A DNA stretch of 64,000 nucleotides from contig DAIDHX010000146.1 in assembly GCA_027451885.1 (NCBI GenBank), forward strand, positions 62,001 through 126,000, in the 5' to 3' direction. How positions within the stretch are numbered: position 1 is the stretch's first letter; each line of letters begins with the position of its first letter. Position numbers and translations under genes: made by a program. This document shows, one piece after another, positions 1 through 64,000 of the stretch. The stretch is from Planctomycetales bacterium (GTDB taxonomy: Bacteria > Planctomycetota > Planctomycetia > Isosphaerales > Isosphaeraceae). The notes under the pieces were generated by a model, which saw nothing but the letters and a program-made list of their open reading frames with translations, was not told the DNA's origin and made no database searches.

Positions 1-1
1 C

Positions 2-1009
2 AAAAGCGGTGGTTCTTACCAGTTCCTGGGGTCTGCCGAAAAGCAATTGCGAGTCGACTTACCGGCCAGCCCAGGCAATTCGGAAACCGTGGAATGGACT
101 ACATTGCAGGTTCTGGTCTTTCGAATGATTCGGCCGAACGGTAACGGCGTGACGTATCACGACCTTGTTGTGAAGAATCCCTCGCCCCCCTCCAGCGGAT
201 CTCCATGGCCTCGAATCGTCGATGTCTACGACTACGACGCGGGCGAGACCTTGTCGATCTCGAGCGCACGCAACGTGTTCGGGAAGCCACGAGACGAGAC
301 CATTGCAGACGCTGATCCACATTCTCAGCTCCTGTTGCTCGAAGCCAGGACGAGTCAAGCTCTGTCGTCACGCTCATCTGCCAGTTCCGCCGCGGGAGGT
401 GGATCGCCCAACGATCAGCAGGCCGCCGAGGCAACGTATCGTGAGATGTGGAGAGCCTATGAAGAGGTGACGCCGAACTATCGTGTCAGGAACGCGCCTG
501 CGCAGAACCCAGCGCGAGATTTGCGCGCCTTCTTCCCGCTGCTCATGCTGGGCAACCGCGATCGCGCCTCTGAGTGTCTTGAGCATCTTCGCCAGGTTCT
601 CGGTGTACAGGACAGCTATCTCCAGGTTCTCGATGCCGCACTTGAACTGGCGAAAGCCCGATCGGAAACGTCGAAGGATCCCATGATTAACCTTCGTGCC
701 GCGGCGAACCATGCACTCAAAGGAATCGAAGCCGCCGCGAACGATCCGGCTGCGTTACGCGATGCCTCCGCCCAGTTGCTGGCGGTGATCAGCGCGGTTG
801 CGCCTTCTGAGGAATCCGGGCTCAAGCGCGAATATGACCTGCTTCTTGCGGAGGCACGCGATCTTGCCCTGGCACGCTCGACGCGACCCGAATCCGACTT
901 TCGAGAAAGGGTTCTCGGCCTGCTGCAAAAGCCACTATCTCTCAGAGGTGCACCGAGGGCGAAGGGGTTCAAGGAATCCGTTGCCAGGCTTCCGAAACTG
1001 ATCGATTAG
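2..1009 (+). CDS. Hypothetical protein, 5' truncated by window edge
   Basis: The frame is open from base 2 with no start needed, so the gene begins left of the window; the first internal start-like codon is a TTG at 47 and is probably not the true start. The visible part (about 335 residues) has an N-terminal beta-rich segment, a Ser/Ala/Gly-rich linker near residues 120-140, and a long alanine-rich helical C-terminal half. I recognise no catalytic motif. It converges on the next gene, which is on the opposite strand. The function is unknown; the mixed low-complexity style matches the large secreted proteins that follow. Confidence 0.7.
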   Translation, partial: KSGGSYQFLGSAEKQLRVDLPASPGNSETVEWTTLQVLVFRMIRPNGNGVTYHDLVVKNPSPPSSGSPWPRIVDVYDYDAGETLSISSARNVFGKPRDETIADADPHSQLLLLEARTSQALSSRSSASSAAGGGSPNDQQAAEATYREMWRAYEEVTPNYRVRNAPAQNPARDLRAFFPLLMLGNRDRASECLEHLRQVLGVQDSYLQVLDAALELAKARSETSKDPMINLRAAANHALKGIEAAANDPAALRDASAQLLAVISAVAPSEESGLKREYDLLLAEARDLALARSTRPESDFRERVLGLLQKPLSLRGAPRAKGFKESVARLPKLID

Positions 1010-1065
1010 GCCGTCTCTCCCCAGGGGTCGATCAATAAGTCGGCTTCGAGCAAGCCCCAGGTCCT

Positions 1066-2349
1066 TCAACCGGGCGGGAGAAAAAGAAATCCCAGGTTCA
1101 CCCCGTCACCTTCGCACGACTCGGTCGTGATGAGCAGTTGCACCACAAACCCTCCCGTTTTCACTTTTAGCAGATGTTCGTCGCTTGCACTCAGCTTCGT
1201 GGATCCCTGGGGTGATCGAATCACTAACATATTTTGCGGATCCAGGGTCAACTCAAAGTCGGTTTGCTCGCCGCGGCTGGCATTGAGAACACCAAGCGTC
1301 AGCACCTTATCTCGCGTGAGCCTGTACCTCTGGAACTGGGAAGGCTGGAACAGGGTCTTGCCCTTGCCCTCGATGAACTCGCGCGCGAATGTGCTCGCTG
1401 CGTCTCCGATGCCTGCTCCCGTGGCCACGACGGCGTAGAGCTGGATTTGCTCGTCGTAGATTTCCCGGGAACTTTCGGGTGAGGCGAGCGACTTGTCCTG
1501 GTATTCACCAATCATGCGAATCGAGCGGCTGACTCCTCGAAAGGCGAATTCCGCTCCCCGGCCATCGGCCGAGAAACCCAGTTGAAGCTCGATTGGGCAA
1601 GCTTTTTGCGTCAACGGATGCCGAAACGTCACGACGCCCCAGCCGCCGCCGTCGAGTGGGGCGACCCATTCATCCAGCCTCAAGCGAGAGGGTGGAATAT
1701 ACCAGAGCAGAGGAGCCATGCTCAGCGACAGGGTGATCGCGAGATTGGCTCGGCGCGCGAAGGGAGACTCTCTTGCGCCCAGCTTTTGATCGCAGTCGCT
1801 CGCCGGCACTCGGCTATTGGTGTGTAGCTCGAAGGCTTGATCCTCCTGGTCGAATCCCAGCGCGACCCAGTGGAGCTCGTGACAAAAGGGGCAGTCGACC
1901 CCCAGCACGATCCAGTCCTTGAGCAACGAGAATCTTCGCCGCGTGACCACGCCCGAGGGGACCAGCGAGATTGAATTCCAGAGCACCGCACGCGCTGCTT
2001 CCTCCGCCGCACGCTTGAGGATGGGATACATCCCCGCCTGAGCCTCGAGTGCCTCAGGCTGGATTCGAACGGCGAAGAATCGCGCGGGGTGCGGTTGGAC
2101 GCAATTCACGCCGGGTTCCGCGGCACGACACAGGTTTGGCGCCGCGGCCACGTTGCATCCCTGATCAAGCTGAGGCGCCACGAGGAAGTACGCCGGCTCG
2201 TAGAAACCGAGCAGTTCGTTCTTCAGCGGCTTGGTTGCCGGGTAAACGTCCTGTCCTCGCGCGGCACGACCTGGCCAGTCGGCCTCGATTTCGAGCGCAA
2301 CGAGCAAGACCAGAAAGATGCCGGGGAATCGGCCTGTTCGCGGCGACAT
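1066..2349 (-). CDS. Secreted hypothetical protein with a CPFC motif
   Basis: This is a 427-aa protein. The N-terminus has basic residues and then a hydrophobic stretch (FPGIFLVLLVALEI), consistent with a Sec signal or a membrane anchor. The start is supported by a GAGGAGG ribosome-binding site about 6 nt upstream. In the middle is a CPFCHELHW motif, a CxxC pair that could bind metal or be redox active; two further Cys-containing segments lie near residues 65-82. No family is recognised. It lies 147 nt downstream of the 1531-aa gene on the same strand and could be co-transcribed with it. Confidence 0.75.
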   Translation of the reverse strand: MSPRTGRFPGIFLVLLVALEIEADWPGRAARGQDVYPATKPLKNELLGFYEPAYFLVAPQLDQGCNVAAAPNLCRAAEPGVNCVQPHPARFFAVRIQPEALEAQAGMYPILKRAAEEAARAVLWNSISLVPSGVVTRRRFSLLKDWIVLGVDCPFCHELHWVALGFDQEDQAFELHTNSRVPASDCDQKLGARESPFARRANLAITLSLSMAPLLWYIPPSRLRLDEWVAPLDGGGWGVVTFRHPLTQKACPIELQLGFSADGRGAEFAFRGVSRSIRMIGEYQDKSLASPESSREIYDEQIQLYAVVATGAGIGDAASTFAREFIEGKGKTLFQPSQFQRYRLTRDKVLTLGVLNASRGEQTDFELTLDPQNMLVIRSPQGSTKLSASDEHLLKVKTGGFVVQLLITTESCEGDGVNLGFLFLPPG

Positions 2350-2496
2350 GGAAGCCTCCTCGTCGTTGTGAGATGCCTCGGAAGTCTATCACACGGCAGG
2401 CGTAACCCGAGCGTGCGGGGCTGGCGGAAACCGGGACCGGTGAGCGACCAGCGCCACGCCTGCGAGCGGGTTGCCTGGAACGAGAGCAGTCAGGTG

Positions 2497-5400
2497 TCAG
2501 AAGTCAGAGGCGCGAGATGATGACACGTGTGCCCTGGGATTGGATCGCTTGCTGGGATTTCGGTCCTTCCAGGCGATCGGCGGTGGAATCAGCGAATGTG
2601 GTTTCAGGAGTCGTTGCCGTGAGTCGGTTGGGCGTGGCGCGGCGGCTTCGCGGACTTCGGGATCCAGGACTCGAGTCCGGCCCGAAGCGACCGAGCCAGG
2701 TTTCAGAACGTCCTTCAGCGTGGGGGATGCGCTCGTGGTTGCGGGTTGGGGTGCCGGCTGGGCTGGGCTGCCCTGAGCATCTTTTGATTTGACCGGGGCT
2801 TTGCTCGCCGGGGTCGCGGGATCGCTGACAAAAAGCTTCAAGGTCAGCGTCAAATCATTGAACGTTCTGAGCGGCCACTCTCCAAATCCCTCCCCTTCGA
2901 TCACGAGCGGGCGTGAGACCAGCGGCGCCAGCGGCTTCGCGGCCGAAATCAGCCCGATGTCGTTGAGCTTTGTCGCGACCTCACGCGCTAGCTCGTTGAG
3001 CTGGTCGGCTGTGATTACATAAGCGCCTTGCTTGAACGGCACATTCGCCGCGCGGTATTTGATGGACATTCCGCCCTGGATCGGAAACTCAATCGTCACA
3101 TTCGCACTCTTCCGAGACACCAGGGCAGAGTCGAACGGTTTGATGCGAAGCGTTGCCAGGGGATCGATCGCTGTTTCAAGAACCTGGTAGCTCGTGCCTC
3201 CGCTCGTCACCGCGATCCTGGCCTGGATTGCGAGCGTGTCATCCAGGAGAACGTAGGCTGCATCGCGGGTGCCGGGCTCGGGTTTTGGGTTGGTTCCTCC
3301 GCCTTCCGGGCCCTCCGCCCCGGGCGGCGGACCAGCGTGTGCTGGCAGATATGGAATCAAAAGCCTGTTCGAGATGCCGATCGGAGTCGCAACGTAGAGC
3401 TCCACGTACTGCTGGTTCTTATCAGGCTTGCCGTTGCCGGAGTTGTCGACGTTGATGTCGATGGGCGCATTGCGGATCTGCGAAGGGCGCACATCGGCCG
3501 GGAGTTTCAGGTGCATGACCTGCCGGCTGAGAATGTCCACCGTTCGGGAAAGATTCTGCCCCGCGGGCGCTGAATCATCCGGATCAATCACCTGGCCCCC
3601 GACCACGATCTTCGTCTCATTCAAGCTAAAGTGCCGGCCGAAGACCACAATGTCGGTCGACTTGCCTTCCTGAACGGCCTCCACGCCTTCGAAGCCGGTG
3701 AGCTCGGGAACCAGGGCGTTGATTCCTGGCTCGAAGAGCTGGAAGCCGCCGAGCGAGTTCTCGTATGGCACCTTGGTGTACCGAGTTTGCATGGGAAGCA
3801 TGGCTTCGAGCTGATCGACGCGCACGGCGAGCCGTTCATAGTCCCCCGCGCGATCGTGGGCGCACGACTGCGCATATTGCAGGGCTTCCTTGAGCGCGAC
3901 GATCTGCTGCCCCTGGATGATCATCCTGGAGGTCGGGACTCGCAGCTCGGCAGGGTCCTTGAGCTTGAACCAGTTCCCCGCGACATCGAACCGCACGCGT
4001 TCCAGGAACGAGGGCATGATAATCACGGCCGTGAGCTCGCGTTCGCCGGGCTCCAGCTTGGCGTTCTTGAGCTGATAGTCGCGCCCAGGTCCGCCGCGCC
4101 AAAGCATGTTCGCGATCACCTGGATGTTCGACGATTCGGACGGCGGGTTCTGGTATCGGGGATAAAACCGCCAACCAAACGTGTCATCGCCGTGCGAAAA
4201 GGATGTCACGGTCCGATTGAGCGCGATGGTCTCCGCATCCTGCTCGATCTTGCGATTGAACTGATCGAGCTGGCTAAAATTGATCTTGCCGGTGGAGAAC
4301 GCGAACGCGACCGCGAGCTGGAGGTCGCGCCTCAAACTGAACGCGTCGGCGATGTTTTGCTGGTCCACGACGGGATCGAGTGCAAAAACGATCATCGGCC
4401 AGCGGGCGCGCACATAGCGTTCGAACACGTTTTCGGCCTGGGGTGAGGGATCATAGTCGTAGAAGCTGAGCGATTCCGCCTCGGGTGCGGAGAAGCCGCG
4501 AATCCCCTCGGTGGCACGTATGTCCTTCTTGAGCGAGCGGTCAAGCAGGCCGGCCTCGACCGCCACGCACCAGGACAGAATGGTGAGCACCTCGTCCGGC
4601 TTGCCGCGCAGGTCGCCGGGCAGCCGGGTTGCGAACATCGGGAACGTCTCGGTGCGTAGCTCATGAAAACGTCGTGAGATGATCAAACCCGCGATTGACT
4701 CGATGTCTCCCTGGTAAAACGGGAGCATTTCATACGCGGCTTCGAGCTCGTGGTAGAGATAGCTCCGCACATCGGTGGCGCGGGGGATCACCGGCAAAAG
4801 CGCCTGACGCGTCTTTTTCGCCAGGGTGAACATTGAATCACGCAGGAAGACGTTGCTCACGTCGGAGGGAGCAATCGGGTAAACGCGCCCGCCGAATCGG
4901 GTCGAGGGAAACGCCGCCGCGGCGACACGCTCCAGTTGAATCGCGGACTGCAAAGCCTCGATCTTCCCAGCGTTCGACTGAAGTTTATCCGCGGATTTTT
5001 CGATCTTTGATCTCTCGTTCTCAAGATTTGTACGAGCTTGCTCAAACGTGCGAAGTCTTTCAAGAGCTGCTCGCAGAGCATCGATGTTGAGTGGCGCCCC
5101 GAGTTTCGCGGACAGGTCCACGAGCTCCCGTAGTTCTTCGAGATTCGGCAGCTCGGCCAAGACGGGATTCGCCGGTTGATCGCCCCCTGGCGATCTCGAC
5201 TCGAGAGCCCTCTCAACCGCGTTCTCGAGGCTCTGCGCCTGCTGACTCACGCGCGTGAGACTTTGCGACCGATCCCGCAACACGGCGAGCACTTTGGACG
5301 ATGCGACTGCATCCTGAATCTTCTGGACTCCCGCGACCATTGAAGTCATTGCCTCGAGCAATTTGCCGTAACTTTCGCCGATTTGAACGAGGATCACATC

Positions 5401-7092
5401 GCCGAGCGACTTCGGATCCTGGCCCTTAAGACGCCTGATCCGTGCGACCAGATCCTCGGGCTTGAGGGGCTCGGAGAGCGCCGCGGCGATGTCCGGATTC
5501 AGAGTGGGCCGCATGGCCAGAAAGCTGCTCCTGGCGTCACCAAGGATCAATTGAAACCTGCTCCACGAAGGGATCGTGAGTGCGCTGATTTCGCGGAGGT
5601 CGTTCTCGAGCTGCTCGAAGGACGAACGGACGCTCGCGATGGATTCCTGCTGCGAATCATCGATCCTCTCGAGCAGCTTGAGCGTTTCCACGATCTCATT
5701 GGATCGTTTCGCGAGATTCTCAAAAAACTGCTTGAGTTGCTCGAAATCCGGCTGGTCCGCGGCCTGTAACCCCTGCGCCTGATTGGCCGGGGTAAATATC
5801 TCGACATTGGCAACACTTGCTAAATACCGCACAAGCTGCGATCGCGACTCCGTGACGTTGCTTATCAGCCTGGACAGGATGCCGTTGAGAGCTTCGATTC
5901 GAGCCTGGGCCTTCGAAACGGTCTGCACGAGTTTCTTGAGCAGACTCACGATTGACCGTGTTCTCTCAAGAAACCCGGCTGTTTTCACCGCCAGTGCTTT
6001 CTGCCGCTCCGCTACCTTGCGCCCCTCGAGTGCCAGGTTCATTTCATCTTGCGCAAGCCGCTTCTGATCACTCAGGAGCTTTGCCTCGTCCAATTCCGCC
6101 TGGGGGAGAATTCCCGCCCGGATGAGTTCGTAGACGATCGGACCCAACTGATCAACGAGGTCATTAATCACAAGTTGCTTATAAGTATTATGGAGAAAGT
6201 TCGGCTGGAACTCGTGCCGTGCGGTCAGGGTCAGGAGCGCTCCATGGCCGCGGAGCGTGCGCTCACCGGGCTGGATCGAGATCGGCATCCGCACCAGGTA
6301 AAGGCCGTAGCCGGCCGAATCGGCGTTGTCGTCTCCCATGTTCACACGGCGAATTTCGTTCAGATGATCAAAGTAGCGTTTCTTCTCGTCTAGAAAGATC
6401 GTTGGATCGAGCCCTAACTTGCCGCCGTACTTCGAATCCATGTCGGAGAAAGGCTTGCTGCCGAGCAGGGCAAAAGGAGTGTCGGTCTGCAGGGGCTGGA
6501 TGTTCCAGAAATTGGAGGTCGGAGCGGGCGGCGGTGCGACGGTCGATCCCGAACTGCTCGCGCCAGACCCGGTTGACGATGCACTCGATGCGGGTGGGGG
6601 TTGTTGCACAACCACGGTCGGCGAAAGCGCGGCACTCGCCGATCCGCCCTGGCCAACCCCGCCAGCGGCCTTCTTTCGCGCAGCGCCCAAACCTCCGCCG
6701 CCACCGCCGCCGCCGCCGCCCCCACCCACAAGCGCAGCCGATAGACTCGTCTGACTCTCAAACGCCGCCGCGTCCAGCCGAGAAATCCGCGCTGAGAGGA
6801 TCGTGTGAAACTCGTCCGGACTCGTCGCCTTCATCATGTTCTCGAAGTCGCGGCGATACAGCGTCATCCGCGACTGGCCCCAAACATCTGGGTGCTTGAT
6901 CACCACGACACCGTCGGCACGAACCTGGGCCTCGATCGCGTCGATCGACTGAGCAAGCCGCGGCAACGACATCGGCACGCCGTCTTGCACCTTCTTGCCG
7001 TGTTGCGGCCAGTCACCCCCCAACAGCGGCCCCATGCCACAGGCAAGGACCAACGCGAAGGTCCCCAGACACGCCAGGATTCGTCCAACCAT
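2497..7092 (-). CDS. Giant secreted protein with polyglycine tract, coiled coil and IPT/TIG-like segment
   Basis: This 1531-aa protein starts with a hydrophobic signal sequence (ILACLGTFALVLACGMG); the VLAC-G context could be a lipobox, so it may be a lipoprotein. A run of 12 glycines lies near residues 122-135, followed by a Ser/Ala/Pro/Gln linker to about residue 190. Residues about 340-720 are rich in charged heptad-like helices and probably form coiled coils. Near residues 1130-1220 the pattern ...VVFGRHFSLNETKIVVGG resembles an IPT/TIG Ig-like fold. The C-terminus is Pro/Ser/Arg-rich and disordered. No enzyme motif is visible. A structural envelope or surface protein is an inference. Confidence 0.8.
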   Translation of the reverse strand: MVGRILACLGTFALVLACGMGPLLGGDWPQHGKKVQDGVPMSLPRLAQSIDAIEAQVRADGVVVIKHPDVWGQSRMTLYRRDFENMMKATSPDEFHTILSARISRLDAAAFESQTSLSAALVGGGGGGGGGGGGLGAARKKAAGGVGQGGSASAALSPTVVVQQPPPASSASSTGSGASSSGSTVAPPPAPTSNFWNIQPLQTDTPFALLGSKPFSDMDSKYGGKLGLDPTIFLDEKKRYFDHLNEIRRVNMGDDNADSAGYGLYLVRMPISIQPGERTLRGHGALLTLTARHEFQPNFLHNTYKQLVINDLVDQLGPIVYELIRAGILPQAELDEAKLLSDQKRLAQDEMNLALEGRKVAERQKALAVKTAGFLERTRSIVSLLKKLVQTVSKAQARIEALNGILSRLISNVTESRSQLVRYLASVANVEIFTPANQAQGLQAADQPDFEQLKQFFENLAKRSNEIVETLKLLERIDDSQQESIASVRSSFEQLENDLREISALTIPSWSRFQLILGDARSSFLAMRPTLNPDIAAALSEPLKPEDLVARIRRLKGQDPKSLGDVILVQIGESYGKLLEAMTSMVAGVQKIQDAVASSKVLAVLRDRSQSLTRVSQQAQSLENAVERALESRSPGGDQPANPVLAELPNLEELRELVDLSAKLGAPLNIDALRAALERLRTFEQARTNLENERSKIEKSADKLQSNAGKIEALQSAIQLERVAAAAFPSTRFGGRVYPIAPSDVSNVFLRDSMFTLAKKTRQALLPVIPRATDVRSYLYHELEAAYEMLPFYQGDIESIAGLIISRRFHELRTETFPMFATRLPGDLRGKPDEVLTILSWCVAVEAGLLDRSLKKDIRATEGIRGFSAPEAESLSFYDYDPSPQAENVFERYVRARWPMIVFALDPVVDQQNIADAFSLRRDLQLAVAFAFSTGKINFSQLDQFNRKIEQDAETIALNRTVTSFSHGDDTFGWRFYPRYQNPPSESSNIQVIANMLWRGGPGRDYQLKNAKLEPGERELTAVIIMPSFLERVRFDVAGNWFKLKDPAELRVPTSRMIIQGQQIVALKEALQYAQSCAHDRAGDYERLAVRVDQLEAMLPMQTRYTKVPYENSLGGFQLFEPGINALVPELTGFEGVEAVQEGKSTDIVVFGRHFSLNETKIVVGGQVIDPDDSAPAGQNLSRTVDILSRQVMHLKLPADVRPSQIRNAPIDINVDNSGNGKPDKNQQYVELYVATPIGISNRLLIPYLPAHAGPPPGAEGPEGGGTNPKPEPGTRDAAYVLLDDTLAIQARIAVTSGGTSYQVLETAIDPLATLRIKPFDSALVSRKSANVTIEFPIQGGMSIKYRAANVPFKQGAYVITADQLNELAREVATKLNDIGLISAAKPLAPLVSRPLVIEGEGFGEWPLRTFNDLTLTLKLFVSDPATPASKAPVKSKDAQGSPAQPAPQPATTSASPTLKDVLKPGSVASGRTRVLDPEVREAAAPRPTDSRQRLLKPHSLIPPPIAWKDRNPSKRSNPRAHVSSSRASDF

Positions 7093-7800
7093 GGTCAGGA
7101 CCCCACCTGGTCCCGGATCGTCGCATCAACACCCCAGGCGCTCACTCACCACGCGCGATGAGCCACAGCGCAACGTATTGATCGTCCAGGTTGGGATCAT
7201 TTCGCAGAGTATTCCGATGAGCACGAGAAGGACGCCTAATAAAAGGTTGACTAGAGCCAGGCCACGCCAAATAAACCATGCCGAGCGTCACGATGGGTAT
7301 TTTGGCCCGACCAGGTAAGATGCGCTTTGCGCTGCCTGTCGAGTGACTGTACCGAGACCGAGCGAGTGGTGTTCTCGAGGAATTTGCGCATTACCCATAC
7401 CTGACCGGTGCGCGTTGTCGTCCAGTTCGCGGATCTTACCGACGGCGGTAAGAACCTTGGGAGGAGATTCAGCGCCAGGGACCATCGCGCGGGGGAAGGG
7501 AGTTCTGTCTGTACCTTGCGAGCAGATCCTTGTCAGCGAGCGGGTGCTCTCATGTCGAAGTTCCAGCCAGGGCAAAACCAGAGTCAGTGCATACCCGAGC
7601 CTCAGGCTCACGAGGGGCCAATCCTGGTCCGACGTCGCAACCCGCCCAATCGATCCAGGAAGAAAATCGAGGTTGGCCCCGAGCACGCCGCGGCCGCCCT
7701 CTGCGAAGGCCAGCCGCTCACACTTTGATCCACGCGTCGACCTGGCGGAACATCTCCTCGTGTAACGATTCTTCCAACTGTGACAAAACAATTCGCGCGC

Positions 7801-8038
7801 TGGGTTTGCTTCGCAGGCGATGCCTGGGTTCGCTTCGCCGGCCGTGCTTGGCTTCGATTTTTGGCGAGCCGGAGTTCGCTTCGCTGGCCACAGTTGGCTT
7901 CGGTTTTTGGCGGGCCTGGGTTCGCTTCGCCAGCGATGCTTGGGTTCGGTTCGCTGGCCGCGGTTGGCTTCGATTTTTGGCGAGCTTGGGTTCGCTTCGC
8001 CAGCGATGCTTGGGTTCGGTTCGCTGGCCGCAGTTGGC
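7801..8038. repeat. Imperfect 70-bp tandem repeat block
   Basis: Copies begin at 7801, 7871 (a 46-bp version with an internal 24-bp deletion), 7917 and 7987 (the last incomplete). They share the phrases GGGTTCGCTTCGCC, GCTGGCC and TTGGCTTCGATTTTTGGCGAG. The copies at 7917 and 7987 are nearly identical over about 50 bp. Translation on the minus strand gives Lys/Arg/Thr/Gln-rich text of the kind often mis-called as short hypothetical proteins. Direct repeats and lack of frame conservation suggest a non-coding, replication-slippage type array. Confidence 0.8.
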
Positions 8039-8156
8039 TGAGCGTTTCTCTTGTGATGGTTTCACTTTATGGCGAGTCATGGTGCGCTTCTTCGGCGATG
8101 TTTGGGTACGGTTTCTCGGGTTGATTGACTCCGATTCTGGCGTGCGTGGGTTCGGT

Positions 8157-8285
8157 TCGCGCCGGCGCGTTGGGTTCGGTCCGCGCCCGATGATTTCGGA
8201 CCGCGCCGGCGCGGTGGGTTTGTTCCGCGCCCGGTGACCTGGGACCGCGCTGGCGCGGTGGGTTCGGTCCGCGCGCGGCTGTGGT
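8157..8285. repeat. 44-bp tandem repeat block, three copies
   Basis: The core GCGCCGGCGCG (or GCGCTGGCGCG) starts at 8203 and 8247, and an equivalent core starts at 8159, giving an exact 44-bp period. Each copy continues with GGTGGGTT, then a TCCGCGC element. The core is itself an inverted repeat (GCGCCGGCGC), so each copy can form a short GC hairpin. It follows the 70-bp block by about 120 bp. Confidence 0.75.
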
Positions 8286-8829
8286 CAGGAGAGCGGCGTT
8301 TCGCCTCGGGATTCCTACAAACGATAACAACGATAAGATCCTCGCATTCGTCAACGGATGCGCAGCGCGTGTGCGAATCTTACCCAAAGGCGTTCACAGG
8401 TGGGGCCGCTTCAGGAGGTGAAGCCGGTTGATGCCGATGTGAGTGGGCGACGATGTTCGCGTGCGCGATGGTGTCAAAAAGCGCCGAGGTGCGTGCCATG
8501 ATTCGTGGAGCAGGGACGGCCCGGGCAGCCGTCCGGGAGCTTCTCACCATCAGCTTAACGCGCATCGGCGCGATGCGAGCAACGGCCGCGAAAATTCCTG
8601 CCAGGCTGGATCGGCCTGTGCCAGAAGTACAGTTAATCATGATCACGGGCGCAGGCTCTCAACAAGGGCAAGTGGAGAAGCGGCCCGTGGAACGGAGGAA
8701 GAACCAAGCGCGGGATCAAGGTAATGGGTAGAAGGTGAACTTGCGGAAGAGAGACCTGGATATTTCTCATTCCTCCCGGGGATATTACCTGTGCTTGATG
8801 GGATGTCTTGTTACGGCGTTCGCGACGTG

Positions 8830-10578
8830 TCAGGTTTCCCGCAGTTCGGGGGTTCGTTCGAGCAGGGATTGCTGGAGTTGCGCGCGGGAGTGGAGGAGTT
8901 GCTGATACCACGTGAGTCGTGTGCGGTAATGGTGTGAGAGCAGCCGATGATCGGCAACCATTTGATAGGCGTTGCGGCCGACCTTGAGCCGCAATGCGGG
9001 TTCGCGGAGGAGGCGCTTGAGGGTGGATTCGAATTCCGCGAGTGATTGGTAGAGGAACCCCGTTTCGCCGTGGCGAATGGAGCGATCGTAGACCGTGGGG
9101 CTTGCCAGTACGGTGATTCCGTGCGCGGCGGATTCGATGAATTTGAGATCGGACTTGTGCTGGTTGAATTGGCTGGGCTCAAGCGGCAGGAGTGCGACAT
9201 CGGCCGTCTCCAGGAGCATGTGGTAGCGTTCGTAGGAGCAAAGCGGCTCAAAGCTCTTGTGGGGCGTGATCAGAGCGTCGTGAAAGGTGCGATCGTGAAC
9301 CACCAGGACGTGCACCTGCCCGCCGAGCTCCGCAAGCACACGATTGATTGCGGGAACAAGAGGCGCCCAATCCGCTTCACGATTCAGGGCGCCGAAGAAA
9401 AGTGTGACCTGAGTGGCGGAGGGGTTCTCGGCGGAGGCGCGTTTGAGCGCCTGGGCTGCCCCCAGGCTCGCAACCTGATTCGGGAACACGGCGACTTCTG
9501 GATTCCAGGCACGGAGCGTTTGGGCCATGGTCTCCGTTGTGGTCTGCACGGCGTGGCAGCTCCGAAAGGCAAAGCCGTTGGTTGCGTTCAGCATGGGGAA
9601 ATGCGCGGGGTCGTCGTCGAACTCCGCAATGATCAGGTAACCGCGTTCAAGCAGGCTGCGCTGAAGATTCAAGTGTTCCGGGAGCGGTAAGACAATCCGT
9701 TGTTGAAGCAGGATTCGTTCCTCGCCCGGTTGAACATCGTTGAGCGATTCGAGTGTGAGCCGCGGCGAATGGCGAATGCGCACACCTGGGATCGTCGCCA
9801 GAAAGGCGAGGGGCTCCTGAATCCGAACCTCGCTGCCGATCTCCGAGCCGAGGAGTGCGCGGATGAGAGTGCGTGCTGGGGCGTGTGTCATGCGTCCCGC
9901 GCGGATCACGAACTGAACGACCGCGCTGCGCGTTGCAAAGTCAACCGCGTCGATCTTGAGACTCGAGAGCACGGGCTCGAGCAGATCACGAAAACGCGCT
10001 GGCTCCGCCCCGGGTGTGGAGCGTGTGACGACGTCGTGCACATGCAGCCCTGCGCGGGTGAAGAGCTCCAGGGCACCGTCGAGTGTGAAAAACCGCAGGT
10101 GCGTTCGGTCAAGTAGACCCTCGTCCTGATACTCCCACTTCCCGCGGAGCAGGTTTGCAACCACGGAATAGTGCTGAATGTTGGGAATGGAGGCAAGCAC
10201 CTGCCCCTCTGGGCGGACGAGTCGAACAAGCCGTTCGACGACCGACCAGGGGTCGACGAGATGCTCGAGGACATCGCCGAAGACGAGGCAATCGACGGTG
10301 GGAGTTGTGTCGTCGAGGTCGAGTCTACCTGGATCGAAGGTTTCCACATCTCCGACAAAGATGCGATCGAGGCGTCCTGGCATCACCGCGCGCTGGGCGG
10401 GCTCCAGGGCGCGCTCGACGCCGAGATAGGCAACCGAGGGATTGCGCGCGCGATATGCGGCGGCAAGTGCACCCGCACCACAGCCGATCTCGAGCACAAC
10501 TCGAGCATCGGGCGGCATCAGCCGGAAAAGCTCCGGGTTCACGCGATCGTAATAACCGATACTCACCAGCAACTCCAT
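8830..10578 (-). CDS. Methyltransferase-glycosyltransferase fusion protein
   Basis: This 582-aa protein joins two enzymes. Residues about 1-190 are a class I SAM-dependent methyltransferase with motif I VLEIGCGAG at residues 28-36 and a DVLEHLVDPW motif like UbiE/UbiG relatives. Residues about 250-570 look like a GT-B glycosyltransferase with the C-terminal pattern SAAHGITVLASPTVY and a LL-rich helical end. Such fusions usually modify surface glycans. The ATG at 10578 is the first canonical start, but the frame stays open for about 66 more codons upstream with protein-like composition, so the N-terminus may be longer. It is divergent from kdsD. Confidence 0.85.
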   Translation of the reverse strand: MELLVSIGYYDRVNPELFRLMPPDARVVLEIGCGAGALAAAYRARNPSVAYLGVERALEPAQRAVMPGRLDRIFVGDVETFDPGRLDLDDTTPTVDCLVFGDVLEHLVDPWSVVERLVRLVRPEGQVLASIPNIQHYSVVANLLRGKWEYQDEGLLDRTHLRFFTLDGALELFTRAGLHVHDVVTRSTPGAEPARFRDLLEPVLSSLKIDAVDFATRSAVVQFVIRAGRMTHAPARTLIRALLGSEIGSEVRIQEPLAFLATIPGVRIRHSPRLTLESLNDVQPGEERILLQQRIVLPLPEHLNLQRSLLERGYLIIAEFDDDPAHFPMLNATNGFAFRSCHAVQTTTETMAQTLRAWNPEVAVFPNQVASLGAAQALKRASAENPSATQVTLFFGALNREADWAPLVPAINRVLAELGGQVHVLVVHDRTFHDALITPHKSFEPLCSYERYHMLLETADVALLPLEPSQFNQHKSDLKFIESAAHGITVLASPTVYDRSIRHGETGFLYQSLAEFESTLKRLLREPALRLKVGRNAYQMVADHRLLSHHYRTRLTWYQQLLHSRAQLQQSLLERTPELRET

Positions 10579-10847
10579 CAGCCAGGGGACGCTGGAAGCC
10601 GTGCCGTTCCAGGCGAATGATGATCCATGAGAGGCGTTGTGGAAAGGTGATGGTGGGATGAGGCCGGTGGTGAACGAGCGAAAATCGGAATGATAGGCTG
10701 GCTGGGGATTCTGGGGATCTAACGAAGAATTTATGAGGGAGAGTCGATCGGGTTGTGTTGACCTGATCAGAGGGTTGAGTTATGGTCCTGGCGCTTGGGT
10801 GTGAGACGGGATCAAAGAGCGAGCCAGGCGGGGCAGGGAGGCCCACG
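10579..10847. other. Divergent upstream region between MT-GT gene and kdsD
   Basis: This 269-bp gap holds the kdsD promoter candidate and, on the minus strand, an in-frame extension of the methyltransferase-glycosyltransferase gene. That extension has no ATG, GTG or TTG before a stop near 10779. Confidence 0.6.
10758..10786 (+). promoter_or_regulatory. Sigma-70-type promoter for kdsD
   Basis: TTGACC at 10758-10763 and TATGGT at 10781-10786 are separated by 17 bp. Transcription would begin near 10793, giving a leader of about 55 nt before the ATG at 10848. The position rules against the earlier ATG at 10782 as a start, since that codon lies inside the -10 box. Confidence 0.55.
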
Positions 10848-11873
10848 ATGGCAACGATCACGGGCGCGCCTTCGGCCTCGGCAATCGAGGCGGAGGGACT
10901 GGCGTTTGCGCGCGAGGTCCTGCGCGTGGAGGCGGGGGCCCTCGAACGGGTGCGTGAGCGCCTGACGGGGACGATTGTGCGCGCGGCGGAATTGCTGCTG
11001 CGCTGCTCGGGGAGCGTGATCGTCACGGGGATGGGCAAGGCGGGGCTTGTGGGGCAGAAGCTGGCCTCGACGCTGGCTTCCACGGGCACGCGAGCGTTTC
11101 CCTTGCATCCGGCCGAGGCGGTGCATGGCGATCTGGGCCGAATTCGCGCGGGGGATGTGGTGCTCGCGCTTTCGCAGAGCGGTGAGACCGAGGAGATCGT
11201 CCGCCTGCTTCCCGCCATTCGACGCATCGGCGCATGCTTGATATCCATTACTGAGCGCGCGACGAGCGCACTTGGCCAGGCGTCGGACCTCTGCATCGAG
11301 CTTGGGCGTATCGAGGAGGCCTGCCCGCTTGGCCTGGCACCTTCCGCCAGCACCACCGTGCTGATGGCCGTGGGAGACGCCCTGGCTCTGCTCGTGAGCC
11401 GCCGCCGTGAATTCACAGCGCAGGACTTCGCCTTTTATCATCCCGCCGGCAGCCTGGGCCGCAAGCTCGCGCGTGTCGAGGAGATCATGCGGCAAGGCCG
11501 ACAGATCCGCACCGCCAGGGTTGATGAGACCGTTCGCGCTGTCTTTGTGAGCCAGGCTGGTCCGCGCCGGCGCTCAGGCGCTGTGCTCGTGATCGACGAA
11601 CACGAGACCTTGCTTGGCATTTTCACCGATAGCGATCTTGCCCGGCTGTTCGAGCGCAGACGGGAAGAAGAACTCGACCGGCCGATTGGGGAGGTCATGA
11701 CAGCGGACCCGTATTCGATCCCGATCGGCGCGCGTGTCAGCGAGGCCGTCGAGATCATGAAGACTTTTAAAATCAGCGAGCTTCCCGTGGTCGATGCCAA
11801 CCGGCGGCTGGTCGGGTTGATCGACGTGACCGACCTGATCGGGGTCGACGCGAGCGAGGTGGCTGAGGTTTGA
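10848..11873 (+). CDS. kdsD: Arabinose-5-phosphate isomerase (KdsD/GutQ family)
   Basis: This cytoplasmic enzyme converts ribulose 5-phosphate to arabinose 5-phosphate, the first step of Kdo synthesis for LPS. The 341-aa protein has an N-terminal SIS sugar-isomerase domain (VIVTGMGKAGLVGQKLAS, then HPAEAVHGDLGRI and ALSQSGETEEI) and two C-terminal CBS repeats (about residues 210-335), the normal layout and length. The start at 10848 is chosen because AGGGAGG lies 7 nt upstream and the promoter overlaps the earlier ATG. The next gene, 42 nt downstream, is LptC/LptA-like, echoing the kdsD-kdsC-lptC-lptA order of proteobacteria. Confidence 0.95.
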   Translation: MATITGAPSASAIEAEGLAFAREVLRVEAGALERVRERLTGTIVRAAELLLRCSGSVIVTGMGKAGLVGQKLASTLASTGTRAFPLHPAEAVHGDLGRIRAGDVVLALSQSGETEEIVRLLPAIRRIGACLISITERATSALGQASDLCIELGRIEEACPLGLAPSASTTVLMAVGDALALLVSRRREFTAQDFAFYHPAGSLGRKLARVEEIMRQGRQIRTARVDETVRAVFVSQAGPRRRSGAVLVIDEHETLLGIFTDSDLARLFERRREEELDRPIGEVMTADPYSIPIGARVSEAVEIMKTFKISELPVVDANRRLVGLIDVTDLIGVDASEVAEV

Positions 11874-11915
11874 GGTTCTGGCCCGATCGGCGCTTGTGGG
11901 CGCGGGCCTGGGACC

Positions 11916-14900
11916 ATGGCGTGCGTTGTTTGGACTTCGATCCCCCGCGCTTGGGACGAAAGACGAGTGCTCAAGAAGCTGGTCAAGGCTGGGACCACCT
12001 TCACCCTTTTGCTGGGGTGCTATTTCGTCTATGTGCGCGCTTTTGGTTTTCTTGTTGAGCATGTGAGTGAGTCTCGACCGCGGAGTTCCACGATGTTCGT
12101 GGCCCGCGATTCGAAGTCCAAGCTGGAGGCGATCGCAATCGCCCGGGCGGCGTTTGGCAAGAGCCACTGGAGCGGCGATCGCGATCTGCCCTATCGGTAC
12201 TACAGCGCGGAACGCGGCTTCTGGATTTACGCCAAGCAGGTCTGGCGGATCTCGGAGGAAAACGGCGTCAAGTATGATGGCAAGCGGCTTCGGATGACCC
12301 CATTCGCGCTTGTATCGCGCTCGCGGGATGGGCGCGTGACCAAGACGGTCGAGAGCGACGAAGCGATTTTCGACCTGAATGAGCCGTTGAGCTTGAACGT
12401 GAGTTCGAACGGCGAGTCGCTCAAGATCAAGCATGCCAGGATCGAGCGGAATGTCATGATCCGCGACGATCATGGCACGCCGAGCGATCCGAGCGACGAT
12501 ATGCGGATTGGTCCGCTGTCGATCGTCGAATACGATGCGGGAAACGAGCGGATCGAGAGCCCTTCCGACGTCGTGATTCAGGATCGGGACATCCGGGTCA
12601 CGGGCAGACATCTTGAGATCACGCTTTGGTCTGATCAATCTGGAAAGCCCGGTGGAGGATTTGGCGGCGCCAAGCAGCTCAGGCTCTTCGAAAACGTGCA
12701 TGTGGTAATGCGCGACGTTGGTAAGTCGGGCCTGTTGCCCGGGGCAAGCGACAGCAAACGGAGTGTCGATGCCACGGTTACCGTCGATCAGACCGGCAAG
12801 CCCGCGTCGAAGGCGTCTCAGCCGACCCCGCTTGACCTGCGCTGCGATAGCGAGATGCAGGTGGATCTGCCGCGTCCGAGCCTGGGCGTGGAGGTGGGGC
12901 CGCCTGAGCCACCCGCACCAACTTTCGTGCGCTTTGATCGCAACGTGGTCGTGCTCCGAGGACCAGCGAGTGGGCGCCCCGATCAGCTCACCTGCGATAC
13001 CTTGCGGCTCACCATGGTTCCCAACGATGCAACGGGGGCCAGGGCCGCGCAGCCCAGGCCCACGCAAGCCACGGCGGAGCAGCCCGCACTGGCGTCGCGC
13101 CCGCCAGAGCAGTCGGCCGCGCAGCCGGCTCAGAATCCGTCCCCCTCGACGGCCTCGACAGCAACCGCCCCCGCGGCCGCAACCGAGCCAGGCGCTTCGC
13201 CGCCGGACGATGGACTCTTCGGCGGCTTGACGCTCGAACGCGCCCACGCAACCGGCCACGCGGTCTGGCTGCTTTTGCCGACCAGCGGAGTCAAGCTCCG
13301 CTGCAACGAGCTCATCCATAAGAAGCAGAATCCGCTCCGGCCCGATGAAACCTATTTCCGGGGCGATCTCACCCGGCCGCTTGAACTCGAGAAACTGGAT
13401 TACGCGCCCGACTCAGACAAGGTTACCGCGGTCACGCATGTCTGGACGATCGACGCCACACTCTTCGATGACGGCTCGGGCCTTGATTCCGCGGACGTCG
13501 TTGCGCATGGGCCCGGCCGGCTCGAGACCAGGCCCGACCGCGATCAACCGGTCGATCGAATCGCCGTGTGGCAAGACAAACTGGTGGTGCTGAACGAAGT
13601 CGACGACGCGGGACGGATTGTCCAGAAGATCGTTGATCTCACCGGCACGCGTCCTGCTTTCATCGACAAGCTGCAAGAGACCCGGCTCGATTCTGGCCGT
13701 CTCTTGCGCATCTGGCTAAAGCCCAAACCCCGGGTTGAGTCGAGCCCGGATGCGCGTCTGGCTCAGGCGAATCCGAGCACGAAGCCGGAGGGGACTTCCG
13801 TTGCTGGCGGGGTGAAATCGCCAGAGCCGCGGGGCGAGGGTGCAAACCCGCCTGGGAGCCTGGGGCTTGGCGGCGGCGGATTTCGGATCGATCGATTGCT
13901 GGCGTATCGCGATGCGCATTTGCAAGCGCCTGCGCGTGTGATGACAGCGCGGCAGCGGCTTGACGCGGAATTCGTGGAAGATCCCGCGCCTGTGGCAGCG
14001 CCCGCGGCCCAGCCCGTGGTTGCGTCCACAGCGCCCGCGACCCCGGCGCCCGCCGAGAACCCTGCGCCCGAGGAGACTCCCGCATCCGCGGCGTCCCAGC
14101 CTGAACAGGCCAGCCGGGCCATGGTCGGTTCGGCTGATCGCATCTGGGCTCGCGTCGCCCTGCTGCCGGAAAAACCAAAACCGAAAGACACAGCGGCGGC
14201 CTCGCAGCCTCAGGAAGATTCCGCCAGTGTCGCGCTTGCGGCGCAGAATCCGGCTGGTGTCACGCCTGCCGTGAAGCCCCAGCCTTCCAAGCCGGGAGGA
14301 CTGGGATCGCGTTCCGAGATCCGCAAGGTCTGGCTCTTCGGCTCGGTGGCCGTGCATCAAGATCCCGCGCCCGGCAAGAGCCAGGCCGATGAGGCTTACG
14401 GCGAGGCCATGTATCTGGAAAACCCTGGACCAGGGCGGGCGATCACGCACATCTATCATCGCGACCCGACCGAGGAGCCGCCGCGGCCAGGCCCGCTCCC
14501 GCTCGCCTGGGTTGTCAACGAGGATCGTTCAATCAAGGGGGAGCTGATTCGCGTCGACCAGGCCGCGGATCGGGTGTATGTCGATGGACCGGGAACGTCG
14601 ACCCAGCTCGCCGATCGCAACTTCCTCAGTGACAAGAAACCCGAGGAGGAAGGCGAGTCGGAGACGCAGCCCGAGGTCGACGCGAGCGGGCGCATTGTGC
14701 GCACGACCTCCGCGGCGAGCGACGGCGGCGCGGCCGCTCACGATCAGACTCGCACGACCGCGCCGCCCGCCGGCGCAAATTCCACCGCAACCGCCGCCGG
14801 CGCAGAATCAGAGCCCAAACCCGCTCCCAAGCCCAGAACCCGCGCAGGCAAGCCGCTGTCTCAAAAGGCGCCCTATTCCATCACCTGGACCAAGAAAATG

Positions 14901-16094
14901 GAGTTCTTCGGGCGCTCCCGCGATCCTGACGGAAATCCCTGCGCCAGGGCGATCTTCTACGGCAAAGTACGGGCCGACATGGAAGACGGGCTGATTCAGT
15001 GCGAGGACCACATGATCACCTACACCGATCGTGAGGTTCCGCTCGCGCACCTTGGTGCGCTCGCACAGGCGACTTCAAAGTCGGCGGAGGATGAGCAGGC
15101 CGAGGACGAATCCAGGCCCAAGCCTGAGCTCGCGCTGGTGGAATGCTTCCAGAAGGCGGTGGCCATCAACCGCAAGGTTGACCCCGTGCGCCCGGTCGAA
15201 CTCGAGCGTCAGATGATTCAGGGCGATTACTTGCGATACGACAAGCGCACGGGCGAATTCTACGTTCCGGGCAAGGGCTACGTGCACCTGTACGACCGCT
15301 CGAGCGGGCAAGATGCCGCGATGCAGGACGGGAGCGCAAACCCAGGTGAAAAACCGAGCGCCTCACGCAATGCAAGTAAGCCCGCGGCCAACGCGCCAGA
15401 GAGCTCAGGGCGAGAAAAGGCCAGGAAGGGGAAGAAATCGAAGAGCGACGAGCTGCCCCCGCTCGTGCTCACCCAGATCAAATTTATGACCGGCATGCGC
15501 GGGCGGTTTGGCGTGGGCAAGTCGACCGACGTAACCGAAACGCGCTGGGCGGAATTCTTCGGCTACGTTGAAACCGTGCGCGCGAAGGTGCCCGACGTGC
15601 ACACGTTCCTTAAGCCAGATAAGCTCCCCAAGGATGGATTCTTCCTCACAGGGCAAACGCTCCGCGTGATCACAGAGCCGCCGCCGCCTGGCTCCCCCAG
15701 GTCGACTCCGTCGCGCAACTATCTCAAGGCGTGGGACAATGCCTACGTCTGGAGCCAGGACAAGACCATGCAGGCGGATGTGATTACTTACGATTCATAC
15801 AAGGATTTGATCTACGCCTACGGCGAGAACGGTCGTGGCGTGGTGTATGCCCAGCAGTATGCCGTCGGTCAACCTGCGCCACCCGAAACGGTACGTGCCG
15901 TTCAACTGAATCCCAAGACGGGCGGAGCACACTTCATCGACGGCAGCACGATTTCGACGATCGATCAGCGCACGGGAGTGCGGCCCACGCGAATCGAAGC
16001 GCCTGAGCCTTTCCCCAAGGTCGGGAAAAAGAAGAAGGGCCCTGTTCGCGTACCGTTTAGCAACATGGAGCGGCGGGACTTCAACTCCCAGTGA
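11916..16094 (+). CDS. Giant LptC/LptA (OstA)-like envelope protein
   Basis: This 1392-aa protein has one N-terminal membrane segment (about residues 21-47) and a long periplasmic part. Residues about 100-260 follow the LptC/OstA style of short beta strands: FDLNEPLSLNV, SIVEYDAGNERIESPSDVV, then IRVTGRHLEITL. Ala/Pro/Gln linkers lie near residues 370-430, 685-735 and 910-980, separating further beta-rich blocks; the block near 985-1045 again has an OstA-like look (FYGKVRADMEDGLIQCEDHM). LptC (about 190 aa) and LptA (about 180 aa) bridge LPS from the inner to the outer membrane, so this would be a multi-domain version. Its place 42 nt after kdsD supports that role. The start is uncertain: ATG 11916 or GTG 11967. 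The 3' end overlaps the convergent next gene by 14 nt. Confidence 0.7.
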   Translation: MACVVWTSIPRAWDERRVLKKLVKAGTTFTLLLGCYFVYVRAFGFLVEHVSESRPRSSTMFVARDSKSKLEAIAIARAAFGKSHWSGDRDLPYRYYSAERGFWIYAKQVWRISEENGVKYDGKRLRMTPFALVSRSRDGRVTKTVESDEAIFDLNEPLSLNVSSNGESLKIKHARIERNVMIRDDHGTPSDPSDDMRIGPLSIVEYDAGNERIESPSDVVIQDRDIRVTGRHLEITLWSDQSGKPGGGFGGAKQLRLFENVHVVMRDVGKSGLLPGASDSKRSVDATVTVDQTGKPASKASQPTPLDLRCDSEMQVDLPRPSLGVEVGPPEPPAPTFVRFDRNVVVLRGPASGRPDQLTCDTLRLTMVPNDATGARAAQPRPTQATAEQPALASRPPEQSAAQPAQNPSPSTASTATAPAAATEPGASPPDDGLFGGLTLERAHATGHAVWLLLPTSGVKLRCNELIHKKQNPLRPDETYFRGDLTRPLELEKLDYAPDSDKVTAVTHVWTIDATLFDDGSGLDSADVVAHGPGRLETRPDRDQPVDRIAVWQDKLVVLNEVDDAGRIVQKIVDLTGTRPAFIDKLQETRLDSGRLLRIWLKPKPRVESSPDARLAQANPSTKPEGTSVAGGVKSPEPRGEGANPPGSLGLGGGGFRIDRLLAYRDAHLQAPARVMTARQRLDAEFVEDPAPVAAPAAQPVVASTAPATPAPAENPAPEETPASAASQPEQASRAMVGSADRIWARVALLPEKPKPKDTAAASQPQEDSASVALAAQNPAGVTPAVKPQPSKPGGLGSRSEIRKVWLFGSVAVHQDPAPGKSQADEAYGEAMYLENPGPGRAITHIYHRDPTEEPPRPGPLPLAWVVNEDRSIKGELIRVDQAADRVYVDGPGTSTQLADRNFLSDKKPEEEGESETQPEVDASGRIVRTTSAASDGGAAAHDQTRTTAPPAGANSTATAAGAESEPKPAPKPRTRAGKPLSQKAPYSITWTKKMEFFGRSRDPDGNPCARAIFYGKVRADMEDGLIQCEDHMITYTDREVPLAHLGALAQATSKSAEDEQAEDESRPKPELALVECFQKAVAINRKVDPVRPVELERQMIQGDYLRYDKRTGEFYVPGKGYVHLYDRSSGQDAAMQDGSANPGEKPSASRNASKPAANAPESSGREKARKGKKSKSDELPPLVLTQIKFMTGMRGRFGVGKSTDVTETRWAEFFGYVETVRAKVPDVHTFLKPDKLPKDGFFLTGQTLRVITEPPPPGSPRSTPSRNYLKAWDNAYVWSQDKTMQADVITYDSYKDLIYAYGENGRGVVYAQQYAVGQPAPPETVRAVQLNPKTGGAHFIDGSTISTIDQRTGVRPTRIEAPEPFPKVGKKKKGPVRVPFSNMERRDFNSQ

Positions 16095-17358
16095 CCGAGC
16101 CCTGGGTCTCGCTACGTCCCTGCTCCCGGGCGGGTTGCATGCGGTTGAGCGGGCGAATTGGTCCCACGCCCATGCTGCCAAGGACGCCGACCATCTCGTG
16201 ATTGGAGCGTTCAAGCGAGGCAATTCGCCGCGCGGCGACGTCAAGCTGTTTACGGAGCTCGGCGATGCACGTCTCGTACTCATATTCGAGCGCGGGGTCC
16301 ACCGGGTGGTCTGATTGCGCGGCCGAGGCGCGGCACTGCTCGAGCTCGGTCGTCAATTGCAGCATCCTGGCTTCCTGCGCCTGAATCCGCGCCTGGGTGG
16401 ACTGCCCCTCTTCCTCAGCAGCCGCAAGACTGGCTTCGAGTGCATTGCGGAGCTCGCCCGCCGACGCCTCTTCCTGCGCGCGAGCGAGTACAAGTCCGTC
16501 GATTTGCGCCCTGGCCTGCGCAAGCTCGCCCGCGAGCTGGTCGCGCTCGGAAATCGCGGCGTCACGCTCCAGCCCGCACTCCGAATACGCCGCCTCGAGC
16601 CGCTCAAGCTCCGAGCACAAGCGCTCCAGCTCGGCGTCGACCCGGGCATGCGAGGCCTCGAGCTCGCGCTGGGCACGCTCGAGCTCCGCGAGTGACGCCT
16701 GCGTCGACGCGTGCTGAATCTCCAGCGCCTCGTAGCGCTCACCAAGCTCCGTTCGCTCGTCCAGCAGCCGCTGATGATCGCCCATCAGGGCTTCGTGCGT
16801 CGTTTGCAGCTCGGCGTGATTCGCACTAAGACGCCCGTGCTCCACCTGCAAAAGACCGTACGCCGCCTGGAGCGACTCATGCTCCCCGACAACACGATCG
16901 TGTTTCGTCTGAAGCTCGTCGTGGGTCGTTTTGAGATCGTCCGGCAGCTCGGTGCGGCTGGAGAGCCTCGCCAGAATATCGAGTGCATCTGGCTCGCGTG
17001 TCTGGCTCCATGATGAGTCGAAAGAGGAGCGGGAGCCTGTGACGGGCGGCTGAGGAACCACGAATTTGTGGCTACAGCCCCGGCACCGCACGTGCTGGCC
17101 AATATAGACAACCCGCACGCTTAGCTCAGACTGACACTCCGGGCAGTTGATCAGGATGCGATCAGGCTGGCTCGGCTTCGAAACCGGCGGTGCGGTGTAA
17201 TCGCCTGAGCTCTCGTCGAGCAACAGTGGCGGATGAGCCGTGAAGCGATGGCCGCATCGGGCGCAACTGATGAGTTTGCCAAGTTTTGCCGGCTTGACTT
17301 TCAAGCTGGCGGCGCACTCGGGACATTCCACAATTTGCGGTTCGCCGGTTTCGGCCAT
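16081..17358 (-). CDS. Double zinc-ribbon protein with long coiled coil
   Basis: The 425-aa protein has two tandem zinc-ribbon modules in its first 110 residues, each with two CxxC pairs: CPEC...CARC and CPEC...CRGC, both followed by H-K/R-F. From about residue 150 to 400 it is an almost uninterrupted coiled coil with heptad-like repeats (LQTTHEALMGDHQRLL). A short non-helical tail ends the protein. The start at 17358 is chosen because it precedes the zinc ribbon directly and has GGAGAG upstream; the frame also opens at 17496. The ribbons resemble MJ0042-type modules common in myxobacteria and planctomycetes. The function is unknown; a scaffolding or sensory role is a guess. Confidence 0.75.
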   Translation of the reverse strand: MAETGEPQIVECPECAASLKVKPAKLGKLISCARCGHRFTAHPPLLLDESSGDYTAPPVSKPSQPDRILINCPECQSELSVRVVYIGQHVRCRGCSHKFVVPQPPVTGSRSSFDSSWSQTREPDALDILARLSSRTELPDDLKTTHDELQTKHDRVVGEHESLQAAYGLLQVEHGRLSANHAELQTTHEALMGDHQRLLDERTELGERYEALEIQHASTQASLAELERAQRELEASHARVDAELERLCSELERLEAAYSECGLERDAAISERDQLAGELAQARAQIDGLVLARAQEEASAGELRNALEASLAAAEEEGQSTQARIQAQEARMLQLTTELEQCRASAAQSDHPVDPALEYEYETCIAELRKQLDVAARRIASLERSNHEMVGVLGSMGVGPIRPLNRMQPAREQGRSETQGSVTGS

Positions 17359-17499
17359 CGTCCCCGCTCTCCGCTGCCTTGCGTTCTGGATGGAACGGCT
17401 CTCCACGCCAACCAGGAATTGACGTATCTCCTGATCCTTCCACCATTCCCGCACTTTTGCAAGAGGCTGGTTCGCTTGCGAGAAGGTTTGAGGCATCCC

Positions 17500-18969
17500 C
17501 TAGCCGCCGCTGCTCCTGGGTGACCTGGAGAGCGTAAAACGATCGAGCTCGCCGCCGCCGGCATCAATCTGGCGGCAGACAAGCTTCGAACCCGTGACCT
17601 CGACCTCGGTAAACGAAAACGTCTTTGAAATGAACTTTTGCGTAAAGCTCTGCCACGTCCCAGGGTTGTCTTCTTGTTCCGGATCATAGAGATGGTTGCC
17701 GCCAGCCCCGGTCACCAGATAGATCACGCCGTCGGCCACGGTTCGCTGCTCGCCGTCGAAGTTGCGATCGAGCGTCCAGGTTCCTTTTGAGGTCGGCTTC
17801 CCTTCCGGCCCTGTCCTGTAACGGAGTGGATAAGTGCGTTGATAATTATGCACATGGCCGTTGAAGACCAGGTCGACGCCTGCGTTTTCGAGCACGTCCG
17901 CGATGGCGCGCATGCGCTGGTCGTCAAAGTGAGCCCTGGAAGAATTGAATCCGGGGTGATGGAAGGCCACGAACTTCCAGGTCGCGTTTTGGGCTGCCGC
18001 GAGATCCTGGATGAGCCACTGTCGGACGCGGGGATCCTCCCAGTCGACGTTTGGGTCGGAATCGAGGATCGTCCAGTGGCTATTGGCGTAATCAAACGAG
18101 AAGCACGCCATGCCGGGGTAGCGTCCCGCGGTCGAGTCGATGAATCGGCGCTTTTGCTCGTCGGTTCCGAGAAGGGGTGTGCGCCAGGGACCTTGCGATC
18201 CATTGCGTGGCTGATCCCAGTAGAGGTAGTAGGCCAGTCCGTCCGGAGTTTTCGAGAGGTCTCTGCCCGCGATGTCGTGATTTCCGGGCGCGGCGAAGAC
18301 CAGCGTGGACCGCAGGAGCGGGGCGCCCTGCATGAGATCAACACGGTCGGCGTTATAGACCGGCCAGAAGTTGCGCATGTACTCCGCGATCAAGCCCCGA
18401 CCATAGACGATATCGCCTGTGATGAGCACGAAATCGGGGTGTGCGGCGAGGGCTCGAATTGCGATCGCTTTCTGAGGTTTGGAGCCAACGCCGCTGTCAC
18501 CGAAGGCGATGAATCGATAGGGGGATCCCGGGGCGCGCGGAGCGGTTGCATTCGAGTTGAAAACCAGCTCGCCCTGGCGCTTGATCTGGTACTCGAAGTC
18601 CCCCTCGCAGGTTGCCAGGTCGAGCCGTGCCCGGTACACGCGGTGGCGTGGAATCCCCACCATGTCCACGCGGTTGAATTCCACCGCGCCGGCCGCCTGC
18701 CAGGGCTCGTCCCGTTTGATCCGGAGCTCCACGCGCCATTCCGCATCCAGGTCGGGCGTCTGCCATAACACCGATAATTCCCGCGTCGCGCGGTGCGCGG
18801 GGGGATTGCCAAGCTGAAGATAGGGCTTCACCACGAAGACCCCGCCGTCGCTGGGCTGGACGAACGTCGGCCAGATGCTGGCTTCAACCTCGCAGCGGCG
18901 GAGCGACATCGTCACCGCTGCCACGATCACAGCCGACAGCACAATTGCGAAGCGTCTTGTCATCGGCAC
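17500..18969 (-). CDS. Secreted metallophosphoesterase, purple acid phosphatase-like
   Basis: The 489-aa protein begins with a signal peptide (RRFAIVLSAVIVAAVTMS). The metallophosphoesterase motifs appear in order: GDSGVG, GDIVYG, GNHD, AFHHPG and GHVHNYQR, covering the dinuclear metal ligands. The fibronectin-like N-terminal domain before the catalytic core and the GHVHNYQRTYP ending are typical of purple acid phosphatases and their bacterial relatives. It probably hydrolyses phosphomonoesters outside the cytoplasm. It is followed on the same strand by the zinc-ribbon gene, and preceded by the YyaL-like gene 30 bp upstream. Confidence 0.88.
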   Translation of the reverse strand: MPMTRRFAIVLSAVIVAAVTMSLRRCEVEASIWPTFVQPSDGGVFVVKPYLQLGNPPAHRATRELSVLWQTPDLDAEWRVELRIKRDEPWQAAGAVEFNRVDMVGIPRHRVYRARLDLATCEGDFEYQIKRQGELVFNSNATAPRAPGSPYRFIAFGDSGVGSKPQKAIAIRALAAHPDFVLITGDIVYGRGLIAEYMRNFWPVYNADRVDLMQGAPLLRSTLVFAAPGNHDIAGRDLSKTPDGLAYYLYWDQPRNGSQGPWRTPLLGTDEQKRRFIDSTAGRYPGMACFSFDYANSHWTILDSDPNVDWEDPRVRQWLIQDLAAAQNATWKFVAFHHPGFNSSRAHFDDQRMRAIADVLENAGVDLVFNGHVHNYQRTYPLRYRTGPEGKPTSKGTWTLDRNFDGEQRTVADGVIYLVTGAGGNHLYDPEQEDNPGTWQSFTQKFISKTFSFTEVEVTGSKLVCRQIDAGGGELDRFTLSRSPRSSGG

Positions 18970-18999
18970 TGGGCACTCCCTATCCGGGCACGGCAGAAA

Positions 19000-21084
19000 T
19001 CAGGGCAGGGCGGCCTCGAGCTCGTCCAGGCCGACAACCGGCGGGCCGCATGTCGACCCCTTGCAAAGGTACGTCGTCACGCGATCGCCCCGAGCGGGAC
19101 GCTCCGCCAGCAGCGGAGAAGCCTGGTCGCTCGCGCCTCCTGGGCGAGGAACCACCACACGGCCAGGCATGAACCTGCGTGCGATCTTCTCGAGCGCCCC
19201 GTGAAACTCGGCCGCGTCGGAACCGGCGACGACGGCCAGATCGAGCCCTTCACCCTCCAGAAAATCCAGCGCGATCAGGCTTTGGCCTGCCGCGGTCGGC
19301 TCGTGTTCGAGCACGTGGGCGACGGCCTCGAGCGCGCGCTTCGCCGTACGCGTGAAGGAGTCGTGCGCCAGCAGCCGGCCGAGCCGTGCAAGCGCTGTCG
19401 CGGCCATGCCATTGCCGGAGGGCGTGGCGTTGTCGTGCACGTCCTTGGGCCGCGCGATCAAATTCTCGTGCGAAACCGGCGTGTAGAAAAAGCCTCCGTT
19501 GCGCTCGTCCTCGAACTCGCGGATCATGATCTCGGCAAGCGCCCTGGCCTGCTCGAGCAGACGCGCCTCGCCGGTGGATTCAAAAAGGCGGGCCAGGCCG
19601 TCGATCACACACGCATAATCGTCCAGGCACGCGTTGAACCGTGCCCTGCCGTCCTTGTAGGCATGCCACAGCCGGCCGTCGGGCTGGCGCATCCGCGTGA
19701 GGATGAAGTCGGCCGCGGCGCGCGCGGCCTCGAGGTCGCCCAGATTCCCCAGGATGCGCCCGGACTCCGCGAAGGCCGCGATCGCGAGCCCATTCCACGA
19801 TGCCAGGATCTTGGCATCAAGCTCTGGGGGAATGCGCCTCTCGCGGTGGGCGAGCAACTTGCGCCGGCTCTCCAAAAGCTCGAGCGCAAGCGTCTCTGGA
19901 TCACGGCCCAGGTCGCGCGCCACCTCATCGATCGAGCGCGGCAGGTTGAGGATATTGGCCTCTTCCCAGTTGCCTCGCTCGCTCACGTCGTAGACCTGGC
20001 AGAACGTCGCCGCGGCGGCCGGGCCAAGAACGCTCCGCACCTCATCCGCGGACCAGACGTAGAACTTACCCTCCACCCCTTCGCTGTCGGCATCCTCGGT
20101 GGCGTGGAACGCACCCTCGGGACTGCGCATGCGCCCGAGCAGGTAATCGAGGGTCGAACGCGCGATTGCGGCGAACCGCGGCTGCCGTGTCGCCTGGTAG
20201 GCCTCCAGGTACGTCGAGGCCAGTAGCGCGTTGTCGTAGAGCATCTTCTCGAAGTGCGGGACCAGCCAGCGCTCGTCGGTCGAGTAGCGGGCGAATCCGC
20301 CCCCCAGGTGGTCGTGGATTCCGCCCTGGGACATCTTGTCGAGCGTAAGGGTCACCGCGTTCAGAAACGCCGGCTGCTGGCCGCGGGCGTATGCGCGCAG
20401 CAGCACGCGCAGATCCATCGGGTGCGGGAACTTGGGCGCCCGGCCGAACCCGCCGTGAACTGGATCGAGCACGCGCAAAAGCACTCGGGCCGCCGCGGTG
20501 ACCCATGCGGGATCGAGCTTGCCCGGAGATCCAGGCGCGCGTGACAGTGAACGGAGCTGCTCCGTCATTGCCCGGGCCGACTCGAGAATCTCCTCCCGCC
20601 GCTCGCGCCAGGCACGATCGACGCCTTCAAGCACACGGGGAAAACCCGGTATGCCCCGCGAATCCCGCGGCGGAAAATAGGTCCCGCCGAAGAACGGCTC
20701 GAGGTCCGGTGTGAGAAACACCGACATCGGCCAACCGCCGTGGCCGGTCATCGCGGTCACCGCCGACATGTAAATCTGGTCGAGATCCGGGCGCTCTTCG
20801 CGGTCCACCTTGATGTTGATGAAGTGCTCATTCATGAGCGCGGCGATCGCCGGCGATTCAAAGCTCTCGCGCTCCATCACATGGCACCAGTGGCACGCCG
20901 AATAGCCGATGGAAAGAAAGATCGGCCGATTGAGCGCACGAGCCTGCGCAATGGCCTCCTCGCCCCAGGGATACCAGTCGACGGGATTTGCCGCGTGCTG
21001 CAAAAGATACGGGCTCGTCTCGCCGGCCAGGCGATTGAGCCTGCGGCCGGCGCGACTCGCCGGATCGGTTGGTAGCTCGGACAT
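19000..21084 (-). CDS. Thioredoxin domain-containing protein (DUF255, YyaL/SPATA20 family)
   Basis: The 694-aa length is normal for this family. The N-terminal thioredoxin-like domain (residues about 15-165) carries the family signature [12 protein letters not shown] followed by SACHWCHVM, with the paired cysteines CHWC, then [12 protein letters not shown]. The rest is an (alpha/alpha)6-barrel-like region similar to N-acylglucosamine epimerase/mannose-binding folds ([17 protein letters not shown]). The biochemical role of the family is not settled. It lies in a row of four minus-strand genes (17.0-22.8 kb). Confidence 0.92.
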
Positions 21085-21133
21085 GAAATCGGTCCCTTTC
21101 GCGCGATCGCGCGCCTGCCGTGAGATTCTCAGA

Positions 21134-22822
21134 TCAGGGGCGCGTCGTTGGCCCTAGCAATGCGTCCTTGAGCCCCGGTTCGGCGTGGCCTTCCTGTGCG
21201 TTCCAGTAGCGGAATCCAGCCTTCCAGTCCCAGATCGCCCAGCCAAAGCCTGCCTTCTCAGCCGCCTCCCGAGCCGCGCGATAGTAATTCGCACGCGATT
21301 GCGGATCGGCCGCCGTGAAGGCCCCAAATTCGCCCAGGTGGATTGGCCGTCCGTAGTATTCCGACCATTCCTTCGCCTGCTCGAACAACCCCTCGAATGC
21401 CATTGGCCCGCATGGATTCCTGGCCGCGGGCTGTGTGTTATAGGCCTGGACCCAGGCCAGCACGCCGCGGCCTGGCTTTTGCTTCTCGTCGATGACGAGC
21501 GGTGTGGCTGGCGGACCTGGAAAATGCACACCTGAGAGCGCCTTGACATCATCTCCCGCCCAGGTCGCCCCCTGATGCGTGAAGTAGAAAGGATCGTAAT
21601 TGTGCACGGTGACGATCAGGTTGTCGTCCGCGGGCAAGCGCAGGCTGGGGAGCTCAGAAATACTGTTCCAACGCCCAGGCCCCACGAACACGGTCCGGCC
21701 GGGATCGATCTTGCGAATCGCCGCCAGCGCGATGGGTATCACATCATTCATCACCGCCGTGGTGGCGGCGTCCTTGGGCTCGTTCAAAAGCTCGAACGCC
21801 AGCGTGCCCGGGGCCTTCGCGTAGTGGGCGGCAATCTGCGACCAGATCGCCACAAACTTGTCGCGCTGCTTCGCGGGATCGGTGGTAAAATCATCGAAGT
21901 GGTGAATGTTGATGAGAACGCCGAGCTTCTGGCGGAGGCCGGCGGTCACGAGCTCATCGACCCTGGCGAAGAAATCCGGCTCGATCCGAAACTCCGGCCC
22001 GGGGCCGGTGTAGTGGTGCCATCCGATCGGGATCCGGATGTGATCGAAGCCCTCTTCGCCGATGTGTTTGATATCGGCCGGCGTGTAATGTTCGCCCCAG
22101 GTCTGGCCGGGGGGCACTTCGAGCCCATTGCCCAGGTTCGCCCCGTGGCGGAAGTGCGCAAGCGCGCGAAAGGCGGGCGAATTGCGATCCAGAATCCGGG
22201 GCATTTCCTGGTATCCGGCGGGAGTCGTCGCCCGCGCGTGGAGTTCGATGGTTACGAGCGCTCCACCCTTGACGGCGATCTCAGCGACCACCGGCTCGTT
22301 GTGCCACGTCCGCGCGAAGGATTTCCCCTCAAACGCGGGCAGCTCGCTCGATCCTGCCACACGGGCTCGCTCGAGACCGCGCCAGCCCGCGGCGTCCGTT
22401 TCAAAATCGCCCCCGCTGATCGTCGCGCCCGTGATCTTGACTCCATCCCAGTCCAGCTCCTGGCGGTAAATCTGGCCGGGCGAAGCGACCTCGTAAGGAC
22501 CCATGAGCGAGATCGTGAGCTGGCCGTCATGCGCGGGCATCATCTGGATCGTGAGCGCCCGCCAGCCGAGCCGAGTGACAGGAAACTGAACCGTGTAACC
22601 GCGATCCTTTTCCTCCTCGCCGACCCAGTTGCGGCGCTCGATGGTTCCCCGGCCCGCAACAATGCTTCCTGAATCCAGCGTTCCCGCCTTCTTGTCCACG
22701 ACCACATCCAGCCGAGCGTTGCTCGCAACTTTGAGCGGAATCTCGCTCTGCGCGGCCGCTGCCCACGCCGTTGCCAGAACAAACGCCGCCACTGACCAAG
22801 CCGCCCGACCCCGAATCGCCAT
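21134..22822 (-). CDS. Secreted glycoside hydrolase family 5 (cellulase-like)
   Basis: The 562-aa protein has a signal peptide ending near AWAAAAQ. Residues about 25-200 form a beta-rich accessory domain with a Trp-containing pattern that could bind carbohydrate. The catalytic domain follows: [22 protein letters not shown] (acid/base Glu in the NEP motif) and HLGEFGAF (nucleophile Glu), which is the GH5 arrangement. The substrate is probably a beta-glucan or mannan and cannot be fixed from sequence. The start at 22822 has AGGGAGA 7-8 nt upstream; the open frame extends back to 22951 but would lack an N-terminal signal. It is divergent from the next gene. Confidence 0.88.
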
Positions 22823-22860
22823 GATCAATCTCCCTGATGACGGCCGCACACTTCCGAGCT

Positions 22861-22887
22861 CGACTCTCCTGTTATAATCCAGAGTCG
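22861..22887. promoter_or_regulatory. Consensus -10 box framed by a 7-bp inverted repeat
   Basis: A perfect TATAAT at 22873-22878 (plus strand) lies within the 13-bp spacer of a perfect inverted repeat CGACTCT (22861-22867) / AGAGTCG (22881-22887). No good -35 box is visible (ACTTCC at 22850, 17 bp away). The site is in the 122-bp gap between the divergent GH5 and prenyltransferase-fold genes, so it could be an operator acting on one or both. Confidence 0.45.
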
Positions 22888-22944
22888 CCCCGGAATTGCT
22901 GAGGCCGCCTGGACCCGACGAATCGCACCAGTGGGGATCGTACC

Positions 22945-24105
22945 ATGACATGGACTCCGACGTCTCGCCGCCGGTTTCTGCAACGGAGCGCTGGATTCGT
23001 GGGAATGCTCGCCGGCCTCGACTCGGCGCAGTCTCTTGCGCCTCGCGCCTACGGCTTTCCCGATGACGATGACCGCAAAGCCGCCGAGCTCATGGCGCGA
23101 GGCATTGCGTTTCTGCGTCCTCGCCAGGACGCCAAGGGGGGCTGGTCGACCGAACGCGAGCCAGGCATCACCGCGCTCGTCGTCACAGGGCTTTTGCGCT
23201 CCGGCCAGGTTGTGCCCGGCGATCCCGTCATCACCAGGGCACTCGACTACCTGGAAAGCCAGATCGGTGCCAAGGGGGGCATCTCGGAGGCCAGGCACGC
23301 GAATTATGCAACGTCGCTCGCACTCGTGGCTTTCAACGAGGCGAATCGCGATGGCCGCTACGACCGGGTGGTCAAGCAGGCCCAGGCGTTTCTCAAATCC
23401 ATGCAATGGGATGAAAGCGAGGGGAAATCCCGCGACGATTCCTTCTACGGAGGCGCAGGCTATGGCGGCTCCAACAGCCGCCCTGACCTTTCCAACACCG
23501 CGTTTTTCATCGAGGCACTGCGATCAAGCGGCTTGCCGGCCGACGATCCCAACCTCAAGAAAGCGCTCGTCTTCGTCTCACGCTGCCAGAATCTGAAGAG
23601 TGAATTCAACGACCAGGCCTGGGCTGGCAAGGTGAACGACGGCGGATTTGTATACACCGCGGCGAGCGACGGCCAGAGCATGGCCGGTAATGAGGCAAAT
23701 GGCGGCCTGCGCTCTTATGCCAGCATGACTTACGCCGGACTCAAAAGCATGATTTACGCCGGTCTGAGTCGTGACGACCCTCGTGTGAAGGCCGCCATGA
23801 CTTACATCGCCAAACACTACTCGCTGGACGAGAACCCGGGGCTGGGCCAGCAAGGGCTTTACTACTACTATCACACCTTCGCCAAGACCATGGCTGTGCT
23901 GGGCGATACTCATTTCAAGGATGCGTCCGGCGTTGCGCACAACTGGCGTGCGGAACTCGTGGCAGCGCTCGGCAAACGGCAGGGAGCGCGTGGCGAGTGG
24001 GTCAACAAGGCCGACCGCTTCCTCGAGGGCGAGCCGAACCTCGTCACTGCCTATGCTCTGCTCACGCTCGCCTACACCCGGAGCGAAACGCCGGCGAAGA
24101 AATAA
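22945..24105 (+). CDS. Tat-exported prenyltransferase/squalene-oxidase-repeat protein
   Basis: The 386-aa protein begins with a twin-arginine signal (SRRRFLQRSAGFVGMLAG). The mature part has QW-like repeats of the alpha/alpha-barrel prenyltransferase/squalene cyclase fold: GIAFL...KGGWSTE, YATSLALVAF, LSNTAFFIEAL, YASMTYAGLKSM. It lacks the DxDD acid motif of squalene-hopene cyclase and is shorter than a cyclase (about 630 aa), so cyclisation is unlikely. Family members of this type are common in planctomycetes and have no known reaction. A terminator follows the stop codon directly. Confidence 0.85.
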   Translation: MTWTPTSRRRFLQRSAGFVGMLAGLDSAQSLAPRAYGFPDDDDRKAAELMARGIAFLRPRQDAKGGWSTEREPGITALVVTGLLRSGQVVPGDPVITRALDYLESQIGAKGGISEARHANYATSLALVAFNEANRDGRYDRVVKQAQAFLKSMQWDESEGKSRDDSFYGGAGYGGSNSRPDLSNTAFFIEALRSSGLPADDPNLKKALVFVSRCQNLKSEFNDQAWAGKVNDGGFVYTAASDGQSMAGNEANGGLRSYASMTYAGLKSMIYAGLSRDDPRVKAAMTYIAKHYSLDENPGLGQQGLYYYYHTFAKTMAVLGDTHFKDASGVAHNWRAELVAALGKRQGARGEWVNKADRFLEGEPNLVTAYALLTLAYTRSETPAKK

Positions 24106-24131
24106 GCCGGTCTGATTCCACCGGCTGTTTT
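24106..24131 (+). terminator. Intrinsic terminator after the prenyltransferase-fold gene
   Basis: GCCGGT (24106-24111) and ACCGGC (24120-24125) form a perfect 6-bp stem with an 8-nt loop, followed by TGTTTTCT. The stem begins at the base after the stop codon. Confidence 0.7.
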
Positions 24132-24219
24132 CTGCGATGACACTCTGCGCTCGGTCCTCGGGGGTAGGGTCCAGCTCGCCCCAGAGCCCTGGCGGAGTGC
24201 CGCGGCCGGGCACCGGTGG

Positions 24220-24672
24220 TCAATCGTTCGCGGCAGCGGGGGCGAGTGCCTCGCGGAGGTCCGCCTGGATCTGGGAAAGCGCTTCCTGCGTTTGCTTCTG
24301 CCCATGCGGCCAGGGCCAGTGCACTGGATCTCCGGCAAATCGCGGGATGATGTGCCAGTGGCCATGAAAAACCGTCTGACCCGCGAGCGTGCCGTTGTTG
24401 ATCACAACGTTGAACGCCTCGGCCTTTACCACCGAGCACACCGCACGCACCAGCGCTGGCAAGAGCGCACCCACCCGAGCCGCGTCGACCTCGGGGAGTT
24501 CCGTGAGATTGGCGTGGTGCACTCTGGGCACCAGCAGCACGTGGCCGACGTTGATCGGGTTAATGTCCAGAAACGCGACGGCGTGCTCGGTCTCGAGAAC
24601 CTTAAGCGCGGGAATTTCACCCCGTATGATGCGGCAGAATACACAGCCTGAATCGTGCGACTGCGTGGTCAC
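24220..24672 (-). CDS. HIT family nucleotide hydrolase
   Basis: This 150-aa cytoplasmic protein has the histidine-triad motif GQTVFHGHWHIIPR (HxHxH) and the N-terminal zinc-type pattern CVFCRIIRGEIPA typical of HINT/HIT hydrolases of AMP-linked nucleotides. The GTG at 24672 is chosen because GGAAG lies 7 nt upstream. A longer frame starts at a GTG at 24723, but that lies in the terminator T-run of the alpha operon. It is probably transcribed apart from rplQ, which it follows. Confidence 0.92.
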   Translation of the reverse strand: MTTQSHDSGCVFCRIIRGEIPALKVLETEHAVAFLDINPINVGHVLLVPRVHHANLTELPEVDAARVGALLPALVRAVCSVVKAEAFNVVINNGTLAGQTVFHGHWHIIPRFAGDPVHWPWPHGQKQTQEALSQIQADLREALAPAAAND

Positions 24673-24720
24673 GGGGATTCTTCCGACCTCAGGACCAGGG
24701 GAAATCCCAGGCGATTGAAA

Positions 24721-24749
24721 CACAAAAGGGCGCCAGGGCAGGCGCCCCT
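24721..24749 (-). terminator. Intrinsic terminator of the ribosomal alpha operon
   Basis: On the minus strand GGCGCCC and its partner GGGCGCC form a perfect 7-bp stem (24728-24734 with 24741-24747) with a 6-nt loop, followed by TTTTGTGTTT. It lies 7 nt after the rplQ stop codon. Confidence 0.88.
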
Positions 24750-24755
24750 TCGCGC

Positions 24756-25175
24756 TCAGGAAGTCGTGGCCGGTGCGACGACGGTGGGCTTGGCTGGAGC
24801 CTTGATCGCCTCATCCTTGCCGAGGAGCGAAATCACCGCCATGGGGGCGGCATCTCCCTGGCGAACCTTGGCAAGTTTGTAGATTCGCGTGTAACCGCCC
24901 GTGCGGCCCTTGAACTGGGGACCAATCTCGTGAAAAAGCTTGTAGGCCACCTTCTTGCTCGTCAGGACGGCAAGAGTGCGGCGAAAGTGGTCGAGATCCC
25001 AGCCGTCCTTCGCGAGTGTGATCAGCTTCTCGGCGTACGGCTGCACTTCCTTGGCCTTGGCCAGGGTCGTTTGAATCTTGCCGTGTTCGAGCAGGGCCGT
25101 GGCCAGGTTGCGCAGGAGCATCTGGCGGTGCGAAGGCGATCGCTTGAATTTACGGCCGGCTTTGAGATGTCGCAT
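24756..25175 (-). CDS. rplQ: 50S ribosomal protein L17
   Basis: The 139-aa protein begins MRHLKAGRKFKRSPSHRQ and has LLRNLATALLEHGKIQTT, the L17 signature. It has a slightly longer Ala/Pro/Thr tail than the E. coli protein (127 aa). It is the last gene of the alpha operon, 44 nt after rpoA, and is followed by the operon terminator. Confidence 0.98.
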   Translation of the reverse strand: MRHLKAGRKFKRSPSHRQMLLRNLATALLEHGKIQTTLAKAKEVQPYAEKLITLAKDGWDLDHFRRTLAVLTSKKVAYKLFHEIGPQFKGRTGGYTRIYKLAKVRQGDAAPMAVISLLGKDEAIKAPAKPTVVAPATTS

Positions 25176-25219
25176 GGGTCTTCTGAATAGTTAAAAGGAA
25201 TTCGAATGGGGCTTCCGCG

Positions 25220-26215
25220 TCACCGTTTGGCGGCGACGTTCATGCCCAGGTCGAGACCGATTTCGTGGAGCTTGGCCTCGACTTCCTTGAGAGTCGTGTC
25301 GCCAAAGTTGCGCACACCGAGAAGCTGATCCCGGCTCTTGCTCACCAGATGCCGAACAGTGGTGATGCCCTCGCTCTCGAGACAGTTGGTGGCGCGGACG
25401 GAGAGCTCAAGCTCGGCCAGGCTCATGTCAAGCTTGCGCTCGAGCTCGGCGTCGAGCGGCATGTGCTGGCTGGAATCGCCGCCCCCGGCTTCGGCAGGCA
25501 GGCCCGGGCCAGGCTCATTGTACTGCACGAACGGGTTCAGATGCTTGCGGAGAATTTTGGCCGCTTCGACGAGCGCCATCTCCGGCCCGATCACACCGGT
25601 CGTCCAGATTCTCACAATGAGCTTATCGTAATTGGTCCGCTGCCCCACCCGGGTGTTCTCGACATGGTATTCGACGCGCTGGACCGGACTGAAGCTGGCG
25701 TCGATGGGGATCACGCCGATCTCGGGTTCCTCGGCATGGCCTTCGGCCGCGGTGCGGTAGCCGCGGTTATTTTCGACGGTCATCTCGAGGTGAAAGGGGA
25801 CATCCTCGGTGAGCGTGCAAAGGATGTGATCAGGGTTGATGACTTCGACCGATTCATCGTGCAGGATGTCGGCCGCCGTCACCACGCCGCGGCGATCACG
25901 ATCGATTCGGATCGTCTTGGGCGACTCCGAATGATTCTTCACAACGAGCAGCTTGATGTTGAGCACGAGGTCGGTGATGTCATCGATCATGCCCGGGATC
26001 GACGAGAATTCGTGCTGGACACCCAGAATTTTGATACGGGTGACAGCACTCCCCTCGAGGCTGGAGAGCAGGATCCGTCGCAAGCTGTTGCCGACCGTGT
26101 GGCCGAACCCGCGCTCGAAGGGCTCGACGTGGAACTCGCCGAACGTGTCACTGAGCGTCTCGCGATTACAAATGACCTTGCTCGGCAGTTCAAGGCCGCG
26201 CCAACGAATCCGCAT
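25220..26215 (-). CDS. rpoA: DNA-directed RNA polymerase subunit alpha
   Basis: The 331-aa protein has the normal two-domain layout. The N-terminal assembly domain contains [20 protein letters not shown] and the C-terminal domain (from about residue 260) has the helix-hairpin pattern [18 protein letters not shown] that contacts UP elements and regulators. GAGGGAGA lies about 6 nt before the start. It is placed between rpsD and rplQ as in most bacteria. Confidence 0.98.
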
Positions 26216-26256
26216 GACGATCTCCCTCTGACATACCTGGTGCGCTGGAACGCGGT

Positions 26257-26883
26257 CTAGCGGCTGAGCAACTCAATGATCAACTGGGGAATGACCGGCA
26301 GACCAACGTCGTCGACGGCCGGCAAGCGGGTCACGCGCCCTTCGGGCGGGTCAACACTCATCCGATCAAGCCAATCGGGTACCCTGGGACCACCCACCGC
26401 GAGCGCATCTGCGGTGATTTTTCGCGAGTGCTCGCGATTTTTGACCTGAATCTGGTCACCTGGGCGTACCAGATAGCTCGGGATGTCGAGCTTGCGTCCG
26501 TTGACCAGGATGTGGCCGTGGGTGATGAGCTGGCGGGCCTGCGGGCGGCTGATGCCGAAACCGAGGCGAGCGACCACGTTGTCGAGGCGGCGTTCGAGGA
26601 GCGACATGAGCGCGTTGCCCGTGTTCCCCGGGCGGCGGCTGGCCTCCTGATAGTACTTGCGGAACTGCCGCTCGAAGATGCCGTAGTATCGCTTGACCTT
26701 CTGCTTTTCACGCAGGCGGACGGCGTACTCACTCGCCTTGCCGCGGCGGAAAACGTGCATGCCAGGCACGCCCTCACGGCGTGAAATGGCGCACTTGGGC
26801 GACTCGCATCGAGCCCCCTTCAGGAAGAGCTTTTGGCCTTCACGGCGACAGAGCCGGCAGACTGGACCGATATGACGTCCCAT
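26257..26883 (-). CDS. rpsD: 30S ribosomal protein S4
   Basis: The 208-aa protein begins [19 protein letters not shown] and has the S4 RNA-binding domain ([15 protein letters not shown], then [14 protein letters not shown]). The N-terminus carries a CxxC...C...C set (VCRLC and CESPKC), so this is the zinc-binding form. It follows rpsK after a long 184-nt gap. Confidence 0.97.
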
Positions 26884-27067
26884 GGCGAATCCAAGATCCT
26901 CGATCGCTTGACGACCTACCTGGAAGGATGGGGTCGCTGCCGACCCTCCGAAATCCTCGAACGTTCTGGTTTCGTTCGCTGGCTGAAGGAGCTACGCCCT
27001 GCTCGTTCGAAATGGGAAGACCCATCCCGCCACTCGACCAGGGCCTGGCCCGTTCGCCAGTGCTGAA

Positions 27068-27448
27068 TTACACTCTGCGCTTTTTGGGCGGACGGCAGCC
27101 GTTGTGCGGCAGTGGAGTGACATCCTCGATGGTCTTGATCAGAAGGCCGGATGCCTGAATCGCTGTAATCGCGCTTTCACGGCCTGACCCCGGACCCTTC
27201 ACCTTGACTTCGACTTCCTTGACGCCGTACTTCGTGGCCGAGGCGGCGGCGGTTTCCGCTGCGCGCTGGGCCGCGAATGGCGTGCTTTTGCGGCTTCCCT
27301 TGAAGCCAACCGTCCCCGACGATGCCCAGCAAAGGGCATCGCCGTTTGGATCCGTGATCGTGACCGTTGTGTTGTTGAAGGTCGCCTTGATATGCACGAC
27401 GGCTCGGCTCACATTGCGTCGCGTCTTACGCTTCTTGGCCTTGGCCAC
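27068..27448 (-). CDS. rpsK: 30S ribosomal protein S11
   Basis: The protein is 126 aa from the GTG at 27448. It has [31 protein letters not shown] and the C-terminal [13 protein letters not shown] that define S11. An in-frame start at 27505 would add 19 residues not seen in S11. GAGGAG lies about 10 nt upstream of the chosen GTG. The gap to rpsM upstream is 232 nt. Confidence 0.97.
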
Positions 27449-27680
27449 GGATCGCTCGCTCCTCGAATTCGTCCAGAATCGCCCCCATGCCGAGCGAGTC
27501 GCCACAGCATGGGTACGTGTGTAAGGTCTCTTGTTTGCTGTGCTGCGCCGTTTCGGGCCGGAGGCCGGCAGAGAAAGGGCGGATCAGGATGATACCAAAA
27601 ACTCATCCCCGGCGTCCTCGCCACGCTTCTCGCAGCGTGATCAAGTGACCGGGGAGCCGCGGGCGGATGACCGCCGCTCG

Positions 27681-28064
27681 TTAACGGAGTTCCTTGACGC
27701 CCTTCTTGCCCGCGACCGTCTTCCGCGGTCCCTTGCGGGTACGAGCGTTCGTCCGGGTTCGCTGCCCGCGCACCGGCAATCCCTTGCGATGCCGGAGGCC
27801 GCGGTAGCAGCCGATGTCACGCAGCCGAGCAATGCTCTGTTGCACCTGACGGCGAAGCTGACCTTCCACCACGTACTCATTGTCAAGGAGCGACGCCAGC
27901 TTCGCCAGGTCGTCCTCTGTCAGTTCGCGAGCCTTCTTGATCGGGTCAATTCCCGCCTGTTCGCAGAGCCGGCCCGCCAGGTAGGGACCGATCCCGTAAA
28001 TGTAGCAGAGCGAGAATCTCGTCTGCTTATCGTTGGGAATATCCACGCCAAGAATACGAGGCAT
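27681..28064 (-). CDS. rpsM: 30S ribosomal protein S13
   Basis: The 127-aa protein begins MPRILGVDIPNDKQTRFSL and has YIYGIG and the basic C-terminal GLRHRKGLPVRGQRTRTNAR of S13. It lies 70 nt after rpmJ, a normal order for the start of an alpha operon. Confidence 0.98.
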   Translation of the reverse strand: MPRILGVDIPNDKQTRFSLCYIYGIGPYLAGRLCEQAGIDPIKKARELTEDDLAKLASLLDNEYVVEGQLRRQVQQSIARLRDIGCYRGLRHRKGLPVRGQRTRTNARTRKGPRKTVAGKKGVKELR

Positions 28065-28134
28065 CCAACCAGACTCCCCGAGCTATGGACCCATCAGAAC
28101 GCACGCCGGGAAACCCCCCGGCGCGGCGTAACTC

Positions 28135-28248
28135 TTAACCTTGCCTTTGCTTATGCCGCGGATTGGTGCAGATGACATAGAGCTTGCCATGCCGCCGCAC
28201 GAGCTTGCAATGATCGCAAATGCGTTTGACGCTCGATCGCACTTTCAT
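28135..28248 (-). CDS. rpmJ: 50S ribosomal protein L36
   Basis: This 37-aa protein begins [19 protein letters not shown] and ends PRHKQRQG. It has the zinc-binding cysteines CDHC and the later Cys and His of the C+ form of L36. The ATG is at 28246-28248. It is the first gene of this alpha operon; neither infA, map nor secY is upstream, so the operon is separate from the spc cluster. Confidence 0.97.
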
Positions 28249-28339
28249 GACCCGCCGCCTATCCTCTACCGGCAACCACTGAACCAAGGCCGGGCTCAAA
28301 CGGCACCGCGAACCCGCCAGTCACGCAAACGAACGGATA

Positions 28340-28368
28340 ATACTAACGGCTCCAGTATCGGGACGCAA
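28340..28368 (-). promoter_or_regulatory. Sigma-70-type promoter for the alpha operon
   Basis: On the minus strand TTGCGT (28363-28368) and TAGTAT (28340-28345) are separated by 17 bp. Transcription would start about 85 nt upstream of rpmJ. Confidence 0.45.
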
Positions 28369-28519
28369 GCCCGCTTGCTCAAGATTCTCTTTCAAGACCT
28401 GGAAAGCCGCCGCGCTTTGCCTGGTCATCCTGGTTTGTAAAGGTTCGGCGGGGGGGCTGCATGGAGTCCGATGAGTCCATGAATTTGATCCAATCGTCTC
28501 GAAAAAACAAGCCGCGATC

Positions 28520-28549
28520 TTGGCAATGTGACTTCTGGACGATTATGAT
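28520..28549 (+). promoter_or_regulatory. Sigma-70-type promoter toward rpsU
   Basis: TTGGCA (28520-28525) and TATGAT (28544-28549) are separated by 18 bp. The start would lie about 200 nt upstream of rpsU, leaving a long untranslated leader. Confidence 0.5.
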
Positions 28550-28756
28550 TGTAACTTCCCGCCATGCAGGGGTTGTTGCCGTCATCCGATTCGATCGTCC
28601 CCTCGAGGCTTGAAACGAGCGGGGCGAATTCGGCGTCTGAGAATCGCTGGCGGTGCACAATAGTGGGTACAGTCGCCGCGCCTGAGGGGAAATCGGCGTG
28701 AGCGATCGGGCGTCGGATGATGGCGTTCATTTCCAAGTCTTGAGGAGACCTGGCCT

Positions 28757-28951
28757 GTGGTGAAGCTTAGAGTTCGTGCCGGCGAATCGATCCAGGAAGC
28801 CGTACGCCGCTTCCGCAAGTTGTGCGAGCGGAGCGGACTTCGCAAGGAGATGCGTCGCAAGGCTTATTACGAGAAGCCCAGCGAGCGGCGGCGCCGGGAA
28901 GAGCTCAAGCGTTTGCGCAAGGCCCGCCAGCACCAGACGTCTCGCGTCTAG
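28757..28951 (+). CDS. rpsU: 30S ribosomal protein S21
   Basis: This 64-aa basic protein has [22 protein letters not shown] and [18 protein letters not shown], the S21 pattern. It is needed for base pairing of the ribosome with the Shine-Dalgarno sequence in many bacteria. Two GTG codons stand in tandem at 28757 and 28760, and GAGGAG at 28742-28747 suits either. It stands alone, convergent with purB. Confidence 0.96.
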
Positions 28952-28975
28952 GACCGGTTGCAGGATCGTCGCCGC

Positions 28976-30406
28976 CTAGACGCGCACTTCGTCTTCCAGG
29001 CGGCGCGAGACTTGGGCCCTGTAGCGATCGCGGATGGGCTCAACCTCGGCTTTCACAAAGTCGTCCACCTGCTGTGCGGATCGGCCGACGTAACGTGTCG
29101 GGTCGAGAATCGACTCCCAATCCAGCCTGGGGAACAGCGGATCGGAGCCGATGCGCTCGAGCAAGTCGTTCCGCGTGGCGCCGGCTTTGAGTGCGCTCGA
29201 AGCCGCGAGGGAATGCTCGCGAATGCGCGCGTGCAGATCCTGGCGGTCTCCGCCCGCGGAGACGGCTGCCATGAGCAGGTTCTCGGTGGCCATGAATGGA
29301 AGTTCCTCGTGAACGCGCCTGGCGGTGACCGCCGCATTGACCACGAGCCCCGGCACGACGCTCAGGTAGAGGTTGAGAATCGCGTCCACGGCCAGGAATG
29401 CCTGCGGGATGACAAGCCTGCGAATCGCGCTATCATCGAGCGTGCGCTCGAGCCACTGACATGCCGCGGTTTGCGCTGCGGCCGCCGGCAGCGCCTGGAC
29501 GAACCGGCCGAGCGAGCACATCCGTTCCGCGCGCATTGGATTCCGCTTGTAGGGCATCGCCGAGGAGCCGATTTGCTCGGCCTCGAACGGCTCCTCGAGC
29601 TCGCGCTCATGCGCCAGCAGGCGTAAATCCATGCCGAAGCGATGGGCGCTTTCTGCGATCCCCGCCAGGGCCCCGACAACCTGGCTATCCACCTTCCGTG
29701 AGTAAGTCTGACCCGACACCCGATAAACCTGCTCAAAGCCGAATGCCTGCGCCACCAGGCGATCGAGGGCCTCGACCCGGGCGTGATCTCCCTTGAACAA
29801 GGCAAGAAAGCTCGCCTGCGTGCCGGTTGTTCCCTTCACTCCCAGAAACCGCAGGCCGGCCAGCCGATGCTCGATCTCTCCCAGATCCAGAATCAACTCG
29901 TGACACCACAGGGTTGCGCGCTTGCCCACTGTGACAAGCTGGGCTGGCTGGAAGTGGGTGTAGCCGAGGCAGGGGAGCGCCTTCCATTGCGTGGCGAAGC
30001 GGCCGAAGGCGTCGATCACGGCGACCACCTTGTCGCGGACGAACTCAAGCGCCTGGCGGATCAAGATGAGGTCAGTGTTGTCGGTGACGTAGCAGCTTGT
30101 CGCCCCCAGGTGAATGATCGGCCTGGCTTCAGGCGCCATGTCGCCAAAGGCGTGAATGTGGGCCATGACATCGTGGCGAAATCGCTTCTCGTATGCGTCT
30201 GCCGCCACGAAATCGATGTTGTCCACGTTCGCCTTCATGGCCGCGATCTGCTCGGCTGTGATCTCAAGACCGAGCGTGCGCTCGGCCTCCGCGAGTGCGA
30301 TCCAGAGTCTGCGCCAGGTTGAGAACTTAACCTGGGCTGACCAAAGCCTGGCCATGCTCGCGCTCGCATAACGCGCGACCAACGGATTGTCATAAACCTC
30401 GTGCAT
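28976..30406 (-). CDS. purB: Adenylosuccinate lyase
   Basis: This 476-aa cytoplasmic enzyme acts in purine synthesis, cleaving SAICAR and adenylosuccinate to release fumarate. The fumarase/ASL signature GSSAMPYKRNP is present, with HLGATSCYVTDN and GYTHFQPAQ carrying catalytic histidines. The true start is the ATG at 30406 with GGGGGA 5-6 nt upstream; the longer frame to 30511 adds residues with no match to the family. It is divergent from sufR. Another purine gene, hpt, is elsewhere in the window. Confidence 0.97.
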   Translation of the reverse strand: MHEVYDNPLVARYASASMARLWSAQVKFSTWRRLWIALAEAERTLGLEITAEQIAAMKANVDNIDFVAADAYEKRFRHDVMAHIHAFGDMAPEARPIIHLGATSCYVTDNTDLILIRQALEFVRDKVVAVIDAFGRFATQWKALPCLGYTHFQPAQLVTVGKRATLWCHELILDLGEIEHRLAGLRFLGVKGTTGTQASFLALFKGDHARVEALDRLVAQAFGFEQVYRVSGQTYSRKVDSQVVGALAGIAESAHRFGMDLRLLAHERELEEPFEAEQIGSSAMPYKRNPMRAERMCSLGRFVQALPAAAAQTAACQWLERTLDDSAIRRLVIPQAFLAVDAILNLYLSVVPGLVVNAAVTARRVHEELPFMATENLLMAAVSAGGDRQDLHARIREHSLAASSALKAGATRNDLLERIGSDPLFPRLDWESILDPTRYVGRSAQQVDDFVKAEVEPIRDRYRAQVSRRLEDEVRV

Positions 30407-30410
30407 GCAC

Positions 30411-30416
30411 TCCCCC
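30411..30416 (-). promoter_or_regulatory. Ribosome-binding site deciding the purB start
   Basis: On the minus strand GGGGGA precedes the ATG at 30406 by 4 nt, favouring that start over the upstream one at 30511. Confidence 0.6.
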
Positions 30417-30546
30417 TGCGATCTGGAATCAGCCCCCAATCCTAGGGCGGTCGCACGCCCTGAGCAAGCACTCCGGTACCAAAGGGATGAGCAGATGACC
30501 GCCAGGCGCAAGATAAGACCGATACACAGGTTTCGCTTCGCGGCGG

Positions 30547-30578
30547 GGATTTTTCACAAAAAAACGTGTCAAAAATCC
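30547..30578. promoter_or_regulatory. 12-bp inverted repeat, candidate SufR operator
   Basis: GGATTTTTCACA (30547-30558) and TGTCAAAAATCC (30567-30578) form an inverted repeat with one mismatch and an 8-bp A-rich spacer. It lies 11 bp upstream of the sufR -35 box and about 140 bp upstream of purB in the other direction. It could bind a dimeric repressor; the neighbouring gene product SufR is the obvious candidate. Confidence 0.5.
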
Positions 30579-30589
30579 GGGGCGGGGTC

Positions 30590-30617
30590 TTGCGGGTGGA
30601 GGGTGTCGATTTAGAAT
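30590..30617 (+). promoter_or_regulatory. Sigma-70-type promoter for sufR
   Basis: TTGCGG (30590-30595) and TAGAAT (30612-30617) are separated by 16 bp. The ATG of sufR follows 56 nt after the -10 box. Confidence 0.5.
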
Positions 30618-30673
30618 AGTGCCAGCAACTGGAGAGGATCTAGGCCGCACTGAGATGTACAGGAAGTGGGGCG

Positions 30674-31306
30674 ATGTCGGAATCGGCGGATCGAAATCTG
30701 CTGGACGTCCTGCGCCGGAGCGGCCCGCTGACGATCGCCGAGCTGGTCGATCGGCTGGGAGTGACGGGCACGGCGGTGCGGAACCGGCTCGCGCGGCTGA
30801 TCGACGCCGGTCTGGTGGTGCGTGAGGCGTTGCCTGGTGGACGCGGCCGGCCGCGGCACACGTATCAGGCGAGCGACCTTGCCAAGCGGCGTCTGGGGCA
30901 AAATTACGCCGATCTCGCCGTGGTTCTCTGGGACGAGATGATGACCACGGTCGAGGATCGGCGGCTCAGGCGGCTCCTGTTTGCGAGAATCACGGAGCGG
31001 CTGGCTGACCTTTATCGCCAGGAAGTCCAGGGCGCGGAGTGGCAGGGGCGGCTCGTGCAGCTTTCGCATGTGCTCCATGGCCGCGGCGTCGAGGCTGAGG
31101 TGGCGCGAGACGCGGACGCGCTGCCGATTCTGCGACAACATTCTTGCCCTTACTTTGAACTTGCGGAAGCCGATCGGGCGATCTGTGCTCTCGAGCGGAA
31201 GATGTTCGAGAAGATCGTCGGGCGCGGGCTGCGAATCAGCCAGTGCCGACTGGACGGCGACCGTTTCTGCGACTTCCAGGCCAAGCCAATTCCCGCGGTG
31301 GGCTAG
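30674..31306 (+). CDS. sufR: SufR-family iron-sulfur-sensing transcriptional repressor
   Basis: The 210-aa protein has an N-terminal winged helix (LTIAELVDRLGVTGTAVRNRL followed by a GRGRPRHTY wing) and a C-terminal cysteine cluster CPYFELAEADRAIC...C...C with spacings of 12, 19 and 7 residues. Family SufR proteins bind a 4Fe-4S cluster there and repress suf genes when the cluster is loaded. AGGA lies about 10 nt before the ATG. It heads the suf cluster and is preceded by a dyad and a promoter. Which ligands bind the cluster here is inferred. Confidence 0.85.
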   Translation: MSESADRNLLDVLRRSGPLTIAELVDRLGVTGTAVRNRLARLIDAGLVVREALPGGRGRPRHTYQASDLAKRRLGQNYADLAVVLWDEMMTTVEDRRLRRLLFARITERLADLYRQEVQGAEWQGRLVQLSHVLHGRGVEAEVARDADALPILRQHSCPYFELAEADRAICALERKMFEKIVGRGLRISQCRLDGDRFCDFQAKPIPAVG

Positions 31307-31351
31307 GAAGTTCCGCGGCCGCCGGCCCAGCCGGCTTTGAATGAATCTCTT

Positions 31352-31374
31352 CGCGGCCCTTGAGCCGCGTTTTT
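31352..31374 (+). terminator. Intrinsic terminator or attenuator between sufR and sufC
   Basis: CGCGGC (31352-31357) and GCCGCG (31364-31369) form a perfect 6-bp stem with a 6-nt loop, followed by TTTTT at 31370-31374. A second hairpin, GCCGGC-CCA-GCCGGC, lies just upstream at 31321-31335. This would let sufR be transcribed more than sufCBD. Confidence 0.7.
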
Positions 31375-31412
31375 GTGAGATCCGATCGAACGAGACCCGA
31401 GGCGAGTGACGC

Positions 31413-32240
31413 ATGAGTCGAGTGCTGAAGATTGAAAATCTGCATGTTTCGGTCGAGGGCAAGCCGATCCTCCGCGGCGTGGACCTGACACTCCGCGAGG
31501 GCGAAGTCCACGCGCTCATGGGGCCGAACGGATCGGGCAAGAGCACGCTTAGCTACGCTCTGGCCGGCCATCCTCGTTACGAGATTACCGAGGGCTCAGT
31601 CACGCTTGATGGCCACGACCTGGTCGGCCTCGAGGCTGACGAGCGGGCCAAGGCAGGGTTATTCCTCGCATTTCAGTATCCGACTGTGATTCCCGGCGTC
31701 ACGCTCGCGAATTTTCTGCGGCACGCGGTGAGCAACGTGCGCCGGCCCGACCGCAAGGAAGGCGAGGACTTGATCGCGATGCGCGAGTTCCGCAAGGAAT
31801 TACGCGACCAGATGGACGAGCTCGGCATGGATCAGGAATTCGCCCGCCGGTACCTGAACGACGGCTTCTCTGGCGGCGAAAAGAAGCGTGCCGAGATCCT
31901 CCAGCTTGCGATGCTCCGACCCGCGTTCGCCATTCTTGACGAAACCGACAGCGGCCTCGACATCGACGCCGTGCGGATCGTCTCGGAGGGGGTCAATCGC
32001 GTCGCCGAGCGGAACCATACCGGCGTGCTCGTGATCACCCACTACGAGCGAATTCTGACCTATATCAAGCCGAGCTTCGTGCACATCCTCTACGGCGGCC
32101 GCATCGTCGAGGAAGGCGGTCCGGAGCTTGTCAAGGCACTCGAGAGTCAGGGCTACGACTGGGTGCGCGAAAAGCATCCTGACGCCGCCCGCGCCGAAGA
32201 CGAGCTGGAAGCCGCCGCCAAGCCGCACGCCATGGTTTGA
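31413..32240 (+). CDS. sufC: Fe-S assembly ATPase SufC
   Basis: The 275-aa ABC-type ATPase of the SufBCD scaffold has Walker A GPNGSGKST (residues 37-45), the signature FSGGEKKR and Walker B FAILDETDSGLD, which is the SufC form. It is slightly longer than E. coli SufC (248 aa) owing to a charged C-terminal tail. It lies 48-63 nt before sufB and after the terminator-like hairpin. Confidence 0.98.
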   Translation: MSRVLKIENLHVSVEGKPILRGVDLTLREGEVHALMGPNGSGKSTLSYALAGHPRYEITEGSVTLDGHDLVGLEADERAKAGLFLAFQYPTVIPGVTLANFLRHAVSNVRRPDRKEGEDLIAMREFRKELRDQMDELGMDQEFARRYLNDGFSGGEKKRAEILQLAMLRPAFAILDETDSGLDIDAVRIVSEGVNRVAERNHTGVLVITHYERILTYIKPSFVHILYGGRIVEEGGPELVKALESQGYDWVREKHPDAARAEDELEAAAKPHAMV

Positions 32241-32303
32241 CCAAACTCCCTGGCGGCGAGTGCTCGAAAACACCCCCACGAACATGGAATGAGGACTCGA
32301 ACG

Positions 32304-33719
32304 ATGGCGACCGACCTGAACTTGCAAGTGGCCGGCATCAAGGAAGAATACAAGTACGGCTTTCGCGATTCCGACGACAACTACGCTTACAAGAGCGGCA
32401 AAGGGCTCTCGCGCGAGGTCGTCTGCCAGATCTCCGAAATGAAGAACGAGCCCGCCTGGATGCGGGACTTCCGCCTCAAGGCCCTCGAGGTCTTTCAACA
32501 AAAGGCGACTCCGCTCTGGGGCGGCGACCTGTCCACGCTGAACTTCGATGACATTCACTACTACATGAAGGCCACGGACCGGCAGGGCAAGAGCTGGGAC
32601 GACGTGCCCGCGGACATCAAGAATACCTTCGATAAACTGGGCATTCCCGAGGCCGAGCGTAAGTTTTTGGCCGGCGTGGGCGCTCAGTATGAATCGGAGG
32701 TCGTTTATCACAGCCTGCGAGAAGATCTCCAGAAAAAAGGGGTGATCTTCGTCGACACCGACACAGCCGTGCGCGAGCATCCCGATCTGGTTCGGGAGTA
32801 TTTCGGCACGGTCATCCCAATCCAGGACAACAAGTTCGCCGCGCTGAATTCCGCGGTCTGGAGCGGGGGCTCGTTTGTCTACATTCCCAAGGGTGTTTCG
32901 GTCGACGTCCCGCTGCAGGCCTATTTTCGGATCAACGCCGAGAACATGGGCCAGTTCGAGCGGACGTTGATCATCGTCGAGGAAGGCGCCTCGGTTCACT
33001 ATGTCGAGGGCTGCACAGCGCCCATTTACACGAGCGAGAGCCTGCACTCGGCGGTGGTCGAGATCATCGTCAAGAAGCATGGCCGCTGCCGTTACACGAC
33101 GATCCAGAACTGGGCGAACAACATCTACAATCTGGTGACCAAGCGTGCGGTCGCCCACGAAGACGCGCTCATGGAATGGGTCGACGGCAACCTGGGCAGC
33201 CGGCTCACGATGAAGTACCCCGCCGTCTACATGGTCGGCAAGGGGGCGCGAGGCGAGATTCTCTCGATCGCGTTCGCGGGCAGGGGCCAGCATCAGGACG
33301 CGGGCGGCAAGGTGGTGCACGCCGCGCCTTACACCAGCTCGCGAATCATCTCCAAGAGCATCAGCAAGAATGGCGGGCGGGCCAGCTACCGCGGCTTGCT
33401 CAAAATCGCTGATGGCGCCCGCGGGGCGAAATCGAACGTCGTCTGCGATGCGCTCATTCTTGATGAGATCAGCCGGTCCGACACCTATCCGTCGATCGAG
33501 ATCAACGAGGACGACGTCAAGATCGGGCACGAGGCCAGCGTCTCCAAGATCGGCGAGGAACAGCTCTTCTACCTCATGAGCCGCGGCCTGTCGGAGGCCG
33601 AGGCCTCGACCATGATTGTGAGTGGGTTCATCGAGCCGCTCGTCAAGGAGCTGCCGATGGAATACGCGGTCGAGATGAACAAGCTTATTCAGCTTCAGAT
33701 GGAAGGCTCGGTCGGCTAG
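32304..33719 (+). CDS. sufB: Fe-S assembly scaffold SufB
   Basis: The 471-aa protein is the main scaffold for cluster building. It has [20 protein letters not shown], the [11 protein letters not shown] segment and the C-terminal [19 protein letters not shown] typical of SufB. The ATG at 32304 is chosen because GAGGA lies 8 nt upstream and residues begin MATDLN; an in-frame ATG at 32289 is less likely. The stop at 33717-33719 abuts the sufD start. Confidence 0.98.
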
Positions 33720-35000
33720 GTGGCTACATCGATGGACATTGCTCAGAAAGCGGCCTCGGGGTTTGACGAGGCGGTGTTTTCGCGATTTGCCGCGGGGCGG
33801 AACGAGCCGGCGTGGCTCCTCGAGCGAAGGCGCGAGGCATTCGCGCACCTCAGTGCGCTCGGGCTTCCGAGCTCAAGTGATGACGAATGGCGGCGGACCG
33901 ATATTCGCGGGTTCCGATTCGACGCTTTCTCTGCACCGGGAGGCGAGACGAACGCGACCCAGGAATCGGCCGCGGGACTGGTGCATCACGACGGCGCGCT
34001 CGCAGGCAAGTCCGTCCAGGAATCCGGCGGCGCCCGGCTGATGGATCTCGCACAGGCTGTGCTTGAAATCCCAGAGCTCCTCCATCGTTATTTTGCAACC
34101 CGCGCGGTCACGGCAAATGAGGACGTCTTCGCCGCGCTTCATACCGCGTTCTGCTCGAGCGGGACGGTTCTCCACGTGCCCCGAGGCGTGCGCGTCGAAG
34201 CGCCGTTTCTCAGCACCATCGGCCTATCCGGCGGCCGGACTGACTTTAGCCACACGCTCGTCCTGGTTGAAGAAGGGGCCGAAGCCGCACTCGTTCGAGA
34301 GGCACACACGCTCGACGCGAGTGACGAACCCGCTCTGCACGCGGGAGCACTCGAAATCTTCGTGGCCCCAGGCGCTCGCCTGAAGATCGTCGATGTGCAG
34401 AACTGGGGCTTACAGACCTGGCACTTCAGCCGCGAACGCGCCTTCGTGGCCAGGGATGCATCTCTCGACTGGAGTGTCGCCGGATTCGGCTCACGGCTGG
34501 CCAAGGTCAACCAGGAAGTCGTTCTCGACGGTCCGGGCGCATCCGCCAAGGTGAACGGGGTGATGTTCACCTCCGGCCGCCAGCATCTCGCGTATTTCAC
34601 GCGCCAGGATCACCGGGCTCCCCACACCACGAGCGACCTCCTCTACAAGGGCGGGCTCAGGGATCGGTCGCGGATCGTCTGGAAGGGCATGATCCGCGTG
34701 GAGAAGGACGCGCAGCGAACCGACGCCTATCAGCGCAACGATAACCTGGTTCTTTCCGAGAGAGCCCGAGCCGACTCGATCCCGGGCCTGGAAATCGAGG
34801 CCAACGACGTTCGCTGCACCCACGGCGCGACTGCGGGGCGAGTCGACGAAGACATGGTCTTTTACGCCCAGGCCCGCGGCGTTCCACGCCAGGACGCGGT
34901 GCGGCTAGTCGTTGAAGGTTTTTTCACCGACGTGGTCGATCGCGTGCCGATCGAGTCCGCACGCGAAGCCCTGCGGGGCAAGCTCACCGCCAAGCTGTGA
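33720..35000 (+). CDS. sufD: Fe-S assembly protein SufD
   Basis: The 426-aa partner of SufB and SufC has the SufD fold, with [17 protein letters not shown] at the N-terminus and [24 protein letters not shown] near the end. The GTG at 33720 follows the sufB stop with no gap, a sign of translational coupling; an ATG at 33732 is an alternative. Confidence 0.96.
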
Positions 35001-35134
35001 TTCCTGCCGCGCGGGTTCGCCGCCCGGGCGACCGTGCGATCGACGCCGAACGATCCTTCGGCCGCGGCCCCTCGATCCAAGCGAGGATCATCAAACAAGC
35101 CGCATCAAGTCCGTCACCCTGGGAGATTTCGATC

Positions 35135-35989
35135 ATGGCAGAAGCGTACGCTCATCCCGAAGTCATTGTCTCCGCCGACTGGGTCGTGGCCCACCTGAAC
35201 GACCCCAAGGTGAGGATCGTCGAGAGCGACGAGGACATCCTCCTGTACGATCTCGCCCACATCCCTGGCGCGGTTCGAATTGACTGGCAGGGCGACTTGC
35301 AGGATCAGCTTGTCCGGGATTACATCAATCCGGAGAAATTCGCCGCGCTCTGCTCGCGCTCAGGGATCACGCCTGACACCACAGTCGTCTTTTACGGCGA
35401 CAAGTCGAACTGGTGGGCGTGCTATGCATTCTGGGCGTTCAAGCTCTTTGGCCACGCCGATTGCCGCGTCCTCAACGGCGGCCGCAAGCTTTGGCTCGAC
35501 CAGGGGCGTCCAACCAGCACCGAGGTCCCGAAGTATCCGGCCACGCAATACTCCGTCAAGGGAGGCGACGTGGCCAGGATCCGCATCTTCCGCGATGGCG
35601 TGCTTGCCCACTCGAACAGCGGCTTGCCCTTGCTTGACGTGCGCAGTCCCAAGGAATTCACCGGTGAGAAACTCCACATGGAGGATTATCCCCAGGAAGG
35701 CGCGCTCCGCGGCGGCCATATTCCGGGCGCCAAGAATGTGCCCTGGTCCCGCGCAGTGAACGAGGACGGCACGTTCAAGTCAGTCGCCGAGCTCAAGTCC
35801 ATTTTTGAGACCGAGATCGGCCTCAAGCCCAGCGACAACGTCGTCGCTTACTGCCGCATCGGTGAACGTTCGAGCCTAACCTGGTTCGTGCTCACGTATT
35901 TGCTCGGCTACCCCCAGGTGCGCAATTACGACGGCTCCTGGACCGAGTGGGGCAACCTGGTTGGAGCACCGATCGCCAAGGGTGCCTGA
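35135..35989 (+). CDS. Two-domain rhodanese-type sulfurtransferase
   Basis: The 284-aa protein has tandem rhodanese domains. The first (residues about 1-130) has [10 protein letters not shown] and is a non-catalytic type; the second has [15 protein letters not shown] and the active-site loop [13 protein letters not shown] with the persulfide cysteine. Family members transfer sulfur from thiosulfate or 3-mercaptopyruvate. The start at 35135 has GGGAGA 8 nt upstream; the frame is open from 34997 but that start is unsupported. It lies between sufD and sufE, in the place where a cysteine desulfurase might be expected. Confidence 0.93.
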
Positions 35990-36003
35990 GCGGCCGAAGG
36001 GCA

Positions 36004-36495
36004 ATGGATCCGAGAACGGCAAGGGATTCGAGAACGCTGATGCCAGGCGAGCTTGATTCAATCGTCGAAGAAATGAGCGGCTGTGACCGGCAGGAGCGAA
36101 TCGACATGTTGCTCGATTTCGCTCGGCGGTTGCCGCCGCTTCCCGAGAGGCTGGCCGCGCACAAGGATGCCTCGCACAGAGTCGAGGAATGCCAGTCCCC
36201 CGTTTATCTGTTCGTGGAATTCATCGGGGATCAGATCGCGCTTTACGCCGACGCCCCGATCGAGGCGCCGACCGTTCGGGGCTTTGTCGCGCTTCTGCTC
36301 GAAGGACTCAATGGCGCAACGCTCGAAGACGTTCTCAAGGTCCCTAACGACCTCGTCGAGCGTTGCGGGCTTACGGAAATTCTGGGCATGCTGCGGGTGC
36401 GAGGACTGGGAGGCGTACTCCGCCGCGTGAAAAGCGAAGCCACGCGGGCTGCCATGGCCCGGTCCGAGCCTCCCGCGGGCGGTGCGCCCGCCTGA
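36004..36495 (+). CDS. sufE: SufE sulfur-acceptor protein
   Basis: This is a protein of 163 aa. The conserved persulfide-acceptor cysteine is in VEECQSPVYLF (compare the VxGCQSxV motif of SufE). In E. coli SufE takes sulfur from the desulfurase SufS and passes it to SufBCD; no sufS is present in this cluster. The start at 36004 avoids overlap with the rhodanese gene; 36040 is an alternative and would remove 12 residues. Confidence 0.92.
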   Translation: MDPRTARDSRTLMPGELDSIVEEMSGCDRQERIDMLLDFARRLPPLPERLAAHKDASHRVEECQSPVYLFVEFIGDQIALYADAPIEAPTVRGFVALLLEGLNGATLEDVLKVPNDLVERCGLTEILGMLRVRGLGGVLRRVKSEATRAAMARSEPPAGGAPA

Positions 36496-36537
36496 GTTGA
36501 GACTCAAATTCATTACCCGCAGGGAGAGTTCGCGGTC

Positions 36538-36852
36538 ATGGCATCGTTGACAAAAGTGGCCGAGCCAAACGAGCTCGCGCCAGGAGATAAGAAACTCGTC
36601 GAGATCGACGGACGGGCAATCGCCCTGTTCAATGTGGAAGGTTCTTTCCACGCGATCGACGATATCTGCACCCACGACGGTGGGCCGCTCGCCGAAGGGG
36701 AGCTATTCGGCCGCGAAATCATGTGCCCGCGCCACGGCGCACGCTTCGACGTCGTGACTGGCCGACCCCTTTGCATGCCCGCTGTCGAGCCGGTCGCTGT
36801 GCATCTGGTTGAGCTTCGTCCCGACGGCGTCTACGTTGCGATCGAGGACTGA
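36538..36852 (+). CDS. Rieske [2Fe-2S] ferredoxin-like protein
   Basis: This soluble 104-aa protein has the Rieske ligands C44, H46, C63 and H66 (CTHDGGPLAEG and CPRHGARFD) and no membrane segment, so it belongs to the small non-heme dioxygenase-type Rieske ferredoxins. GGGAGA lies about 10 nt before the ATG. The suf context suggests an electron supply or a client protein of the assembly machine; this is inference. Confidence 0.94.
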   Translation: MASLTKVAEPNELAPGDKKLVEIDGRAIALFNVEGSFHAIDDICTHDGGPLAEGELFGREIMCPRHGARFDVVTGRPLCMPAVEPVAVHLVELRPDGVYVAIED

Positions 36853-36924
36853 GCCTCGCTCTCGCCCTCGCGTCAGCCGTCGTTTTCCACCAATCCGATC
36901 ACAGGAATCAGGACTACTCAGATC

Positions 36925-37224
36925 ATGATCGACCAGGAATTGATCTTCTCCGCGCTCCGGGGCGTCAAGGATCCCGAACTCAGCGTCAACGTGGTCGACC
37001 TCGGCCTGGTGTACGCTGTCCAGACCAACGAAGGAGAAGTGAGCGTCGAGATGACCCTCACCTCGCCAGCATGCCCTGCCGGTCCCGAGATCCTTCGAAA
37101 CGCGAAACAGGCGATCGAGAAAATCGAGGGGGTGACCAAGGCCACCGTCTCGCTCGTGATGTCACCCCCGTGGTCGCCCGAGCGAATGACCGACGCGGCA
37201 CGCGACGAGCTTGGGATCTTCTGA
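36925..37224 (+). CDS. sufT: SufT / MIP18 family (DUF59) Fe-S maturation protein
   Basis: The 99-aa protein has the DUF59 pattern ALRGVKDPELSVNVVDLGLV and TSPACPAG with the conserved cysteine. SufT relatives assist maturation of Fe-S proteins under high demand. It is the last gene of the suf cluster; no terminator is obvious after it. Confidence 0.93.
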   Translation: MIDQELIFSALRGVKDPELSVNVVDLGLVYAVQTNEGEVSVEMTLTSPACPAGPEILRNAKQAIEKIEGVTKATVSLVMSPPWSPERMTDAARDELGIF

Positions 37225-37632
37225 AATCCCGCCTGGACGCGGATACCTGGTCATTCTCGGCCAGCTTCATGTGGAACCTCCCTTCCAACTCGGATTCCCG
37301 CTTTTGCATTGAAGTTCCCGAACAACACAAGCCGCCGACTCGTCCTAAGAAAACAGCCCACACGTTGCCGCCAAACATCACGACGGAATGATTTCGGTAC
37401 TCCGGACGAGGGGCTGATGAATCTTTTGTGCCTTTGTGATACGTTCAGGCTCTAGCCAGGCGAGCGCATCGACCGAGGGACAAGGACTGGTCCCGATTGG
37501 GCCGGCTGCTCGCGCGACGAGAGGCGCGAGGCGGCTTATCTATGAGAGGCCGGGCGACTCGCGCGAGGCAGCGGCGACAACGACGACGTGTCCGGTGACC
37601 TTAGTAGGTTCCCGTTTACGGGATAGAGCATC
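37225..37632. other. Intergenic region after the suf cluster
   Basis: No gene is seen in these 408 bp. A short inverted repeat TCCCG-TTTA-CGGGA lies at about 37611-37624 just before the GTG start of the next gene and could be an operator or a hairpin affecting its translation. Confidence 0.45.
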
Positions 37633-38433
37633 GTGGCTCGAAAAAAGACCCCAAAAGTTCGGCTCAGCGTTAAGGCGTCACTGTCGCGCCGGCTCCGGGA
37701 AGTGCGGCAGGAGGTGTTTGGCGAGCATGGCGGGCCTGAACTCGCCCGGCGCCTGAGCCTGCCGGCAAGAACCTGGTACAACTACGAGACGGGTGTGACG
37801 GTTCCCGCGGAAGTTCTGCTTGGCTTCATCGAGCAGACCGGCGTGAATCCCATGTGGCTTTTAAACGGTGAGGGACCGCGATTTCGCCAGACCGTCGACG
37901 AAGGGCGGCTCGCCCGACTGACGCCTGTGGAATTGATTCGGCGCGGGCTCGAGGAGCTCGAGCGAAATAATTCCGACTCGATGGCGAGCTCTTCTCAATC
38001 CGTTCTAGAGGAATCCGGTGAATTCGTCGACGTGCCGCTTTATCCCCTTTCACGGATTGGCGAATCCGGGCTCGACCCCACGAGCGCGGAGGGACGTGTG
38101 CTCGCGTATCGCCACTGGCTACCGCATCCCAATGTGACGATTGGCACCCGCCTCGTTGACGACGCCATGCACCCGATCTTGCCGTCCGGGTCGGTCGTGG
38201 CAATCGATCGCTCGGTGACCGATCCACTCGCGCTTCATGGGCAGATCGTGGCGGTGCAGCCCAGCGGTACGCCCATGATTCGCTGGCTCGAAGTGAGCGG
38301 TCGGCATGTGATCCTGCGACCCAACCAGGGTGCAGGCCGCGACTATCCCCTGATTCCTCTCGAGCTCGACGATCAGCAAAACGTCATCATCGGTCAGGTC
38401 GTCTGGTCCTGGAGCCGGTTTCACAAAACCTGA
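37633..38433 (+). CDS. HTH regulator with degenerate S24 (LexA/CI-like) domain
   Basis: This protein has 266 aa, from a GTG start. Residues about 30-85 form an Xre-type helix-turn-helix (GGPELARRLSLPARTWYNYE). Residues about 130-255 match the S24 peptidase fold of LexA and CI, but the catalytic serine position reads DDAMHP instead of G-D-S-M, and the lysine region reads MIRWLEVSGRHVIL, with Arg for Lys. The domain should therefore not cleave itself and may instead mediate dimerisation or ligand sensing. A 6-bp hairpin CGAGTG-ATTCA-CACTCG (38443-38459) follows the stop. Confidence 0.85.
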   Translation: MARKKTPKVRLSVKASLSRRLREVRQEVFGEHGGPELARRLSLPARTWYNYETGVTVPAEVLLGFIEQTGVNPMWLLNGEGPRFRQTVDEGRLARLTPVELIRRGLEELERNNSDSMASSSQSVLEESGEFVDVPLYPLSRIGESGLDPTSAEGRVLAYRHWLPHPNVTIGTRLVDDAMHPILPSGSVVAIDRSVTDPLALHGQIVAVQPSGTPMIRWLEVSGRHVILRPNQGAGRDYPLIPLELDDQQNVIIGQVVWSWSRFHKT

Positions 38434-38615
38434 CTACCAGAGCGAGTGATTCACACTCGATCCATGCCTGGGTAATCAGCGCACGAATTTGGCTGCTCCC
38501 TTGCCTTGAGCGCAAGTGCGGGCGATCCTGTGAGCCGTGGCGTTAAGGCGAAATCAGGCGCCGCGATACCGTGGTGACCCCCGCCGCGGCTCGCGTTCGA
38601 GGGAATCGAGCGTCC

Positions 38616-40094
38616 ATGGCGGCCCGAGCGCGGAAGAAGTCTCTGACGCTCGACCTCGAGCTGCTTGAGCTCCACGCTCGTGAGCCTCTCTTCTGGCTTG
38701 ATCACGACTTCAAGTTCGTCTGGGTGAATCGGGCCTGGGCCGAGCTGACTGGGCGGAGTTTGAACTACATTCAAGGCGCGGTTTGTGGCGCCTATTCTGG
38801 CACGCATTCGGAACATCCGGCCGACCTGGCCGCGTGCTTCCGTCCGCCGGTCGAGGTATCCGCCGGAACTCGCGTCTCGATCACCACGCACATCTTTCGA
38901 GCAGACGGCGCGGCCCTTGATCGCCGTCTCGACTTTCTCCCCGTGATTGATCGCGAGGGGAAGTTACTGGGCGTTCTTGGTTTTGTGCGTGAGCTGAGCG
39001 ATGCGCCCTCTTATCCCCGCTCACTGACGCGCACCTGGCAAGATGAGTTCAGGCAGGCGCGTAGACGTCTTCAGGAACGATGTGGGTTCGACTCCATCAT
39101 CGGCTCGGGGCCTGCACACGCGAGGCTAATCGATCAGGTTCGACTGGCCGCGGAGTCGCTTTCTCCGCTCCTGATCGTCGGAGAAAGCGGCGCAGGCAAG
39201 CGGCACCTGGCCCGGGTGATCCACCTGCTCGGTCCCGGGCGGGACGAGCCGCTCATTTCTTGTGATTGCAAGGCGCTCCCTGCCGAGGTGCTTGAGCGTG
39301 AGTGGTTCGGCCTATCGCAGGAAGGCGAGACGCGCGGGGACCTTGCGGAAGGACTTCGCGCTCGGCTAACGCTACGGCCCGGCTCAACATTTTTAATCCA
39401 GGAAGTTACGAGCCTACCGCGCGAGCTGCAAGCTCGGCTGGCCGCGATGGTGAAGGGGAAAGCACGCATCATTGTAACAACATCTGTTGATCCAGAGATT
39501 GCGATTGGCGATGGTCGGTTGCTCCCTGCGCTTTACTTTGCTGTTTCGCCGATCATCGCCAGACTTGAGCCCTTGCGTGTGCGGCGCGACGACATCCCGC
39601 TGTTGGCCCAGCATTTTCTGGAGCTGGCCAATCAGCGCGGCGGCCCGATGCGCGACGGATTTACGGACGACGCGATGGCCGAGCTTGTCGCTTACGACTG
39701 GCCAGGAAACCTGCGCGAGCTGGATCGTGTGGTCAACGACGCCCGCTCCAAAAACGGCGGAACCGACACCCGCATTGCTCTTGCCGATCTCCCCAGGGCG
39801 TTACGCAATCAACTCGAATCAAACGCGCCCTTGCTGGGAATGCCTCGGCCGGTGAAGTCGCTCGATGAGATTTTGCTCGAGATCGAACGGCGCATGATCG
39901 AGACAGCGCTTGCGCAGGCGCGTGGCAACAAGTCGCGCGCGGCGGATTTGCTCGGGATCTCCCGGCCCCGGCTCTATCGGCGTATCGGCGAGCTCAACCT
40001 GCCTGACGTCGAGCCTGCCGAGCCCGAATCGGATGCAAGCGAGGGCGCTGATCAGAGCCGACCGGAAACGCTCGAGGACGCGCGTGAGGCATGA
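38616..40094 (+). CDS. PAS-AAA+-Fis regulator lacking GAFTGA
   Basis: The 492-aa protein has a PAS domain (residues about 15-135), an AAA+ domain with Walker A GESGAGKRH, and a C-terminal Fis-type helix-turn-helix (ARGNKSRAADLLGISRPRLY). It looks like a sigma-54 activator, but the GAFTGA loop is absent (FGLSQEGETRGDLAEG) and Walker B reads STFLIQEVTS, with Gln for the conserved Asp. TyrR and other GAFTGA-less relatives work with sigma-70, so this one may too, perhaps without ATP hydrolysis. ATG 38616 has GAGGGA 11 nt upstream; GTG 38571 is the alternative. Its end overlaps lpxB by 43 bp. Confidence 0.85.
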   Translation: MAARARKKSLTLDLELLELHAREPLFWLDHDFKFVWVNRAWAELTGRSLNYIQGAVCGAYSGTHSEHPADLAACFRPPVEVSAGTRVSITTHIFRADGAALDRRLDFLPVIDREGKLLGVLGFVRELSDAPSYPRSLTRTWQDEFRQARRRLQERCGFDSIIGSGPAHARLIDQVRLAAESLSPLLIVGESGAGKRHLARVIHLLGPGRDEPLISCDCKALPAEVLEREWFGLSQEGETRGDLAEGLRARLTLRPGSTFLIQEVTSLPRELQARLAAMVKGKARIIVTTSVDPEIAIGDGRLLPALYFAVSPIIARLEPLRVRRDDIPLLAQHFLELANQRGGPMRDGFTDDAMAELVAYDWPGNLRELDRVVNDARSKNGGTDTRIALADLPRALRNQLESNAPLLGMPRPVKSLDEILLEIERRMIETALAQARGNKSRAADLLGISRPRLYRRIGELNLPDVEPAEPESDASEGADQSRPETLEDAREA

Positions 40095-41287
40095 TGGGGG
40101 GCGGGAACCGACTGTGTAGCACCTGATGGGTGGTGCGCTCGGATCCACGACACGATCATCCCGGCCGAGCGCTCCGTCGCCCCTGGTTTGCCGACCTCGT
40201 CCGCCAGGGCATTCAACGCGCGCTGGATGCTCTCGCGCTCGGCACCGTCATCGATCCATTTCTCCGCCCAGGCGGCCAGTTGCGGTGAGACATCAAGACA
40301 CGTCAAAAATTCGGGAAAGAGCTCGCGATCGGCCAGAAGATTGACCAGCGTGATGAATCGCGTGCGAATGAACGGCCGGGCGATCCACAGACCAACCCTT
40401 GAGACCGTGTAAAGCACCACCGACGGCAGACGTTCGGCAAGAAGCTCGAGACTGACGGATCCAGAAACCGTCCACGCCGCGCGGGCCAATCGGATAATCT
40501 CCGCTGTTCGACCGGCGTGGATCACCAGAGGGATCGCGGATTCCACAATCCCCTGCGCTTGCAGATCGGCCAGAATGCGTTCCGCTATTGCCTTGTGTTT
40601 CTCATTCAAGCATGCGATGGCGAATCGAACGTCGTCCCTGCGTCTGGAAAGTAGAGCCGCTGCGCGGAGCATCGTCGGCAGGTTGTGCTCGATCTCCTTG
40701 ACACGTGAGCCGGGGAGGATCGCCACCAGGCGCCCAGGTTGTGCTTGCTCCTGCGCCAGAAAGTCGTGATCAAGTACCCGATCGGCTAGCTCGTCGAAAT
40801 AGGGATGGCCGACGAAGGTTGCGTGGTTCACGCCCCTTGCCCTGTACCACGCGGGCTCAAATGGCAGGCTGCAGAGCACGAGATCAAAATCCCTGCGAAT
40901 CTTCTTCACGCGCCAGGGCGCCCAGGCCCAGATTTGCGGTGGGACGAAGTAAAACACCGGTACGCCGTGTTTCTTCGCCCGTCGCGCGAGCCACCAATGC
41001 AGCCCAGGATAATCGATCAGGATCACCGCATCGGGCCGTTCGTCACGGAAAAACCGATCCGCCTGGATGATCAGTTTGAGAAATGTGGCGATGTTTGCAA
41101 ATACGCTCAGGAACCACATCACGGCCAGGTTAACGAGCACGAAGTTCAAGTCGGCCCCCGCCTCGATCATCCTGGGGCCGCCGTAGCCCGAAATGCGGGC
41201 TTCAGGATCGATCCGTTTGAGTGCTCGGATCAGATTGGCGGCATGGAGATCGCCACTGGGTTCACCTGCGGAGATAAAAAAGTGCAT
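40052..41287 (-). CDS. lpxB: Lipid-A-disaccharide synthase
   Basis: The 411-aa GT19 enzyme condenses UDP-2,3-diacylglucosamine and lipid X to form the lipid A disaccharide at the inner membrane. It has SAGEPSGDLHAANLI at the N-terminus, YFVPPQIWAWAPWRVKKIRR, and ILPGSRVKEIEHNLP, all LpxB hallmarks, with a family-typical length. The C-terminal tail overlaps the convergent PAS-AAA+ gene by 43 bp. Together with kdsD and the LptC/OstA-like gene it implies true LPS synthesis. Confidence 0.97.
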   Translation of the reverse strand: MHFFISAGEPSGDLHAANLIRALKRIDPEARISGYGGPRMIEAGADLNFVLVNLAVMWFLSVFANIATFLKLIIQADRFFRDERPDAVILIDYPGLHWWLARRAKKHGVPVFYFVPPQIWAWAPWRVKKIRRDFDLVLCSLPFEPAWYRARGVNHATFVGHPYFDELADRVLDHDFLAQEQAQPGRLVAILPGSRVKEIEHNLPTMLRAAALLSRRRDDVRFAIACLNEKHKAIAERILADLQAQGIVESAIPLVIHAGRTAEIIRLARAAWTVSGSVSLELLAERLPSVVLYTVSRVGLWIARPFIRTRFITLVNLLADRELFPEFLTCLDVSPQLAAWAEKWIDDGAERESIQRALNALADEVGKPGATERSAGMIVSWIRAHHPSGATQSVPAPHHASRASSSVSGRL

Positions 41288-41339
41288 GGTGCGTGCTCCA
41301 CGTCCTTGTGAATCGCGAGGACCTGCCTGCGTGGGTAGA

Positions 41340-42254
41340 TCAGCTTTCGCCGCCGGGCTTGCGCGCCTTGAGCATGAGATTGCTGGCGATGCGGTTGATC
41401 GGCCAGACGTGCTCCATCACCCCGTTCAGCATCCAGGCCGCGGCGTGCAGTTTCTGATAAACATCCTTGACGCGTCCAGGGAAGCCGTTGAGCATCGTCG
41501 GGACCAGGAAGCGATATCCAACCTCGAAGACCTCAAATCCCGCCGCGCGAAGCTGGCGGCCAGCCGAGCCGATCGTGTAGAGCCGATCATGCGCAGTGTG
41601 CCCCAATGAGCGCTGAATCGCCTCCGTGTAGCTATATCGATTGGGCAGACAGGCGACCAGAAAGAGTCCCCCTGGTCTCAGCACACGGAAGATCTCACGG
41701 AGTGATCCTTCCTCTTCTGGCACGTGCTCCCAGACACCGTTGCTTGTCACGACGTCGAAGTATTCTTCGGGGTAGTCGAGCCGGTAGGGATGGCGGATTT
41801 GCTCGTACTGGATGCCGCAGTAAGTGTGAAACGGCTGATAGGCGCAGGGCTCAACGACGTCGCAGCCGTGAAGCTCGACGCCGCGCCCGAATCGCAAGCG
41901 GTAGATGCACGAATCGAGCGCGTGCTGGCAGCCCCACTCGAGAATGCGATTACCCGACTGGATCTCAGCCGCGAGCCAATCAATCACGGCGAGTCTGCGT
42001 AGCAAAGTGAGCTCCATCCCAGCGTGCGCGGACAGATACTCCTGGTTCACCCCTGAGGAGCCGCGGGTTGCAACGTACTCTGCCTGTTCGCGGTAGAGAT
42101 GCCGGATCAGGGCCAGCTCGGCGTCTCGCCTGCCTCTGCGGGTGCCGGCTTGCTCCACGGTCGACTCTGTGAGAAGCCTGCGCAGCCTGCGAGGCTGCTG
42201 AATGCTCGTTGCCTCTCGCCCCCCGCTGGATGAGAGTGGGTCCATTTGAGTCAT
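41340..42254 (-). CDS. SAM-dependent methyltransferase (class I)
   Basis: This is a 304-aa protein. Motif I is altered (RILEWGCQHALDS, with W and QH where GxGxG is usual) but the later pattern DVVTSNGVWEHVPEEEGSL and LRPGGLFLVACLPN is typical of methyltransferase family 11/25 enzymes. The C-terminal third is hydrophobic-aromatic and resembles glycan or lipid methyltransferases. It is 52 nt upstream of lpxB on the same strand and may be co-transcribed, so a surface-glycan or lipid substrate is possible. Confidence 0.85.
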   Translation of the reverse strand: MTQMDPLSSSGGREATSIQQPRRLRRLLTESTVEQAGTRRGRRDAELALIRHLYREQAEYVATRGSSGVNQEYLSAHAGMELTLLRRLAVIDWLAAEIQSGNRILEWGCQHALDSCIYRLRFGRGVELHGCDVVEPCAYQPFHTYCGIQYEQIRHPYRLDYPEEYFDVVTSNGVWEHVPEEEGSLREIFRVLRPGGLFLVACLPNRYSYTEAIQRSLGHTAHDRLYTIGSAGRQLRAAGFEVFEVGYRFLVPTMLNGFPGRVKDVYQKLHAAAWMLNGVMEHVWPINRIASNLMLKARKPGGES

Positions 42255-42409
42255 CCCTTTTCTCCTGGACCATTCGGACTGTCATGGTCCTGAGCGAATC
42301 CAGCCACGGGCGAACTCCATCGCGGCAGGATGCTACTGGCTTGCCGGAGTTCCTGCAATTTCAATCGTGTATGCGAGACCCGTTTTTCGAGGAACTCGAC
42401 GTGTCTGCG

Positions 42410-42940
42410 TCAGGGATGGGGACGAGGGAAGGGAACAGGCACGGGGAAGAGTGGTTGGAGTGGAGGAGCAATCGCGGGGTTCGCGATCGCGGGAACGCGC
42501 GGTAATGAAGCGACTGGGCGGCCAGTGACCAGCCCCCCAATCGGAGTGGACGGAAATCGAAGCGAACTACCCACAGGAACGCCCGCAAGCGCCGCCGCGG
42601 CCAGCAATTCTCGCTTGATAACAGAGCCTACCTTGAGCGATTCGATTTCACCCCGTTCGCGCGAAAGATCGACCGCGCGAGAGATCGCGATATAGTCTGG
42701 ATACTGAGACGCGATCTGCTTCAACCAGCGATCGACCGCGGGGGAATCTTCCCCCTTGCGGACGTCGTAGATCTGGTATTTGAAGGTCCCGAGCGGGTCG
42801 CTTTTGCTATACCAGACGATCACGCGATAGTCGGCCCGACAAACGCTACGGCCTCGGCCGGCTTCACCAGGGCCGAAGCCCACGAGCAAGCAGACCGAAC
42901 ACGCTGCAAACACCAATGCGAATCGAGCCGCGATCGCCAT
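42410..42940 (-). CDS. Small secreted hypothetical protein
   Basis: The 176-aa protein has a signal peptide (MAIAARFALVFAACSVCLLVG), a compact middle domain with IVWYSKSDPLGTFKYQIYDV, and a Pro-rich C-terminus (PLFPVPVPFPRPHP). The start has GGAGG about 9 nt upstream. I know no family for it. It lies between the methyltransferase and the PEP-CTERM gene on the same strand. Confidence 0.75.
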   Translation of the reverse strand: MAIAARFALVFAACSVCLLVGFGPGEAGRGRSVCRADYRVIVWYSKSDPLGTFKYQIYDVRKGEDSPAVDRWLKQIASQYPDYIAISRAVDLSRERGEIESLKVGSVIKRELLAAAALAGVPVGSSLRFPSTPIGGLVTGRPVASLPRVPAIANPAIAPPLQPLFPVPVPFPRPHP

Positions 42941-43030
42941 AAGCGCATCCTCCAGCGGACAACGTATTGTACCGCGTTCATCCTGGAGGATACGCGTGGG
43001 CGTCGAGCTCTGGCAATTTGGGCCGAGAAC

Positions 43031-43708
43031 CTAGCAAGGGCTGATCTGGGTGACGATCCGCCGTTTGCGCACATAACCCGCCCGGGCCAATGCTGCGAGT
43101 GCGGCGACGGACCAGACCATGATCGACATCGGCTCTGGAATCGCGTTCGAAACACTTCCACCACCGCCGCCCGTGGTTGTGCCTCCCGAGCCCGAATTCG
43201 AGCCGCTGCCCGCGTCGGTCACGGGAGCGATGCTAATCCCCGGCGTGAGAACCTCAAGCATCGGGGGGTTGCTCGCGAGCGACTTATCGATCGAAAGCGA
43301 AAAGTTGAGCACTCCCCCCGCCTTGAAGCCCTGGCCGAAAAAGACGAGTCCGAACATCTGCTCAGCCTGACCATTGGAACCCGTGGTGTTCTTGAGCGCG
43401 ACCACGAGCTGATTGGGATCGAACCCGGTCGAGCCAGGTAAGACCGTGAGCGGGCTTAACTGAGCACCCGAGCTCGATGTGGGCGGCACCACACCCCCGG
43501 GTGGAATGATCAGGGCCTCAACCTGGGGACCCGAGATATTCGGGCTCGGCGCGGAGATGTTGCTCACGCTCGTCAAGCTATAGTCCGCGGTCACGGTCTG
43601 GGAGCTGGGCGTGAGAGAATCGCCCCAGACCGTCGTCGAAACGCCAAATGATCCCAAGGCAACAACAGCGGCCAACGTGATCATCGGAGCAGGACAACGA
43701 CGTACCAC
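43031..43708 (-). CDS. PEP-CTERM domain protein
   Basis: The 225-aa protein has a signal peptide starting VVRRCPAPMITLAAVVAL and a C-terminal sorting signal: IPEP, a hydrophobic helix (MSIMVWSVAALAALA) and a basic end (RKRR). Such proteins are cut by exosortase and delivered to the outer surface, often with exopolysaccharide. The Ser/Asn-rich mature part with a Gly/Ser/Thr linker has no enzyme motif. A perfect AAGGAGG 9 nt upstream favours the GTG at 43708 over the frame start at 43765. Confidence 0.85.
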   Translation of the reverse strand: MVRRCPAPMITLAAVVALGSFGVSTTVWGDSLTPSSQTVTADYSLTSVSNISAPSPNISGPQVEALIIPPGGVVPPTSSSGAQLSPLTVLPGSTGFDPNQLVVALKNTTGSNGQAEQMFGLVFFGQGFKAGGVLNFSLSIDKSLASNPPMLEVLTPGISIAPVTDAGSGSNSGSGGTTTGGGGGSVSNAIPEPMSIMVWSVAALAALARAGYVRKRRIVTQISPC

Positions 43709-44108
43709 GACGGGTTTCCTCCTTGAGCTCTCAGCCACGAACTCGCAATCCTTGGGCGTAGTCACAATCCGAACCGAGCTCCATCCAGCGGCGAAGCGTT
43801 CGGGGCACAGCGCCAGTCCATCCTGTCCCGGCGCTCACCGAGGCGAACCTGGGCTCGCCACAGCGAAGTTCTCAAGTCTCGAGCTTTGGTTCGGGGAAGC
43901 GAGCTCTCGGCTGACAGACCCCAAAACTTGAGGCCGGCATTCTGCAACGCTTCGAAAAAACGGTCAAGGCGGGATCAGGGCTTTTTCGGAGATCGACGCC
44001 AAATCTTCCGTGACCAATCCCGAGCGATCGCCTCAGATGCCTGATCGTAATCCGATCTCCTTTGGAGAAAATGAGTTGTGCTGCTGGCTCAGGCGGTGAA
44101 GGCCTCGG
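43709..44108. other. Intergenic region upstream of the PEP-CTERM gene
   Basis: No convincing gene in about 400 bp; only a short TCTCC-TTT-GGAGA hairpin near 44060-44072 was noticed. Its distance from the downstream SLC13 stop means it may serve as a weak transcription end. Confidence 0.4.
43718..43724 (-). promoter_or_regulatory. Strong Shine-Dalgarno deciding the PEP-CTERM start
   Basis: AAGGAGG on the minus strand lies 9 nt before a GTG codon at 43708. It places the start inside the longer open frame and leaves a normal signal peptide. Confidence 0.65.
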
Positions 44109-45914
44109 CTAAAAATGCCAGATAAAGGGAATGAGCGCTACGGCACAAAGCCACATGAGCAGATTGAGTGGGATCCCAACACGCAAAAAATCGGTGAAAC
44201 GATATCCGCCCGGTCCGAATACCATCATGTGGGTTTGATAGCCGATCGGCGAAGCGAACGCGAACGAGGCGGCGAGTGCCACGGCCATGATAAAAGGCCG
44301 CGGGCTGACTCCAAGCTCCCGCGCAGCTTCCACGCAGAAGGGAAACGAGAGCGCGGCGGCAGCGTTATTGCTAATCAATTCGTTGAGCACCATGACAACG
44401 AAGTAAACCGCTGCCAGAGTTGCGATCGGACCGAGCTCACGCGTGGCGCCGACGAGCAAACCCGCAGTGAGCCGGGCGACGCCAGATTCCTCGAGCGCCC
44501 GGCCGACGCCGAACGACGCCGCGATTGCGATCAACACCGGCAAATCGATCGCCTTGCGAGCCGCGGCCCCCGAGAGGCAGCCAGCTCCAACCATGGCGCC
44601 GGCCGCCACCAGTGACGGAACGGCGTAATCCTCAACCTGGTTGCTCAGGAACGTTACGATGAGCGCCAGGAAGATTGCCACCGCGGCCCAGGCTCGCTCA
44701 TGACGCACCGGCCGCGAATCCTCGACCTCGCTGACCAGATAAAAATCGGGATTGTTGCGGTACGCTCTGGGGAAATGCGGGCCCGTCTGCAGCAGTAATG
44801 TGTCACCGGCCCGAAGCTCGATCTCACCGATTTTGGTGCCCAGCCGCACCCCGTTGCGGTGCACCGCCACAATCGCGGCATCGTAAAGCGCTCGGAAATC
44901 CGCATCCCGTACTTTGCGATCGATCAGAGGCGAGCTTGGACTGATCACCGCCTCACAGAGCTGGCGACCCGCACGTGCAGCCGCGGTAATGTCGTACGAC
45001 TGGTCCGCCGCCGGCACAAGCCCGGGAATCTTTTCCAGATCCACGATCGTAGAAACAACACCTGTGAACACAAGCCGATCGTTCACGAGGATCGTCTCGT
45101 CCGGGCTGACGGGGCCAATCAGCTCCCCCTCGCGGTCGATCTCAATCAAAAACAGGCCAGGCAGATGCCTCAGCCCCGCCTCCGCGATCGATTTGCCCAC
45201 CAGGCGACATTGCGGCTGAACCAGGAGCTCAACCAGATACTCGCGGCGGCTCTGCTCAAGCTGCTCGATCAAATCGAGTCGATTGGGCATCAGCCGGCGA
45301 CCAATCGTGAGCAAGTAAACCGCACCCACCAGCGCGCAAGGAAGACCCACCCACCCAAGCTCGAGGTAGCCCATTCGCGGCATCTTGCTGTTGATCAGGA
45401 AACCCTGGACGACCAAATTCGTACTTGTGCCAATAAGGGAACACGAGCCTCCCAGAATCGACAGGTAAGAAAGCGGCATAAGCAAACGCGAGGGCGAAAT
45501 CCGCTTCTTTCGGCACCAGGTGAGAAGCACGGGAGTAAGCAATGCCACCTTGGGTGTATTGTTGAGGACAAGGGCGGATGGTATAAGCACGATGGCCATC
45601 AGCAGAAGTGCTTTGCCCTCGGTGTTCACCCGACCGAGAAAGCGATCGCCAAGGTAATCCATCACCCCTGTTTCGCTAAGACTGGCGGCGACCACGAACA
45701 GGGCGCCCACAAGCAGGACGCCGGAATTGGAAAAGCCAGCGAATGCTTCGTCCGCCGGGATCACACGGAGAGCGGTCAGGATCACAAGCGCGCCCATGAA
45801 GAGGACGTCGGCTGCGCGATCCTTGATCAGGCCGTAGAGGAGAGCGAGGAGAACGGAGAGTGTAACGGCGATTTTGTAAACGTCGATCGCTGGAGTCGTG
45901 CTTGGGTCCATCAA
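44109..45914 (-). CDS. SLC13-family permease with TrkA-C domains
   Basis: The 601-aa membrane protein has an N-terminal and a C-terminal set of transmembrane segments with the family motif SLIGTSTNLVV and the second-half SNNAAAALSFPF, which line the sodium-anion site. Between them, residues about 215-390 hold two TrkA-C (RCK-C) cytosolic domains (LVGKSIAEAGLRHLPGLFLI and LIDRKVRDADFRALYDAAIV). This is the arrangement of the SAC1-like bacterial sulfate or anion transporters. The substrate cannot be fixed. Confidence 0.92.
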   Translation of the reverse strand: MMDPSTTPAIDVYKIAVTLSVLLALLYGLIKDRAADVLFMGALVILTALRVIPADEAFAGFSNSGVLLVGALFVVAASLSETGVMDYLGDRFLGRVNTEGKALLLMAIVLIPSALVLNNTPKVALLTPVLLTWCRKKRISPSRLLMPLSYLSILGGSCSLIGTSTNLVVQGFLINSKMPRMGYLELGWVGLPCALVGAVYLLTIGRRLMPNRLDLIEQLEQSRREYLVELLVQPQCRLVGKSIAEAGLRHLPGLFLIEIDREGELIGPVSPDETILVNDRLVFTGVVSTIVDLEKIPGLVPAADQSYDITAAARAGRQLCEAVISPSSPLIDRKVRDADFRALYDAAIVAVHRNGVRLGTKIGEIELRAGDTLLLQTGPHFPRAYRNNPDFYLVSEVEDSRPVRHERAWAAVAIFLALIVTFLSNQVEDYAVPSLVAAGAMVGAGCLSGAAARKAIDLPVLIAIAASFGVGRALEESGVARLTAGLLVGATRELGPIATLAAVYFVVMVLNELISNNAAAALSFPFCVEAARELGVSPRPFIMAVALAASFAFASPIGYQTHMMVFGPGGYRFTDFLRVGIPLNLLMWLCAVALIPFIWHF

Positions 45915-46293
45915 TGTCTCGCATCATGTGGGTCGGCGAACGCTGTTTAGCCAGGACGCCTATCCCTGCCGGTATCTGGACCCGAACATGCGCCAATTCT
46001 TTCTAAAAGACAACTCCAGCGAAGTCCACAGGGCGGAGCATGCACCGGTTGTAAGGGGGCGGCCTCGAGTAACGTGTGGTATTCGAATCTGTTTCATGGA
46101 ACCAGTTACGTTGACTGGGGTATCGGGGTATGATTCATTATCGAGAACCAATCACGTTAATGAGCAACGCATGACGCGACGGGTTCGCGATCAGATCTCG
46201 CTCTCGATGGCTTGAGGCGAGCCGAAAGTCGGCGGGCGGTTTCGCGGAGTTTGAGCGAGGCGTCCGAACAAATCAACGTCGAAGGCAGCGATC
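45915..46293. other. Intergenic region between SLC13 and coiled-coil genes
   Basis: No gene is supported here. TATGAT at 46129-46134 is a possible -10 box, with only a weak TTACGT 17 bp upstream; TTGACT at 46111 is too near (12 bp). A small inverted repeat CGTT-AATGAG-CAACG is at about 46154-46168. Confidence 0.35.
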
Positions 46294-47238
46294 ATGACTC
46301 CGGCGCTGGAGCAACTCGCTGAGCTGGTCAGGCAAGTCGAGGCAAAGTCGCGCGCGCGTAAGATTGAACAGGAAACGCGGCACGCGGCGGAGCAATTTCG
46401 GGCAGCGGAACAGCGCGCGCGCCAGGCCTCGGACCGCTGGCGCGCGGGCCGCGCGGCAAGCGCCCGAACGCTCGAGCAAGCGAATGCGGACGAGCAGCTT
46501 CTCAAGGAGCTTGTCCGAAAGTTGGCAGTGTATCGGGCATCGTTGGCAGCCGAGGCGAATCCGGAAGAGCTTATTTCTGCATCTCAAGTTGAAATCGACC
46601 GCACCCGCCGCGAGGCCAAGCGCGAGATCGAGGAAGCCTGCCGCGAGCTGGAAGAGGCCAGGCGGGTGCTGCGTGCCGCGGTAGATCATTTTCGGACGCT
46701 TCGCAAGGAGCTCGATCGGCTCGAGCCGGAGTCCGCCGCTCAGTACGCCCCTGAAGATCGCCTGCTCTGGGACGCGGAAGGTCATTTCCCAGGCGGGCAG
46801 CTCCAGCTTCTGGCACACGAGGTGGAGGCTGGCTTTCACGCCTTCGGCTCGCTCTCAAAGACCGAGCAATACGCCCGGCTGAAGGTCTGGATCGGCCGCT
46901 TTCGCTGGCACCAGGCCAATCAGGAACGCGAGGGGGATGCAAGCGAGGATCAGCTCGCGTTGGCCGCGCAGATCTTCCGCCAGCTCAAGTATCTTTCGCG
47001 GCATTACGAGCCTGGTTATATCGAGGCCTTCCGCCAGGACTTCTCAACTGACTGGACGGCGTATGTGGCCGAGGCACAGGAGCAATTTGTGATGGCGATT
47101 GAGGCACTGCGCAAGGCGCGGGAGGGGGATCCCCGCGGCCCGCGCGAGCCCGTCGCGCGGCGCACGGGCCTGGAGTCTGCACTCGATCGTCGCAACGGTA
47201 CGGCTGCTCCCGCCGACGACACTCTTCATGCCCATTAA
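46294..47238 (+). CDS. Coiled-coil hypothetical protein
   Basis: The 314-aa protein is almost all alpha-helical up to residue about 155, with Arg/Glu/Ala-rich heptads (ARKIEQETRHAAEQFRAAEQ). A second compact part follows (residues about 155-265) with many aromatics (LKVWIGRFRWHQANQER, AQIFRQLKYLSRHYEPG). The tail is disordered. No signal peptide or known motif is present, so it is presumably cytoplasmic. I do not recognise the family. Confidence 0.75.
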   Translation: MTPALEQLAELVRQVEAKSRARKIEQETRHAAEQFRAAEQRARQASDRWRAGRAASARTLEQANADEQLLKELVRKLAVYRASLAAEANPEELISASQVEIDRTRREAKREIEEACRELEEARRVLRAAVDHFRTLRKELDRLEPESAAQYAPEDRLLWDAEGHFPGGQLQLLAHEVEAGFHAFGSLSKTEQYARLKVWIGRFRWHQANQEREGDASEDQLALAAQIFRQLKYLSRHYEPGYIEAFRQDFSTDWTAYVAEAQEQFVMAIEALRKAREGDPRGPREPVARRTGLESALDRRNGTAAPADDTLHAH

Positions 47239-47344
47239 ACTGGCGCACTGTCTCCCCGGATGAGGTGCACTCGACCTGGGTCGGCCTCACGGCCATAATG
47301 CCTTGAGACCGGCCGGATTGGGTGGATTCAGGAATCGGCCGGCG

Positions 47345-47350
47345 AGGAGG
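47345..47350 (+). promoter_or_regulatory. Shine-Dalgarno deciding the start of the GT-C-like gene
   Basis: AGGAGG lies 7 nt before the ATG at 47358, favouring it over the frame start at 47322. Confidence 0.65.
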
Positions 47351-47357
47351 CACAAGC

Positions 47358-49289
47358 ATGGAGGCCGGTTCCGGATCCGGAATCCGTCGCCCGCTTGCCC
47401 CCCGCGTGGGCGCTGCGGCTTCAAGCACCCAGCTCGTCACGCGCTTCGCCAGGGTGGAAAAGCCGCTCATTCGTCCGGCACCTCCCTCGGCGATGGTTTT
47501 CCCACTCGTTGTGCTCGTCGCGGTCTTGCCGGGGCTCGTAGCGCTCAACCTCTGGGATTTGACGCCTCCGGGTCCACTTTGGGGCTTGCGTGGTCTCGCC
47601 GTGCTCGACGGCCACATCATCGATCAAACTCCCGCCGCGGAAGCCATTCGTCCCGTGCAGGAACGAACCGCCTATCGGCTGGTGGCGTTTCGCCCGCCTC
47701 TACCCGCCTGGTTGATCTCCCTGGGATTTCTCTCGAGCAGCGAGCGTGACCCGCTCTGCGCGGTGATCCCGTCCTATCTCGCCGGGGCGGCGGCGGTCAT
47801 CCTCGTGCATTTCCAGGGCAGACTCTGGCGCGGCACGGGCCTGGGGCTGACCGCGGCACTTCTGGTGGGCTTTAATCAAGACTTGCTCCTACGAATCCAG
47901 GAAGCCACGCCTGATACTCTTGCGCTTTGCGCAGCGTCGGCCGCACTCTATTGCTACGGCCGGCATGAACGCGCTTCACTGGGGCTGGCGGGCGAAAAAG
48001 GCTGGTCGACACCCCTGGGCTGGGCGATGCTGGGCGGACTTTCGTTAGGGCTCGCGCTGCTCGCGATTGGATCCGCGGCGCTGCTCGTACTCCTGGTCAT
48101 CGCCTTCCATCAATACTATCTCGCCTCGTGCCGAACCGAGCCCCACACCGGCACGCCCTCGTTTCGATCCTGGTTCTCGCTCCGCGACCGGCCCATGGCA
48201 ATCGCCGCGATTGTGGTGATCTCGCTCGCCTTCGCAGTCTCCGCTCCCTGGTTCATCACCATGGTCGTGAGACACGGCTGGGAGCCTGTTAGTCGAGGCT
48301 TCAGCCCACACGGTCTCATGGCGCGAGAACCGAAATCCCTCCTGCGCCGGCTGATCGAGCTGGCGCCTGCGATCTTACCACTGGCGTTTCTTGGCGGCTG
48401 GCGCTCGATTCGCGCAGCGGTCATTGATGAAACCGGATCGCGGGAAACGATCGGCGGCTCGCTCTGGGTTGCCTGGTTCAGCGTTGCCGCGCTTGCGCTC
48501 TCGTTCTGGAGCCAGGGTCCGACTGGATTTCTTGAGCTTTTCACACTCTCGCCACTCTGCCTGCTTGCGGCGAGCGCAGTGGCCGATCTGGTCAATCGCC
48601 GTGCACCGGTTCGCTCCTTGATCGCGCTTGTCCCCGCATCCACGGCAACCGTTGCCTGGTGGTCGAGCGCGGAGCTCAGCCACGCGGTTGAGGATGTTGC
48701 AGGCGGCCACATCGACGCCAGGGCCGCCCTCGGTCTCCATCTGGCCTTCGACCTGATTCTGGCTTCGATCTTTATTGTCTGGGCGCTCAATCGCCTCACT
48801 CGCCGGCACGATCGATATCAGCGCCTGATCCTGGCGGCATACCTGCTCGCCGTGGTTGCGATCACGATTGCCGACGGCTGTCGTGAAATCGTTTTTCGTC
48901 ATAGTGAGACCAACGAGCTCCTGGCGCTCCGTTCGATGATCCTCAGACGCGATCGCGAGTCTCCGTTCGCTCTGGTCGCGGTCTTGAGCCCAAGCAACCT
49001 CCCGGACGACGCCGATCCCGACGCCACGCCGGGTCAGCGGCCCTCTCTTGGCGGCCGATTACGCTTCGTTCTCAAGACGGCGTTGCCGCGGCTTCCCCAG
49101 CGCGATCTGGAATCGATCGAGGAGCTCGAATCGCTGCCTGAGGTCGAGCGCCTGGTGATCCTTGTGGGCGCAGAGCGGGGTCTATCTTCGGTCACGCTCG
49201 CGCGAATGGGCCTGGAATCGATTCATCCAGGGCGCTCGGGAACCCTTGAGGCATACGCCACCACCCGCGAGCGAAGACGCAGGCGTTAA
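47358..49289 (+). CDS. Polytopic membrane protein, GT-C (ArnT/PMT)-like
   Basis: The 643-aa protein has about ten hydrophobic segments between residues 45 and 520 and a hydrophilic C-terminal domain. Its first loop, after the first helix, ends RLVAFRPPLPAWLISLGF and starts with the D-x-E-like region of glycosyltransferase family 39/83 enzymes, which use lipid-linked sugars at the membrane. The match is by layout rather than by a clear catalytic motif. A role in glycan or lipid A modification fits the window but is unproven. Confidence 0.65.
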   Translation: MEAGSGSGIRRPLAPRVGAAASSTQLVTRFARVEKPLIRPAPPSAMVFPLVVLVAVLPGLVALNLWDLTPPGPLWGLRGLAVLDGHIIDQTPAAEAIRPVQERTAYRLVAFRPPLPAWLISLGFLSSSERDPLCAVIPSYLAGAAAVILVHFQGRLWRGTGLGLTAALLVGFNQDLLLRIQEATPDTLALCAASAALYCYGRHERASLGLAGEKGWSTPLGWAMLGGLSLGLALLAIGSAALLVLLVIAFHQYYLASCRTEPHTGTPSFRSWFSLRDRPMAIAAIVVISLAFAVSAPWFITMVVRHGWEPVSRGFSPHGLMAREPKSLLRRLIELAPAILPLAFLGGWRSIRAAVIDETGSRETIGGSLWVAWFSVAALALSFWSQGPTGFLELFTLSPLCLLAASAVADLVNRRAPVRSLIALVPASTATVAWWSSAELSHAVEDVAGGHIDARAALGLHLAFDLILASIFIVWALNRLTRRHDRYQRLILAAYLLAVVAITIADGCREIVFRHSETNELLALRSMILRRDRESPFALVAVLSPSNLPDDADPDATPGQRPSLGGRLRFVLKTALPRLPQRDLESIEELESLPEVERLVILVGAERGLSSVTLARMGLESIHPGRSGTLEAYATTRERRRRR

Positions 49290-49364
49290 TCTGAACTTGC
49301 CTTGTTGCTGGATTTTGGTACACTAAAAAACCGATGCGATCGCGCCTGGATAGGGAGGTCCAGC

Positions 49365-49997
49365 ATGAGGCACGGACGCGCCGGCGAGCGAGCTGCGCCA
49401 GTGGTCATTTCCTCTCACGATGCGGGCCAGGCGCAGAGCAATCGCGGTAAATCCGCCGGCCGCGTGAGCGCCGGGCGACCGATGCTCGATCGACGCGTGG
49501 TTGAGTTGGTTCAGCGCGGGTGGATGATTCTCGAGGCAGCCACGGCCGATGTGGAAGTGGCTGAGTCGCAGCCAACCCCGTCTGAGGAAATGCTCTGGTC
49601 CTGCCGGTCCACGCTGGCGGAGGCGGTACGGGCCTGGGAAGCGCTCAAGGCCGAGCTTGGGCCGCAGACCGTCAGAGCTGCTCTGGAAGCGCCGACAACC
49701 TCCGCACTTGAGCTCTCGCCCACGGGCTCTCGAGGGCGATCGGTTGCTCTGGTACTGATCGGTGGGTTCACTTACGCGGCTGTTCGTGTGCCCGGGGTTG
49801 AGCTCGCTCCCATCCAGTGGCGCATCATCCGGCTCCGCGGACATCATGAGATCGATCCGTATTACGTTTGCCGTCTCGCTGACGGCGCGATTCAGTGCGA
49901 CTGCGCCGAGTGGACATATCGCATCGCAGAGACCGAGCGGCACGGCAAGGCCCACTGCAAACATTCCGCGGCGCTCGTCGAGCTGGGCTGGATTTGA
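49365..49997 (+). CDS. SWIM-type zinc-finger protein
   Basis: This 210-aa protein ends in a SWIM module: YYVCRLADGAIQCDCAEWTY followed by HGKAHCKHSAALVELGWI, giving the CxC...CxH ligands. The first 60 residues are basic and disordered; the middle is alpha-helical (MLDRRVVELVQRGW). SWIM domains bind DNA or protein and are usually part of bigger proteins, so this is a stand-alone form. GGGAGG lies 6 nt before the ATG at 49365. Confidence 0.82.
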   Translation: MRHGRAGERAAPVVISSHDAGQAQSNRGKSAGRVSAGRPMLDRRVVELVQRGWMILEAATADVEVAESQPTPSEEMLWSCRSTLAEAVRAWEALKAELGPQTVRAALEAPTTSALELSPTGSRGRSVALVLIGGFTYAAVRVPGVELAPIQWRIIRLRGHHEIDPYYVCRLADGAIQCDCAEWTYRIAETERHGKAHCKHSAALVELGWI

Positions 49998-50104
49998 CCT
50001 TGAGAAGCCGAGTTTGGCAGACTAATCCCTTTCATCCCTTGTCTGCGAGGGATGAATCAAGGCGTGAGAAGGGCTCGATTCGCAAGGAAATGCTGAGAGA
50101 ACCC

Positions 50105-50668
50105 ATGATTGACTGGTCGCGCGTTTTCCATGATTCCTTGCCCTACGAAGTCTTTCTCGAGCGACATGCTTCGCCAGCGGCACGGATGCGATGGGACTCC
50201 ATCCGCGATCGCGTGCAGTTTGAGCCGGCGCAGCGTTCGTTGCTTGAGAGCTTTGGCAGGCGGATGCCGCTCGTCTGTCTCGCCGCCGGCTGGTGCGGCG
50301 ATTGCGCCCAGCAATGCCCGATCGTGGCGGCGATCGCCCGGGCGACCAGGAACGTCGATCTGCGATTTTTGGAGCAAAACGCACACCCCGCAGTCCGCGA
50401 TGCGCTCTCGATCAACGGCGGCAAGCGGCTGCCTGTCTTCGTGTTTCTGAGCGAGGACTGGTACGAGGTCTCACGGTACGGCGATCGCACCCTTTCGATC
50501 TATCGACGCATGGCGGCAGACCAGCTTGGCTCAGGGTGCCCCACCGGTCTCGTACCCCCGAGTGAGGAATGGATTCGAACAGTAACCCAGGAATGGCTCG
50601 ACGAGATTGAACGAGTGCACATTCTTTTGCGACTATCGACCCGGCTCCGCGAAAAGCACGGCGACTAA
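50105..50668 (+). CDS. Thioredoxin-family protein with CGDC
   Basis: The 187-aa protein has a thioredoxin-like core with LAAGWCGDCAQQCPIVAAIA, where the active-site motif is WCGDC, then a PVFVFLSEDWYEV strand with the cis-proline region (LPVFV). Proteins of this type act as cytosolic redox helpers; no signal peptide is present. The start at 50105 has GAGAGA 5 nt upstream; 50090 is an alternative. The hpt gene follows after 27 nt. Confidence 0.87.
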   Translation: MIDWSRVFHDSLPYEVFLERHASPAARMRWDSIRDRVQFEPAQRSLLESFGRRMPLVCLAAGWCGDCAQQCPIVAAIARATRNVDLRFLEQNAHPAVRDALSINGGKRLPVFVFLSEDWYEVSRYGDRTLSIYRRMAADQLGSGCPTGLVPPSEEWIRTVTQEWLDEIERVHILLRLSTRLREKHGD

Positions 50669-50695
50669 TCAGTTCCTTCATAGCGCGACTTCTCC

Positions 50696-51211
50696 ATGAC
50701 CGTAACGCCACTGATTACCGAGGAGCAGATCCAGGACCGGCTGAGCCAGCTCGGGCGTCGGATCGAGGAGGATTACACCGGCAGGCCGCTCATGATTGTG
50801 GCCGTGCTCACCGGGAGCCTGGTCGCCCTTGCCGACCTGATCCGGAGGATCCAGATTCCGCACCGGGTTGGGCTCGTACAGGCCAGCAGCTACCGCGGCG
50901 CAACGACCAGGAACACCACGCTCGTGCTCAATGAGTCGTTCGCCCCTGATGTCGTCGGCCGGGATGTTTTGCTGCTCGACGACATTCTTGATACCGGGCA
51001 AACATTGGCGGCACTGGCCGAGCATCTCCGGGACCGAGGGGCAAGCCGGGTGCGAACGGCTGTCCTCTTGCGCAAGATCGGCCGGCAGGTTGTGCCAATC
51101 GAGCCGGACTACATTGGGTTCACCATCCCAGACGTCTTTGTGGTGGGATACGGGCTCGACTACAACGACGATTATCGGCATCTTCCGTACGTCGGTGTAC
51201 TGGCGGAGTAA
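50696..51211 (+). CDS. hpt: Hypoxanthine phosphoribosyltransferase
   Basis: The 171-aa cytoplasmic enzyme salvages hypoxanthine and guanine with PRPP. The PRPP-binding loop VLLLDDILDTGQTL is exact for the family, and the purine contact region ends in FVVGYGLDYNDDYRHLPYVG. Length and layout are typical. Confidence 0.97.
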   Translation: MTVTPLITEEQIQDRLSQLGRRIEEDYTGRPLMIVAVLTGSLVALADLIRRIQIPHRVGLVQASSYRGATTRNTTLVLNESFAPDVVGRDVLLLDDILDTGQTLAALAEHLRDRGASRVRTAVLLRKIGRQVVPIEPDYIGFTIPDVFVVGYGLDYNDDYRHLPYVGVLAE

Positions 51212-51274
51212 TCCCCGGGACGGCGAGACCGAGCGGCTCTTTCCTTTGCTGAACTCTCGAACGGTCGCGGCGAA

Positions 51275-52498
51275 TTGAGTGAACGTCCTCTCAATCTGGT
51301 GCTGATCACCCGGCGATATCCGCCCCAGATCGGGGGTGCGGAAAAGGTGCTCTGCTACCTGGCACAGGCCCTTGCCGAAGCCGGCGCCCGTGTCATCGTC
51401 GTTTGCTCACGAGATCCTTTAGGTGGTGATGACGAGCTTGCTCAGCCACACTCCGATCAAAGCTCCCCCCGGCCCCAGATCGTTCGCCTGCCCACTTCAT
51501 CGCTACGATTCGTGGGAACCTGGATCTACATGCGAAATCTGAGGCGCTGGCTCAGTGCGCATGAGATCGATCTAGCATATGTTTCTATGCTCAAACATGA
51601 TGCCTACGTGACGATCGGCTCGGGCGCGCGCAGGGGCTTTCCGGTGGTGGTGCGCCCGGAGGGTGCGGGCGCCACGGGGGATATTGCGTGGCAGGGCTGG
51701 GGCCGATTTGGCCGCAGAATTGGCCTGCGATGCCGCGGAGCGAGCGCATTCGTCTCGATCGCGCCCCGCATCGAGGCAGAGCTTGAGCAAGCATGGCGCT
51801 CGGGGACGATGCGGCCGTCGCGGCTCGAGGAATATCGGAATCCCACACCTTCCACGCCCCGGATCGTCTCGCTTCCGAACGGCGTTCCTCTGCCCGAGAT
51901 TCCCTGGCAGCCACGATCAGACTGGCGTCGCGCACCCCGCGCTGTTTTTGTGGGCCGACTCGCCGCCGAGAAGGGGCTCGATCGGCTGATCAGCGCGTGG
52001 AGCGAAGTACGAACCGAATACCCAGGCGCCCAATTGCTGTTGCTTGGCGAAGGGCCCATGCGAGCGCAGCTCGAATCCCAGGCGAGGGCCGCGGGCCTCG
52101 CCGTGGGCGCCGGGCAGGCCATTGAGATGCCAGGGGCCGTCGCGAATGTCGAGACGATTCTACGCGCGAGCGATCTTTTCGTCTTACCTTCATCGGAAGA
52201 GGCCATGAGCATCGCACTGCTGGAAGCGATGGCGCTCGCAATGCCGCTGGTCGCAACCGATATCCCTGGCAATCGCAGGCTCGTGGAACACGGCGTGCAT
52301 GGCCGGCTATGCGCCTTGAATCCCCAGGCTCTCGCTGCCGCAATCCGAGAGCAGTGGACTGATTTCGCCCACGCGGTCGAGATGGGTCGAGCTGCTCGGC
52401 GACACGTCGACGCTCACTATTCCATCCGCGCGGTAGCCCGGCAGCACCTCGAGCTTTTTCGTACATTGATCGCTGAACGGAAGCGGACCATCTCGTGA
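51275..52498 (+). CDS. Glycosyltransferase family 4
   Basis: This GT-B enzyme of 407 aa begins LVLITRRYPPQIGGAEKV (the N-terminal GGAE loop) and has AVFVGRLAAEKGLDRLI and the EX7E motif PSSEEAMSIALLEAMALAMP. The nucleotide sugar cannot be named. The start appears to be a TTG at 51275. The TGA stop overlaps a GTG of the next GT4 gene frame, and both likely form a transcription unit for a surface glycan. Confidence 0.92.
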   Translation: MSERPLNLVLITRRYPPQIGGAEKVLCYLAQALAEAGARVIVVCSRDPLGGDDELAQPHSDQSSPRPQIVRLPTSSLRFVGTWIYMRNLRRWLSAHEIDLAYVSMLKHDAYVTIGSGARRGFPVVVRPEGAGATGDIAWQGWGRFGRRIGLRCRGASAFVSIAPRIEAELEQAWRSGTMRPSRLEEYRNPTPSTPRIVSLPNGVPLPEIPWQPRSDWRRAPRAVFVGRLAAEKGLDRLISAWSEVRTEYPGAQLLLLGEGPMRAQLESQARAAGLAVGAGQAIEMPGAVANVETILRASDLFVLPSSEEAMSIALLEAMALAMPLVATDIPGNRRLVEHGVHGRLCALNPQALAAAIREQWTDFAHAVEMGRAARRHVDAHYSIRAVARQHLELFRTLIAERKRTIS

Positions 52499-52504
52499 GT
52501 GCGG

Positions 52505-52510
52505 AAGGAG
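52505..52510 (+). promoter_or_regulatory. Shine-Dalgarno deciding the second GT4 start
   Basis: AAGGAG lies 5 nt before the ATG at 52516, favouring it over the GTG at 52495. Confidence 0.6.
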
Positions 52511-52515
52511 ATCGC

Positions 52516-53625
52516 ATGCTCAAGGTTTTGCAACTGATACCCTCGCTTGACCGCTCGGGCGCGGAGAAGCAAATGGTACTGCTGGCGACGAAGCTGCCCC
52601 GCGACCGCTTCGCCGTCGAGGTTGCAACTCTGAGCCGATCTGGATCCTTTGAGGCTGAGCTCAGGTCGGCGGGCATTCCGGTCACTGCAATTAGCAAGCG
52701 ATTCAGGATCGATCCGTTCGCACTCCGACGGCTCACGCGGTTCCTGCGTGCCAATCAGTTTGACGTGGTGCAAACCTGGCTCTTCGCGGCGAGTGCCTAC
52801 GGCCGCGTGGCGGCGCATCTCGCTCAAGTGCCTGTCGTGGTCGTGGCCGAAATGGCCGTCGACCTGTGGAAGGGTAATCTGGAGCGAGCAATCGATCGTC
52901 GCCTTGCGAGATGGTGTGACCGGGTTGTCGGCAACTCGAACGCAGTCGTCGACTTTTATCGGGAACTGGGCGTACCGAACGATCGACTGGCGATGATTTA
53001 TTCGGGCGCGGACGATGAGCCGCCCGTGATCGACCGCACGCGCGTCCGCGCTGAGCTTGGCATCGATCTCGCCGCGCCCCTCATCTTGTTCGCAGGCCGT
53101 CTTGCCGAGCAAAAATGCGTTGGAGACCTGCTCAAGGCGCTCGACTTGCTCCATCACGTGCAACCCGACGCGCGCTCACTCATTGTGGGCGATGGTCCGC
53201 TGCGCGAGCCGCTTGAGGAAATCGCCTGCCTGTACCGGCTTGAAGATCACGTCCAGTTTCTTGGCCATCGTGACGATGTACCAGCGCTGCTCGCCGCAGC
53301 CGATGTGCTGGTGCTGCCGAGTGCTTACGAGGGCCTGCCCAACGTGGTGCTCGAGGCGATGCGGTTCCGTAAACCGGTGGTGGCAACCGCTGCACCCGGC
53401 ACCACTGAGGTTGTTGTCGATGGTGTCACCGGGCTGCTCGTGCCTGTTGGGGATCCACCGCGGCTCACTCGTGCGCTTCGCGATGTGATACGAGACCCCG
53501 CACTCGCCGCGCGAATGGGCGCGGCTGGCCGCGATCGCGTGGAAAATCACTTCCGAGTCGACGCAATGGTCGATCAATTTGCACAACTTTACGAGTCGAT
53601 CCACCGCTCAAAAACAGCGCGATGA
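52516..53625 (+). CDS. Glycosyltransferase family 4
   Basis: The 369-aa GT-B enzyme has LIPSLDRSGAEKQMVLLATK, LILFAGRLAEQKCVGDLL and the EX7E region PSAYEGLPNVVLEAMRFRKP. It is close in type to the WcaL/ExeA-like transferases of exopolysaccharide clusters. It lies 18 nt after the first GT4 and ends before the convergent ClC gene. Confidence 0.93.
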   Translation: MLKVLQLIPSLDRSGAEKQMVLLATKLPRDRFAVEVATLSRSGSFEAELRSAGIPVTAISKRFRIDPFALRRLTRFLRANQFDVVQTWLFAASAYGRVAAHLAQVPVVVVAEMAVDLWKGNLERAIDRRLARWCDRVVGNSNAVVDFYRELGVPNDRLAMIYSGADDEPPVIDRTRVRAELGIDLAAPLILFAGRLAEQKCVGDLLKALDLLHHVQPDARSLIVGDGPLREPLEEIACLYRLEDHVQFLGHRDDVPALLAAADVLVLPSAYEGLPNVVLEAMRFRKPVVATAAPGTTEVVVDGVTGLLVPVGDPPRLTRALRDVIRDPALAARMGAAGRDRVENHFRVDAMVDQFAQLYESIHRSKTAR

Positions 53626-53646
53626 GCTCGGGTTCGCACCGACTCC

Positions 53647-55572
53647 TCACGCCAGTTGACTCACGCGTTCGAGCGCAGGGGCATTGCGTGAATCGGAGCG
53701 CAAGGCGTCGATTGCCTGCGTATAGGCACGCGTGAGCTCGCGCCGGCTGAGAAGCCCCAGGAGCCGATCGGGGGCGCCTGGATCGACGACAGGGATCTCA
53801 TCCATGTTGAGCTCGGTCATCTTGCGAAGCGTGACGTGCAAGTTGTCATCAGGGACCACCGACACCACGGGACGATAGGCCAGGTCGTCAGCCAGCACGA
53901 GCGGCCCCCATTCGGAACCCAAAAGCGCAAGACGCAGGTCGCGCAGCGTGAACACACCTGTGAGTCGACCCTCCGCGTCAACGACTGGGAACAACGTCTC
54001 CGCCGAGTTGGCCACGTATGTCACCAGGCTACGAAAGGGTGTCGAGGCTGGGATTGTGATGATCCCCTCGCTGCGCACACCGACGTCGCGCACGCGCAAT
54101 TGCTCGAGCACGTTCACCACAAAGTCGCCCTGATGCGCGGGGCTGTCGATGGGCGTAGGAACCTGCTGCTCATAGATAGTCCAGCGCCTGGAGAGCGCAA
54201 GATTCAATCCGCAGGCTAGCATGAGCGGAACGAGCAAGCTGTAAGAGCCTGTCATCTCGCTAACCATTACGATCGAGGTGAGCGGAGTTTTCGAAACCCC
54301 GGCGAAGAAGCCTCCCATCCCCACGAGCACAAACGACGCCGGGCTGATGTGCGCTGAGGGGAACAGGCCGGCCACGAATTGCCCGAACGCGCCGCCGAGC
54401 ATGCCACCGATCAAAATCGAAGGCCCAAAGACGCCGCCGCTGCCTCCTGAGCTGATTGTGAAACCCGTTGCTACAATTTTCACAAGGGCGATGAGTAACA
54501 ACATCCCCACGCCCAGATGCGGAGTGAATTGCTGCACGCCGTCGAGTTCCAGATGCGTCGGCATCCCGATTGCACCCCACTGGACCCAGCCGTAACCCCC
54601 GGACATCACCTGCGGACACGCGATCGCCAGGAGCCCCAGCAGCGCCCCTCCGACCGCGGGTTTCAGCCATCGGGGCAGCGGCATCGGATGGAAGAGCCAG
54701 TCGCGCATACCGTAAAACACCCGCACATAAATCAGCCCTACCACCGAACACAGAAGAGTCAAAAGCGCGTAGAGTGGTAACCGCGTGAGCCCTTGAAAAG
54801 AAAGCTCTGGGAAAATGAATACTGGGTTCGGATCACGAAACATGACAAAGGTGGAGTACGCCACGATTGAGCTCGCCAGGCATGGCAACAGAGCGGATGC
54901 CTCGGAAGCGGTTGTGGAGTAGAGCACCTCACCGGCGAAGAGTGCACCCCCGAGTGGAGCGCGAAAGATCGCACCCACACCCCCCGCGGCGCCTGCCAGC
55001 ATGAGCAGGCGGCGATCCGTGGGGGATAGCCGCAGGAGTCCTCCCAGCCATGAGCCAAACCCAGCGCCAATCTGCGCGATCGGCCCTTCCTGACCGGCGG
55101 ACCCCCCGGTTCCAATTGTGACGATCGACGCGGCCGCCTTGATCATCGGCACGCGCGATCGAATCGCACCGCCCCCTTTGTGGAAGGCCCGGATCATTGC
55201 GTCTGTGCCGTGCCCTTCCGCCTCAGGCGCCCAGGTAAAAACCAGAATCCCCGAAATCAGGCCCCCAATCGCGGGAATCAGGATCAGCAGCCACCATGGA
55301 CCAGGCATCGTGATCGGCCCGGCAGCCTGTTCGCCCGTGGGTGGCATCTGGTAATGCAACAGTCCAGTCAGGACAAGTCGCTGGCATTCTTCAAGTGCAA
55401 GCGAAAACAAGACAGCACCAAGGCCCGAAATGAGACCGACGATCGGACTGCAAACGGCGACGCGCCCAAGCCGAGGCGACGACCAGAAACTGGCGAATCG
55501 ATCCAGAATCGCCCGCGAATAGGTCGCGAGCAGCCCGGGATTGGAGGACAATACTTCGGAATCTGAAGACAC
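53647..55572 (-). CDS. ClC-family chloride channel/transporter with CBS pair
   Basis: The 641-aa membrane protein has the ClC selectivity motifs: GTGGSAGQEGPIAQIG, carrying the gating glutamate, and GGSGGVFGPSILIGG. Two CBS domains occupy the C-terminal 130 residues (STPFRSLVTYVANSAETLF and DNLHVTLRKMTELNMDEIP) and probably sense adenine nucleotides. The frame runs to 55977, but the extra 135 residues lie antisense to asnB and its promoter and are not family-like; I take the GTG at 55572, with AGGA 9 nt upstream. Confidence 0.9.
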   Translation of the reverse strand: MSSDSEVLSSNPGLLATYSRAILDRFASFWSSPRLGRVAVCSPIVGLISGLGAVLFSLALEECQRLVLTGLLHYQMPPTGEQAAGPITMPGPWWLLILIPAIGGLISGILVFTWAPEAEGHGTDAMIRAFHKGGGAIRSRVPMIKAAASIVTIGTGGSAGQEGPIAQIGAGFGSWLGGLLRLSPTDRRLLMLAGAAGGVGAIFRAPLGGALFAGEVLYSTTASEASALLPCLASSIVAYSTFVMFRDPNPVFIFPELSFQGLTRLPLYALLTLLCSVVGLIYVRVFYGMRDWLFHPMPLPRWLKPAVGGALLGLLAIACPQVMSGGYGWVQWGAIGMPTHLELDGVQQFTPHLGVGMLLLIALVKIVATGFTISSGGSGGVFGPSILIGGMLGGAFGQFVAGLFPSAHISPASFVLVGMGGFFAGVSKTPLTSIVMVSEMTGSYSLLVPLMLACGLNLALSRRWTIYEQQVPTPIDSPAHQGDFVVNVLEQLRVRDVGVRSEGIITIPASTPFRSLVTYVANSAETLFPVVDAEGRLTGVFTLRDLRLALLGSEWGPLVLADDLAYRPVVSVVPDDNLHVTLRKMTELNMDEIPVVDPGAPDRLLGLLSRRELTRAYTQAIDALRSDSRNAPALERVSQLA

Positions 55573-55783
55573 GCGCAAGGATCCTGAGGACAAACGAGGA
55601 AACTCGTGCACCAAGAACCAATGATTGCACTGGATTTTGCCCCGGACGTCTAGCCACGTGCACGTGAATGCGCTCAAGCGAGGCTCATGAGCGGGGGCTT
55701 TTCCGCGATGACTCCAGGCGCAAGAATAAATCAGAGGACCTTTGCGACAGGGTCCTTTCGCTATTCCTGGAGCGGCGGGAACG

Positions 55784-57769
55784 ATGTGCGGAATCTGTGG
55801 CGCGGCCTGGACAGAACTGCGCCACGCGCTCAATCCTGGCCAGCTTGAAGCCATGATGAACCGCCTGGTCCATCGCGGGCCCGACGATGCAGCATCACAC
55901 TTCGATCCAAACGCCGCGCTTGGCTTTCGGCGGCTCTCGATCATTGATCTCGCAGGCGGCCGACAACCGCTCGCCAACGAAGATCAAACGATCTGGACCG
56001 TCTTCAACGGCGAGATTTACAACTTTCACACGCTCAGGCGCAGGCTCGAGGCGCGTGGGCACATCCTGCGATCCAAGGGGGATTCCGAGGTCATCGTCCA
56101 TCTTTTCGAGGACGAAGGCGCGAGCATGTTGACCCATCTGCGCGGGATGTTCGCGCTTGCGGTATGGGATGCTCCCAGGCGCACCCTCCTGCTAGCGCGC
56201 GATCGCATGGGGCAAAAACCACTCGTCTACTACCAGAGCGCAGGCCGAATCGCCTTCGCGAGCGAGCTCAAGGCGTTGCTCGCCCTGCCGGAATCCGACC
56301 TGCCGCGCAAGATCGACCCCGTGGCGCTTGATCTGTATCTGTCACTCGGGTACATCCCCGCGCCCTACACCATTCTTGAAGGTGTGAAAAAGCTACCTCC
56401 CGCTCATTTTGCGATCTGGCGCGAGGGCCAGTTTGAAATCGAACGCTACTGGCAGCCCGACTGGAACCTCGAGCGAGCACGGCCGCCGCGCGAGGAAATC
56501 GAGGAATTGCGCGCCACACTGGACGACGCGGTCCGAGAGCAAATGATCGCCGATGTACCGCTTGGAGCATTTCTCTCTGGCGGCATCGATTCCTCGATCA
56601 TTGTAGCCCTCATGCAGCGCGCGTCTTCGCGTCCTGTGAAAACCTTTTCCATCGGCTTCCCGGACCCCCGATACGACGAGACCCATTACGCTGAGCTGGT
56701 CGCTCGCCAGCTTGGAACGGAGCACGAAACCCATCGAGTCGAACCTCGCGCCTGGGAAACGCTTCCTGATCTCGCCTGGCATTTCGACGAGCCCTTCGCA
56801 GACAGCTCCGCTCTGCCGACCTGGCATGTCGCTCAAGTCACCCGGCGCTCGGTCACGGTTGCACTCACCGGCGATGCGGGAGACGAGCTCTTCGGCGGTT
56901 ACGACCGATATCGGGCACTCGCGCTTACGGAGCTTTTTGTCCGTGCACCCGAGGGCGCGCGGCGGCTCGTACGCAAGGCCCTAAGCGCATTCCTGGGTCG
57001 ATCCGCCCCGCCCAAATCGATTCGGAGGCGGCTTGCGCGGCTGATCGAGAACTCTGACCAGCCATATCGCACGCGCTACCGCGGCTGGATGCAATCCTTT
57101 GACGACGAGGAACGAGCGGCACTTTACTCTCCACAGCAACGTTCCGAACTCGCACGGATACAAAGCGCCGCCGACAACGAGCTGTGCACTCCGCGCGCAT
57201 TGCTCGACTGGGCCTTTGGCTCGGCCGCCGCACGGGATCCCGTCACGCAGGCCATGGTCGCCGACCTGCTCATGTATTTGCCCGGCGACCTCCTTGTGAA
57301 GGTCGACATCGCGTCGATGGCACATGGCCTCGAATGTCGAGGCCCGTTTCTCGATCATCGCGTGGTCGAGCTCGCTGCGGCGATACCCCTGCGCAGGAAG
57401 CTGCATCCCGTTTCCGGTCGGTCGAAAATCGTCCTCAAGGAAGCCTTTGCGGACTTCCTACCGCAGGCGGTCAAGCGGCGCGCGAAGATGGGGTTCGGCG
57501 TCCCATTAAGCAACTGGTTTCGCCGTGATCTGAGGCGAGAGCTTGAACATGTTTTGCTCGATCCAATCTGCCTTGGCCGCGGCCTCTTCGAGCCCGGGCA
57601 GATCGAGCGGTTGGTGCATGACCACATCTCAGGAGCCCGCGAGCATGCGCACAAGCTCTGGACGCTCTTGATGCTTGAGCTGTGGTTTCGAACACATCTG
57701 GATTCGTCGACCCCGCGAGCAGCAATCCCGGCACGTGCGGATGACGTCCAGGGTTCCCACGTCACCTGA
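55784..57769 (+). CDS. asnB: Asparagine synthase (glutamine-hydrolysing)
   Basis: The 661-aa protein begins MCGICGAAW, so Cys2 is the glutaminase nucleophile, and has the ATP-binding motif FLSGGIDSSIIVAL and DAGDELFGGYDRY. The layout is normal AsnB, with a C-terminal FRRDLRRELEHVL region. The start at 55784 is fixed by the required N-terminal Cys. Close homologues serve as amidotransferases in exosortase-linked polysaccharide clusters; two GT4 genes and a PEP-CTERM gene lie within 13 kb, so either role is possible. Confidence 0.95.
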   Translation: MCGICGAAWTELRHALNPGQLEAMMNRLVHRGPDDAASHFDPNAALGFRRLSIIDLAGGRQPLANEDQTIWTVFNGEIYNFHTLRRRLEARGHILRSKGDSEVIVHLFEDEGASMLTHLRGMFALAVWDAPRRTLLLARDRMGQKPLVYYQSAGRIAFASELKALLALPESDLPRKIDPVALDLYLSLGYIPAPYTILEGVKKLPPAHFAIWREGQFEIERYWQPDWNLERARPPREEIEELRATLDDAVREQMIADVPLGAFLSGGIDSSIIVALMQRASSRPVKTFSIGFPDPRYDETHYAELVARQLGTEHETHRVEPRAWETLPDLAWHFDEPFADSSALPTWHVAQVTRRSVTVALTGDAGDELFGGYDRYRALALTELFVRAPEGARRLVRKALSAFLGRSAPPKSIRRRLARLIENSDQPYRTRYRGWMQSFDDEERAALYSPQQRSELARIQSAADNELCTPRALLDWAFGSAAARDPVTQAMVADLLMYLPGDLLVKVDIASMAHGLECRGPFLDHRVVELAAAIPLRRKLHPVSGRSKIVLKEAFADFLPQAVKRRAKMGFGVPLSNWFRRDLRRELEHVLLDPICLGRGLFEPGQIERLVHDHISGAREHAHKLWTLLMLELWFRTHLDSSTPRAAIPARADDVQGSHVT

Positions 57770-57811
57770 CGTGAATGGCTTTACTTCGCTGCGTCACGTT
57801 CCATTCTCTGT

Positions 57812-59215
57812 TCAGGTGGGCAGGTCGTACTCGCGGATCTTATCGAAGAGTTGGCGGCGGCTGATGCCCAGTTTCTCAGCGGTTTTTGTGCGATGTCCGC
57901 CACACGCGGCCAGCGCGCGTTGAATTGCCCGGCGTTCAACTTCGGCCAGGAGAGCGCGAAGCGGGAGCGTGTCGCTCGAAGATTCCGCCGACGCGACCAA
58001 CGGATCGATTGAATCCTCGGTGTCGAGATGCTCGAGCAGGATGGTACGACCGCGCGCGGCGATGACCGCACGCGCGAGCGCGTTTTCAAGCTGACGAACG
58101 TTGCCAGGCCAGGGGCGGTTGCAAATCGATCCGAGTGCCTCGGAAGAGAGCGCAAGACCGGTCCAGCCATGTCTCTGTTCGATTCTGCGCAGGATCGCTT
58201 CGGCCAGGAGGGGAATGTCCTCGAATCGCTCGCGAAGCGGCGGAATCACAATCCGAGCGACGTTGAGACGATAAAAAAGATCCTCGCGGAACCGCCCTGC
58301 GGCAACCTCCCTGGGTAGATCACGATGCGTGGCGGAGATTACGCGCGCGTTTGTGCGGAGCGTCTCAGTGCCGCCAACGCGTTCAAATTCACGCTGCTGA
58401 ATCACGCGGAGAATTTTGGCCTGGGCCGCGAGCGGAAGCTCGCCGACCTCGTCCAGGAAGATCGTGCCTCCATTTGCGCGCTCAAATCGGCCGGGCTTCT
58501 GCCGATCTGCCCCCGTGAAGGCCCCGCGCTCATGGCCGAAGAGCTCGCTTTCCACAAGTCCTTCCGGCAGAGCGCCACAGTTCACGCGGATGAATGCTCC
58601 TGTTGAACGCGCGGAGTGCCGGTGCAGGGCAGAGGCAACCAACTCCTTACCTGTCCCGCTCTCGCCCACGATCAGGACGGGCGCATCGGTGGCCGCCGCC
58701 AGACCGATCAGCTTGAAGACCTCGCGCATCGCCGGACACTGGCCGATGAGCTCCGGCTCCACGCCGGCCGCGTCTTCCGCGTTTTCGTCGGACGCACGGC
58801 CAGTTTGCGCACGAAGCTCCTTCACCTCGAACGCAAGTGCACGCTGCTTGAGCGCGCGATTGAGCGTGAGAAGCACCTCGTCGAGGTCGAATGGTTTTGT
58901 GAGATAATCGTAGGCCCCTCGGCGCATCGCTTCGATCGCGGCGGCCGAGCCGCCGAAGGCAGTGATCACGATCACGGGAAGATCGGCGAGGACCGTGGTA
59001 CCAAGCTCGGCGAGAACTGCGAGCCCGTCGAGCCTGGGCATCTTGAGGTCGAGTAGCACAGCGTCGAGACTCTCGTTGCGGATTTTCCCAAGGGCGTCTT
59101 CGCCGTCTTCGGCCTCGAGCGTTGAGTACCCTTCCGACTTGAGCAAGCGCACGAGATTACGACGGATGGTTCGATCGTCATCGGCGACGAGGATCTTGCC
59201 CGCGGCTTCACTCAT
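57812..59215 (-). CDS. NtrC-family sigma-54-dependent response regulator
   Basis: The 467-aa protein has a receiver domain with the phosphoacceptor D56 (VLLDLKMPR), a complete AAA+ domain with Walker A GESGTGKEL, the GAFTGA loop (HERGAFTGADRQ) and Walker B TIFLDEVGEL, and a Fis-type helix-turn-helix (HRTKTAEKLGISRRQLFDKI). It therefore activates sigma-54 promoters. It begins 8 nt inside the sensor kinase gene, so the pair is translationally coupled. Confidence 0.96.
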   Translation of the reverse strand: MSEAAGKILVADDDRTIRRNLVRLLKSEGYSTLEAEDGEDALGKIRNESLDAVLLDLKMPRLDGLAVLAELGTTVLADLPVIVITAFGGSAAAIEAMRRGAYDYLTKPFDLDEVLLTLNRALKQRALAFEVKELRAQTGRASDENAEDAAGVEPELIGQCPAMREVFKLIGLAAATDAPVLIVGESGTGKELVASALHRHSARSTGAFIRVNCGALPEGLVESELFGHERGAFTGADRQKPGRFERANGGTIFLDEVGELPLAAQAKILRVIQQREFERVGGTETLRTNARVISATHRDLPREVAAGRFREDLFYRLNVARIVIPPLRERFEDIPLLAEAILRRIEQRHGWTGLALSSEALGSICNRPWPGNVRQLENALARAVIAARGRTILLEHLDTEDSIDPLVASAESSSDTLPLRALLAEVERRAIQRALAACGGHRTKTAEKLGISRRQLFDKIREYDLPT

Positions 59216-60677
59216 GGGAAGGCCCCTGGCTCGCCACCGTTGATGCCGGCAGCGAGAGTACGAACAGAGCGCCAGAACGGTCGAACCGATTGCGTGCGCA
59301 AAGCTCGCCCTGGTGGGCAAGGGCGATCTCGCGCGCGATGGCAAGCCCCAGGCCAGTGCCACCAGCCTTCGTCGTGTAAAACGGCTCAAATAAGTGCGCT
59401 TCGATGTCTGGGGTGAGCCCGGGGCCGGTATCGACGACGTGGGCTTCGACGCGCCGGCCCATCGAATTGTAACGTGTGGACAGGCCAAGCACGCCACCAT
59501 TCGGCATCGCATGAAGCGCGTTGGAGGTCAGATTCCGAAAGACTTGCAGAAGCGCGGGGGCGGCCATCATCACACACGGGAGATCGGAGGCGATCTCCAC
59601 CTCAACCCGAACGCCCTGCGCGTCAGCCTGGGCGCGGACTAGCCGGGCCGCTTCCACCACAACTGCATTGAGATCGCCGGGGGCAAGATCCTGGGCATCC
59701 GCGCGAGAAAAATGCAGGAGCCGGGCCACGATTCCTTCCAGCCGGTCCACCTCATTATGCAGACCCTCGAACGATTCTGCGTCGGGACCGATCCCGCGTT
59801 CCCAAAGCTGGACTGTCGATCGAATTCCAGCTAGGGGATTGCGAACTTCGTGCGCGACACCGGCAAGTAGCTTGCCGAGTGCGGCGAGCCGCTCGGAGCG
59901 TCTCAGTTCAACCTGGAGCCGATCGCGTTCGATTGTCTGTCTGCGCACCGTCTGTGCTAGCCCCGATGTAAGGCCGAGCGACAGCAGGATTCCTCCGAGA
60001 GCCAATCCCGCCGCAAGCTGGTATCCCTGGAGCGACTGATCCAGAAAAAGAGGATCGATCAGCCTGGTGATCACCCAGGTTGCGCCGGCGACCTGGCCAT
60101 CGATCAGGATGGGTGCTGCCCGAATTGCAACGGTCACCGGGCGGCGGTCCTCGAGCTCCTCGATCGAGAACAGGACCTGCTTCTTGCGGATCGCGGCGTC
60201 GACCAGGATGTCGATGAGATCCGCCTCAACCGGTGGCAGGCTGCGGTCCGCACCCGGCTCTTTCGCGGTCTTTTTTGCCTTCGCGGCCTCGGGCCTCTTG
60301 TTTCTGGACCTGGCAAACCCCAGGAATTTCTGAAAGCGCGAAACGTAGTATCCCCCCTCGATCCCTTCGTACTCGCGGAGGGCCGAGACCGCGGCGGATT
60401 GAAGCTGATGATCAAGCTCACGAAGTGCCTGATTCTCAGGATAATATGGGAAGCCCTCCGACCTACCCTCGGTTCTGGCCACGATTTCTCCACCCTGGCT
60501 CGCGAGCGCTTCGCCGGCATGCCGCAGCAGATTCTTGGCCTCCGCCCTGCGCCTTTCCCTCGCAAGCACACGCGCACCCGTGATCCACAGTACCACGAGC
60601 GCCGCGATGAAAAGCGCGGCAACCGCACCCACCTGAACCGCCAGAGGAACCTTGAACTGCATCCGCGGCAAACGCAT
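59208..60677 (-). CDS. Sensor histidine kinase, partner of the NtrC-type regulator
   Basis: The 489-aa membrane kinase has a transmembrane helix near residues 12-35 and another near 222-240, enclosing a sensor region of about 185 residues that is Lys/Glu-rich. The H-box AHEVRNPLAG (His near 276) is followed by an N-box (NLTSNALHAMPNGG) and the GTGLGLAIA box near 441. GAGGCAGGAG precedes the ATG at 60677; the frame opens 21 nt earlier at a TTG. Confidence 0.94.
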   Translation of the reverse strand: MRLPRMQFKVPLAVQVGAVAALFIAALVVLWITGARVLARERRRAEAKNLLRHAGEALASQGGEIVARTEGRSEGFPYYPENQALRELDHQLQSAAVSALREYEGIEGGYYVSRFQKFLGFARSRNKRPEAAKAKKTAKEPGADRSLPPVEADLIDILVDAAIRKKQVLFSIEELEDRRPVTVAIRAAPILIDGQVAGATWVITRLIDPLFLDQSLQGYQLAAGLALGGILLSLGLTSGLAQTVRRQTIERDRLQVELRRSERLAALGKLLAGVAHEVRNPLAGIRSTVQLWERGIGPDAESFEGLHNEVDRLEGIVARLLHFSRADAQDLAPGDLNAVVVEAARLVRAQADAQGVRVEVEIASDLPCVMMAAPALLQVFRNLTSNALHAMPNGGVLGLSTRYNSMGRRVEAHVVDTGPGLTPDIEAHLFEPFYTTKAGGTGLGLAIAREIALAHQGELCARNRFDRSGALFVLSLPASTVASQGPSHE

Positions 60678-61000
60678 GACTCCTGCCTTCGCCCGCAAAA
60701 GGAAGCGACTCTGCTCGTTCCCTCATCTTCCCACTCTTCGCAACGCACGTGCCAAGCGTTTTCCTGCGATAACGCCAGTCTCTGATCGTCGCAATCTCGG
60801 TCTAATGGGCAAAAACGCCCCCGATCGATGGGGGAACTCTTCCCAACCGGAAGGACCACGATTCAAGGTCCCGCTCAATTCTGAGAAAAACCTCGCGGCA
60901 CTGGATTTGCTTCAGTTTTCAAGCAGGGCGGGTGAACGGTGCCTCAGCCGGACGAATCCGCGACGCGAATTCTCGGCGATTTCCAAGGAGTTCCTGGACA
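60678..61000. other. Divergent region upstream of the sensor kinase and the duplicated-repeat protein
   Basis: No gene is seen in 323 bp. A GGGC-AAAAAC-GCCC hairpin lies at about 60806-60819 and no strong -10 box is visible. AAGGAG lies at 60985-60990 and serves the start at 61001. Confidence 0.4.
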
Positions 61001-62293
61001 ATGCAGGCCTCTCGCTTGCTCGGTATGGTGATCGGCATGGCCGGGCTATTCCTGTTTGCACTCGCGGGCAACGGGCAGGACAGTCTCGACATCGCCAAAC
61101 CGGGTGAGTCGCTCAGGCTTTCGCTCCTGCGCACGCCGCAGGTGCAGAAGGAGCTCAAGCTTCGGCCTGAGCAGATTGGCAAGATCACGAAGATCGTTGA
61201 ACAAACCAAGGTGGCAAAGAAGCAAGTCGAGTCCGCCCATGGGAAAGACAAGGAAAAGGGGAAGCCGAAGGCGGTGGATCCGATCAGCAAGGAGCGTGAG
61301 CGTATCACTCGCGAGTCGCTCAACGCCGACCTTGCGATCGTCGAGAGAGAGTCCGACCGCCTTCTCAACGGCGTGCTCAATAAAGCTCAGCGGACACGTC
61401 TCACACAGATTGTTCTGCGTGTGCAGGGACCATGGGCGTTTCTCACGCCTGACCTTATCGACGCGCTTGGCCTCGCACCGGAGCAAGTCGAATCGATTCG
61501 CGAGATTCTGACAGGTCTCAAGTCCGCGCAGGAAGCGTTCAAGGAGAGTCGCAAGAAGCAATTCGATCGACTGAAGGGGAGCGGAGACTTCGAGCTCGAA
61601 AAGATCCGCAAGGATCAACAAAAGGGCCAGATGCGCGCTGGGGCTTACAAGCTCAACACACAGACCATGCCGCTCATCGGGCGGATTCTCACAAGAAGCC
61701 AGCGCGAGAATTACAAGCGATTGCTCGGCGACGAGTTCGAGCTCGGCACGCTCACAGGTCCAAACGGTCAACCGCTCATCGATGAGTCTGCGAGCCTGGC
61801 GCAGTCACTCCTGCGCCAAAAGGCGGTTCAGGAAGAGCTCAAGCTCACGGCCGCCCAAAAAGAAGGCCTGGCGCGGGGCGAGTCGCCCGAGGATGTACTC
61901 AAACCAGAACAGGTCGAACGCCTCGAAGAGATCGAACTCCAGAGCGAAGGCCCAGCCGCGCTCACCCGTCCCGACGTCGCCCGGACACTGCGGTTGAGCG
62001 AGGATCAAATCACAGTGATCTGGAACATTCTCGACCAGCTCACTGGCGCCAATGAGCAAGTAAAAGCGGCCCTCAAAAATGCACAAGCGGGCCTTGACCC
62101 ACCCAAAGACGAGGCGCGCAAGGAACAGGAAAAAGCTCAGTTCCGCACGGCCTCGAGCCGTCTTCGAGGCGAGGCTGTTCGCCGGATCGAGGCCGTCCTG
62201 ACACGCGCCCAACGCAACAAATTCACGAGAATGCTGGGCGAGCCATTTGACTTTTCCCGAATCCGGCCCGAGCCGCCGCAACCGCCACGCTAG
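61001..62293 (+). CDS. Secreted helical protein with an internal duplication
   Basis: The 430-aa protein has a signal peptide (MQASRLLGMVIGMAGLFLFALAG). Two halves repeat the same order of elements: LLRTPQVQKELKL / LLRQKAVQEELKL, LNKAQRTRLTQI / LKPEQVERLEEI, GPWAFLTPDLIDALGL / GPAALTRPDVARTLRL, and ILTRSQRENYKRLLG / VLTRAQRNKFTRMLG. The L-T-x-x-Q pattern recalls the Spy/CpxP fold of periplasmic chaperones, but the length and charge differ. The start has AAGGAG about 10 nt upstream. Confidence 0.82.
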   Translation: MQASRLLGMVIGMAGLFLFALAGNGQDSLDIAKPGESLRLSLLRTPQVQKELKLRPEQIGKITKIVEQTKVAKKQVESAHGKDKEKGKPKAVDPISKERERITRESLNADLAIVERESDRLLNGVLNKAQRTRLTQIVLRVQGPWAFLTPDLIDALGLAPEQVESIREILTGLKSAQEAFKESRKKQFDRLKGSGDFELEKIRKDQQKGQMRAGAYKLNTQTMPLIGRILTRSQRENYKRLLGDEFELGTLTGPNGQPLIDESASLAQSLLRQKAVQEELKLTAAQKEGLARGESPEDVLKPEQVERLEEIELQSEGPAALTRPDVARTLRLSEDQITVIWNILDQLTGANEQVKAALKNAQAGLDPPKDEARKEQEKAQFRTASSRLRGEAVRRIEAVLTRAQRNKFTRMLGEPFDFSRIRPEPPQPPR

Positions 62294-62313
62294 GGGAGCG
62301 GCAGCCGCCTTGT

Positions 62314-63558
62314 CTACTTTGGTTTTGAGGCAGGGAAGATCGCGCGTGCCCTGGCCTGAATCGCCTGCACGAGCGGTATGACACGCATGAAGTTCGACTG
62401 CACGAAGAGCACGCCGACCAACTCGCGGTCAAGATCGAGCCATGGCGTTGCCCCAAAGAGGCCGGGATGCGTGATCACGTGGGCGCGTTGCTGGTCGTCG
62501 AGTCGGCTGAGAAAGAATGCCAACCCGTAGTCCGCGCCCACGGGTGTTGCAGAGCCAAGTCTGAGATTCAAACTCGTCTGGCGGGTGCACATGGTATTCA
62601 CGCTCTCGAGCGAAAGAATCCGTTGGCCACGATAGATCCCACCGGCCGAGAACATTTCGTAAAACGCGGCAAAGTCGTCGAGCGTGGAAACCATGCCGCC
62701 ACCCGCGATGATGAACCGGCTTTCGCCGTTCTTGAGCCGGGGACCACCAAAAACCCCTGCGCCGAGCGGCGTGAACCGCGTCTTCTTCATCCCGAGCGGC
62801 TCAAAGAGCTCCGCTTGCACAAGCTCCTCGAAAGGTTTTCCCCCGGCAACCTCGGCAACGCGCGCGGCCACGTTGAATCCCATTGTGCAGTAATGAAACT
62901 CCTCACCCGGCTCACTCTCGAGACCGCCTTCCGCGAGTGCTCGCACTGAGTCTGCCAGCGAGCTCGTCCGTTTGCCAATAAACCCAAATCGGGCACGGGG
63001 ACGCGTGGCCTTTTCCTGCTCAACCTTGGCGTCGAGCTCCTTGAGCATCTTGCTCGCATCGCCGCCGCTCTCCTTCGCCTGAGCTCGAAGACGATCCCGG
63101 AGCATGAGAAAAATCGGGTCGCCAGGCAAGCCGGAGGTATTCGAGAGGATCTGGCGCACCGTTGGCGGCCGTTTTGGCGCGCGACCGTGAATCATAACGC
63201 CCTTGAATTCGGGCAAGTACTTTTCGATGGGATCGTCGAGCTTCAGTTTGTTCTGGTCGACGAGGATCATGACGAGCGTCGCGGTCACGGGCTTGGCGCA
63301 TGACGCCATCATGATCTGGCGATCGACCGTTAGATCGCCTACGGCTTCCTTAAAGACCACCTGGCCCTTATGCGCGATCAGGAGCGACACTCCGGGAACG
63401 GTCCTGGCGTCGACTGCCTGCTTCAGGATCGAGCGAAGCGCATCGCGGTCCTGGATCTTGAGCTCGTCTCCAGCGGCTAACTCGGAGCCAGCGTTCGCGA
63501 GCAATCCCACACAAATGACGAAGGAAAATCGGCGAAGAACCGCGCGCTGTCGGATCAT
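62314..63558 (-). CDS. Secreted serine hydrolase, beta-lactamase/PBP4-like family
   Basis: The 414-aa protein has a signal peptide (RRFSFVICVGLLANAG) and a class C-like fold. The S-x-x-K motif is SCAK (MMASCAKPVTATLVM), the tyrosine motif reads HYCTMGFN rather than the usual Y-x-N, and the third motif is HPGLFG. Relatives are esterases, peptidases or transpeptidases. AGGAG lies about 8 nt before the ATG. Confidence 0.88.
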   Translation of the reverse strand: MIRQRAVLRRFSFVICVGLLANAGSELAAGDELKIQDRDALRSILKQAVDARTVPGVSLLIAHKGQVVFKEAVGDLTVDRQIMMASCAKPVTATLVMILVDQNKLKLDDPIEKYLPEFKGVMIHGRAPKRPPTVRQILSNTSGLPGDPIFLMLRDRLRAQAKESGGDASKMLKELDAKVEQEKATRPRARFGFIGKRTSSLADSVRALAEGGLESEPGEEFHYCTMGFNVAARVAEVAGGKPFEELVQAELFEPLGMKKTRFTPLGAGVFGGPRLKNGESRFIIAGGGMVSTLDDFAAFYEMFSAGGIYRGQRILSLESVNTMCTRQTSLNLRLGSATPVGADYGLAFFLSRLDDQQRAHVITHPGLFGATPWLDLDRELVGVLFVQSNFMRVIPLVQAIQARARAIFPASKPK

Positions 63559-63587
63559 GGATGTTGCTCCTGCTCAATCGCGGCGAG

Positions 63588-64000
63588 TCACTTCTTGCCC
63601 GCGAGCGCTGCCAGATTGTCAATCACGAGATAGTGACCGTGATCGGATGAAACGATCAGGGCGGATTCGTCCCAGTTGCTGTGCTGCTCGACCCAATCAA
63701 TGACCACACGCACAGCCTCCTCACCGCTCAGTACCGCGCCAATGGCGTTATCAAGGTTATTGGCGTGAAGGGCAAAATCGACGTCGCCGGCCTCGATGAA
63801 CAGCGCGAAGGGCTGATCAGGATTCGCGGCCAGAACTTGAATCGCAGCTCTGGACATCTGCGCGAGTGTCGGCTGTTCGAGCCGATCCGCCGGCGCGTAG
63901 ACCTCGGCCTCGCCTGGCTTTCCGCCGCGTCCCATGCCAGGAGCGGGATCGTAGCCGCCGTCGGCTGTCTGATACGGCAAGTGATCAAGTCCATCCCGGC
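63588..64000 (-). CDS. Alkaline phosphatase, 3' part, truncated by window edge
   Basis: The frame is open to the last base of the window and the N-terminus lies outside. The visible part has DHLPYQTADGGYDP, then LFIEAGDVDFALHANNLD, the metal-binding region of alkaline phosphatases, and SSDHGHY near the end. The enzyme hydrolyses phosphomonoesters outside the cytoplasm. The start used by an ORF caller (63980) is not real, since homologous sequence continues beyond it. Confidence 0.88.
   Translation of the reverse strand, partial: RDGLDHLPYQTADGGYDPAPGMGRGGKPGEAEVYAPADRLEQPTLAQMSRAAIQVLAANPDQPFALFIEAGDVDFALHANNLDNAIGAVLSGEEAVRVVIDWVEQHSNWDESALIVSSDHGHYLVIDNLAALAGKK

Follow-up and report, generated by a model that had tools for sequence, protein, structure and literature searches.

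BrickBuilt, a repeat of Porphyromonas gingivalis, is presented in the cited part of its report as a minisatellite carried in a MITE, made up of a leader, a 23-nt tandem array and a tail (PMC4596501). The same part of that report describes it as always intergenic and species-specific, with 19 copies in one strain, a transposase-free interior and terminal inverted repeats that are IS5-like (PMC4596501). For the Y1 transposases, the portion of the paper cited here names the lagging-strand template as the target of some IS200/IS605 members, and places class 3 Y1 proteins (NHVH, Y----Q) principally in Planctomycetes, Acidobacteria and Proteobacteria; experiments on class 3 were said to be still required (PMC6006769).

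This study concerns a pair of tandem repeat arrays in a 64,000-nucleotide stretch of DNA from a Planctomycetales bacterium, referred to here as the window. On analysis, this odd local repeat pair turns out to belong to a repeat family that extends through the genome and has defined parts. No description of the family was found by title or abstract in the literature searched. The family is probably a non-autonomous element that is specific to this lineage and has a minisatellite inside it, in which a REP-bearing branch spread via single-stranded DNA and of which the window copy would be a diverged, REP-less member.

Organisation of the repeat arrays in the window

Both arrays are located in a gap of approximately 1.7 kb between genes at 2497-7092 and 8830-10578. 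The first of these genes, on the minus strand, encodes a protein of 1531 aa that has a long run of glycines and no Pfam match. The first array (7800-8039) gave TRF periods of 46, 70, 116 and 24, and the second (8146-8275), which lies about 110 bp away, gave periods of 44 and 24; the periods of 46, 70 and 44 in the original prediction were thus recovered where it had placed them. Core spacings in the first array were 24, 46, 46, 24, 46 and 24, on the basis of which the 70-mer was read as a 24+46 pair, and what had been called a 46-bp deletion variant as that pair minus one 24-mer. The 44-mer consists of two units of about 22 bp. When at most one mismatch was allowed, the core GGGTTCGSTYCGC was matched 10 times in the arrays, with matches in both, and twice elsewhere in the 64 kb; 1.09 matches were expected in the window, and none of 100 shuffles reached 12. 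The TRF consensus units of about 24 bp were also alike in the two arrays, with a low match of 61-65%. Both arrays share one 22-24 bp unit with the core TGGGTTCGSTYCGC, and because this core is common to both, the two families, which had been predicted to be unrelated, were taken as relatives.

Array part 1 (7799-8039, plus strand) is composed of the alternating 24/46-bp units of the "70-bp family", with the core TGGGTTCGSTTCGC, and array part 2 (8146-8280, plus strand) of the 44-bp repeat with a CGCGCCGGCGCG palindrome. The segment between them (8040-8145, plus strand) also recurs as part of the element: matches to the arrays extend into it, over its whole length on contigs C316 and C127 and over part of it on C249 and C81. 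Downstream, a spacer (8281-8464, plus strand), which in many other copies harbours a REP-like palindrome that is absent from the window copy (classed REP-), leads to the conserved tail of the element, the D block (8465-8645, plus strand; model match C146:70465-70645, E 7.5e-29). The profile match to D in the window (8474-8642, E 1e-29) is to be read with the fact that the window D sequence was among the 26 used to build the D model and is part of the D profile. Independent support came from blastn of the downstream flank, which matched 14 other copies (best E 1.8e-22). The array-to-D distance in the window copy is 194 bp. A possible, weak remnant of the upstream block U was aligned by eye at 7634-7662 (plus strand); the U profile search gave nothing significant in the window.

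Dispersal of the repeat in the genome

The genome comprises 6.18 Mb in 316 contigs. A 488-base query from the window gave 78 DNA matches in the own genome, and an 18-base unit pattern (at most 2 mismatches) gave 279 matches, compared with 23 for the reversed control. Both searches showed the units to be dispersed, a possibility raised with the original prediction, and its placing of the arrays in one intergenic gap, while correct for the window, proved too narrow. Contigs C316 and C127 matched the window at 7799-8180 (67%) and 8011-8229 (68%), respectively, straight across the inter-array stretch, and C249 matched at 7986-8113 (78%); the text between the arrays is not a neutral spacer. A superunit of 461 bases on contig C266, related to the repeat, gave 119 genome matches, and a marker of this superunit repeats at 335 bp on C168.

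In nearly every locus, the unit matches were confined to one strand. The unit sequence drifts from locus to locus and is homogenised locally. The unit profile is a loose one, with 718 matches against 133 on reversed sequence. With an array called at three or more unit matches, 77 arrays were counted on 72 contigs, mostly intergenic, a count drawn from stretches fetched around search matches and not an unbiased census. Neither an array nor D was present in a further 775 kb of array-bearing contigs, and few copies were therefore overlooked there. Twelve arrays stop 107-117 bp short of a contig end (for example L165, L198, L201 and L205), and four of these are 100% alike over that end stretch, which suggests that the draft assembly breaks at apparently very young copies.

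A composite element with conserved flanking blocks

The family has the form of a composite element made up, in this order, of the upstream block U, a central array and the D block of about 180 bp. In a first batch, related DNA was observed downstream of 52 of 59 arrays and upstream of 33 of 59. The internal orientation of the copies is uniform: of the 53 assessable arrays, downstream of which the contig continues for more than 400 bp, 45 have D next to them on the same strand and 8 have no detected D, and D was never found on the opposite strand only. U precedes 42 of 71 assessable arrays and was undetected in 29. The array-to-D distance was 165-168 bp in 17 of 48 cases and 93-316 bp in the rest, apart from two exceptions in which D overlaps or precedes the called array end. 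D was also found seven times without a detected array. The family is multicopy, non-coding and transposase-free in its interior (77 arrays, 54 D matches), and follows an intergenic leader, minisatellite and tail plan; the window copy is without a significant leader.

Slippage had been offered as one origin of the repeats, and this is in agreement with the non-coding text and the slippage-type local homogenisation. The conserved U and D blocks are left unexplained by it, and slippage alone is thus insufficient.

No terminal inverted repeats were found in 24 elements with roughly placed ends (mean z 0.2, none above 2.5). No empty site was found in the fetched DNA; the congeners are distant, the best match to the neighbour protein covering residues 9-191 at 46% identity. 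Another short repeat (ATGTAGGACAGGCGTGGTCAT-like) was observed just past the element end, to the right of D, at L153, L154, L186, L191, L244 and L256.

Coding and RNA potential

Unit spacings were mainly 24, 22 and 23 bp (282, 115 and 91 cases), and because these are mixed, the reading frame is not kept, in agreement with the original view that the repeats are non-coding. A translated repeat protein or a decayed gene would be suggested by the long open reading frames that cross the arrays, such as the 235-codon frame with a TTG start at 7530-8237 in the window, and by the 4 of 67 first-batch array clusters that have more than 100 bp in common with a called gene. The frame in the window crosses the arrays mechanically and was not picked by the codon-usage gene caller, which did not call the gap coding. 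In the 26-copy alignment of D (mean column identity 71%), every frame was stopped in at least 8 copies, and column variability showed a slight period of three only (0.282, 0.276, 0.346). Similar "RTQ/TNPI" spurious proteins may be present in planctomycete genomes.

In a congener (G001), two unit blocks lie inside an open frame, with a counterpart frame on the own contig C11. The frame, common to L257 (C11, about 1-900) and L139 (G001 C93), contains the in-frame repeats RSEPNAPEN and EKTEATAPV, the antisense DNA of which is the TTGGGTTCGCTTCGC unit of the non-coding arrays. This frame is perhaps the origin of the array unit, or else a captured copy. Although its in-frame repeats from the array DNA unit speak for translation, the mixed spacing and the stopped frames of D make it highly improbable that the family is a protein-coding repeat.

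A small-RNA or regulatory-RNA locus, another of the options originally put forward, is also improbable. Such a locus would be consistent with the minus-strand fold of 8140-8285 (z -2.38) and with nine terminator-like matches in the gap, against 1.9 expected; eight of the nine are inside repeat copies and are therefore not independent. The other array folds gave z values of 0.09 and -1.47 on the plus strand and a further value of -1.68, and no sigma-70-like promoter was found in the gap. The window had no Rfam match, and three well-preserved other loci gave one sub-threshold match only, located outside the element. The consensus fold of D over the 26 copies was -0.83 kcal/mol with four pairs, and no covariation was detected. 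D retains near-invariant islands, and as it shows no RNA pairing, coding signal or Rfam match, it looks conserved as a DNA sequence.

Genomic neighbourhood of the copies

Genes were called with a crude, home-made caller based on codon usage, with which 1 of 32 array-bearing gaps in the first batch was convergent, compared with 67 of the 318 pairs of neighbouring genes in these stretches and with 8 of 43 gaps that have no array and measure at least 500 bp. The neighbouring proteins were heterogeneous. No sign of a neighbour-gene regulon was seen, as no family occurred in more than three among the families listed for the 90 neighbours scanned out of 110, a set of neighbours of at least 100 aa and within 2.6 kb. 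The other 20 comprised 10 long and 10 mostly short ones, including the Y1 gene of contig C6, which had a separate scan.

A number of copies have flanks in common over as much as about 1.1 kb, and in three of them these include an Rhs-like core tip with differing C-terminal ends. The tips encoded downstream of these three copies (L152, L161 and L168) are about 91% alike over about 160 residues, and are taken by us to be Rhs-like by recognition and not from a profile. DNA related to the Rhs-linked flanks was also observed in L170, L173, L176 and L192.

The shared flanks with Rhs-like fragments, together with the local homogenisation of the arrays, might indicate that an intergenic region was multiplied by segmental duplication, with slippage and gene conversion and without transposition. 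When the outer flanks of 76 copies were searched against the fetched DNA, however, 53 had no match at E 1e-8 and 23 matched, and this result and the heterogeneous neighbour genes make segmental duplication an unlikely explanation.

Occurrence in relatives and other replicons

The D profile was searched in 45 genomes of the family, including the own genome, with strict filtering by which weak matches can escape; 54 matches were obtained in the own genome and one weak match (E 0.002) in G443. An order-level D search of the same 45 genomes at E 0.001 returned the own genome only, and D was not found by profile search in the two congeners. At the sensitivity used, D is near-absent from relatives and the element is lineage-specific. 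In a phylum sample of 392 genomes, a generic unit pair was matched in 23, with 96 matches in the own genome (control 10) and at most 2 in each of the other 22.

Origins from other replicons were considered and rejected. For a plasmid, L184:6500-7600 and window positions 7700-8700 had no match in plasmids; for a phage, L184:6500-7600 had no phage match and no exact D kernel was present in viral contigs. A single viral 18-mer match and six genome-contig matches were isolated and without arrays in the fetched DNA. A CRISPR-like order of units and spacers was rejected by eye, the units being too short and too alike, as was an attC-like site in D, where RYYYAAC is present and the partner GTTRRRY is missing, also judged by eye only.

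The REP-like palindrome, the Y1 transposase and strand bias

About half of the copies have a REP-like palindrome shortly after the array. Of the 94 palindrome matches in the fetched DNA, 90 were in or near elements; genome-wide, with at most 3 mismatches, 83 matches were found against 0 in the control, of which 72 were on element-bearing contigs and 11 on contigs where no element is known. Beside seven copies only, a further palindrome in inverted orientation was observed. Three genome matches to Y1_Tnp (IS200-like) were above the cut-off, although one of them, on C58, was just under it in the ORF scan (21.8 versus 23 bits). At the C85 locus (L310), three palindromes lie upstream of a Y1_Tnp gene and are similar, not identical, to the element palindromes, a resemblance that concerns the REP+ copies and not the window copy. 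The C85 protein has the NHVH and Y....Q spacing of class 3 Y1 proteins, without the full Y motif as printed in the cited part of PMC6006769. The Y1 gene on C6 is located past a D block, at a distance of about 200 bp.

The orientation of the copies was compared with the local skew at four-fold degenerate sites, corrected for gene strand as given by the home-made caller and assumed to mark replication direction. Over all copies a weaker bias was seen, with 44 of 70 against the skew, and 33 of 43 where |z|>2; earlier forms of the test had given 50 of 70 negative, then 46 of 67 with a regression intercept of -0.064 +/- 0.017. The copies were then split by a loose palindrome match (at most 6 mismatches; the control figure of 0 belongs to the 3-mismatch setting), with 69 of 76 copies used and stretches with too few sites excluded. 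Of the REP+ copies, 27 out of all 37 were oriented against the skew, as were 21 of the 24 with |z|>2 (p=0.0003); the corresponding figures for REP- copies were 12 of 24 and 9 of 16; eight copies truncated before the palindrome position gave 5 of 8. One-sided permutation of the REP labels gave p=0.003, a value to be read in the light of the test having been formed and refined on the same data, after inspection. Without the Rhs-linked copies, the bias persisted (16 of 19, p=0.004) and the difference between REP+ and REP- was weaker (p=0.034).

The polarity over all copies, the near-invariant islands of D without RNA pairing or coding signal, and the avoidance of convergent gaps by the arrays are all consistent with a platform for a sequence-specific DNA-binding protein, such as a nucleoid or replication-polarity site, in which U, array and D would be kept by selection and the array would multiply sites at about two helical turns. 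We consider this rather unlikely, since the REP-less copies are without polarity, D was not found in the two congeners and has otherwise one weak match in the family, and the array units drift between loci.

Proposed origin and spread

Under the preferred reading of a non-autonomous element with an internal minisatellite, U and D would be the terminal regions of the element, the mobility of which we infer, as we do the role of the Y1 enzyme. The array would be an internal minisatellite in which slippage or unequal exchange brings about growth and homogenisation, locus by locus. The REP-like palindrome may have been gained by one branch, and this REP+ branch might then have been multiplied by a Y1 transposase (IS200-like, RAYT-type) that acts at the replication fork on single-stranded DNA, with the strand bias as the trace left by that action. 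The window copy has no palindrome and belongs to the more diverged, unbiased branch, which is taken as the older of the two.

A more specific form of this mechanism is put forward tentatively, and we regard it as possible and not as probable. A captured REP would make the minisatellite-bearing repeat a class-3-like Y1 substrate, so that the whole unit of about 1-2 kb would spread as single-stranded DNA and leave a replication-strand signature. This model leaves the spread of the REP-less copies, including that of the window, unexplained. The family provides a concrete test case of whether larger DNA can be mobilised via a RAYT-like enzyme once a REP has been captured.

Comparison with known systems

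As in REP/RAYT systems, as far as these are described in the cited parts of the two papers, a palindrome is common to the dispersed copies and to the surroundings of a Y1 gene (PMC3116915, PMC6006769). Unlike in REPINs, as presented in the same parts, the palindrome is inside a longer element; as the inverted second palindrome occurs at seven copies only and the window copy has none, the two inverted REPs of a REPIN are not in place and this identity was rejected.

The closest known system appears to be BrickBuilt, to which the family is likened by architecture as described in the cited part of that report (PMC4596501). The two differ in that no terminal inverted repeats were found in the 24 elements of the window's family, and in the 77 arrays, the mixed unit lengths, the REP-like palindrome carried by roughly half the copies and the strand bias of those copies. 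Since terminal inverted repeats were not found, the family is described as working like BrickBuilt and is not filed as a MITE. It shares with BrickBuilt, as portrayed there, the plan of leader, array and tail, the intergenic location, the multicopy state and the lack of an internal transposase (PMC4596501), and would represent a second example of the leader-minisatellite-tail architecture, the first being that from Porphyromonas.

Follow-up and report, generated by a model that had tools for sequence, protein, structure and literature searches.

The window analysed here is a stretch of 64,000 nucleotides from contig C146 of a 6.18 Mb assembly (98% complete, 316 contigs), whose named relatives belong to the Isosphaeraceae and include Singulisphaera and Tautonia. 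A first-pass annotation of this DNA had proposed that kdsD is followed by one long open reading frame. This was borne out, the second gene being a single intact frame of 1392 codons. Two genes of the forward strand thus define the locus:

10782..11873, + strand: kdsD, 363 aa; arabinose-5-phosphate isomerase, first enzyme of the Kdo pathway, with SIS and two CBS domains
11967..16094, + strand: giant protein predicted to unite LptC and (LptA)n in one chain; 1375 aa when counted from the probable GTG start

The kdsD product scored 251.6 bits against TIGR00393 (kpsF/GutQ; cut-off 203.7) and also matched Pfam PF01380 and PF00571; an internal ATG at 10848 is a plausible start. The end of kdsD is separated by 42 bases from the longest form of the giant frame (11916-16094, + strand, 1392 aa), which contains no internal stop. 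Since several orthologues begin at residue 18, the true start of the giant protein is probably the GTG at 11967. With respect to the nearest relative, dN was about 0.29 and dS about 1.71, and substitutions were concentrated at third codon positions (361/267/753 by codon position). This purifying selection, together with the presence of homologues in 13 of 13 genomes of the family, indicates that the frame is a real gene. Scanning the locus for promoters and terminators revealed weak consensus matches only.

The giant protein could be divided into an N-terminal helix, predicted beta blocks and Ala/Pro linkers, as follows (residue numbers refer to the 1392-aa frame):

11970..12050, + strand: N-terminal membrane-anchor helix, residues ~19-45, with a hydrophobic peak near residue 29 and LptC-like topology
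12084..12740, + strand: predicted LptC-like jelly-roll region, residues ~57-275 (AlphaFold2 and Foldseek of the N-terminal half; LptC HMM matches of orthologues in the corresponding N-terminal region)
12800..13035, + strand: predicted OstA/LptA-like beta repeat, residues ~300-373, then Ala/Pro linker 375-432 (AlphaFold2 strands, linker mask)
13219..14000, + strand: predicted OstA/LptA-like beta blocks, residues ~435-690, interrupted by linker 614-649 (AlphaFold2 pLDDT 80-94, profile match to LptA-type relatives)
14298..14640, + strand: predicted OstA/LptA-like beta block, residues ~795-905, flanked by linkers 690-734/754-795 and 906-979 (AlphaFold2, profile match)
14868..15295, + strand: predicted OstA/LptA-like beta block, residues ~985-1127, WTKKMEFFG...FYGKVRADMED..., then linker 1133-1176 (AlphaFold2 pLDDT up to 95, profile E 5e-11)
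15462..16010, + strand: predicted C-terminal OstA/LptA-like jelly-roll, residues ~1183-1365, the predicted LptD-facing end (TIGR03002 match, PF03968 match of an orthologue, Foldseek LptA matches of the C-terminal half)

The anchor and the beta blocks correspond to the first description of the protein, but the three long linkers given there do not: we counted eleven low-complexity stretches of at least 8 residues (326 residues in total), five of which exceeded 30 residues (375-432, 614-649, 690-734, 934-979 and 1133-1176). The motif LLLGC was considered as a lipoprotein signal and rejected, the Cys not being conserved in the orthologue alignment. Among 25 members of the class, the non-linker core measured 1005 ± 63 aa (CV 6%), while the linkers varied from 17 to 433 aa (CV 67%). 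This nearly constant core with variable linkers suggests that the linkers are lineage-specific additions, heaviest in the Isosphaeraceae. Shared ancestry alone could also be the cause of the constancy of the core.

We then compared the protein with models of known Lpt components. By itself, the window protein reached none of the curated Lpt cut-offs: the LptA model TIGR03002 gave 15.7 bits (cut-off 71.7) at residues 1273-1306, and the LptC models PF06835 and TIGR04409 gave no match. Aligned by hhalign with the individual E. coli proteins LptC and LptA, it gave weak scores (for LptA, E 0.003 over residues 1266-1310), and the link had to be made through shorter relatives outside the class; a phmmer search of PDB sequences with the giant protein returned nothing useful. 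No match was obtained when contigs were scanned with the single giant protein by exact 8-mers, which are not conserved, whereas an alignment used as query did give matches. Searching eleven orthologues against 18,950 NCBIfam models revealed two recurring models, LptC in six of the eleven and LptA in six of the eleven; where both matched the same orthologue, LptC was N-terminal and LptA C-terminal. The orthologues were below cut-off for the LptC models (best E 3e-4), and the C-terminus of one of them exceeded that of PF03968 (22.3 vs 20.4). In other families of the class the LptA match reached E 1e-8 to 1e-9; most class members were below the curated LptA cut-offs.

Shorter chains were found in planctomycetes outside the class:

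L117, 5047-7023: LptC-LptA chain of 658 aa, behind kdsD-kdsC
L121, 5140-7134: LptC-LptA chain, behind kdsD-kdsC
L122, 4931-6856: LptC-LptA chain, behind kdsD-kdsC

These chains of 641-664 aa contain one LptC and two or three LptA stretches. They exceeded the cut-offs of the LptC models (TIGR04409, 71.6 vs 38; PF06835, 61.1 vs 21) and of PF03968 (75.1 vs 20.4, in two or three stretches); with TIGR03002 one was over (72.1 vs 71.7) and two were just under (70.2 and 69.4). The class profile matched them with a probability of 98.7% (E 3e-16). Standing at or over both curated cut-offs, they tie the giant family directly to Lpt. They are shorter than the giants of the class, nearer to canonical sequence and poor in linkers, and constitute a small model for structural work.

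The gene and its neighbourhood were conserved. All class members examined had a homologue, of 988-1539 aa, and at each of the 26 class loci checked the giant gene adjoined kdsD, a positive outcome for the co-conservation with kdsD that had been put forward for checking. The kdsD gene lay directly upstream in 13/13 genomes of the family, window included, in 8/8 genomes of five other families and in 5/5 further class genomes; at L089 the two genes overlap by 4 bp. At most of the loci examined outside the class, kdsC was located between kdsD and the giant gene or right before the latter. The class model matched 33 of the 147 phylum genomes drawn, ten same-class genomes being listed as full length and 23 others as partial; most other genomes drawn from the phylum gave no match. 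Two further frames of the window were noted. The first (8830-10578, - strand), divergent from kdsD, combines a methyltransferase and a glycosyltransferase-like domain in one fusion, and its product could have a role in surface-glycan synthesis. The second (2497-7092, - strand) is an ORF of 1531 aa for which a Pfam search gave no confident match (weak HEF_HK, E 0.0027).

In order to compare the beta blocks with the jelly-rolls of LptC and LptA, as the first-pass annotation had suggested, AlphaFold2 was run on each half of the protein, using alignments of only 13 and 10 sequences of related-locus proteins. Residues 50-700 (pLDDT 72, pTM 0.69, 34 strands) and 690-1392 (pLDDT 64, pTM 0.62, 31 strands) were both predicted as almost all beta. 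Overall confidence was moderate, with folded blocks at pLDDT 80-95 and linkers below 50. Foldseek against the PDB matched both halves to LptC or LptA with prob 1.00. For the N-terminal half the matches were LptC 3my2 (prob 1.00, TMt 0.67, rmsd 4.0) and 4b54 (prob 1.00, TMt 0.69), together with LptA 2r19 (TMt 0.57) and LptDE 5iv9 (prob 0.72). The C-terminal half matched LptA 2r19_B (prob 1.00, TMt 0.70), 2r1a_H (0.61) and 2r1a_E (0.59, rmsd 3.1), LptC as well, and many further LptA and LptC chains at prob 0.96-1.00. As the Foldseek output carries no query positions, LptC was placed at the first block from the HMM evidence. LptA has about 16 strands, and the 65 predicted strands lead us to estimate a module number of roughly four LptA-sized units.

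The Foldseek E-values of the Lpt matches were weak (0.006-0.2), and DDB1 and teneurin entries outranked them by E-value, but with prob below 0.2; we treated the latter as noise from long beta-repeat queries. Such entries, together with the low sequence identity and the many Ala/Pro linkers, would be expected of a long beta-repeat protein of the surface or adhesin type that resembles OstA by chance. We give this explanation almost no credence, considering the membrane-anchored LptC-like N-terminus, the synteny with kdsD throughout the class, the relatives that exceed curated thresholds, and the gap between the prob values of these unrelated folds and the 1.00 obtained for LptC and LptA.

We next searched the genome for the rest of the Lpt machinery and for separate lptC and lptA genes. 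LptB was found on contig C115 (333 bits, cut-off 240), LptF and LptG in tandem on C156 (PF03739 over cut-off), and an LptD homologue on C211, by similarity to the LptD of a relative; PF04453 did not match this homologue. The giant protein as LptD was rejected, since the homologue on C211 is separate. Across the whole genome PF06835 and PF03968 gave no match, and the sole match of TIGR03002 was the giant ORF. The earlier remark that no short lptA or lptC lies nearby is therefore true, and it extends to the whole genome at the sensitivity of these three models. In relatives, LptA-model matches fell on giant or LptD ORFs, with the exception of one 373-aa frame, neither giant nor LptD, in G004 (contig C72, 9598-9720, - strand; weak match, E 0.25). 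Closed single-contig genomes gave the same picture.

Two further explanations have to be weighed against these data. The chain could be only part of the bridge, either because it oligomerises or because short LptA copies that went unrecognised work with it. The sensitivity of HMMs is limited, most class members miss the LptA cut-offs and the assembly is 98% complete, all of which would leave room for such copies; the near restriction of LptA-model matches in relatives to the giant ORF and LptD, and the agreement of the closed genomes, make this unlikely in our opinion. Alternatively, the protein, though related to LptC/LptA, could work as TamB/YhdP bridges do and move a lipid other than LPS (a phospholipid, glycolipid or hopanoid-type lipid) between the membranes. 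Elongated, hydrophobic beta folds are common to bridge proteins, and the ligand cannot be read from sequence. However, the gene adjoins kdsD of the Kdo pathway in the loci examined, with kdsC in addition outside the class, the genome encodes LptB, LptFG and LptD, HMM and structure comparisons both point to LptC and LptA, and the Pfam search gave no match to the AsmA/TamB family. We thus consider a carrier of another lipid quite improbable.

The fold matches and the absence, at HMM sensitivity, of separate lptC and lptA genes support the single-chain LptC/LptA bridge proposed in the first-pass annotation. Taken together, our results indicate that the giant protein is very probably a natural LptC-(LptA)n fusion, which would bridge the periplasm as one chain and conduct LPS from LptFG toward LptD. 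We infer that one chain alone may span the periplasm and carry LPS, binding it, contacting LptFG and LptD and stacking its modules end to end. The N-terminal helix would sit in the inner membrane with LptF and LptG, as that of LptC does, and the first jelly-roll would receive LPS from LptF. The beta modules after it would line up into a serial groove that ends at the C-terminal module, from which LPS would move on to the jelly-roll at the N-terminus of LptD; LptB2FG would drive the flow. The Ala/Pro linkers would be variable loops on a beta core whose length hardly changes. The LPS steps from LptF through the modules to LptD are modelled on established Lpt biology (PMC9972910).

Comparison with E. 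coli reveals both likenesses and differences. The order kdsD-(kdsC)-lptC-lptA of the E. coli kdsD-kdsC-lptC-lptA-lptB cluster is matched by the planctomycete loci, although lptB is not adjacent to the giant gene and kdsC is absent between the two genes in the class. The succession of anchor, LptC jelly-roll and LptA jelly-roll is the same, and the LptB, LptFG and LptD partners are likewise encoded. With LptC the giant protein shares a single N-terminal transmembrane anchor followed by a jelly-roll (hydrophobic helix; N-terminal half, prob 1.00). LptA is a small soluble periplasmic protein with a cleaved signal peptide, whereas its counterpart here is fused behind the LptC-like anchor. The two short E. 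coli proteins (191 and 185 aa) are thus replaced by one chain of 988-1539 aa, with several LptA-type modules covalently in series and long linkers. The N-terminal jelly-roll/OstA domain of LptD (PF03968) belongs to the same repeat family, but the giant protein has no C-terminal outer-membrane barrel. The AsmA-like proteins TamB, YhdP and YdbH each bridge two membranes by a single long chain that has a beta groove. They serve only as a working analogy, as the giant protein is of a different family and its context and fold point to Lpt. Diderm Firmicutes have two separate OstA proteins of about 200 aa (PMC5007114). A search of open-access literature gave no published account of LptC and LptA occurring naturally as one bridge chain.

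Two ECF-type sigma factors fused to a hydrophobic stretch and an LptC-like paralogue were observed in Singulisphaera, one in S. acidiphila DSM 18658 (L072, 8185-9900, + strand) and one in Singulisphaera sp. GP187 (L023, 7857-10247, - strand). Each is a single ORF in which Sigma70_r2 and r4_2 exceed their cut-offs, and the paralogue corresponds to the N-terminal part of the giant protein (residues 22-275, or to about 603). They are possibly membrane-bound sigma factors that sense LPS transport. No such fusion was found when it was looked for in the genome of the window. As a broader and tentative proposal, the entire periplasmic LPS bridge of the Planctomycetia might consist of a single covalent chain, in which a fixed number of jelly-rolls serves as a ruler for the distance between inner and outer membranes, with lineage-specific loops attaching it to the unusual cell wall, and the LptC-like copies joined to ECF sigma factors in Singulisphaera as putative sensors of LPS flow.

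A survey of outer-membrane genes described the planctomycete Lpt system as 'largely reduced' (PMC8871954); this is explicable if the parts are present, but fused and so far diverged that standard models miss them. An earlier study from 2012 used LptD and BamA as outer-membrane markers and found them in every planctomycete available at that time, among them Isosphaera and Singulisphaera, LptA and LptC not being mentioned in its main text (PMC3422733). The number of LptA units in the bridge and the need for assembling separate units are open questions in Lpt biology, and a natural chain with a fixed number of fused modules makes both testable. Whether planctomycetes possess a Gram-negative outer membrane has long been disputed. 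The set LptB-FG-C/A-D is complete, which speaks for regarding these bacteria as LPS diderms.
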